Assembly (NCBI GenBank): GCA_030040865.1
Contig: JASHSX010000013.1
Location: 1 to 36,127 of the forward strand
Origin: Thermoplasmata archaeon
Lineage (GTDB): Archaea; Thermoplasmatota; Thermoplasmata; Lutacidiplasmatales; UBA184
DNA length: 36,127 bases
Reading direction: 5' to 3'
The translations under genes and the position numbers were made by a program. This document shows, piece after piece, positions 1-36,127 of this stretch. Numbering within the stretch: position 1 is the first letter of the stretch; every line of letters begins with the position of its first letter. The notes beneath the pieces are model-generated. The model ran no database searches. It was given only the letters and a program-made list of their open reading frames with translations, and had not been told where the DNA came from.

Positions 1-3000
1 GGCCCGTCGACCGGGACGCCCTTCAGGTGGATGCGGAAGATGTCGCGCCGCGCGGCGAGGTCCGGCGGAGGCACGTAGAAGATCTTGTCGAAGCGGCCCG
101 GCCGGAGCAGCGCGGGGTCGAGGGTCATCGGCCGGTTGGTCGTCGCGATGATCATGACCTTGTCCTTCGGCCGCAGCCCGTCCATCTCCGTCAGGAACTG
201 GCTGACCGCGCGCGAGACCTCGGGCGTGCGCATCGACTCCTTGCCCGCGAGGGCATCGATCTCGTCGAAGAACACGATGGACGGGGCGTTCTCGCGCGCC
301 CGGTAGAGGACGTCGCGCACCGCGGCCTCGGACTGGCCGGCGAGCGCGCTCACGAGCTCGGGGCCGTTCACGATCTGCATCGGCACGTTGAGCTCGTTCG
401 CGGCGGCCCGCATGATGTGCGTCTTCCCGCAGCCGGGCGGGCCGAACAGGAGGATCGCGCGGCCGGTCTTGATGCGGTAGCTCTCCATGAGGTCCGGCTG
501 GGTCAGCGGGAGCTCCACGTACTCCCGGATCGCCTGCTTCGTCTCCTCGAGCCCGCCGACATCGTCCCAGCCGACCACGACCTTGCGCTCGGTCCGGACC
601 GACTGGTGCATCTTCCGCTCGTAGTCGAGCTTCATCGTCTCGTACTCCGCGATCATGCGGAGCGAGATCGACGGCTTGACGCGCGGCAGCACGGTCAGGA
701 AGTCGGCCATGGTGATCGGGGTGGTCGCGCCGCCCTCGTTGCCGCTCTCGATCTGGCGCCGGACGGCGACCGTCGCGGCCTCGCGGACGATGTTCGCGAG
801 GTCGGCGCCGCTGAACCGCTCCGTGCGCTTCGCGAGCTCCTTGAGGTCGATGTCCTTCGAGACCGGCCGGCCCGCGAGGTGCACCTGGAGGATCTCGGCG
901 CGCTCGACGATGTCGGGGGGCGGGACGTAGATGATCTTGTCGAGGCGGCCCGGCCGCATCAGCGCCGGGTCGATCAGGTCGGGCTTGTTGGTGGACCCGA
1001 CCACGATCACTCCCGACGACTTGTCGAGACCGTCCATCTCGGAGAGCAGGATCGAGAGGAGGCGCGGCGTCACGTCGTCCGCCGTGTACATGTCGCGGCG
1101 CTTGGCGATCGAGTCGATCTCGTCGAGGAAGAGGATCGTGGGCGCCCGCTCGCGGGCCGTCCTCAGCATCTCGGCGACCCGATTCTCGCTCTCCCCGTAC
1201 CACTTGCTCATCAGGTCGGAACACTTCGCGCTGATCATCTCGACGCCGAGCTCGCTCGCGAGCGCCTTCATCAGCATCGTCTTGCCGCACCCGGGGGGAC
1301 CGAACAGCAGGATCCCCTTGGGCGGGTCGAGCTTGAAGCGGGTCGTGACGTCCTTGCGCATGAGCGGGATGATCATCGACTCCTTGATGTCCGCCTTGAC
1401 ATCGTGAAGGCCGCCGACCATCTCGAACGTCACCTTGTTGCTCTGCAGGCCCTTCATCTCGGCCACGCGCGTGCCGACGGACGAGGCGCCCATGCGGCTC
1501 GTGAAGTACGACTCGAAGGCGTCCCGAATCACGAGCGAACCCGCGACGGCCGTGAACATCGCCGGGATGAACAGCAGCACGACCAGCGCCGTCCAGTTCG
1601 TGTAGCCCTGCAGCACGAAGGCGACGAGCGTGACGCCGGCCACGGTGCCGCCGCCGATCACCGACACCGAGGTCACGCGGTCGCTCGTCTGGAACGTGCG
1701 GTCCTTGAGCAGCGTCACCGCCAGCCAGCAGGCGAAGCACCAAGCGCCGATCTCGATGAGCGGGAGCGCGAGGCCCCCGAGCCCGCTGCTCCCCGCTCCG
1801 AACGAAGAGAAGTCGGGGCTGACGACGTTCGCCCACGCCGAGCCGATGCTCGTGAACGAGAAGTACGGGATCGGCAGGGTCGGGAGGAACGCCGCGGAAT
1901 GCCCGGCGATGAGGCTCGGTCGACCGGAGCCGCTGGGCCCGACCAAGTACCCCAGGACCGGGAGATTCCCCAACGTGACGAACAGCGAGATGAGGATCCC
2001 GCCGGCGACGGCGATCGCGATCCCGAGGTACAGCGAGAAGACCAAAGCGACGATGACGGGGACGACGAACGAGATCCCGATCGGCGCCAGGAAGAGCGCC
2101 AGAAAGACCCCGACGCCGAACTTGAAGTCCATCATCGCGGCGAAGAGGATCGGCAGGGCCGCGAGGAGGAAGACGAGACCCATCGCGCCCGACTGGTACC
2201 CGACCTCGGGCACGACCAGGAGCACCAGCGCGAGCAGCGAGAGCTGCGGGAACCGCCAGGCGATCAGCATCACCGCCGGGGTGATGATGAAGATCACGTA
2301 GGGCCACGGGTAGAACGGCTCGAAGAAACCCCCGAAGAGCGCGAGCGCGCCCATGACCCCGATCTCGAGAGGCTTCGGATCCTTCGTCTGAGCCCGGATC
2401 CACTTCTCGATCCGTCGCGACCAGAGGATCGCGCCGACGATGCAGAGCGCTCCCAGCGCCGTCAGGAAGTAGAAGAGGTCGTCATAGAGCGGCGCCGGAT
2501 ACGCCTGGATGTACTGGGGCCCGATCGCCACCGCGCTCGGCCCGCTCGCCCCGGTCGCGATCGCGTTGTTCGTCGCGTCGGCCTGGGCGTCGAGCGTGAG
2601 GTACGTCTGGCCGGCGTACGGCCCGCCCGGCAACTTCTGCTGGACCACCGTGAAAGTGAGCACCGCCACGTGCCCCGCCGTGATCCAGGTGGGATCGCCC
2701 TGGATGGTGGCGAAGAGGTTCGCCGCGAGCGTCGAGTACTGCGTACGTTGGGCGGGCGCGAGCGACGCGATCGACGCGAACGTGAGGCTCGTCGTACCTG
2801 TGGTCGCACTGTACTGGACCTGGCTCACCGTGTCCTTGATCACGACGGTGTCCCCGGCGGCGAGCCCGCCGGAGGTGAGGTAGACCACCGAGAGCGCGTT
2901 CGAGGTCGTCATCTTGGCGCCCGAGCTCGTCAGGAACTGCTCGGCGGTCTGGGCGTGGACCACGTCCGGATAGAACGTCCCGATGAGGGCGACCCCGGTC

Positions 3001-3335
3001 CCGGCGAGGATGATCCCCGCGAGGAAGAGCGCCCAGAACATCCGCCGTCCCGCCTCGCCCTTCTTGGGGATACGGGACGTGGGGGGACGCCGCGGGGCCG
3101 CGGCCGGTCGGGCCGGGGCCTTCGCGACCGGCTTCGCAGCCGCCGGCGTGACGGCCGCTCCCGGAGCCGCGGCCGGGGCCGTCGACGCCGCGCCGGCGGC
3201 GGTCGGCGCGCCGGACGTGGCCGACGGGACGGACCCCGAGGGCGCGGAGGTTCCGGCCGTCGACGGACCCGTCGAGGGCTGCGGCCCCGAATCGTTCGGT
3301 AGGGAGGTGCTCTGGGTCTTCGCTGCTTCGCTCAT
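1..3335 (-). CDS. Membrane-integrated tandem AAA+ ATPase (Cdc48/VAT-like AAA modules behind a polytopic membrane domain); C-terminus truncated by window start
   Basis: Hand translation of the minus strand from ATG at 3335 is open to the window edge, so it is missing from the ORF track. MSEAAKTQSTSLPNDSG... Ala/Pro-rich N-terminus, TM1 (MFWALFLAGIILAGTGVALIGTFY), about 180 aa soluble segment, about 9 further hydrophobic segments, then AAA-1 (VTFEMVGGLHDVKADIKE, LLFGPPGCGKT, ILFLDEIDSIAKRR) and AAA-2 (VVGWDDVGGLEETKQAIREYVELPL, LLFGPPGCGKT, IVFFDEIDALAG). Confidence 0.93.
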   Translation of the reverse strand, partial: MSEAAKTQSTSLPNDSGPQPSTGPSTAGTSAPSGSVPSATSGAPTAAGAASTAPAAAPGAAVTPAAAKPVAKAPARPAAAPRRPPTSRIPKKGEAGRRMFWALFLAGIILAGTGVALIGTFYPDVVHAQTAEQFLTSSGAKMTTSNALSVVYLTSGGLAAGDTVVIKDTVSQVQYSATTGTTSLTFASIASLAPAQRTQYSTLAANLFATIQGDPTWITAGHVAVLTFTVVQQKLPGGPYAGQTYLTLDAQADATNNAIATGASGPSAVAIGPQYIQAYPAPLYDDLFYFLTALGALCIVGAILWSRRIEKWIRAQTKDPKPLEIGVMGALALFGGFFEPFYPWPYVIFIITPAVMLIAWRFPQLSLLALVLLVVPEVGYQSGAMGLVFLLAALPILFAAMMDFKFGVGVFLALFLAPIGISFVVPVIVALVFSLYLGIAIAVAGGILISLFVTLGNLPVLGYLVGPSGSGRPSLIAGHSAAFLPTLPIPYFSFTSIGSAWANVVSPDFSSFGAGSSGLGGLALPLIEIGAWCFACWLAVTLLKDRTFQTSDRVTSVSVIGGGTVAGVTLVAFVLQGYTNWTALVVLLFIPAMFTAVAGSLVIRDAFESYFTSRMGASSVGTRVAEMKGLQSNKVTFEMVGGLHDVKADIKESMIIPLMRKDVTTRFKLDPPKGILLFGPPGCGKTMLMKALASELGVEMISAKCSDLMSKWYGESENRVAEMLRTARERAPTILFLDEIDSIAKRRDMYTADDVTPRLLSILLSEMDGLDKSSGVIVVGSTNKPDLIDPALMRPGRLDKIIYVPPPDIVERAEILQVHLAGRPVSKDIDLKELAKRTERFSGADLANIVREAATVAVRRQIESGNEGGATTPITMADFLTVLPRVKPSISLRMIAEYETMKLDYERKMHQSVRTERKVVVGWDDVGGLEETKQAIREYVELPLTQPDLMESYRIKTGRAILLFGPPGCGKTHIMRAAANELNVPMQIVNGPELVSALAGQSEAAVRDVLYRARENAPSIVFFDEIDALAGKESMRTPEVSRAVSQFLTEMDGLRPKDKVMIIATTNRPMTLDPALLRPGRFDKIFYVPPPDLAARRDIFRIHLKGVPVDG

Positions 3336-3369
3336 CGTTCTTCTCGTCGATCCCGGAGAGTCCGCGCCG

Positions 3370-5190
3370 TTACCCGAGCGTCACCCTCCGTTGTTCGGCC
3401 TGGGCCTTCGCCCGTCGTTCCCGGAACCACAACACGATCGCCGGCGCCGCCACGGCGACCGCCACGAGCCCCCCGACCTCACCGGCCTGGAGGCCCGGGA
3501 CGGCCGACCAGACGTTCGAGGGAAGGGCCGACGACGCGACGTCGAACACCAGCACGGTCGGTCCGGCGCTCGACACGACGATCGCGCCGGACGGGTCGTT
3601 GCCGTAGGCCGAGATCGTCACCGAGTAGGCCCCGTAGGCGAGCGGGAACGGAGCGCTTCCCCCGCCGGGCGAGACGACCGTCGCGAACCCGAGCGGGGTC
3701 CCGACGGCGGTCTCCGACCAGCTGCCGTTCTGGATGGTGAAGTGGAGCGACGGCAGGAGCTGACCGGTCGAGAGGTCGACCGCCTCGATGAACACGAGGC
3801 CGTAGCCGGGCAGGGGCGACGTCGCCGGGCCCCCCGACTCCGAGTACGAATAGTTCCCCGAGCTGACCGCCGTTCCGAAGATGTCCTTCGCGACCACGGA
3901 GAAGGTGATCGCCCCGCCCGACGGAAGGCCCGGCAGGACCGAGTAGGAGGTGTTGGCGTCGGCCGCCGTCATGGGGAGGAGGCCCGAGAGCGTCCCGACC
4001 GCGTCGTGGTAGACGAACGCGACCGCCGCCGAGGCGATCGTCACGTTCGGGAGCGGGGAGTGGACCGTCACGTTGACGGGATCGTTCGTGGGGAGCGTCG
4101 CCGTGCCCGTGAGCACGTTCGGGCTCGCCGACAGCACGAGGTTCGCATCGAGCCCGCGCGTCGGATACCACCAGCCGCCTTGGGACGTCCAGTTGATCGC
4201 GTAGTCGCTGCTCCAGATCGGGTCGACCTCCCCGCCCGACCACAGCGACCAGGCGACGATCCGGAAGTGGAGGGTATCTCCGGCGTACGGCCCGATGGGC
4301 GCCGTCAGATTGACCACCGTCCGGTTCGACGGCGTGAAGTACTGGTTGAACGGACCGCCGGGCGTGGACCCGGTCAGGTTGAAGAACACCTCGGCGGCTC
4401 CGATCGGCGGTGGAGTGCCGCCCCCGGCTCCGATCGAGGTCAGGGTGATGTCGAGCGCCTGGTGGGCGTTCGGATCGTAGAGCGTGCCCGAGCCGATCGC
4501 CGACGGCGTGGTGCTGACGTCGATATCGTCGCCGAAGGTCGGCGTCGGCCAGGTCGACGCGACCGTGAACATCCAGGTCCAGTTGTCGACGATCCCACCG
4601 TAGTTGTACGGATTCGAGTAGGCGTTCGCGGAGCGGAGGGAGTTCGGGATCCCGACGCTCGAGTTCACCGTGACGTTGAAGTACACTTCGCTGCCGGGCC
4701 AGAAGTAGCGGAACGTGTTCAGGAAGAACGAAGCCTCGTTCGGCTGCGAGGGGGAGACGTACATGGGGAACAGGGCCGGGGTGACCGGCGAGAATCCCGA
4801 GACGGGCACCGTCTGGTTCCCCGCCGTGGGCCAGCCGGTCGCCCACAGCGCGATGTTCGCGTCCAGGATCGGTACGGTCGTCGAGAAGTTGAGCCAGATC
4901 CCCGGCGAGTCGCTCGGCAGCGTGTTCGAGCACGGCGCGATCTGGAAGGCGGAGTCGGAGAGGGCGGGATCCCCGACGACCGTGATCTGGGGCTGAAGGC
5001 TGACGAAGAAGTTCGAGGAATCCCAGGTCCCTCCGTTGGTCGGCGTGGGACACGAGGGGGCGGCTCCCGGGCTCACGGTAGCGCGCGGCCCCGCGGTCGT
5101 CGCGGACGCGCCGCCGACCGCGAGCCCCCCGAGGACCGGGATCGCGACCAGGGTCGCCACGAGCACGACCCACGCGAAACGGCCCGTCAC
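3370..5190 (-). CDS. Exported surface protein with N-terminal signal/TM and C-terminal TM anchor ending AQAEQRRVTLG
   Basis: ORF 3370..5670 trimmed to the GTG at 5190, which overlaps the upstream gene stop (GTGA). Signal-like VTGRFAWVVLVATLVAIPVLGGLAVGG, many N-x-S/T sequons, C-terminal VGGLVAVAVAAPAIVLWFRERRAKAQAEQRRVTLG. Confidence 0.85.
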   Translation of the reverse strand: MTGRFAWVVLVATLVAIPVLGGLAVGGASATTAGPRATVSPGAAPSCPTPTNGGTWDSSNFFVSLQPQITVVGDPALSDSAFQIAPCSNTLPSDSPGIWLNFSTTVPILDANIALWATGWPTAGNQTVPVSGFSPVTPALFPMYVSPSQPNEASFFLNTFRYFWPGSEVYFNVTVNSSVGIPNSLRSANAYSNPYNYGGIVDNWTWMFTVASTWPTPTFGDDIDVSTTPSAIGSGTLYDPNAHQALDITLTSIGAGGGTPPPIGAAEVFFNLTGSTPGGPFNQYFTPSNRTVVNLTAPIGPYAGDTLHFRIVAWSLWSGGEVDPIWSSDYAINWTSQGGWWYPTRGLDANLVLSASPNVLTGTATLPTNDPVNVTVHSPLPNVTIASAAVAFVYHDAVGTLSGLLPMTAADANTSYSVLPGLPSGGAITFSVVAKDIFGTAVSSGNYSYSESGGPATSPLPGYGLVFIEAVDLSTGQLLPSLHFTIQNGSWSETAVGTPLGFATVVSPGGGSAPFPLAYGAYSVTISAYGNDPSGAIVVSSAGPTVLVFDVASSALPSNVWSAVPGLQAGEVGGLVAVAVAAPAIVLWFRERRAKAQAEQRRVTLG

Positions 5191-7217
5191 AGCGTCACCC
5201 GCTTCTCCTCGGCCTGCCGGCGAGACCGCACGCGCCGCCACCACGCGTACACGGGGATCGCCATCAGGCCGCCCGCGATGAGCCCGACGAGCCCCGCGAT
5301 CCCGAGCGCCCCGGTCGACGTGGTCGCCGGGGGGGCGGCCACGAGACCCGGTGGCGTGGCGTTGAGATAGAAGAGGAACGCGTTCCCTTCCTGGACCACC
5401 CAGTAGTCGCCGCCCACCTCGAGCGGTCCCCGGTTCGTGGGCACGTGCGGGATCGAGACGATGAGGCTGACGTTGCCGCCGGAGAGTCCCCCCGCGGGGA
5501 CCCAGAACGGATCGAGCACGGAGATCCGATACGTGGAGTTCGCCGGAACGATCGCGGGCGTCAGGACCTCGCCGCTCACGTTCGGGTAGGCGACGCCGTA
5601 GCTCGTCGGCGTCTCGATGTTGACCCCGTCCGAGAGGCCCGTGATCTGGACGTGGGCGCCCGAGACCCACGACTGCGTTCCGTTGTCGAAGACGTACACG
5701 TAGAAGAACGTCGCATTCCCGGGGAGGACCGGGACCAGCTCAGAAAACGTCGGGACCGAGAACGAATAGACGGACGAGACGTCCTCGTGCTGGACGAAAT
5801 CCCACGCTTCGACCGAGAAGGAGACCTGCGAACCGATCGGGAACGGCGGGATGACGCCGTTGAACACGGTCGATCGCTCGCGGACGAGGGGGAGGATCGT
5901 CGTCGCGGTCTCTCCGAGCGCCGGGTAGGAGAAGGCGATCGACAGCTGCGCGGCGAGGATCGAGGTCCCGGGGGCGATGCTCGTGAGCGTTACGGGGACG
6001 GCGACGCCCGGTGCGACCGTGGCGTTGGAGGAGGTGAGCACGGAGCCCGGCGCGACGGCCAGCGCGAGATCGTCCTGGAACACTCCGGTGCTGAAGCTCC
6101 CGTTCCCGCCGACGGTGTACGACTGCGGGGCGGTCGCGATGCGATCGTCGTAGGTGTCGTAGACGACGAACTGGTAGTCGACGGTCGCTCCCTGGATCTG
6201 CGCCCAGCTCGCCGGGAGGGTGATCGAGGTGACCGATTCGCCCGGAGCCCCGAGCGTCGAGCTCACCACCGACGAGCCGGGGAAGGTGAGGGTCTGCGCC
6301 TGGAGGACCGAGCCGTTCGGGGTGTACTCCTCCACGATCCAGTACGCGCGACCGATCGTGGCGTTGACGGGAGGCCCGTCGGCCGCGGTCGTGTTGAGCG
6401 TCGCGGTCACTGAGTCGTTCCAGTTCGGCGCCTGCGGGACGATGGAGACCCCGACGTCCTGGCTCGCCGCGCCGGACCCCGCGTACTGGCTCGAGCCCGG
6501 GTACGGCGAGTACGCCCAGGCCCCGGCGTAGGTGAACTGGAACGTGGGGCTCGTCCAATGGGTGAGGACCGATCCGTTGTACGTGTCGAACGCGATCCAC
6601 CAGGTCACGTGCATCCCCGCGTAGAAGTTGGGGGCCGAGCCGATCGCTTCCTGGGCCGTGAACTCGAGGTTGTACCAGTAGGGGTACGAGGCGTTCGCCA
6701 CCGGGTTCGCGGCGGGCCACCACCAGTGGCCGGACTTCGTCGTGTTGTCGGCGTGCCATACGTTGCCGGAGTAGACGCTGTAGTACGGGTTGCCGTTCCA
6801 GGAGACGGCGGTCACGTTGAGCTGCATGACCGAGTTGGGACCCGCCCACGGGCCCATCGTGCTGTAGTCGAGCTTCGTGTGCGACTTCACGTACAGATTG
6901 ATGTTGATCGTGGGGTTCGGCTGCGACGTGGCCACGTAGCTACCGGTCGGAGGGAGGATGTTCGGCTGGGAGGCGTTCGCCATCGAGACGCAGATCCCCG
7001 AGGCGATCGCGTAGCACGGCGGATTGTATCCGGACGACGGCGCGATCGCCGCACCCGGGTCGCTGTCCGACGCCGGGCGGGACGCGGCGCCGACCGGAGA
7101 GGAGGGGCCGGCGCCGAGGACGTACGCCGTGGCGATCAGCGTCGCGACCGCCGCAAGCACGGCGAGCCGTCCGGCGAGAGCCGAGCGACGTCCGCTGCGA
7201 TGCCGGATGCTACCCAC
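5187..7217 (-). CDS. Exported surface protein, diverged paralogue of the downstream gene, C-terminal TM and tail RRQAEEKRVTL
   Basis: ORF 5187..7676 trimmed to GTG at 7217, preceded by GGAGGG. Signal-like LAGRLAVLAAVATLIATAYVLGAG; C-terminal LGIAGLVGLIAGGLMAIPVYAWWRRVRSRRQAEEKRVTL. Shared Ig-like segments with the downstream paralogue. Confidence 0.85.
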   Translation of the reverse strand: MGSIRHRSGRRSALAGRLAVLAAVATLIATAYVLGAGPSSPVGAASRPASDSDPGAAIAPSSGYNPPCYAIASGICVSMANASQPNILPPTGSYVATSQPNPTININLYVKSHTKLDYSTMGPWAGPNSVMQLNVTAVSWNGNPYYSVYSGNVWHADNTTKSGHWWWPAANPVANASYPYWYNLEFTAQEAIGSAPNFYAGMHVTWWIAFDTYNGSVLTHWTSPTFQFTYAGAWAYSPYPGSSQYAGSGAASQDVGVSIVPQAPNWNDSVTATLNTTAADGPPVNATIGRAYWIVEEYTPNGSVLQAQTLTFPGSSVVSSTLGAPGESVTSITLPASWAQIQGATVDYQFVVYDTYDDRIATAPQSYTVGGNGSFSTGVFQDDLALAVAPGSVLTSSNATVAPGVAVPVTLTSIAPGTSILAAQLSIAFSYPALGETATTILPLVRERSTVFNGVIPPFPIGSQVSFSVEAWDFVQHEDVSSVYSFSVPTFSELVPVLPGNATFFYVYVFDNGTQSWVSGAHVQITGLSDGVNIETPTSYGVAYPNVSGEVLTPAIVPANSTYRISVLDPFWVPAGGLSGGNVSLIVSIPHVPTNRGPLEVGGDYWVVQEGNAFLFYLNATPPGLVAAPPATTSTGALGIAGLVGLIAGGLMAIPVYAWWRRVRSRRQAEEKRVTL

Positions 7218-7297
7218 GGGCCTGTTCCCTCCGTCTAGCGGACCCTCGCCCCGGTGCGACCCGAGTTCCGACCGAACGTCACTTCGTCGACCTCCGA

Positions 7298-9451
7298 TCA
7301 CTCGAACCGCCCGAGCGACGGCCCCTCGACGGCCGCCTTCTCGAACTTCGATTGCATGGGACCCGCCTTCATGGCCATCTGGAGCGCGATCGGCCGATTG
7401 CGCATCATGACGCGGACGAACCCGGCCCCGAGGAAGCCGGCCGCCGTCGCCTGGAGCGAGACGTTGGCCGCGCCGACGTTCTGACCGATCCCGATCTGCT
7501 GGATCACGGGGACCGGGGCAGGCGCCGCGATCGGCAGGGCGGGTACGCCTCCCGGTGGGGGCGGCGCTCCCCCGCCCCCGGCCACGCCGGTCGGCAGACC
7601 TTGGACGTCCACGGACGCGAGCGGGAACGACTGGGTCACGACCGTGGTGTTCGTGTACGGAAGATAGTTCGCCCACGTGTAGAGGCCGTCGACCGCCGCG
7701 CTCCCGCCGACCGTGCAGAAGACAGTCGTGCAGGCGTCGACCGGGACCGTGCCGAGCGGCGGGCCGGTCGACTCGACGTTGAACGAGGCCGTCCAGGTAT
7801 CCCCGAGCTCGATCGAGTTATTGTTCGGGAACTTCGACCAGTTCCACGCGAGATAGACGAGGCTGCCCTGCTGGTGGAGCTCGCCCGGCGCGCACGCCAG
7901 GAACAGCTCGCCGTTGCGGTCGCAGGTCGTCACCAGGTCCAGGCTCGCGCCGGGCGCGAGGGCGATGTTCCCGAACGGCACGAACGTGAAGATCGGCAGA
8001 CCGGCCACCCCCTGCGCCAGGACCGTGTTCACCACGGGGCCGAATCCGATGTGGTCGATCGCATTGAGTAACCACGGATTGTTCAGATTCGGATTGTCGA
8101 GCGGTCCGTGGGGCACGAACTGGAGATTCCCCTGTTGACCGTCGGGGCACGCGAACCACGCCGGTCCGTCCCAGGAGCCTCCCGTGGCGGCGGCCATCTC
8201 GCAGCCGGCGAGCAGCACACGCTCCACGTTCTCCTGGATGATCAGCTGCGCCGTCGAGCCACCGCCGTCCGGCTCGTGGTTGGGCCACCAGCCGGGAGAC
8301 GTGGGGTCCGTCGGCGTGGTCCACAGATCGATCACGTCGATCGTGCACGTTCCCCCGATGGCGTTCGTGCACATCGGCGAGGTCCGAGCGAGCGCGGCGA
8401 TCGAGTCGTTCGGGTTGCCGTCCTGGCTCGTGATCCAGCCCTCGCAGTTCGGGCTCACCTCGCCGGAACCGAACGCGTACGACGGCTCGCAGGTCGGCGA
8501 CTGGCAGGCGGGGCTGAACAGGCTCGCCTCGGTCTGAGAGCCGCAGTAGGAGTAGCTGGCCCCGTAGTTCTCCGAGAAGCCGGGCGCCCTCGGCGCCGAG
8601 GAGGTCATGAGCACGATCACGTGGTGGGTGTTCGGGGACCAGTCGAGCCCGAACCCCTGGATCGTTCCGTACAGCTCGGTGATCATGTCGCTGTGGAGGA
8701 AGTTGTCGGCCATCCCCGAGTCGCAGTACGTCCAGCCGTTGTCGCAGGCGAAGAGGTTCGCCTTCACCTGGAGCGCGACCTGGCCGAAGTCCTGCACCGG
8801 CACGAAATCGGGAGTATCCACGTGGAAGGCCGGATCGTCCCCGTCGTCGATGTAGTCGTGGGTCGCGAACCCGTCGATGAGCGCGAACGAGACCGTGGTG
8901 TGGGGGTTCTCCGCCTGGATAGCGTTGGCGACCCGTTGAGCGTTGTACATCAGGAACTGCGGCCCGTTCGCCTCCTCGCACATCCCGTCGCTCGAGCTGC
9001 TCGTGTCGCAGATGTCGGGCCCGCACCCGCTGTAGCATCCTGCCCCGTCGTAGTTCGTCGTCTCCAGGATGAACGCGACCTGGACGGCCGGCCACGAGTC
9101 GGCGACCGGCGTCGGCGTGGCGGAGACCGTGACCCGGCTCTCCCCGGTGCCGGCGGCGCAGCTGGCGACGCCGTAGACGCAGATGCTTCCCGGGGCGGCC
9201 GAGATGCCGAGGTCCAGGTCGCCCGAACTGTTGACGGCGGGTGTGACCGACGGGCTCGAGGCCGGTGAGACCCCCGCCGATCCGGACGACGAACCCGCGT
9301 TCACGACGAGAGCGTTCGACTCTCCCATCGCCCCGACGCACAGCAGGGCGAAGATCCACCCGATCCCCAGGGCGAGGGCGATGCGACGCCCCCGGCTCCC
9401 CGGCGGTCGGATCCATCGGTCTCTCGGGCCCGGGCGCTGTGCCGACCTCAT
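7298..9451 (-). CDS. Cys-rich exported protein with von Willebrand factor A-like segment
   Basis: Start ATG 9451 overlaps the stop of the upstream giant gene (ATGA). N-terminal hydrophobic segment (IALALGIGWIFALLCVGAMG); VQVAFILETTNYDGAG and HHVIVLMTSSAPR resemble VWA beta-strands; about 20 Cys in the mature part. Confidence 0.8.
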   Translation of the reverse strand: MRSAQRPGPRDRWIRPPGSRGRRIALALGIGWIFALLCVGAMGESNALVVNAGSSSGSAGVSPASSPSVTPAVNSSGDLDLGISAAPGSICVYGVASCAAGTGESRVTVSATPTPVADSWPAVQVAFILETTNYDGAGCYSGCGPDICDTSSSSDGMCEEANGPQFLMYNAQRVANAIQAENPHTTVSFALIDGFATHDYIDDGDDPAFHVDTPDFVPVQDFGQVALQVKANLFACDNGWTYCDSGMADNFLHSDMITELYGTIQGFGLDWSPNTHHVIVLMTSSAPRAPGFSENYGASYSYCGSQTEASLFSPACQSPTCEPSYAFGSGEVSPNCEGWITSQDGNPNDSIAALARTSPMCTNAIGGTCTIDVIDLWTTPTDPTSPGWWPNHEPDGGGSTAQLIIQENVERVLLAGCEMAAATGGSWDGPAWFACPDGQQGNLQFVPHGPLDNPNLNNPWLLNAIDHIGFGPVVNTVLAQGVAGLPIFTFVPFGNIALAPGASLDLVTTCDRNGELFLACAPGELHQQGSLVYLAWNWSKFPNNNSIELGDTWTASFNVESTGPPLGTVPVDACTTVFCTVGGSAAVDGLYTWANYLPYTNTTVVTQSFPLASVDVQGLPTGVAGGGGAPPPPGGVPALPIAAPAPVPVIQQIGIGQNVGAANVSLQATAAGFLGAGFVRVMMRNRPIALQMAMKAGPMQSKFEKAAVEGPSLGRFE

Positions 9452-12400
9452 CTTTCTTCTCCCCCTTCGTCCGTCGCCGGGCGGGCCTCGCGGGCCGGAC
9501 GGGTCCGGCGACCGCGCAGGCGCAGCCCAAGGATCGTCGCTCCGACACCCCCGATCGCGGCCGCGGTCACGATCAGGAGCTCCCATCCGCCCAGGGAGAT
9601 AGCGCTCCCCGACGACGGGCTCGTGCCCGGCATCCCTCCGAGCGCGAGGACGACCGAGCCCGTGGACCCGGTGGCGTCCACGCCCTGGCGGAGCGTGACG
9701 TAGCCGAGCGCCGACGCATCGAACGTGTACTGTCCCTCGGGAAGCACGATCCGGAACGTCCCGTTGGCGCTCGAGACGAACGACAGCTGGACGGAGTGGC
9801 CGTCGACGGCGACTCCCTGCACGGTGACCTGGGCCCCGACGATCGGGAGCCCGCTGGTCTGGTCCGCGACGAGCCCGTAGATCGCGGTCTGCGGAGGGAG
9901 AAGGTCGATCGGCAGCGATTGCGCCGCCCCGTCGATCTGGATCGGGAAGGTGACCGGGGCGTACGGAACGGTCGAGCTGGGCGCGGGGACGGCGCGGATC
10001 GACCAGCTCCCGTTCGGCAGTTCGGTCGAGAAGGAACCGTCCGCTGCGCTGGTGGCGAGCGGAACCCAGGTGCCGTTCGCTGCCACGAGTCCGATCGATA
10101 CGTTCGCGAGCCCGGCGCCCGTGTAGCCGTCGGCGACGATACCGCTCACGTCGTAGGTCTGGACCGACAGCAGCAGGTCCCCGAGCGAGGTCGGGGACGA
10201 GACCTCCATCGGTTCCGCGAGCACGGCGAATCCCGGAAGGAAGATCGACAGCACGTACTCCCCCACCGAAGCGGAGAGCTGGAACGAGCCGCTCGCCCCG
10301 GTCTCGGTCGAGAAGGCCGGCGTGCCGTTCACCAGGAGCGCGACGACGGCGCCCCCGAGCGGCGACCCGCCGACGCCGAACGGACCGGAGGCGGTCTCGA
10401 CCCGACCGGAGACCGTGTACGCCACATCCTGGCCGAGCGGCACGAGATCGATCGGGGCGGGCAACGTGACAACGGCTCCCGACAGGACGCCCACGGTCCC
10501 GAAGTCCGTGGCGTACCCAGGAGCGGAGACGATCAGCTGGGAGGCTCCCGCCGGGCCCTGCACCGCGAAAGCACCGGAGGCGTCCGAGAGGCTCTGGGGC
10601 GCGCAGGACGCGCCCGTGGCCGTTCCGCAGAGGAGCACCTGGGCCCCGACCACCGGGTCGCGAGTGGCAGAGTTGACGACCGAACCCTCCACGGTACCGA
10701 ACTCGTTGAGGAAAATAGTCCCGAGATCGAGGCTCTCGCCGGGGGTCAGCACGATTCCGAGCGAGGCGGGCGAGAAGCCCGCGGCGCTGACGTCCATGGT
10801 GTACGTGCCCGGAGGTTCGACGTCGACGATGCGTCCCGCCGAGTCGCTCAACGAGGGCGCGAAGCACGCCCCGGCCGCTGCACAGACCTGGACCTGGGCA
10901 CCGACGATCGGGTAGCCCGCGGGCAACCCGAGCACGAGACCGGAGAACGAGGCGAAGGCGTCCAGGTGGATCGCTCCGGCCAGGTGTTGCCAGCAGTCCG
11001 AACAGAGCTTGAGCTCGGTACCGTTCGAGTCGAAATCGGTCGCGGAGACGTTCACGAACACCGTTCCCGGCGCGGCCGCGACCCAGAAGTCCCCGCTGAT
11101 GTTCGACTCGGCCGACGGACAGATCGTCTCCCCCGGCGAGCACGCGACCACGAGCGCCCCCGAGATCGGCGCGTTCGAGGGGTAACCGATGACCTGCCCG
11201 GCGATCACGCCGTCCCCGGTCAGGTTGACACTGGTCACGTTGGTGAACGCCCCGGGATGCACGTTCAGCGCCAGCACCACGCTCTCGTAGGCGGGGTGGC
11301 TCACTGTGAGGAGATCGTCCTCGCCGGCGGGGGCGTTCTCGAGGAATTGTCCCTCTTCGTTGGTCGGCTGAGGATTCAGGCTCGCCGAGGTGCCGCCCGA
11401 GTTGGTGACGTCGATCTCCGCATTCGGGAGCGGCTGGTGGTTCGCCGCATCCTTCACGCTCGCGAGCACCGGGGTCGAGGAGGAGTTGACCTGGGAGCTC
11501 GCGGTGTAGCCGAACGACTGCAGGACGATCGCGCCGAGGTGGATCCCCGACCCCCCGGCGGCGAACGTGGTCCGGCTCGGGGAGACGTTCAGGTAGAAGG
11601 TGGTGGAATTGAACGGCCCCTCGGAGTCCGCGCTCACCAGCAGCTCGACGTGGTCTCCCGGGGGAGCGGTCGTATTGACCCACCCGTTCTGGTTCCCGAT
11701 GCCCGACGACGCCTCGTAGCTCCCGGAGGTCGCCAGCACCGAGGAGAACACGCCCGGCGTCGGGACCGGCGCTCCGTTCGAGGAGACGACCCGGAACTCA
11801 ACGTATCCGTAGTGCTCGAGATACATGGTCGGCATGGCGATCGACTGACCGGGCTCCCCGGCCGAGCTGTTGTCGTAGTAGGCGGCGCCGCTCACGTAGG
11901 CGTTCGGCGTCGTCGCGAGCACCTGGATGAGGTGACTCCCGTCGTGGTCGGGGTCGCCCGTATAGGGCGACGCGAACAGCACGTAGTACCCCTGAGCGCT
12001 GGCCGGACCGCTCGCCGTGCCGCCCCGGGTGCCCGGTCCGCCGACCTGGATGCTCACGGGAGCGTAGCGGACGCCCTGCCCGTTGCCCATCGTCTGGTCC
12101 ATGACGTAGCCGCTGTACGACGAGAAGTCGCCCATCTGGAACGTGGCGATCGACTGTCCCGAGACGTTGACGCCCACGATCGTATAGCCGAAGACGAACC
12201 CACCGCCTCCCGTGTACGGTCCCCCCCCGAGCCCGATCGCGCTCACGTTCATCGGTCCGAGGCTCGGCGACTGGACACGATAGTACCCGGTCCCGTTGAG
12301 GTAGGTCGACTCGACGGGCTGTTGGGAGCAGACGAAGACGCCGGAGGCCGTGCATACGGTGACCTGCGCCGGCGGAGCGAGGTCGAAGTGCCCCACGGGG

Positions 12401-15336
12401 GTTGCGATGTCGAACCACGGGGTGGAGGTGACGTTGCCGGAGATCCACGGCAGCGGTTCCAAGGGCAGGACTCCCACGTCTACCGCCAACGCGACGGAGG
12501 CGTTGATGAACTCCGAGAACGGTTCGTAGCCGGGCACGGAGAGGTTCAGGTAGAAGAGGCCGGACGGGATTGACTGGTTGAAGAATCCTCCGGTGTTCGC
12601 CCCCGAGGAGAAACCGACCCCGCCGATCGCGCCGGGGCTCGTGAGCACGAACTCCGTCGCCTGCACCGCCACCCCCCACCCGGTGGAGGCGTCGACGACC
12701 CGCCCGGTGAGCCAAGCGCCCCCCGCGTTCGAAGCGGACGACGGCGCCGAAGCCGCACTCGCCGAAGCGTCCGAGGCGGTCGAATTCGCGTTCGCCCCGA
12801 CCGGCTGGAGGACGATCGGCGGAAGGACCGTCGTCTCGTTGGACGTCACGTTCGCCCAGGTCCAGTCGGTCGAGTAGCCGGACGCGGTGACCTCGATCTT
12901 GTACGTGGATCCGGGCAGCCAGCCTCCCGGGAGGAGTCCCAGGTACTGGCCCCCGGTCGAGACCCGGCCCGATCCGAGGATCGTCTCACACACCAGCTGG
13001 GCGGTGATCGGACACACGCTCGCGTGGGCGTCGAGGATCGGCTGTCCCTCCGGGTCGAGGACGAGACCGGTCAGCGTGCCGAGGGGCGTGAGAAAGATCG
13101 GTCCCACCGACGTCGTCCCCTCGCTCGAAACGTTCGCCCAGACCGTGTTGGGCGCATACCCCGATGCCGAGACGGTGATGTACCCCCACCCGGGGGGCCC
13201 CGGGACATCGAAGGTACCGTTGATCAGCGTCACGTTCGAGAAACAATTGAGCCCGTCCAGGGGGCAGATCTCCAGGGACGCGAACGGGACCGGCTCGGTG
13301 CCGCCCGCCTCCTCCACCAGTCCTGAGACCATCACCGAGCCGGTGAGATTGATCGATTGGACGTGTTCGTTGTTGGCGGTCGAGAGCGCCAGCGGGAACT
13401 GCTTCGTGTCGCAGCATAACGACTCGGTGCTGGCCCAGGTGGTGTTCGAAGCGGACTCGGCGCCGGACGCCTCGATCTGGACGGGTCCGGGGGGAGCCGG
13501 CACGCAGAACGCCGTCGCCGTGTCCACGTACGGGGAACAGTCGAACGCGCTCAGTTGGTCGACGTACGAATAGGAGACTCCCGGGGACACGGTGTAGCTC
13601 GTCGACGTGGCGGTGACGACGAACCCTCCGGGGGGCGCCTCGTTGGTACCTTGAAGGTAGACGTTGCCCGCGATGTACGTGCCGACGGGCATGGACGCGT
13701 TCACGTACGTCGTCTCGTACGGCGTCACATTGGCCCACGCCGTCGTCGGATAGACCGGGAGGTCCCCCGGTATCGGCCAGGTGGGATACGGCGGATCACA
13801 GAACGGTGTGTAGTCGGGCGTGATCAGGATGTAGTTCTGGAGCGGCAACGCGGCGAGCTCACCCGGCTCTCCGACCTGCTGGCACCCGCCCGAGATGCAG
13901 TTGGAGATGCTCGTGTTGATGACGACCTCGGTGTTCTGGATGACACCGGCCACGATCGTGCCGACCTTGTAGCCGTCCGCGCTGCAGACGCTTGCGCGCC
14001 AAAGTCCGGTGTGGAAGTCGTTCTCGAGCGACGTGACGTTCGCCTGGTCTTGCGGGTTCGAAGCGTCGTAGTCGAGACTGACGGTGAGCTGGACGGTACC
14101 CGGGGGAGTGAGGTAGAAGGCACCGAGGTTCACGACCTGGCCCGGATTCTCCTTGGCGACGAAACCGATCGACTGGGTGAGCTGGACGTATCCCTCCGCC
14201 TGGAGGATGATGTAGTCGTTGCCGGGAGGGCCGAAGGCGCTCAGTTCGCCGGTCTGGCTGGCGGCGCCCTGTTCGGCGCATTGGCCGCTGATCGAGCTGC
14301 ACACTTGGAGCGAGGCCCAGCTGCCCGAGATCAACTGCCGCGTGGCGGCGTCGTAGATGGAGGCCCGGAACGAGTCGTACGCCTCAAGGTAGATCGTGCC
14401 CAGATCCACCGAGGCCCCGGGCGTCGCATTCACCCAGGTGAAATTACCCTGAAAGGCGTAGAACGGCGACTGGAACTGGACCGTCGAGGGGACCGGCGGC
14501 ACCGCCGCGGTGAAGCTCCCGTTCTCCGTCGTCGTCCCGATCGGGGTGCCGACCTGCGTGTCGTTCAACGACGCCGAGGAGACGACCACCCCGGGGACCG
14601 GCTGAGGTATCGGAGTGTCGGTCATCACATAGCCGGTGATCGTCGCCTCGTGGACCAGGTAGGTCGTCCCGGAATAGGTCGTCGAATCGTTGGCGACCGT
14701 GGCGTACGACGTGTTGGACAGGTAGTAGTTCGCGGTGAAGACCAGGTAGTCGGTCCCCACCGGCGCGACCACGTTGAAATACCCGGTCGCGGAGGAGCTT
14801 CCGGCCACGCAGATCTGCGGGGAGCAGAGTTCCCCGCTGAGCGAGTACGCCTGCACGGCAATGCCGGAGAGTCCGAGGCGCTGCCCGATCGAGTTCGCGA
14901 CCGACGTGTTGACGAAGCCGCTGAGGCGCCCCGTGAGCTCGCTCTCGTCCTTCGTGAGGCGCGCGCTTGCCGCGGCCCGGGTCGCGTTCTCTTGGGCGGC
15001 TTCGGCCCGGAGCGCGCTCGTGACGGTCAGGTTGTGGAACTCCTCGGCCTGGGCGAGTTGCGGCGAGTTGCTGTAGACGCCCGTGGGATGCGCGCCGGGG
15101 AGCGCCGAGGAGGAGACCGGGGCACTCGGGACGGACGGGGCGGGCGCGAGCGGCGACACCGAACCGGCGCTGCCGGTCGAGGTCACGAACTCCCCGGACG
15201 GCACCGCGCTCAGCAGCATCGCCGCAGCGATCCCTACGATCGCGGCCACTTCGAACGCCATCGACCGCTCCCACCGAACCGAGGCGACCGTCCCACCCGA
15301 GGAAGAATTGTGGGAACGGAAGGCCCCCATGGTCAA
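9448..15336 (-). CDS. Giant (about 1,960 aa) surface protein of tandem carboxypeptidase-regulatory-like beta-sandwich repeats with C-terminal TM anchor
   Basis: Long minus ORF. Repeated pattern such as 'GTVEGSVVNSATRDPVVGAQVLLC...GASQLIVSAPGYAT', 'SGLVLGLPAGYPIVGAQVQVC...PPGTYTMDVSAAGFSP'. N-terminal hydrophobic signal MAFEVAAIVGIAAAMLLSAVPSG; C-terminal LGGWELLIVTAAAIGGVGATILGLRLRGRRTR. Confidence 0.9.
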   Translation of the reverse strand: MTMGAFRSHNSSSGGTVASVRWERSMAFEVAAIVGIAAAMLLSAVPSGEFVTSTGSAGSVSPLAPAPSVPSAPVSSSALPGAHPTGVYSNSPQLAQAEEFHNLTVTSALRAEAAQENATRAAASARLTKDESELTGRLSGFVNTSVANSIGQRLGLSGIAVQAYSLSGELCSPQICVAGSSSATGYFNVVAPVGTDYLVFTANYYLSNTSYATVANDSTTYSGTTYLVHEATITGYVMTDTPIPQPVPGVVVSSASLNDTQVGTPIGTTTENGSFTAAVPPVPSTVQFQSPFYAFQGNFTWVNATPGASVDLGTIYLEAYDSFRASIYDAATRQLISGSWASLQVCSSISGQCAEQGAASQTGELSAFGPPGNDYIILQAEGYVQLTQSIGFVAKENPGQVVNLGAFYLTPPGTVQLTVSLDYDASNPQDQANVTSLENDFHTGLWRASVCSADGYKVGTIVAGVIQNTEVVINTSISNCISGGCQQVGEPGELAALPLQNYILITPDYTPFCDPPYPTWPIPGDLPVYPTTAWANVTPYETTYVNASMPVGTYIAGNVYLQGTNEAPPGGFVVTATSTSYTVSPGVSYSYVDQLSAFDCSPYVDTATAFCVPAPPGPVQIEASGAESASNTTWASTESLCCDTKQFPLALSTANNEHVQSINLTGSVMVSGLVEEAGGTEPVPFASLEICPLDGLNCFSNVTLINGTFDVPGPPGWGYITVSASGYAPNTVWANVSSEGTTSVGPIFLTPLGTLTGLVLDPEGQPILDAHASVCPITAQLVCETILGSGRVSTGGQYLGLLPGGWLPGSTYKIEVTASGYSTDWTWANVTSNETTVLPPIVLQPVGANANSTASDASASAASAPSSASNAGGAWLTGRVVDASTGWGVAVQATEFVLTSPGAIGGVGFSSGANTGGFFNQSIPSGLFYLNLSVPGYEPFSEFINASVALAVDVGVLPLEPLPWISGNVTSTPWFDIATPVGHFDLAPPAQVTVCTASGVFVCSQQPVESTYLNGTGYYRVQSPSLGPMNVSAIGLGGGPYTGGGGFVFGYTIVGVNVSGQSIATFQMGDFSSYSGYVMDQTMGNGQGVRYAPVSIQVGGPGTRGGTASGPASAQGYYVLFASPYTGDPDHDGSHLIQVLATTPNAYVSGAAYYDNSSAGEPGQSIAMPTMYLEHYGYVEFRVVSSNGAPVPTPGVFSSVLATSGSYEASSGIGNQNGWVNTTAPPGDHVELLVSADSEGPFNSTTFYLNVSPSRTTFAAGGSGIHLGAIVLQSFGYTASSQVNSSSTPVLASVKDAANHQPLPNAEIDVTNSGGTSASLNPQPTNEEGQFLENAPAGEDDLLTVSHPAYESVVLALNVHPGAFTNVTSVNLTGDGVIAGQVIGYPSNAPISGALVVACSPGETICPSAESNISGDFWVAAAPGTVFVNVSATDFDSNGTELKLCSDCWQHLAGAIHLDAFASFSGLVLGLPAGYPIVGAQVQVCAAAGACFAPSLSDSAGRIVDVEPPGTYTMDVSAAGFSPASLGIVLTPGESLDLGTIFLNEFGTVEGSVVNSATRDPVVGAQVLLCGTATGASCAPQSLSDASGAFAVQGPAGASQLIVSAPGYATDFGTVGVLSGAVVTLPAPIDLVPLGQDVAYTVSGRVETASGPFGVGGSPLGGAVVALLVNGTPAFSTETGASGSFQLSASVGEYVLSIFLPGFAVLAEPMEVSSPTSLGDLLLSVQTYDVSGIVADGYTGAGLANVSIGLVAANGTWVPLATSAADGSFSTELPNGSWSIRAVPAPSSTVPYAPVTFPIQIDGAAQSLPIDLLPPQTAIYGLVADQTSGLPIVGAQVTVQGVAVDGHSVQLSFVSSANGTFRIVLPEGQYTFDASALGYVTLRQGVDATGSTGSVVLALGGMPGTSPSSGSAISLGGWELLIVTAAAIGGVGATILGLRLRGRRTRPAREARPATDEGGEER

Positions 15337-15721
15337 CAGCGGGCGCTTCGACCACTCGGGTCCCCGCGTGGCGGGTGGACACCCCGATGAGGCCAGACGG
15401 GCATCCTCGGTTCCACACTGCGATGGTACATAAGGTCTGCGAAATCCGGGCGAGCGAGACCTCGACTCTGGGCAGACTGATGACTATCCCAACGGGAAAT
15501 TGGCACAGTGTTCGTGACCTCGAGCGGAGCGGCCATGGGACCTCGCCGGTGGCTCCGGGAACGGGAACCCCGTAGAATCCCGTTCGGAAATTCCGACCTG
15601 GGATACGGGCGCCACCCTCGGCGGGAGCCGGACCGGCTCCGAGCCCCGTCGCGACGTTCAGCGAGCGACCTAGCGGACCGCTCTCGGCGAGTTCGGACCG
15701 CGGTTTTCCGGAGACTCCCCT

Positions 15722-15738
15722 TGTCGAACCGTTCGACA
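15722..15738. repeat. Perfect 8-bp inverted repeat with 1-nt spacer
   Basis: tgtcgaac-c-gttcgaca; the two arms are exact reverse complements; lies in the intergenic region between the YVTN gene (ends at 15910) and the giant surface gene (starts at 15336). Confidence 0.75.
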
Positions 15739-15909
15739 GAACGGGAAAAACTTGGCGTTCAGTAGTTGGGTTCCCGGGGCACCGCCCCACGGTTCGAGGC
15801 CGGGTCAGAGTCGCGTGCCGACGGTCGCAAGATCGAGGGAGTCGACGGGGACGTGGTGTCCGATCGGTCCGCTTCCCGCCGTTCCGTTCCCTCGGGAGCC
15901 CGGCCGACG

Positions 15910-18900
15910 TTAGGGAGGCTCGGTATCCTGAGAGGGAGGAGCGGTTTTCGGGCCGGTCGGGTCGCCGCTGGCGGGGCTCCGACGCGGGGGAGGTCCGCGC
16001 GGAGCCGAGCGGCTCCGGTTTCGAAGGACGAGCGCGATCACGATGACGGCCACGAGAACCCCGAATCCGGCGTACGCGAGCAGGGCCGAGGGCCCGAGCC
16101 AGGGCTGCGAGGTCCCCGACCCGGACGACGAGGTGGTGAAGCTCACGGCCTCACTCAGCGACTGGTCCGAGACGGTGACGGTACCCGAGACCGGCAGACC
16201 GACGAAACCGGACGGCCCCTGAACGGCGTAGGAGAAGTCTCCCTCCGGCTCGACGAACAGCACGGAACTCGTCGACGAGTCGTGGCTGACCCCGGCGAGC
16301 GTCACCGACCAGTTGGCGCCGGGCGGAAGCCCGGATTCCACGAACGTGACGTAGTACTCGATGAGCTTGAACGAGATGTTCTCGGCGATGGCCCCGCCCT
16401 GCACGGTGAGCGATCCCGAGGACGGATCGCAACCGTAGCCCGAGATCGGGGCCACGACGTAGAGGTAGGTACCGTTCGGAAGATCCCAAAGGACGGAGCT
16501 CGACGTGGACTGGTTGCTGGTCCCGTTGAGCGTCACCGACCAGGCGACTCCCGGTTGGAGACCCGACTCTTGGAAGACCACGGGGTACTCGGTGGCCGTG
16601 ACGCGGACGAAATCGACCAGGATCGAGACCCGGCTCCCGGTCACGGAGAACCCGGCCGCAGCCGGGCTCGGGCGGTACCCCGACACAGTGCCGATGGTAT
16701 AGTCGTACGAGCCGTTCAGTTCCGAGAAGGCGACCGAGGAGCCCGTGCTCGCCGAGCGGGAGTCGTTCACGGTCACGGACCAGCTCGTCCCGCCTGGTAG
16801 CCCGGATTCGTTGAAGTCGACGTCGTACGTCTCGTTCGAGCGGAACTGGAGGATCGAAACGGTGCCGTTGACGGAGTTCGCCACGTAGAGCGCGCCGGTG
16901 TCCGGGTCGTAGGCCGCAGCGTTCGGGCCGGCTCCGACCGAGAGGGTGGCGAACGTTCCCCCGGAGCTCGCGTTCAGCGCGGTGATCGATCCCGAGAGGT
17001 AGTCGGCGACCACGACCTCGTCCTTGTTCGGCACGGCCGTCGCAGCGGCCGGACCGGCGCCGACCTTGGCCGTGGAGAGGACGGTGTCGTCGACCGTCGA
17101 CAGGACGGAGACCGTGTTGGAGCCGTTGTTCGCCACGAACGCCTCCTGGAGGCCAGGCATGACGGCCACCGCGTCGGGGGAAAGCCCCACGTCCACGTAC
17201 GGCCCCGGGGAACCGGTGGCCGCGTCGAGCACGCTGATTTGGTTCGTCGTGTCGTCGGCCGTGAGGACTTCCTGGTCCGAGGTGTCGACCGCGAGGCCCA
17301 CGGGGAACTCTTCGGCGGCGATCCCTCCGCCGACGACCACGTTCCGGGTGTCGTTGATGACCGCGACGGAGGCACTGCTGTTCCCCCCGACGAACACCTC
17401 GCCCAACTGGGGGTCGTATCCCAGAGCAAGCGGAGAGTCATCCACCGCGATATTCGCAGTCACCGTGTCGGAGGCGTCATTGATGACGCTGACCGTATCG
17501 GAACCCGAGTTCGCTACGAAGATCTCGTGCTGCCCCGCATCGTAGACAACGCCGACGGGAAGGGACCCGACGGCGACCCGGGCCACGATCGCGTTCGAGG
17601 CGTCCGAGACGACGTCGACCACTCCCGCGGCCTCGTCCGAGACGAACAGCTGGTGCGTCCCCGCGTCGAAGGCGATGCCGGCCGGCTTTGCCCACAAGGA
17701 GATGTTGGCCACCACCCGGTCCGTAGTGTCGGAGATCACGGACACGAAGCCGGTGGCGCGGCTCACGATCCAGACCTGGCTCCGTCCGCTCACGTACACG
17801 ATGCCGAACGCGTCGTTCCCGGCGACGACCGAGGCGACCGATTTGTCGGTCGTCGCGGAGACCACGGTCACGTTGTCCGACCCGATATTGGTCACGAAGA
17901 TCTCGGACTCGCCCGAGTCGTAGGCAAGTCCCGTCGGGGCCGACCCCACGGCGATCTTTGCGACGACGGCGTACGTTTGCGCGTCGATCGCCCAGACGGA
18001 GCTCGACCCGGAGTTCGCGACGAAGATCTCCTGCAGCGTGGGATCGTAACCGATGCCGTACGGCTGGTCGCCGACCGGTATCGTCTGAACCACTTGGAAG
18101 TCGGTGTCGTTGATCACCGACACGAGGTTCGTTCCCCAATCCGTGACGAACACCTCCCCGAGCTGCGGGTCGTAGGCGAGGGCGAACGGTGTGCTCCCTG
18201 CCCCGAGCGGGATGTTCGCGAGAATCGCGTTCGTCGTGGCCGAGATGATCGTCACCTCCCCCGCGTCGTCGTCCGCGACGAAGACCTCCCCCTGACCGCT
18301 GTCGTAGAGCAGCGCCGGGCAGCCGCTCTGGTCGGGCGTCGGGAGCGCCGCCACGACCTGGCCCGAGGCGGCGCGGATCACCTGGATCTCGTTCGACCAG
18401 TCGGCGCCCACGAACCACTCGTTCTGCACGGGGTCGAACGCGAGCCCGAGGGGGTGCTGCCCGGTGGGTATCTGGGCAACGACCGCGTCGGTGGTGTCCG
18501 AGATTTCGCTCAGGGCGTTCGAGTACTGATCGCCGACCACGACCACTCCGGTGTCGGGGTCGTACGCGGCGAAGTACGGAGTGATCCCGTTGGGAGACGA
18601 GAAATTGCCGGGGATATCCGTACCGTTGCTGAGGACCAGCGTGTTCGCCACGTACGGGGCCTCGAGCCCGACCGGGCCACCGAGGGGAGTGGCAGCCGCC
18701 CGACCAGTAACCGGGCCCGGGTGGGAGGACTCCGGCGCCGCATCGATGGTCGGGACAGACCCTCCGCTGCGGAGGGGGGATACCGGGAGTGCACCGACCA
18801 GGGATGAGACCGAGCCTGAGACGAGAAATACGATCGCAAGGACGAGGGCCGCCACGAGGGTTGGGACCGACCCACAGGTACGGGAGCGAGAAGATCCTCG

Positions 18901-18936
18901 TCGGTCGCCACGCGAGCGTCGGGCTGATGGTACCAT
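15910..18936 (-). CDS. YVTN beta-propeller repeat surface protein with three C-terminal 'F-x-E-S-G-L-P-x-G-x-x-W-S-V' modules and TM anchor
   Basis: About 14 repeats of 'xxGxxYDPxxxEIFVANxGSxxVSVINDTTxxVVAxIxVG', then VDFNESGLPGGTSWSVTVND / VVFQESGLQPGVAWSVTLNG / VTFVESGLPPGANWSVTLAG, then LLAYAGFGVLVAVIVIALVLRNRSR. Confidence 0.9.
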   Translation of the reverse strand: MVPSARRSRGDRRGSSRSRTCGSVPTLVAALVLAIVFLVSGSVSSLVGALPVSPLRSGGSVPTIDAAPESSHPGPVTGRAAATPLGGPVGLEAPYVANTLVLSNGTDIPGNFSSPNGITPYFAAYDPDTGVVVVGDQYSNALSEISDTTDAVVAQIPTGQHPLGLAFDPVQNEWFVGADWSNEIQVIRAASGQVVAALPTPDQSGCPALLYDSGQGEVFVADDDAGEVTIISATTNAILANIPLGAGSTPFALAYDPQLGEVFVTDWGTNLVSVINDTDFQVVQTIPVGDQPYGIGYDPTLQEIFVANSGSSSVWAIDAQTYAVVAKIAVGSAPTGLAYDSGESEIFVTNIGSDNVTVVSATTDKSVASVVAGNDAFGIVYVSGRSQVWIVSRATGFVSVISDTTDRVVANISLWAKPAGIAFDAGTHQLFVSDEAAGVVDVVSDASNAIVARVAVGSLPVGVVYDAGQHEIFVANSGSDTVSVINDASDTVTANIAVDDSPLALGYDPQLGEVFVGGNSSASVAVINDTRNVVVGGGIAAEEFPVGLAVDTSDQEVLTADDTTNQISVLDAATGSPGPYVDVGLSPDAVAVMPGLQEAFVANNGSNTVSVLSTVDDTVLSTAKVGAGPAAATAVPNKDEVVVADYLSGSITALNASSGGTFATLSVGAGPNAAAYDPDTGALYVANSVNGTVSILQFRSNETYDVDFNESGLPGGTSWSVTVNDSRSASTGSSVAFSELNGSYDYTIGTVSGYRPSPAAAGFSVTGSRVSILVDFVRVTATEYPVVFQESGLQPGVAWSVTLNGTSNQSTSSSVLWDLPNGTYLYVVAPISGYGCDPSSGSLTVQGGAIAENISFKLIEYYVTFVESGLPPGANWSVTLAGVSHDSSTSSVLFVEPEGDFSYAVQGPSGFVGLPVSGTVTVSDQSLSEAVSFTTSSSGSGTSQPWLGPSALLAYAGFGVLVAVIVIALVLRNRSRSAPRGPPPRRSPASGDPTGPKTAPPSQDTEPP

Positions 18937-18977
18937 CCTAGCGGTAGCTCCCGAGTGAGTCGTCTCGAACGTCTAGT

Positions 18978-18987
18978 CCCTTTTATC
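18978..18987 (-). promoter_or_regulatory. Putative archaeal TATA box for the YVTN surface gene
   Basis: Minus-strand GATAAAAGGG about 40 nt upstream of the ATG at 18936 in an otherwise GC-rich context. Confidence 0.5.
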
Positions 18988-19211
18988 GCTGTCGCGCAGG
19001 CACCCCCGCCTCGGCCGGGCGCTCTTACCAATTCTCGGACTCGGATTCCTCCTAAGGACAGGAATATCGCGGGATTTCTGTCGTACCGTTGAATGGCTCA
19101 CGGAGGAGGGCCACTTCCCGTCGGGCCGCGACGGTGGTAGGCGGGGTGGGCCGGGCGGGTCCCGCCGACGCGTTCGACGACCCGGACGCCTACGGAGCTC
19201 GTAGGTCAGCC

Positions 19212-19643
19212 CTACGCGCCGACTCCGATCTTGGGCTTCTCGCCCTCGGAACTCTCGGGCCCCTCGCGATCGAAGAACGAGAACGCGGCCAGGAACCCGA
19301 GCGTAACGGCCAGCACGATCGCGACGATCGACGAAAGCGGGAAGGAGGGAACCGAGTACGTCAACCCCTGCCCTACGAAGGGAATCGGGTTCTTCGGGCC
19401 CAGGAAGGCGAAGATGCCCCAGGTGATCCCGATGAAGATGACCGTGATGGCCGTGTCCCCCTTGCCGTACGGGTAGCTGTCGGGCAAACGGCCGTAGCGG
19501 GTCGCGAGATAGGCCAAGACGATGATCAGCGTAATCACGAGGGCGAAAACGAGGTAGACAGCGAGCGCGAGGTACAGCAAGGCGAAAAGGAAGAGCGCCA
19601 TCGCGTAGACGGGTACGTCCATCTCGACTCCGGGACCGCTCAC
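19212..19643 (-). CDS. Small multi-pass membrane protein of unknown function
   Basis: 143 aa, GTG start (or ATG at about 19622); hydrophobic helices MALFLFALLYLALAVYLVFALVITLIIVLAYLA, TAITVIFIGITWGIFAFLG, SIVAIVLAVTLGFLAAFSFF. Confidence 0.7.
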   Translation of the reverse strand: MSGPGVEMDVPVYAMALFLFALLYLALAVYLVFALVITLIIVLAYLATRYGRLPDSYPYGKGDTAITVIFIGITWGIFAFLGPKNPIPFVGQGLTYSVPSFPLSSIVAIVLAVTLGFLAAFSFFDREGPESSEGEKPKIGVGA

Positions 19644-19779
19644 CTATGTCGCACTCCTTGATAAGACCGCACGGTCGGTTTCGGCGAGGTGCCCAAAGTC
19701 CGACCCGTGATTCGGAAATTTGTTCGGGCGGATGGGGGGACCGCCCACCGGGCCACTCCGAACGTTGTCGACACGCCGA

Positions 19780-20664
19780 ATGGGCTGGCCTCCGGCCCCG
19801 CGCGAGGCGGTGACGACCGTTCCGCGTCGGGGTTCGAGGGCGGCCCCGTCCGCCGGTGGCACCGTTGTGATCGTCGGAGGCGCCGGAGCGATGGGCCGGT
19901 GGCTCGCCCGATTTTTCGAGCGACGGGGCCACTCGGTGAAGATCCTGGACCCCCGTCGAGATTCCTCCGGTCGTGCCCGAGTCCCGACGATCGAGATCGG
20001 AGCACGATCCGCCGAGGTGGTGGTGTTTGCCACCCCGATCGCTGAGACGGCTCCGCTTCTCGCGAAACTCGTCGCTACGGGAACCGACGCGCTGGTCTTC
20101 GACGTCCTGAGCCTGAAGAGCCCCATCCTTCCCGCGGTCCGTCGTGCCGCTGCTGCGGGGCTCAAGATCACGAGCGTTCACCCGATGTTCGGTCCGACGG
20201 TCCGACGCCTTCGCGGTCGGAATCTGCTCGTTCTCTCCTGCGGCAACCCGAGCGCGGATCGGGCGGTGGGCCGACTCTTTCGGGGGTCTGGGCTCACGAT
20301 CTCCCGTTCGGCGATCGAGGGGCACGATCGGCTGATCGCCGAGACCCTCGGGCTCCCGCAGGTTCTGGACCTGCTGTTCCTCCTAGTGCTCGGATCCGGT
20401 CGAACCGCCCCGCCGCATCTCGCACGGGCGGCCGGCACGAGCTTTCGACGGCACGCCGCGTCCGCGCGAGCCCTCCTTCGACAGAGCGCAGCGTTGACGT
20501 TGCAACTTCAGGTGGGGAACCCGTACACCCACGCCTCGCTGCGCCGGATTCGGGCGAACGTCGACCGTCTGGCCCGCCTCCTCCGGGCGGAGGACCTAGA
20601 CGCCCTGGAGGTCGCGATCGATCGCGGATCTGACCGTTTGAGAGCGGTCCGCCCCCGCGATTAG
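19780..20664 (+). CDS. tyrA: Prephenate dehydrogenase (TyrA family)
   Basis: Rossmann motif TVVIVGGAGAMGRWLARFFERRGHSVKILD, VVVFATPI, SVHPMFGPTVRRLRG, followed by a helical domain. The exact start is uncertain (ORF extends to 19720). Confidence 0.8.
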   Translation: MGWPPAPREAVTTVPRRGSRAAPSAGGTVVIVGGAGAMGRWLARFFERRGHSVKILDPRRDSSGRARVPTIEIGARSAEVVVFATPIAETAPLLAKLVATGTDALVFDVLSLKSPILPAVRRAAAAGLKITSVHPMFGPTVRRLRGRNLLVLSCGNPSADRAVGRLFRGSGLTISRSAIEGHDRLIAETLGLPQVLDLLFLLVLGSGRTAPPHLARAAGTSFRRHAASARALLRQSAALTLQLQVGNPYTHASLRRIRANVDRLARLLRAEDLDALEVAIDRGSDRLRAVRPRD

Positions 20665-22182
20665 CGCAGGCCCTTCGCCGAGCGCCGAATACCCAGGAGA
20701 CCGCGCGCCGCCTCCGGTGGGCCGGTACGGAGAATCCCGGACGGGAAGCGGTCGAACCCTCGACGACGCCCGATTGACGGCAACGGCCACGAAGAGTCGC
20801 GTCGCGCGAAGCTTCTCCACGGTGGCGCTGAGGCGCTCGAGCGGGACGTCAAAGCGGAGCGACCGGCCGTCGCGGGTGGATCTTCCGAGCTCCCCGAGGA
20901 GGCCGTCCCACGCCGGCCGGGGTCCCCGGGGGCCCTCGCGAAGGATCGCGACAACTCGGGCTCGCCCGGCGGCGGGCACGGTGAGACGGGAACGTGCACG
21001 GCGGAGGACGGCAGGATCCGACGGACCGCTCCGTCGTATCCGCGTACCCCCACGGCGCCCGACCGGGATGTCGATACCGATCACGCGAACCCGGAGTCCG
21101 GGGGGAATAAGTCGAAGGGCTTCTCGGGAGACCAGCGGACACCCGCCCTCCGCCAGCCGTTCGAGGTCGTCGGCATCGATCTCTCGCACCACGGGACCCC
21201 CGGAACACAGATCGGGGTCGGCGAAGAGGAGGCCCGGGACGTCCTTGACCAACGCCACTTCCTCAGCCCGGAGCAGTCGACCGAGGGCCACGGCCGTGAC
21301 GTCACTTCCCCCGCGCGGGAGGAGCGCCGGACCCCCCTGCCGATCGACGCCCACGAATCCCGGCAGGACGATTACCGACGCGTCCCCGGGCGTAAGGAGA
21401 GCGCGAACTCGGGGCCGGCTGCGGGCGAGATCCACCTCAGCGTTCCAAGGGCCCCCCCGGAGCACGAGCGGCCAGCCGGCGTCCTCCGGGACGACCAGCC
21501 GGGAGACGATCCCCCGCGCTCGAAGATGGGTGTCGAGGACCCGGGCCCCGAGTTCCTCGCCCCGCGCCAGAGTACGGAGCGACGCGGAGCTGGCTCCCGA
21601 CGACGGGATCGACGGCAGAAGTCCGAGGATATCGTCGGTCAGAGTCCCCGGGGCGCTCGCGACCGCGATCACGTTCCCGCGTCGGGCACACCGGGCGATG
21701 AGATCGACCGCCCGGGCCACACGGGCGGGGTCGCCGGCGATGCTTCCCCCGAATTTCAGGATCCGCGTCGGACGTCTCCGGCGGGACGGGGGGGACCGCG
21801 CTCGACGGAGCTGTGCTCCGATCCGTGGGACGATGCGAGGCACCGGCGGCTCGGGGCTAGGTACCGAACGTTGGGCGCGTACGGACTCGTCGATAAGCCA
21901 ATCGGCAAGAACACTCGAACGCTCGCTCGTCACGCCGAGCGTCCCGAGAGCCTGTTGCCAGCGCTGGTGAACCTGGGCCTCGACCGGGCGGTTCCGGATC
22001 GGGAGTCCCACGCCCTTCTTGTAGCACCCGATCGACCGCGCGACCCGCAATCGTCGCTCGATGGCTCGCTGGAGGGCGCGATCGATCCTCGCGATCTGGA
22101 GTCGGAGCTCCGACAACTCGAAATCCGTCCCGTCCGACTCGACCGGGAAGCTGTCGCGGGAGGTCTGGTCCGCTCCGCTCAT
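20596..22182 (-). CDS. Chorismate mutase (AroQ)-aspartokinase fusion protein
   Basis: N-terminal LSELRLQIARIDRALQRAIERRLRVARSIGCYKKGVGLPIRNRPVEAQV (AroQ helix pattern), then aspartokinase RILKFGGSIAGDPARV, GFVGVDRQGGPALLPRGGSDVTAVALG, LVKDVPGLLFADPDL, and an ACT-like C-terminus. Start set at ATG 22182; the ORF extends to 22407. Confidence 0.82.
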   Translation of the reverse strand: MSGADQTSRDSFPVESDGTDFELSELRLQIARIDRALQRAIERRLRVARSIGCYKKGVGLPIRNRPVEAQVHQRWQQALGTLGVTSERSSVLADWLIDESVRAQRSVPSPEPPVPRIVPRIGAQLRRARSPPSRRRRPTRILKFGGSIAGDPARVARAVDLIARCARRGNVIAVASAPGTLTDDILGLLPSIPSSGASSASLRTLARGEELGARVLDTHLRARGIVSRLVVPEDAGWPLVLRGGPWNAEVDLARSRPRVRALLTPGDASVIVLPGFVGVDRQGGPALLPRGGSDVTAVALGRLLRAEEVALVKDVPGLLFADPDLCSGGPVVREIDADDLERLAEGGCPLVSREALRLIPPGLRVRVIGIDIPVGRRGGTRIRRSGPSDPAVLRRARSRLTVPAAGRARVVAILREGPRGPRPAWDGLLGELGRSTRDGRSLRFDVPLERLSATVEKLRATRLFVAVAVNRASSRVRPLPVRDSPYRPTGGGARSPGYSALGEGPALIAGADRSQTVRSAIDRDLQGV

Positions 22183-22553
22183 CCTTCCCCCGAATGGGAG
22201 GCGGCCCGGAACCCACCCGGACCTTCCGATCCGGCGGGGGAGCGCGGGCCCTCGACTGTCGGAATTCGGCGGCGGCGAGCTTCGCAGTCCCTCCGACCGG
22301 CCGCACACGGGCCTTGCCCGATGAGTGGCTCCGAGCACGGAGCCGTCGGAGCTTCGCCACGGCGGGTCGGGGACGTTACTGGGCCAGCGCACCCGGCCGG
22401 CGCGCACTGTATTGGCGGGACATCACCGACCTTGCTATGGTCTAGCACGGCCCCTACTTTAACTCGTCGGTCGCACGACCGAACGGGACGGCGACGCCCA
22501 TCGGGAGGCGGGCTCGCATGCGTGTGCTCCTCCCCGGCGGGCTCGGCGCAGAG

Positions 22554-23633
22554 TCATCTCGGCCCGTCCGGCCGGGCTCCCCCTCCGACGTCGCTTACGA
22601 ACGTCCGTGGATTCGAACCCACTTCCCCGAGCGAAGCGACGAGTGACGCGGCGACGTCCCGGGCCCGTTCCGCGCTGGAGAAGGCGAACACGGCTGGTCC
22701 GCTCCCGGACAAGCCGGCGCCCCACGCTCCCGCGCGCCGGGCCGCGCGGCAGGCCCGGGCGAAACCGGGCACCAGAGACGCCCGGTACGGTTCGGCGATC
22801 CGATCGGCGAGGCTCCGGCCCACCTGATCGAGATCACCGGTGAGCAGCCCGTGTACGAGGCTGCACGCTCGTCCGATGTTCTCGCTCGCATCCGCGAGGG
22901 GGACGGTCGCCGGGAGCACGGAGCGCGAGAGGCGGGTGCTGAGCGGTGTTTCGGGCACGGCGAGCACGACCTTGAGCCGCGCGGGGGGCACGATGCGCAG
23001 GACGACGAGCGGATCGACGGACTCCAGGAACGTGAATGCCCCGGCAAGACTCGCCACTACGTTGTCGTAGTGGGCGCTCCCCGCCGCTGCAAATTCTCCC
23101 CCCACGGCTGCGCATCTCAGGATCTCGCGAAGTACCGGGTCCGAGGTGAGCGGAAGCCCCAGGGCGATCGCCCCGACCAGGGCACCGCCCAGAGCCGAGG
23201 CACCGCTCGATCCGATCCCGCTCCCGCCGGGCCCTCCCTTCCGTATCCGCACGACGCCGGACGCGACGCGCCCGGCCCTGGCGAAGATCGCGGTGAGAGC
23301 GGCCGAGGCGGCATTCGCCCCCGGCGTCGTGGGGAGCGACGCGTCGCCTTCGACCTCGACCGAGAGCCCACCGTCCGTTCGGGGCTCGAACTCGATCCGG
23401 TCCTCGATCGCCGCGAGCGAAAGCCCGAATCGGTCGAAGCCGGGCCCGACATTGGCGATGCTGTACGGCACCCGAACTCGTATGGTCCCGGTATGGTCGC
23501 GAGACCGCCACAGTTCGGAGAGATCCGGAACGGCCCCTCCGAATACCGGGGGGACCGTTTCTCGCCCGAGCGGGAGCTCACGAACCGACGCGACGAGATC
23601 CCCGATCCGAGTCGCTGCCGCGTCCGAGCTCAT
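22554..23633 (-). CDS. thrB: Homoserine kinase (GHMP family)
   Basis: RVRVPYSIANVGPGFDRFGLSL, GGPGGSGIGSSGASALGGALVGA, GLSGSGPAVFAF. ATG at 23633 overlaps the upstream stop (ATGA). About 50 aa N-terminal extension. Confidence 0.88.
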   Translation of the reverse strand: MSSDAAATRIGDLVASVRELPLGRETVPPVFGGAVPDLSELWRSRDHTGTIRVRVPYSIANVGPGFDRFGLSLAAIEDRIEFEPRTDGGLSVEVEGDASLPTTPGANAASAALTAIFARAGRVASGVVRIRKGGPGGSGIGSSGASALGGALVGAIALGLPLTSDPVLREILRCAAVGGEFAAAGSAHYDNVVASLAGAFTFLESVDPLVVLRIVPPARLKVVLAVPETPLSTRLSRSVLPATVPLADASENIGRACSLVHGLLTGDLDQVGRSLADRIAEPYRASLVPGFARACRAARRAGAWGAGLSGSGPAVFAFSSAERARDVAASLVASLGEVGSNPRTFVSDVGGGARPDGPR

Positions 23634-24835
23634 CGACGGAGACCCCGGGCCGTGTGCCCACCGATCCGTAGCGTAGCGATCCGCGACGGGGGTGCCACCG
23701 GGCCCGATCTTGGGATCGGTGTCTTCGCGGCGACGTCGGAGGGAGGGAGGTCCGCGGGACGGCGCCTCCACGACGCGCGCGCGCCACGCTCGAGCGACTC
23801 CAGTTCGGCCAGCAGTGCGGTCGCGACCTCGTCCGGACCGGCGCCCGGTCCTCGGAGCCAGAATGTTCCCGAGTACCGGGTCTCGACGCGGGCGAGACAC
23901 GTCGAACCCGGTACGTCCCACTCCCCTCCCTCGCGGATCCTGCGCAGACGGACTTCCGCCGCGCCCGGGAGGATCGTGGTGACGCTCGCGTAGCGTACGC
24001 GCCCCCGTTGCTCGGGCGGGACGCGTCGCGCGGTGTCCGCCGTGACCCGGTCGCACGGGATCGCCTCGGGAGCGAGCTCCGACCCGAAGAGCGCCTGATG
24101 GACGATGGCGGCCTTCAGGCTCGCATCGCGGCCGTCCAGGTCCCAGCTCGGATCGGCCTCGGCGATACCCAGACGCTGCGCCTTCCCGATGGCGTCCTCA
24201 AATCCGACGCCCCGCGCGAGCTCCTGCAGGACGAAGTTGGTCGTGCCGTTCAGGATCGCATCGACCCGAACCGGCGCCGCGGCCGCGAGCAGCGTCGGCG
24301 CGAGGGAGAGCAGCGGCACCGCTCCTCCGACCGTGGTGCCAAAGCGCACCGAGCGTTGGCGGCGTTGGGCCTCGTCGAGGATCGGAGCGTAGAACCGGGC
24401 GATGGGACTCTTGTTCGCCGTGACCACGTCGGCGCCCACGGCGAGCGCCCGGAGGATGTGCTCGGTCCCCGGCTCCCCCGAGACGACTGCTCCGCGGGTG
24501 AGCTCCAGGACCACATCGGGACGTACGCGCTCGAGCACCTCGCCGACCGTGCCGCGCACCGGGCCGCGATTCCCCAGTCGTCCCTCGCGGTCCTTCTCGC
24601 CGAGGGCCGCGACGAGGTCGATGCCGTTCGGGTCGGTCCACGCTCCGCTGGTATCGAGCGCGGCCACCACGCGCCAGCGTCGAGAGCCGCTCCAGCCGTT
24701 CTGTTGTTCGAGTCGTCGGGCGAGAGCGCGCCCCACCCGCCCGAATCCCACAATCGCCAGATCTCGGGCGCGGAGAGGCTCGCGGTCGCTCTCGGAGGGT
24801 GTGGGTGCGATCGCGGGAACGGGGGTGGCGCTCAT
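23630..24835 (-). CDS. hom: Homoserine dehydrogenase
   Basis: DLAIVGFGRVGRALARRLE, ADVVTANKSPIA, FGTTVGGAVPLL, ILNGTTNFVLQEL, AQRLGIAEADPSWDLDGRDASLKAAIV. Confidence 0.92.
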   Translation of the reverse strand: MSATPVPAIAPTPSESDREPLRARDLAIVGFGRVGRALARRLEQQNGWSGSRRWRVVAALDTSGAWTDPNGIDLVAALGEKDREGRLGNRGPVRGTVGEVLERVRPDVVLELTRGAVVSGEPGTEHILRALAVGADVVTANKSPIARFYAPILDEAQRRQRSVRFGTTVGGAVPLLSLAPTLLAAAAPVRVDAILNGTTNFVLQELARGVGFEDAIGKAQRLGIAEADPSWDLDGRDASLKAAIVHQALFGSELAPEAIPCDRVTADTARRVPPEQRGRVRYASVTTILPGAAEVRLRRIREGGEWDVPGSTCLARVETRYSGTFWLRGPGAGPDEVATALLAELESLERGARASWRRRPADLPPSDVAAKTPIPRSGPVAPPSRIATLRIGGHTARGLRR

Positions 24836-25122
24836 CAGAACCCGGCTCCCCCGGCGACCGCGGGGATGAGGTCGATCCGCGAGTCTCGAGTCACCGGAGT
24901 CGCGGCCCCGCCGGCATACCGGATATCGACGCCATCGACGTAGACGGCAAGGACACCGCGGAGTTGATCGCCGTCGAACAGAAGCTGGCGGAACCGGGGC
25001 CCCCCCACGACGGAGATCTGGGTGAGGAACTCCCCCACGGTCCCTTCGAATTCCGCGAACCTCCGGAGGTCCACGCCGAGTGCCGCCTGACGAAGGACCG
25101 ACCCGAGCGTGACCGTCACCAT
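24835..25122 (-). CDS. MoaD/ThiS-family beta-grasp sulfur-carrier-like protein with GG-AGF C-terminus
   Basis: 95 aa MVTVTLGSVLRQAALGVDLRRFAEFEGTVGEFLTQI...GVLAVYVDGVDIRYAGGAATPVTRDSRIDLIPAVAGGAGF*. MoaD-like spacing and 'P-x-V-A-G-G' terminus plus 3 residues. Overlaps thrC by 7 nt and the hom start by 1 nt. Confidence 0.85.
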   Translation of the reverse strand: MVTVTLGSVLRQAALGVDLRRFAEFEGTVGEFLTQISVVGGPRFRQLLFDGDQLRGVLAVYVDGVDIRYAGGAATPVTRDSRIDLIPAVAGGAGF

Positions 25123-26492
25123 GCCCGAGCCTCCCCCGGAGCGTCGTCCCGGCCGTTGAGCCATCGCGCAATCTCGTCCGCGTCGAAGCGCCGCGGATCC
25201 AACACGAGGGAGGGCAGCGACGACTCGGCCTCGATGCCGACGTCCGGGACCTTCCAGCCGGCCCCCGTCAAGAAAAGGACCACCCGATCCGACCGGGATA
25301 GGACCCCGGAGGCACGCAGCCGCCGGGCGGTCGCGATCACGGTCCCTCCCGCCGGTTCCACCCAGAGTCCCTCCCGGTGGCATGCGGCCCGAATCGCGTC
25401 CGTGACCTCGCCCGCACTCGGGGCGTCCGCCACCCCGCCGCTCCGTCGGATCGCGCGCAAGGCAGCCGGGCCCGACGCCGGGTCTCCGATCGCCAGGCTC
25501 TCCGCGATCGTGGTCGGGGTCTGCACGGGTTCAGTTCGGTCCGCACCGCGGTGGAAGGCGTCGACGATCGGGGTACAGCCCTCTGGCTGGGAGCCGATCA
25601 GCCGGAGCCCGCCGCCGGGCGACCGGTCCAACCATCCGAGGGAGGTGACCTGACGTTCGGCGCGCGCCGTGGCTGCGAGGAGAGCACCGGACCCGAGCGG
25701 GACGATCACCGCCTCCGGCGGAGTCCACGAGAGTTGCTCGAGCACCTCCAGCAGGACGGTCTTCGAGCCCTCGGCGTAGTAGGGGCGGAGGGTCACGTTG
25801 ACGAATCCGATCGGCAGCCGCTCGCCGACGAGGCTCGCGATCCGATTCGCGTCGTCGTAGGTCCCACGGACCTCCACGATCCGTGCCCCATACCGACGGG
25901 CCGGTGCGAGCTTCGCGGCCGGAAGACCGCGCGGTACGACGGTGAGGCACGGGGACCCGACGCGGGCGGCGGACCGTGCGGTCGCCGCCGCGAGGTTGCC
26001 GGTGGACGCACAACCGAACGCGGTGAAGCCCCGGCCGAGGCCAGTCGCCACGGCGACCGACGCCGGCCGATCCTTGAACGAACCGGACGGCAGCACCGAG
26101 TCGTCCTTGATCCAGAGGTCGTCGAGCCCCAGCAGCTCGCCGAGGCGACGGGCGCGGCGAAGCGGGCTTGACTCCACGGCAAGCCCCTCCTCGACGGCCC
26201 GGTCGATGGGCGGAAGCAGTTCCCGGAACCGCCAGAGGGTACGCGGCCGCCGACCGAGCAGCGCCACAGGATCGCTGCCGACGAGCGGTCCGAGGTCGTA
26301 GGCGACGTCGAGCGCCCCCAAACACTGGCCGCAGGCGGCCGCCACCTCGAGAGGCCCCGCAGCCCCGCACACCTCGCACGTCAGTCCCGAAGCGAGGCTC
26401 GTCGGGACCTCGGCCGTCGAAGAGGATCCGGGGTAGGTGAGGGGGGTCGGCGGTTCGGTGAGGCTCTCCGGCGGTCGGACGGGGGCGGTCAT
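25116..26492 (-). CDS. thrC: Threonine synthase with N-terminal zinc ribbon
   Basis: TCEVCGAAGPLEVAAACGQC; LWIKDDSVLPSGSFKDRPASVAVA (PLP lysine motif); FGCASTGNLAAATA; LGSGALLAA; VVLFLTGAGWKVP. GAGGAGG about 12 nt upstream. Confidence 0.88.
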   Translation of the reverse strand: MTAPVRPPESLTEPPTPLTYPGSSSTAEVPTSLASGLTCEVCGAAGPLEVAAACGQCLGALDVAYDLGPLVGSDPVALLGRRPRTLWRFRELLPPIDRAVEEGLAVESSPLRRARRLGELLGLDDLWIKDDSVLPSGSFKDRPASVAVATGLGRGFTAFGCASTGNLAAATARSAARVGSPCLTVVPRGLPAAKLAPARRYGARIVEVRGTYDDANRIASLVGERLPIGFVNVTLRPYYAEGSKTVLLEVLEQLSWTPPEAVIVPLGSGALLAATARAERQVTSLGWLDRSPGGGLRLIGSQPEGCTPIVDAFHRGADRTEPVQTPTTIAESLAIGDPASGPAALRAIRRSGGVADAPSAGEVTDAIRAACHREGLWVEPAGGTVIATARRLRASGVLSRSDRVVLFLTGAGWKVPDVGIEAESSLPSLVLDPRRFDADEIARWLNGRDDAPGEARAW

Positions 26493-26542
26493 GGGGCACC
26501 TGAACCTCCTCGAGGAGACCGCGGCCATAATCGTGAGTGCAC

Positions 26543-26557
26543 CAAAAATTCCTATAG
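26543..26557. promoter_or_regulatory. AT-rich element in the divergent thrC / HTH-CBS intergenic region; candidate shared TATA
   Basis: ccaaaaattcctata is a short AT-rich block in this GC-rich intergenic region, about 22-36 bp upstream of the plus-strand ATG at 26579 and about 50-65 bp upstream of the minus-strand thrC start. Confidence 0.5.
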
Positions 26558-26578
26558 GACTGGCTCGTCGGGTCGCGC

Positions 26579-27163
26579 ATGCCTTCCGATCCGCGAGTGT
26601 CCAGCTTTCCGGACCTCTCCGAGGTGCGGCGGCGACGGGTCCACGTGGGGCTCAGCCAGGGCGCTCTCGCCCAGGCGGCCGGCGTGAGCCAGTCGCTCGT
26701 CGCGAAGGTCGAGCGCGGCCGGGTCGAGCCGTCGTACCGGATCGTGCAGGCGCTCTTCCAGGCGCTGGAACGCCACGAGCGGCACGCGAAACCCGAGGTC
26801 TCGGTCCGGCACCTCATGTCGAGCAATCTCGTCACCGTCGCGCCGACCGCGCTCGTCGGGGAGGCCGCCCACCTCCTCCGGCGTCACTCGATCAGCCAGG
26901 TCCCGGTGCTCGAGCACGGGTTCAGCGTCGGCTCCCTCACCGACCGGGTGGTCGTGAGCTGCCTCGCCGACCCGTCCCTCGTGGACCGCCTTGCGAGCGT
27001 GCGGGTCCGTCAGGTGATGCAGGAGCCGTTCCCTCAGATCGACGAGTCGACGTCACGGTCGGTCGCCGTCGCCCTGCTGGGCCACGTACCGGCGGTGTTG
27101 GTGACGCGGGGCGGCCGGCTCGCCGGTATCCTCACCCAATCGGACCTGTTCAAGGAACTGTAG
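26579..27163 (+). CDS. XRE-type HTH transcriptional regulator with paired CBS domains
   Basis: VRRRRVHVGLSQGALAQAAGVSQSLVAKVERGRVEPSYRIVQALFQAL (HTH) followed by VRHLMSSNLVTVAPTALVGEAAHLLRRHSISQVPVLEHGFSVGSLTD and VRQVMQEPFPQIDESTSRSVAVALLGHVPAVLVTRGGRLAGILTQSDLFKEL (CBS pair). Confidence 0.92.
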   Translation: MPSDPRVSSFPDLSEVRRRRVHVGLSQGALAQAAGVSQSLVAKVERGRVEPSYRIVQALFQALERHERHAKPEVSVRHLMSSNLVTVAPTALVGEAAHLLRRHSISQVPVLEHGFSVGSLTDRVVVSCLADPSLVDRLASVRVRQVMQEPFPQIDESTSRSVAVALLGHVPAVLVTRGGRLAGILTQSDLFKEL

Positions 27164-27211
27164 ACGGCCCGGCGGAGCGGTACCGGTCCGGTCGTTCCGT
27201 CCGGGGCAGGA

Positions 27212-30200
27212 TCACGTCGAGCGTCGACGCCGCCACAGGAACACCGCGGCGAGCACGGCCGCTCCGGCGAACACGAGGCCGCCCACGATCGCCGCGACGT
27301 CCGTCGAGCTCAGCGCGGGCGAGGCCGCCGCGGGAGCCGACGTCGTCTGAAGCGCCGAGAGCTGGATCGTGATCGAGGTGGTCGTACCGGGAGACACCGT
27401 CACGTTGTTGCTGTAGGGCGCGTAGCCGCTCGCCGACGCAGTGATCGAGTGGACCCCGGGCGCCAGCGTGAGCGAGAACGTGCCTCCGGAGCTTGCGACG
27501 ACGGCGCCGTCCACCCAGACGTTCGCGGCGGCCGGGACGACGGAACCCGCGAGCGTCCCCGGCTGGGGCGTGAAGACGACCGCCTGGTAGCCGCCCGAGG
27601 TTCCGACCGTGATGGCTCCCGAGGCGGGGGCGACCGTGTAGCCGGCGACATTCGGCACGGAGAACGAGTAGTCCCCGGCCTTCACCTCGGTCACCTGGAC
27701 GCTCGCGTTCGACGAGAGCGTGGTGCCGTAGAACGAGACGGACCACGTCGTCCCCGCCGTGAGGCCCGTCTCGGCGAACTCGGCCAGGTAGAGGCCGCCC
27801 GAGCCCGTCGAAGTAGGTTGCGAGTAGTCGATCGTGGTCGGGGACGCCCCGCCGAGGACGGTGATGTACCCGACGGGATCCGGACTCTCGTAGCCGGCCA
27901 CTGCGCCGGCGGTGAAGTTGTAGGTACCGTTCGGTAAGGCGAAGATGATCGGTTGGCCTGCGGCTGCCGACCCGGTCCACGGCGGAACGGCCACGCTCCA
28001 GGTCGCGGTCGAGGGCAACCCGGACTCGACGAAGTCCACCGGATAGGTGGTCGTGGTGAGGCTGAGCGGGCAATAGTCGCCGCCGTCGGCGATATCCCCC
28101 GAGTCCGTGAAGGGGAGCGGCGTCCCCGACAGGTAGTTCCCCCAGTAGTTGCCGCACTGGGTGTAGCCGTCCACGATGCTCCCCGAGAGCGCGTAGCCGT
28201 CGACCTCGCGGACCTGCGTCGCGGGCTCGACCCCCGAGAGGTTCCACCAGTCGAGGTTCGTCTGGCCGGCCCCCGTGACGAAGTTGCCGTTCGGGGCGTA
28301 GGCCTCGTAGGTGGTGGTCACGTAATTGTCGTAGATGAGGTCCCCCGGCTCGAAGCTCGAGATCCCGATCTCCTCGCCGTAGCCGTCCTCGCTCGAGGTC
28401 TGGAGTCCGGGCACGATGTGGTTCCCCCAGACGACGTTCCCGCCACCCTGCAGCATCAGGATCGACACCCCTTGATCGACGAAGGTGTTGTCGCCGATCA
28501 GCGAGTCCGTCGCGCCCCAGAGGATCATCGTCACCAGCGGGAATTCGAGCGGCGAGAGCGGGAAGATGTGCCCGGTGTTCCCGAACCAGCCCGTGATGTC
28601 CGATCCGCCCCAGACGACCACGTTCGCCACATCGTAGAGCTCGAACTGGAGCTCGTTGGTCGTCGGAAGCCCGACCTCGGCCATCTGGACCGCGACCGCG
28701 GGCGGGTAGTCGACCGTGAACGACGGAGGGTTGTTGAGATCGACATGGACCGTCGAGTTCGTGAAAAAGACCCCGGAGAACACGGGGAACCAATCGTCGT
28801 TGATCTGCGCGAACAGCGGATCGAGCGGCGCGGTCTCGGTATTCTCGATCTCGTACGGCGACGCGGCCGTCCCCGCGCCCGATGTGGCGAGCGCCGCGTA
28901 CTCCGAGTTGTCCCACGCGTAGAGGGGCGTGTAGATCCCCTGCGACGGGTCCTGCGAGAGGGCGATGTCGTCGGCCGAGACGGGCGTCGCGCTGAAGAGG
29001 AGCGGTTGCGGGTCGTAATCGCTGAGTTCCGCGACACCGGCGTACTCACCGGGCGGCAACGTGTACGAGTACGAGGATGCCGTCTCGGTCGGCGCCCAGC
29101 CGGCGGTCGCCCGGTCGAGCGACGACCCGGGATTGATGAACACGAACGAATTCGCGGGAGTGATCGACCCGGTGAGCTTCTGCGCGCCGACGTTGCCGCC
29201 GGGGGTCTCGTTCCACATCGGCTCGACGATCGACGGCCCGGCCCCGAGCTCCATGGTCCCCGGGGTGGTGTAGTACTCGGCGATCCCGTCGGACGTCTCC
29301 GCCGTATCGACGCCGGCGTCGAGCGCGGACGGGGCGTTCTGATAGTCGTGGGTCGTGGAATTGTAGTACCGCAGGGTCGAGCTCGCGTTGAGGCCGAAGA
29401 AGTTGATGTTCGAGCCGGATCCGTCTCCTCCGAAGACGATCTCGGAGTCGTACGGGAGTCCCACCGGCGTGAGCTGCGAGCCGTCCACCAGGAACTGCGG
29501 GACGGGAGTGCTCCCGACGGCGGTGCCGGAATTGAATTCGACGGTGTCGAACACGCCTCCCCAGAGCTCGGCGCCGGAGAGGGTGCCGAGTTCGTAGCCG
29601 AAGCGGACGGTCGGGTAGGCGATCCCCCCCGACACGGTCAGACTGGAGTTGATGTAGAGGTTCGCGACGAAGGGGAACGGTAGGGTGTAGCCGGGTCCGG
29701 CGTCCCCCCAGAGGTACGGTTCGGCGCTGCCGTTCTCGAGCGGAGACGGGTGGAACGTGCTGACCGGTTGCGTCGCGCCGGAGTTCGAGAAATTCCAGAT
29801 GTTGTCGACGAAGCTGACGGAGTCGGTCAGCGGACTGACCCCGAGGACGTCCTGCGTCCAGAAGTCGTTGGTCGTATTGCCGTAGACGGTCGTGTTCGCG
29901 AGCACCGTGTTGAGCTGCACCGTGAACACGTCGTCGGCCCCGTCGAGGTAGAGCGAGTTGGCGTTGAGGATCGTCACCGAGGCGGTCCAGCTCGTGGTGT
30001 TGAGGGTGTACGGTTGCGCGGTCCCTGTGGTGTTGCGGACGCCGATGTCCCCGATCCCCATGGGGGCCGGGCTGCTCGGATACAGCGGATGGACGAACGC
30101 CTCAGGGGTAGTGCTGCGGTCGAGGAAGTTCGGCAGGAAGACGTCGTGCGGGGAGAACCGCCCTTCCTGCGTGACGCTCGAGAGGACGCTCTTCTCCAGC

Positions 30201-30415
30201 GACGCCGAGGCGGAGCCTCCGGCCTTCGCCTCGAGAACGGGGCTCGACGAGGTCGCCGGCGCGGGACCGGAACGGGCGAACGCCGACGCCGAAACGTGCG
30301 ATCCGACCCCGGAGGCGATCGCCCCGATCACGGCCAAACTGCTGAGGAGGACTGCCCAGCAGACGGCGTTCCGCCTGTGAATGCCGGTTATCGAGGATAT
30401 TCTGGCATCTTTCAT
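27212..30415 (-). CDS. Thermopsin-family (peptidase A5) surface protein with beta-helix-like, ESGL-type and PEGA-like modules and C-terminal TM
   Basis: SLYLDGADDVFTVQLNTVLANTTVYGNTTNDFWTQDVLGVSPLTDSVSFVDNIWNFSNSG and YDSEIVFGGDGSGSN are thermopsin-like; SGAGTAASPYEIENTE / NVVVWGGSDITGWFGN are NosD/beta-helix-like; VDFVESGLPSTATWSVAV, EFAETGLTAGTTWSVSFYG; PEGA-like WVDGAVVASSGGTFSLTLAPGVHSITASASGYAPY; TM VAAIVGGLVFAGAAVLAAVFLWRRRRST. Confidence 0.88.
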   Translation of the reverse strand: MKDARISSITGIHRRNAVCWAVLLSSLAVIGAIASGVGSHVSASAFARSGPAPATSSSPVLEAKAGGSASASLEKSVLSSVTQEGRFSPHDVFLPNFLDRSTTPEAFVHPLYPSSPAPMGIGDIGVRNTTGTAQPYTLNTTSWTASVTILNANSLYLDGADDVFTVQLNTVLANTTVYGNTTNDFWTQDVLGVSPLTDSVSFVDNIWNFSNSGATQPVSTFHPSPLENGSAEPYLWGDAGPGYTLPFPFVANLYINSSLTVSGGIAYPTVRFGYELGTLSGAELWGGVFDTVEFNSGTAVGSTPVPQFLVDGSQLTPVGLPYDSEIVFGGDGSGSNINFFGLNASSTLRYYNSTTHDYQNAPSALDAGVDTAETSDGIAEYYTTPGTMELGAGPSIVEPMWNETPGGNVGAQKLTGSITPANSFVFINPGSSLDRATAGWAPTETASSYSYTLPPGEYAGVAELSDYDPQPLLFSATPVSADDIALSQDPSQGIYTPLYAWDNSEYAALATSGAGTAASPYEIENTETAPLDPLFAQINDDWFPVFSGVFFTNSTVHVDLNNPPSFTVDYPPAVAVQMAEVGLPTTNELQFELYDVANVVVWGGSDITGWFGNTGHIFPLSPLEFPLVTMILWGATDSLIGDNTFVDQGVSILMLQGGGNVVWGNHIVPGLQTSSEDGYGEEIGISSFEPGDLIYDNYVTTTYEAYAPNGNFVTGAGQTNLDWWNLSGVEPATQVREVDGYALSGSIVDGYTQCGNYWGNYLSGTPLPFTDSGDIADGGDYCPLSLTTTTYPVDFVESGLPSTATWSVAVPPWTGSAAAGQPIIFALPNGTYNFTAGAVAGYESPDPVGYITVLGGASPTTIDYSQPTSTGSGGLYLAEFAETGLTAGTTWSVSFYGTTLSSNASVQVTEVKAGDYSFSVPNVAGYTVAPASGAITVGTSGGYQAVVFTPQPGTLAGSVVPAAANVWVDGAVVASSGGTFSLTLAPGVHSITASASGYAPYSNNVTVSPGTTTSITIQLSALQTTSAPAAASPALSSTDVAAIVGGLVFAGAAVLAAVFLWRRRRST

Positions 30416-30452
30416 GGGCCCCACTTGTCAAACCGACCATGTAAGGACTCCC

Positions 30453-30463
30453 GATTATAAAGG
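30453..30463 (-). promoter_or_regulatory. Putative TATA box for the thermopsin-family gene
   Basis: Minus-strand CCTTTATAATC about 40 nt upstream of the ATG at 30415. Confidence 0.55.
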
Positions 30464-30611
30464 TCGCGAACCGGCTCGGGGCCGCGTTCGCTCGCAGGGT
30501 ACCTGCTCGGGCGGCGGGTCAGACCCGGAGCGCTCGCGTTCTGCCGGCGGCGCACCGGGCACGGAGAGCTCGGCGCGGCTACGGGCCGTTCCGCGACGAT
30601 CTCGACGGGGC

Positions 30612-31235
30612 TCAGACGGAGGCGACCAGGAGACCGGGGAGAGAGAGGAGCGAAGGGTCGAGTCCGTAGGCGATCGTCGCCGCGCCGACCACCGTGAGCA
30701 CGATCACGACGATCAGGTTGAGGCGACGCTCGTCGACGCGCGATCCGAGCCGAGAGCCCAGGACGACGTCCCAGGCTGCCACGCTCACGAGCGCCACCGA
30801 GCCCGCGACGAAGACGACGAGCCATCCCCAGTCCGCGACAAAGACGATCTCGAAGATCATCGTCGTGTCCCCGATCTCGAGCAACAGGATCGTGAGGAAC
30901 GCCGCGAGAACCCCCGTACGGACGACCTTCACTTCCTCCGCCGTCTCCGGACCGCGGTGGAGGTACAGCCAGAGCGCGTAGACGATGAGGAACGTTCCGC
31001 CCCCGACGCGAAGCCAGCCCAGGTGATCGACGCCGAGGAGCGCGACGAGGGCCGCGCCCACGCTCACCGCGAGCGCGGTCGTCACCACGAACGCTGCGGC
31101 CCCGCCGGCCCACGTCGGCCGGGGCGGGTTGCGGGCCGCCAGCGCGATGAGCGCAAAGCTCGTCCGGTCGAACAGCTCGAACCCGCCGACGACGGCGAGG
31201 ACGATCAGGAAGCCGCCGAAGGCACCGAGGTCCAC
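30612..31235 (-). CDS. GDT1/TMEM165 (UPF0016)-like membrane protein
   Basis: Two internally repeated halves with acidic motifs VGGFELFDRTSF and LLEIGDTTMIF, resembling the E-x-G-D-(K/R)-(T/S) signature; six hydrophobic helices. Confidence 0.7.
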   Translation of the reverse strand: MDLGAFGGFLIVLAVVGGFELFDRTSFALIALAARNPPRPTWAGGAAAFVVTTALAVSVGAALVALLGVDHLGWLRVGGGTFLIVYALWLYLHRGPETAEEVKVVRTGVLAAFLTILLLEIGDTTMIFEIVFVADWGWLVVFVAGSVALVSVAAWDVVLGSRLGSRVDERRLNLIVVIVLTVVGAATIAYGLDPSLLSLPGLLVASV

Positions 31236-31253
31236 CGCCCGTCCTGCGGCTCC

Positions 31254-31715
31254 CTAGGCCAGGTGCTGACGGAAGTCGTCGACGACCCGCTCGCAGTAGG
31301 CACAGGCGAGAACGACCGGCCGTCGGCTCTCGACCGCGAACTCGCTCTCGACCGGCTCGGGCTGGTGCGTGATGCAGTTCGGATTGGGGCACTTGAGCAC
31401 GCCGACGATACGGTCGGGGAGGTCGACGTTCCTCTTCGACTGGACCTTGAAGTCGCGGATGATCGAGATCGTGGCGGTCGGCGCGATGAGCGCGATCGCG
31501 TTCACCTTGCGCGGCGAGAGCTCCATGTTCTCGACCTTCACGATGTCCTTCCAGCCGTGCTTCGCCGAGCGGACGTGCATGGCGATGCTGACGGTCGAGT
31601 CCTTGTCGAGCGACTGCACGTTGATGATGCGCAGTACCTCGAGCGCGAGACCGTTGTTGATGTGATCGATCACGGTCCCGTTCTTGATCGGGACGATCTT
31701 GAGCTCGCGGACCAT
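31254..31715 (-). CDS. pyrI: Aspartate carbamoyltransferase regulatory subunit
   Basis: LKIVPIKNGTVIDHINNGLALEVLRIINV...; Zn ligands CPNPNC / CAYC. Confidence 0.97.
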   Translation of the reverse strand: MVRELKIVPIKNGTVIDHINNGLALEVLRIINVQSLDKDSTVSIAMHVRSAKHGWKDIVKVENMELSPRKVNAIALIAPTATISIIRDFKVQSKRNVDLPDRIVGVLKCPNPNCITHQPEPVESEFAVESRRPVVLACAYCERVVDDFRQHLA

Positions 31716-31719
31716 CGAC

Positions 31720-32658
31720 TCACCCCTTCCGTTTCGGCTCTCCGAGGACCGCGTCCAGCAGGGCCATCCGGACCGGGACGGCGAGGAACGCCTGACGGAA
31801 GTACGCGGCGTGCGGCGTCGCGTCGACCTCGGCCGCGATCTCCCCTGCCCGGGGCAGCGGATGCATCACGATGAGCCGCGGCTTGGCATGCGCGAGGACC
31901 GAGGCGTCGATCCGGTACGATCCCGCGACCTTCCGGTACTCGGCCTCGTCGGGGAACCGCTCCTTCTGGATCCGGGTGACATAGAGCACATCCGCGTCGG
32001 CGACCGCTCTCGCGATGTCGGGCTCGGTCGTTACCTTCGCTCCCAGGTGCTCGAGCGGCGCCTTGAGCTCCTCGGGAAGCCCCAGGGTCGGGGGTGACGT
32101 CAGGACGAGGTCGGCTCCGAACAGGGCGAGAGCGTAGGCGAGCGAGTGGACCGTGCGTCCGAAGCGGAGGTCCCCGAGCAGGACGACCCGAAGCCCCGCG
32201 AGGGTACCGAACGCTTCCTGCATCGTCGCGAGGTCGAGGAGGGTCTGCGTCGGGTGCTGGCCGGCGCCGTCGCCCGCGTTCAGGACCGGCTTCGCCGAGA
32301 CCCGGGCCGCGAGCCGGGCCGAACCCTCGTTGGGGTGCCGGATCACGATCGCGTCGGCGTAGCCGCTCAGCATGTGGATCGTGTCGGAGAGGCTCTCCCC
32401 CTTCCGCATCGAGGTGGCGCTCATGTCGGCGATCGTGATGCACGAGCCGCCGAGTCGCTGGACCGCCGACTCGAAGGAGAGCCGCGTCCGGGTGGACGGT
32501 TCGAAGAACGCCATCGCCACGATCTGATCCGCGAGCGGCCGGGACACCTTCGACCCCTCCGCGTACGGGATCATCCGGCGGCCCGCTGCGAGGATCTCCT
32601 CGATCTCCTCCCGCGAGAGGTCCCGGATCGAGATCACGTCGCGGCCCCGCAGCGACAT
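31720..32658 (-). CDS. pyrB: Aspartate carbamoyltransferase catalytic subunit
   Basis: MAFFEPSTRTRLSFESAVQRLGG, HPNEGSARLAA, NAGDGAGQHPTQTLLDL, VLLGDLRFGRTVHSL, VMHPLPRAGEIAAEVD. Start taken at ATG 32658. Confidence 0.97.
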   Translation of the reverse strand: MSLRGRDVISIRDLSREEIEEILAAGRRMIPYAEGSKVSRPLADQIVAMAFFEPSTRTRLSFESAVQRLGGSCITIADMSATSMRKGESLSDTIHMLSGYADAIVIRHPNEGSARLAARVSAKPVLNAGDGAGQHPTQTLLDLATMQEAFGTLAGLRVVLLGDLRFGRTVHSLAYALALFGADLVLTSPPTLGLPEELKAPLEHLGAKVTTEPDIARAVADADVLYVTRIQKERFPDEAEYRKVAGSYRIDASVLAHAKPRLIVMHPLPRAGEIAAEVDATPHAAYFRQAFLAVPVRMALLDAVLGEPKRKG

Positions 32659-32765
32659 CCGGGGCGCGACGGAGGCTCCCCCCATAAAGGCTCGGGACGC
32701 GCCCGAGTCTCCGGCGGGAGCGCTCGGCCCGAAACGCCTATGCGAACGCGCCGGCCCCCGAGCTC

Positions 32766-33710
32766 GTGGCGGACGGCGGATGGTCCTGGACCGCTCGCCT
32801 CCTCTTCCTGGTCGTTGTCGTCGCCTGGGGGCTGAATTACCCGTTCGTGAACGTCGGCCTCCACGACGCGAGCCCCCTGTGGCTCGCCACGCTGAGGGCG
32901 TCGTTCGGCGCGATCGCAATCCTTGCCATCGTCACCCCGATGCGCGCGTGGGGAAGGCTCGACGCACGAGGTCGACGGGACGCCCTCCTCCTCGGCATTC
33001 CGAACACCGCGCTGTTCTTCGGCCTCTGGTTCGTCGCGGCGCAGTCGGTGCTCCCGGGGTTCGCCGCGGTCGTGATCTACACCTTCCCGCTGTGGGTAGC
33101 GCTCCTGTCGGCGCCGGTGCTCGGCCAGCGACTCGGGGTCGGCCACGGGCTCTCCGTCGCGCTCGGGTTCGTCGGCGTGGCCCTCATCTCCCAGATCTGG
33201 GCCGTCGCGGGCGGCGGCGTAGCGATCGCTCCGCTGGTCGAACTGCTCGCGGCCGCGATCGCCTGGGCGATCGGCACGGTGCTCTTCCAGCGCCGGTTCC
33301 ACCGGGACGAACTCCCCGAGGCGAACGCGTTCCAGCTCTTCGGCGGAGCGGCCGCTCTGCTCGTCGCGACCCTCGTCATCGCCCCGACGCCGCTGCCACA
33401 CCCGAGTGTCACGTTGTGGATCACCGTGCTGTGGCTGGGAGTCCTCGGGACCGCCGTAGCCTACGCGATCTGGTTCCGGCTGCTCGGGCAGACGCGGGCG
33501 GCCACCCTGAGCGCGTATGTCTTTCTCGTCCCCGTCGTGGCGCTCGCGGCGTCGGCGATCCTGTTCGGGGAACGCCTTTCGATCGTCCAGCTTTCCGGCG
33601 TCGCGCTCGTCCTCCTTAGCATCTACGGGATCGCTCGGGTGCCTCGGGAGGGGAACCGGCAGGCCGCGTCCGAACCGACGCCGACGAAAAGCACTTCTTC
33701 CGGGGGTTGA
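32766..33710 (+). CDS. EamA/DMT-family transporter
   Basis: About 10 TM helices in two repeats: LVVVVAWGLNYPFVNVGLHDASPLWLATLRA ... FVPVVALAASAILFGERLSIVQLSGVALVLLSIYGI; GTG start. Confidence 0.9.
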   Translation: MADGGWSWTARLLFLVVVVAWGLNYPFVNVGLHDASPLWLATLRASFGAIAILAIVTPMRAWGRLDARGRRDALLLGIPNTALFFGLWFVAAQSVLPGFAAVVIYTFPLWVALLSAPVLGQRLGVGHGLSVALGFVGVALISQIWAVAGGGVAIAPLVELLAAAIAWAIGTVLFQRRFHRDELPEANAFQLFGGAAALLVATLVIAPTPLPHPSVTLWITVLWLGVLGTAVAYAIWFRLLGQTRAATLSAYVFLVPVVALAASAILFGERLSIVQLSGVALVLLSIYGIARVPREGNRQAASEPTPTKSTSSGG

Positions 33711-33721
33711 ATGGCCGCCCG

Positions 33722-33916
33722 ATGTGCGAGGGGTGTCTTCGGGACGCGACCGAGGTCCTGTCGAACAAGCCCGCGTGCCGGTGCCGGAATTGCCGGGCCG
33801 GTGGGTATGTGATCCCGATCGATTGGGCGCCCGAGACCGGCCGGGTCGGACGCGCGCCGTGGTGCGCGTCGTGCCATCACTACATCTCCCCCAGCGGGCC
33901 GCCGGGCCGGAAGTGA
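33722..33916 (+). CDS. Small Cys-rich putative zinc-binding protein
   Basis: MCEGCLRDATEVLSNKPACRCRNCRAGGYVIPIDWAPETGRVGRAPWCASCHHYISPSGPPGRK. Three Cys clusters (CxxC, CxCxxC, CxxCH). ORF also open from TTG 33707, overlapping the EamA stop. Confidence 0.6.
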   Translation: MCEGCLRDATEVLSNKPACRCRNCRAGGYVIPIDWAPETGRVGRAPWCASCHHYISPSGPPGRK

Positions 33917-33941
33917 TGGGTCCGGACCGGCTCCCCCACCA

Positions 33942-34712
33942 CTACTCGAGCCACCGGAGGAGCTGCGGATCGTCGAGTCGATCGAGACACGGGACGCCCG
34001 CCCGCTCCGCGTCCTCGCGTCCGAGGACCGGGTGCTCCTCGGGCGGGCGGCGGTCCCAGAGTCCGGTGTAGAGCACCGCCCCGAACCGCGCGTCTAAGGC
34101 GCCCCGTGCGTCGCGATCCCATCGGTCCCCCACGTGGAGGATGACTTCGGGGGCCAGGCCGAGGCGTCGCGCGGCCTCCCGAAAGATCGCCGGGTGGGGC
34201 TTGGCGTGTCCGACTTCGCACGAGGTCACGATGTACCGGAAACCGATCCCGCCTCGAGCCCGGAAGAACGCCTGCCAGCTCTCCTCCCGTCGCGCCGTAT
34301 CGGATATGGCCACCACCGGCACCCCGAGCGCGTCAAGTTTCGCGACAAGGGTCCGGGCCTGCGGATTCACCTCCGGCGGGTCGTCCAGAAGTCCGACCGC
34401 GGAGTACGTTCGTCCGATCTCGGCGAAGCTCTGAGCGGGACGGGTCCCGAGCGCGTCGACGTAACGACGAACGAGGTCCGCGGGGTCGACCTCGATCGCG
34501 TCGACCCCCCGGGTACGCAGGACCTCGTGAGTCTCTCGGATCGCGCGATCGAGGTCCTCGGAGGGGACCGGGCCCCGGCCCGGAGTGCCGAGGCTGTCCT
34601 GAAGGAAGCGGAAACGGGCCGGGTCGAGGGGCCCGTACGGCCCGGGACGCTCGATCACGGTGGTCGACCAGAGGTCCAGCGAGAGGGCCCGGAAGCGTCG
34701 CGAAGGGTTCAT
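33942..34712 (-). CDS. HAD-superfamily hydrolase
   Basis: FRALSLDLWSTTV (motif I), VVAISDTARREE (motif II), CEVGHAKPHPAIFREAARRLGLAPEVILHVGDRWDRDARGALDA (motifs III/IV). The ORF extends to 34736. Confidence 0.85.
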   Translation of the reverse strand: MNPSRRFRALSLDLWSTTVIERPGPYGPLDPARFRFLQDSLGTPGRGPVPSEDLDRAIRETHEVLRTRGVDAIEVDPADLVRRYVDALGTRPAQSFAEIGRTYSAVGLLDDPPEVNPQARTLVAKLDALGVPVVAISDTARREESWQAFFRARGGIGFRYIVTSCEVGHAKPHPAIFREAARRLGLAPEVILHVGDRWDRDARGALDARFGAVLYTGLWDRRPPEEHPVLGREDAERAGVPCLDRLDDPQLLRWLE

Positions 34713-34856
34713 GTCCGCCGCGAGACGTCGACGCATCCCAGGATATCACTCCGGAGCCGTGCTGCCCGGTGGCCTTTGGGCCCAGGCGGTCGGCGAGGGG
34801 CTCGCTCCGGGCAGCAAGCCCCATTACGAGTCGAGCCCTCTCGCACCTTCCCCACC

Positions 34857-35891
34857 ATGGCGGCCCGGCCCCGCGTGCGCGCTCAACTCCTGCGTCGGCT
34901 CGAGCGTTCCCCCGAGTCCTCGATTCGGTGGAGGACCCGAGTTCGCGTCCTCGGCGAGCCTCGGGAGCGTGCCGGTATCCGCGAACTCGAGCGAACGATC
35001 CGGTCGTCGCCCCGGACCACCGCTCTGCTCCGACGGGCGTCTCAGCCCTCCGCTCCCGGGACATTCGGGGGAATCTACCGCTACTGGCAGGGCATCCATT
35101 GGGCGCTCACGGCGCTCGCTGACCTCGGGTATCCCGATGGGGATGCGGCGCTGACACCGGTACTCCAGCGCGCGCTTGGGATGTGGACCCGGCCCGACTA
35201 CGACCGAACGGTCCGGGTGACCGCCGCTACCGCCCGGCGACCGCAGCGGGGCGTGCCGATCTTGAACGGTCGGTATCGACGGTGCGCGTCGCAGCAGGGC
35301 AACGCCCTGCTGTATGCGTCGCGGCTGGCCCGGGCCGAGGAACCGGCGCAGCACCTCGCCGACCTGCTCGCCCGCTGGCAATGGGACGACGGGGGCTGGA
35401 ACTGCTCGCGATCGGCCTCGGCCCACGTATCGTCCTTCATGGAGACGCTGACGCCGATGCGGGGGCTCGCCGCGTATTCGACGGCCACGGGATCCTCGAA
35501 ATCCCTCTCGGCAGCGAGGCGGGCAGCGGAGATCTTCCTGGAGCGTCGCCTGTTCCGTCGTCGGAAGGACGGCTCGGTCATGCGGCCCCGGTTCCTCGAG
35601 CTCCACTACCCGTTGTACTGGTACTACGACGTGCTGGGCGGCCTCAAGGGAATGGCCGAGGTCGGCCGCATCAACGACCCCCGGTGCACCGAGGCCCTCG
35701 ACTGGCTGGAGGGGCGCGAGTTACCGAGTGGGGGGTGGCCGGCGGACGGCCGCTTCTACCACGTCTCGAGCGCGTACGAGCACGGGGCGGAGTACGTCGA
35801 CTGGGGCGCGCCGTCGCGCACCCGGGCGAACGATTGGGTCACGACCGACGCCCTCTTCGTGCTTCAGGCGGCCGGCCGTCTCGCGGTATAG
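34857..35891 (+). CDS. Prenyltransferase/squalene-cyclase-fold (alpha-alpha toroid) protein
   Basis: Repeats YRYWQGIHWALTALADLGYP, LADLLARWQWDDGGWNCSRSASAHVSSFMETLTPMRGL, ALDWLEGRELPSGGWPADGRFYH, NDWVTTDALFVLQAAGRL match QW-type toroid repeats. Start chosen at ATG 34857. Confidence 0.65.
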   Translation: MAARPRVRAQLLRRLERSPESSIRWRTRVRVLGEPRERAGIRELERTIRSSPRTTALLRRASQPSAPGTFGGIYRYWQGIHWALTALADLGYPDGDAALTPVLQRALGMWTRPDYDRTVRVTAATARRPQRGVPILNGRYRRCASQQGNALLYASRLARAEEPAQHLADLLARWQWDDGGWNCSRSASAHVSSFMETLTPMRGLAAYSTATGSSKSLSAARRAAEIFLERRLFRRRKDGSVMRPRFLELHYPLYWYYDVLGGLKGMAEVGRINDPRCTEALDWLEGRELPSGGWPADGRFYHVSSAYEHGAEYVDWGAPSRTRANDWVTTDALFVLQAAGRLAV

Positions 35892-35934
35892 GGTGTCGGG
35901 CGGGTATCGCCCCGGCGGTCGCCCGCCGGAGCGG

Positions 35935-36127
35935 CCAGGTCGTGGTAGTAAGCCCCGTTCTGTTTCAGGCAGCATTCGACTGCGCGCTCTCCTCGACGGT
36001 CGGGGAGACTCCTCCTCCCGTCGGTCAGGGCTTGCTCCCGGGGAGTCGGCCGTTTCACCAGATCCCGGTGGAGCCTCCGGGGCGGCCCCATCACCGTCCC
36101 ACCGGGCTGTGTCGTTTCTGCTCCGTG
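35935..36127 (-). ncRNA. rnpB: Archaeal RNase P RNA, 3' portion (5' part lies beyond the window end)
   Basis: The minus strand reads ...GCAGAAACGACACAGCCC...TGGTGAAACGGCC...GGGAGCAAGCCC...AATGCTGCCTGAAACAGAACGGGGCTTACTACC. These match conserved RNase P RNA blocks (AGAAACGACAC, GGAGCAAGCCC, AATGCTGCC, ACAGAA...GGCTTACT). Boundaries approximate. Confidence 0.88.

Follow-up and report, generated by a model that had tools for sequence, protein, structure and literature searches.

The window analysed here is the whole of a 36,127-nucleotide stretch of DNA from a Thermoplasmata archaeon, whose genome is available as 205 contigs (1.75 Mb, 79.65% complete). Genes for a threonine synthase (ThrC)-like enzyme, a small sulfur carrier, a homoserine dehydrogenase (hom) and a homoserine kinase (thrB) form a single overlapping operon (Table 1). 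The ThrC-like gene, which we refer to as metM-like and for which a longer alternative start at 26528 is possible, overlaps the carrier gene by 7 nt (ATGGTGA, with the thrC stop at 25116-25118 inside the carrier start). One base belongs to both the stop of the carrier gene and the start of hom (TGATG at 24833-24837), and the last 4 nt of hom lie within thrB. Judging from its domain matches, the chorismate mutase-aspartate kinase fusion is probably the entry enzyme for the pathway to which hom and thrB belong. The amino-acid kinase found close to the operon with metM in a relative (L032) is much shorter than this fusion, and a chorismate mutase was not noted there. A prephenate-dehydrogenase-like open reading frame, recognized by eye only, faces the fusion gene (19720-20664, + strand), and an archaeal RNase P RNA (35937-36127, - strand, 108.6 bits) is cut by the contig end.

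Table 1. Features of the metM-like locus and its surroundings in the window.
Feature	Position	Strand	Evidence
Chorismate mutase fused to aspartate kinase	20596..22182	-	CM_2 and AA_kinase matches
Homoserine kinase (thrB), predicted O-phosphohomoserine maker	22554..23633	-	NCBIfam homoserine kinase, 246.8 bits vs 194-bit cut-off
Homoserine dehydrogenase (hom)	23630..24835	-	Homoserine_dh, E 1.2e-28
MetO/CysO-like sulfur carrier	24835..25122	-	95 aa, C-terminus PAVAGG-AGF; ThiS Pfam match, CysO-like beta-grasp model, conserved ThrC-like neighbour
MetM-like threonine-synthase-related PLP enzyme, carrier partner	25116..26492	-	PALP E 2.9e-63; carrier-linked clade; RPxYxEGSKT; GSFKDR
Palindrome ATTCCTATAGGAC(T), candidate operator between regulator and metM	26548..26561	.	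Sole site in window, 0.17 expected by chance; same place in relatives
Divergent HTH + two-CBS-domain protein, candidate operon regulator	26579..27163	+	HTH_3 and CBS matches; 38-62% identical orthologues next to metM in relatives

The preliminary description of this DNA had read the carrier as a 95-residue beta-grasp protein ending in PAVAGG-AGF, with the overlaps of 7 nt and 1 nt given above. This is confirmed by the open reading frame (ATG start, TGA stop directly after PAVAGG-AGF), by a Pfam ThiS match (28.5 bits against a cut-off of 22.5, E 2.3e-6), which was recovered independently in a genome-wide ThiS/MoaD search, and by a confident beta-grasp AlphaFold2 model (pLDDT 88.8, low confidence at the tail only). 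The solved structures closest to this model are CysO of Mycobacterium tuberculosis (3dwg_C), the MoaD-related protein 1v8c of Thermus thermophilus and CysO of Amycolatopsis (4n6e_B).

The residues past the Gly-Gly had been proposed as the key feature of the protein. We rejected the extension as a defining feature because the counterparts in six Thermoplasmata relatives (37-57% identity) end exactly in PAVAGG; the AGF tail is peculiar to the window genome and known from one assembled genome. Other extensions past GG were found at L050 (GGC), L054 (GGT), L057 (GGGSSTIRR) and in a fusion protein at L049. The window carrier would require trimming for a free Gly-Gly. A JAMM peptidase gene is present in the genome, and its product may remove AGF. 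In a second type of carrier, which is encoded on contig C154 of the window genome and in eight relatives, GG directly continues into sequence leading to an E1 enzyme, a continuity that would make cleavage after GG presumably routine in these cells. The residues that follow the internal GG in these fused carriers vary (TGAP, APAP, ASGP, AGEP, KPGA). A further carrier, ending HS[VI]AGG, is paired with a BNR/WD40-like repeat protein (L038 4725-6144; L029 2963-4415), and the L029 pair adjoins the metM operon.

The partner of the carrier is a ThrC-like PLP enzyme of fold type II, as indicated by the PALP match, the PLP lysine motif GSFKDR and a predicted model that matches solved ThrC. Its score against the TIGR00260 thrC profile is 182.4 (cut-off 167.1). 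In a phylogenetic tree, carrier-linked ThrC-like enzymes form one clade with a support of 92/99, apart from solved threonine synthases and from a second ThrC-like protein of the same genome; two unlabelled rows within the clade are second fetches of loci already there. The substrate-site motif RPxYxE[G/A]SKT is present in all 20 of the 20 clade members, while NPxRxEGQKT stands at this site in three solved threonine synthases and in two canonical paralogues from archaea. In the Thermus threonine synthase, the arginine that binds the phosphate of the substrate presumably belongs to this loop. The partner enzyme is probably not an ordinary threonine synthase. Two Bathyarchaeota genomes (G109, G110) carry both the carrier-linked enzyme and a canonical ThrC. 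The second ThrC-like gene of the window genome (contig C124; L037 3792-5000) reaches 434.6 bits to NF006050, and its role as the threonine synthase is unsure because a close orthologue (L091) occurs in G031, a relative in which hom was not detected.

Conservation of the gene order in relatives, which the preliminary description had suggested checking, could be established. Among 106 genomes of the order, hom matches were found in only 8, and the order thrC-carrier-hom-thrB is kept in 7 of them, the window genome and six relatives; given its recurrence in six relatives, it is not a product of chance. The eighth genome (G089) has a different operon, in which hom and an amino-acid kinase gene are joined by genes for a CysM/CBS-like PLP enzyme and an enzyme of Cys/Met metabolism. 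Scanning a genome collection with a ThrC-like alignment yielded 21 loci, and every archaeal locus with a readable downstream gene (18/18) has the carrier there, immediately after the ThrC-like gene. These comprise six Thermoplasmata loci and twelve others, including Brockarchaeota, Bathyarchaeota, Heimdallarchaeota, Freyarchaeota and Thermoproteota; at L058 the sequence stops within the ThrC-like gene. Two bacterial loci (L060, L061) have no carrier and are positioned outside the carrier-linked clade, and none of 16 other ThrC-like genes used as a control had a carrier nearby.

The clade also includes a gene of Nonomuraea, found at 40% identity by tblastn, which has a carrier ending in PAVAGG downstream and a SAM riboswitch upstream (RF00162, 68.7 bits). 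No SAM riboswitch was found at the gathering threshold in the archaeal loci searched. The other plasmid matches fetched were ordinary threonine-synthase-like genes with no carriers.

The closest precedents named beforehand were HcyS of Wolinella succinogenes and QbsE of the quinolobactin pathway. Both have something in common with the window carrier: HcyS/HcyD is a thiocarboxylate system for homocysteine whose carrier has residues past GG, and QbsE/QbsD has a carrier with two or three such residues and a need for JAMM. The Wolinella partner enzyme is of the MetY type (fold type I) and uses O-acetylhomoserine. The window partner, in contrast, belongs to the PALP type (PF00291) and not to PF01053, no MetX was found above the cut-off, and the window operon has no JAMM gene, the only one found being on contig C154. 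QbsE/QbsD serves another pathway and has no neighbours in common with the window. The view of HcyS and QbsE as nearest precedent thus gave way to MetM/MetO of Streptomyces, where the partner is likewise a ThrC-like enzyme of fold type II, and the window unit resembles MetM/MetO more closely than either. Streptomyces MetM is reported to be a homocysteine synthase with a SAM riboswitch upstream (PMC12172450); together with the carrier MetO it was described in 2024 from Streptomyces albulus (Hasebe et al.). By this description, the two systems are alike in a ThrC-like enzyme with an adjacent carrier gene and in O-phosphohomoserine as the likely acceptor. The window enzyme falls in one clade with the riboswitch-linked actinobacterial gene of Nonomuraea; its kinship to S. 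albulus MetM itself is indirect, being drawn from the description of that enzyme. Unlike MetM/MetO, the window unit is archaeal, shares its operon with hom and thrB, has an HTH-CBS regulator and a palindrome in place of a SAM riboswitch, and has a carrier with a three-residue tail. A limited literature search found no archaeal version of MetM/MetO. CysO/CysM/Mec+ with MoeZR of M. tuberculosis is similar in the carrier fold, a PLP partner of fold type II, a JAMM in the genome and one E1 that possibly serves several carriers (PMC3227635), but the window partner is ThrC-like and accompanied by hom and thrB rather than of the CysM type, and a CysM-JAMM cluster lies separately on C154.

The HTH-CBS gene and metM diverge from each other in the window, in the relatives with readable flanks and at L054. 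Between these two genes lies a palindrome, ATTCCTATAGGAAT with minor variation, in the window, L029 (5285-5304), L030, L032 (5421-5440) and L034 (5329-5348), and in a weaker form in L033; at L035 it occurs at 4647 and 8774, beside HTH-CBS regulators. Across the sequence fetched, about 714 kb, matches with up to three mismatches were almost confined to these places. In G089, the palindrome precedes both the HTH-CBS gene and the operon of cystathionine-synthase/lyase-type sulfur amino-acid enzymes with hom, which connects the regulator with sulfur amino acids. By their arrangement, the HTH-CBS protein and the ATTCCTATAGGAAT palindrome look like the control of the operon. The protein may repress or activate the operon through this site, depending on an adenosyl ligand such as SAM.

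The preliminary description had called for a search of the genome for a JAMM peptidase, a ThiF/MoeB-like E1 and a second MoaD with moaE, and all of these are present. The window genome has four ThiS/MoaD matches, three beyond the operon carrier; one, on contig C143, is followed by MoaE. Contig C154 encodes a CysM-like enzyme together with the sole JAMM and the sole ThiF detected in this genome; a carrier domain is fused there to a MoeB/ThiF-rhodanese protein (E1-rhodanese). This cluster is conserved in the family (L036 5022-7874; L101, L102, L104-L108 and L114). Similar MoaD-MoeBR fusions have been reported (PMC11237513), and mycobacterial MoeZR is a precedent for one E1 serving two carriers (PMC3227635). 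JAMM was detected in 17 of 19 genomes tested and not in G089 and G106, the latter of which nevertheless has the carrier-enzyme pair.

Genes of sulfur supply also adjoin the pair. An E1 is found beside it in Brockarchaeota, several Bathyarchaeota-type loci, L052 and Freyarchaeota, and in G021 an E1-rhodanese gene adjoins the operon across the regulator gene. Sulfite reductase is a neighbour at L046, with similar genes at L045, L048, L051 and L055; TusA and DsrE at L045 and L059; and hom at L048, L050, L051 and L055. Genes resembling cysteine desulfurase and NifU lie upstream at L048, with similar genes at L055. In a Bathyarchaeal locus (L049 1991-3610), the gene that immediately follows the MetM-like one encodes a single protein in which a carrier domain of the ThiS type (6-92) is combined with a CysM-like PLP domain (245-515).

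Other routes to homocysteine were searched for as well. The DUF39/HcyBio pathway is likewise an archaeal route to this product, but HcyBio is absent from the window genome and was not found in the metM-bearing Thermoplasmata relatives; for MetX, both gave chance-level matches only, none above the cut-off. PLP enzymes of Cys/Met metabolism are present in the window genome (two) and in these relatives. One of the two lies on contig C157 beside a cystathionine-beta-synthase-like gene, a pair in keeping with the reverse route, in which homocysteine is turned into cysteine. Among the genomes from outside the Thermoplasmata, G106 and G111 lack both HcyBio and a strong PF01053 match. G107, G109, G110 and G112 have HcyBio in addition to the carrier-enzyme pair, which is therefore not their only possible route. 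At least one further homocysteine pathway has been considered still to be discovered, the archaeon Pyrolobus being among the organisms named (PMC5764234).

From these gene contexts and protein families, we consider it likely that the window locus is an archaeal MetM/MetO-type unit, in which the carrier thiocarboxylate would give its sulfur to MetM for the formation of homocysteine from O-phosphohomoserine. The original proposal, in which a thiocarboxylate provides the sulfur for homocysteine formed from phosphohomoserine, is well supported. None of the findings named beforehand as refuting it was made: the genome has further carriers, one of them next to MoaE, as well as a JAMM, and the linkage to thrC and hom is conserved. 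Hom and ThrB would make O-phosphohomoserine, JAMM would expose the Gly-Gly of the carrier, and the E1-rhodanese would adenylate the carrier and then turn its C-terminus into a thiocarboxylate. The MetM-like enzyme could use this sulfur to displace phosphate from the PLP-bound substrate, releasing either homocysteine or a carrier-homocysteine adduct that JAMM would hydrolyse, as Mec+ acts on CysO-cysteine.

A possible though less probable alternative is that the ThrC-like enzyme is the threonine synthase of the organism, or turns one substrate into both threonine and homocysteine, with the carrier merely switching or supplementing its activity. The presence of a metO-like carrier beside the MetM homologue of Microcystis favours the MetM/MetO-type reading. 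The same paper reports, however, that a Microcystis MetM homologue was mainly a threonine synthase in vitro (PMC12172450), so a dual role is the strongest rival. The placement with hom and thrB, the score above the thrC cut-off and the unsure role of the C124 protein, given its orthologue in a genome lacking a detected hom, agree with such a role, but the enzyme lies outside the clade of solved ThrC, its substrate loop is changed, and two genomes have a canonical ThrC in addition. An invariable carrier would also need a reason. It is improbable that the pair makes cysteine from O-phosphoserine in the manner of CysO/CysM: CysO is the closest carrier structure and the neighbouring carrier at L049 is fused to a CysM-like domain, but the separate CysM-JAMM-[carrier-E1] cluster on C154 and a ThrC-like rather than CysM-like enzyme, accompanied by hom and thrB, speak against it. 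We regard as very improbable a role of the carrier as a ubiquitin-like modifier of the archaeal SAMP type, conjugated to the enzymes of the operon. The preliminary description had offered a modifier as its alternative, for which no positive support emerged: archaeal SAMPs have E1 and JAMM in common with sulfur transfer, but the weak SAMP1 match (33.3 bits) is below the NCBIfam cut-off of 60, another carrier (C103) scores higher, and sulfur delivery is suggested by the carrier's strict pairing with one enzyme clade and by its linkage to TusA, DsrE and sulfite reductase. A MoaD of molybdopterin synthase, located in the operon by accident, agrees with the MoaD/ThiS fold but was rejected as next to impossible, as the MoaD of this genome adjoins MoaE on C143 and the gene order is conserved across several phyla.

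For the MetM/MetO-type reading, a wider proposal is finely balanced between right and wrong: that archaea of several phyla have in common an as yet undescribed thiocarboxylate route under regulation, in which reduced sulfur moves from sulfite reductase via TusA/DsrE and an E1 to a dedicated carrier and on to MetM, with control in Thermoplasmata by HTH-CBS proteins on the ATTCCTATAGGAAT operator, with the carrier of the window lineage as a precursor trimmed by a shared JAMM. If true, a carrier-dependent archaeal route would help to explain methionine formation in lineages without acyl-homoserine or DUF39 enzymes, and many archaeal genes annotated as threonine synthase would probably be misnamed.
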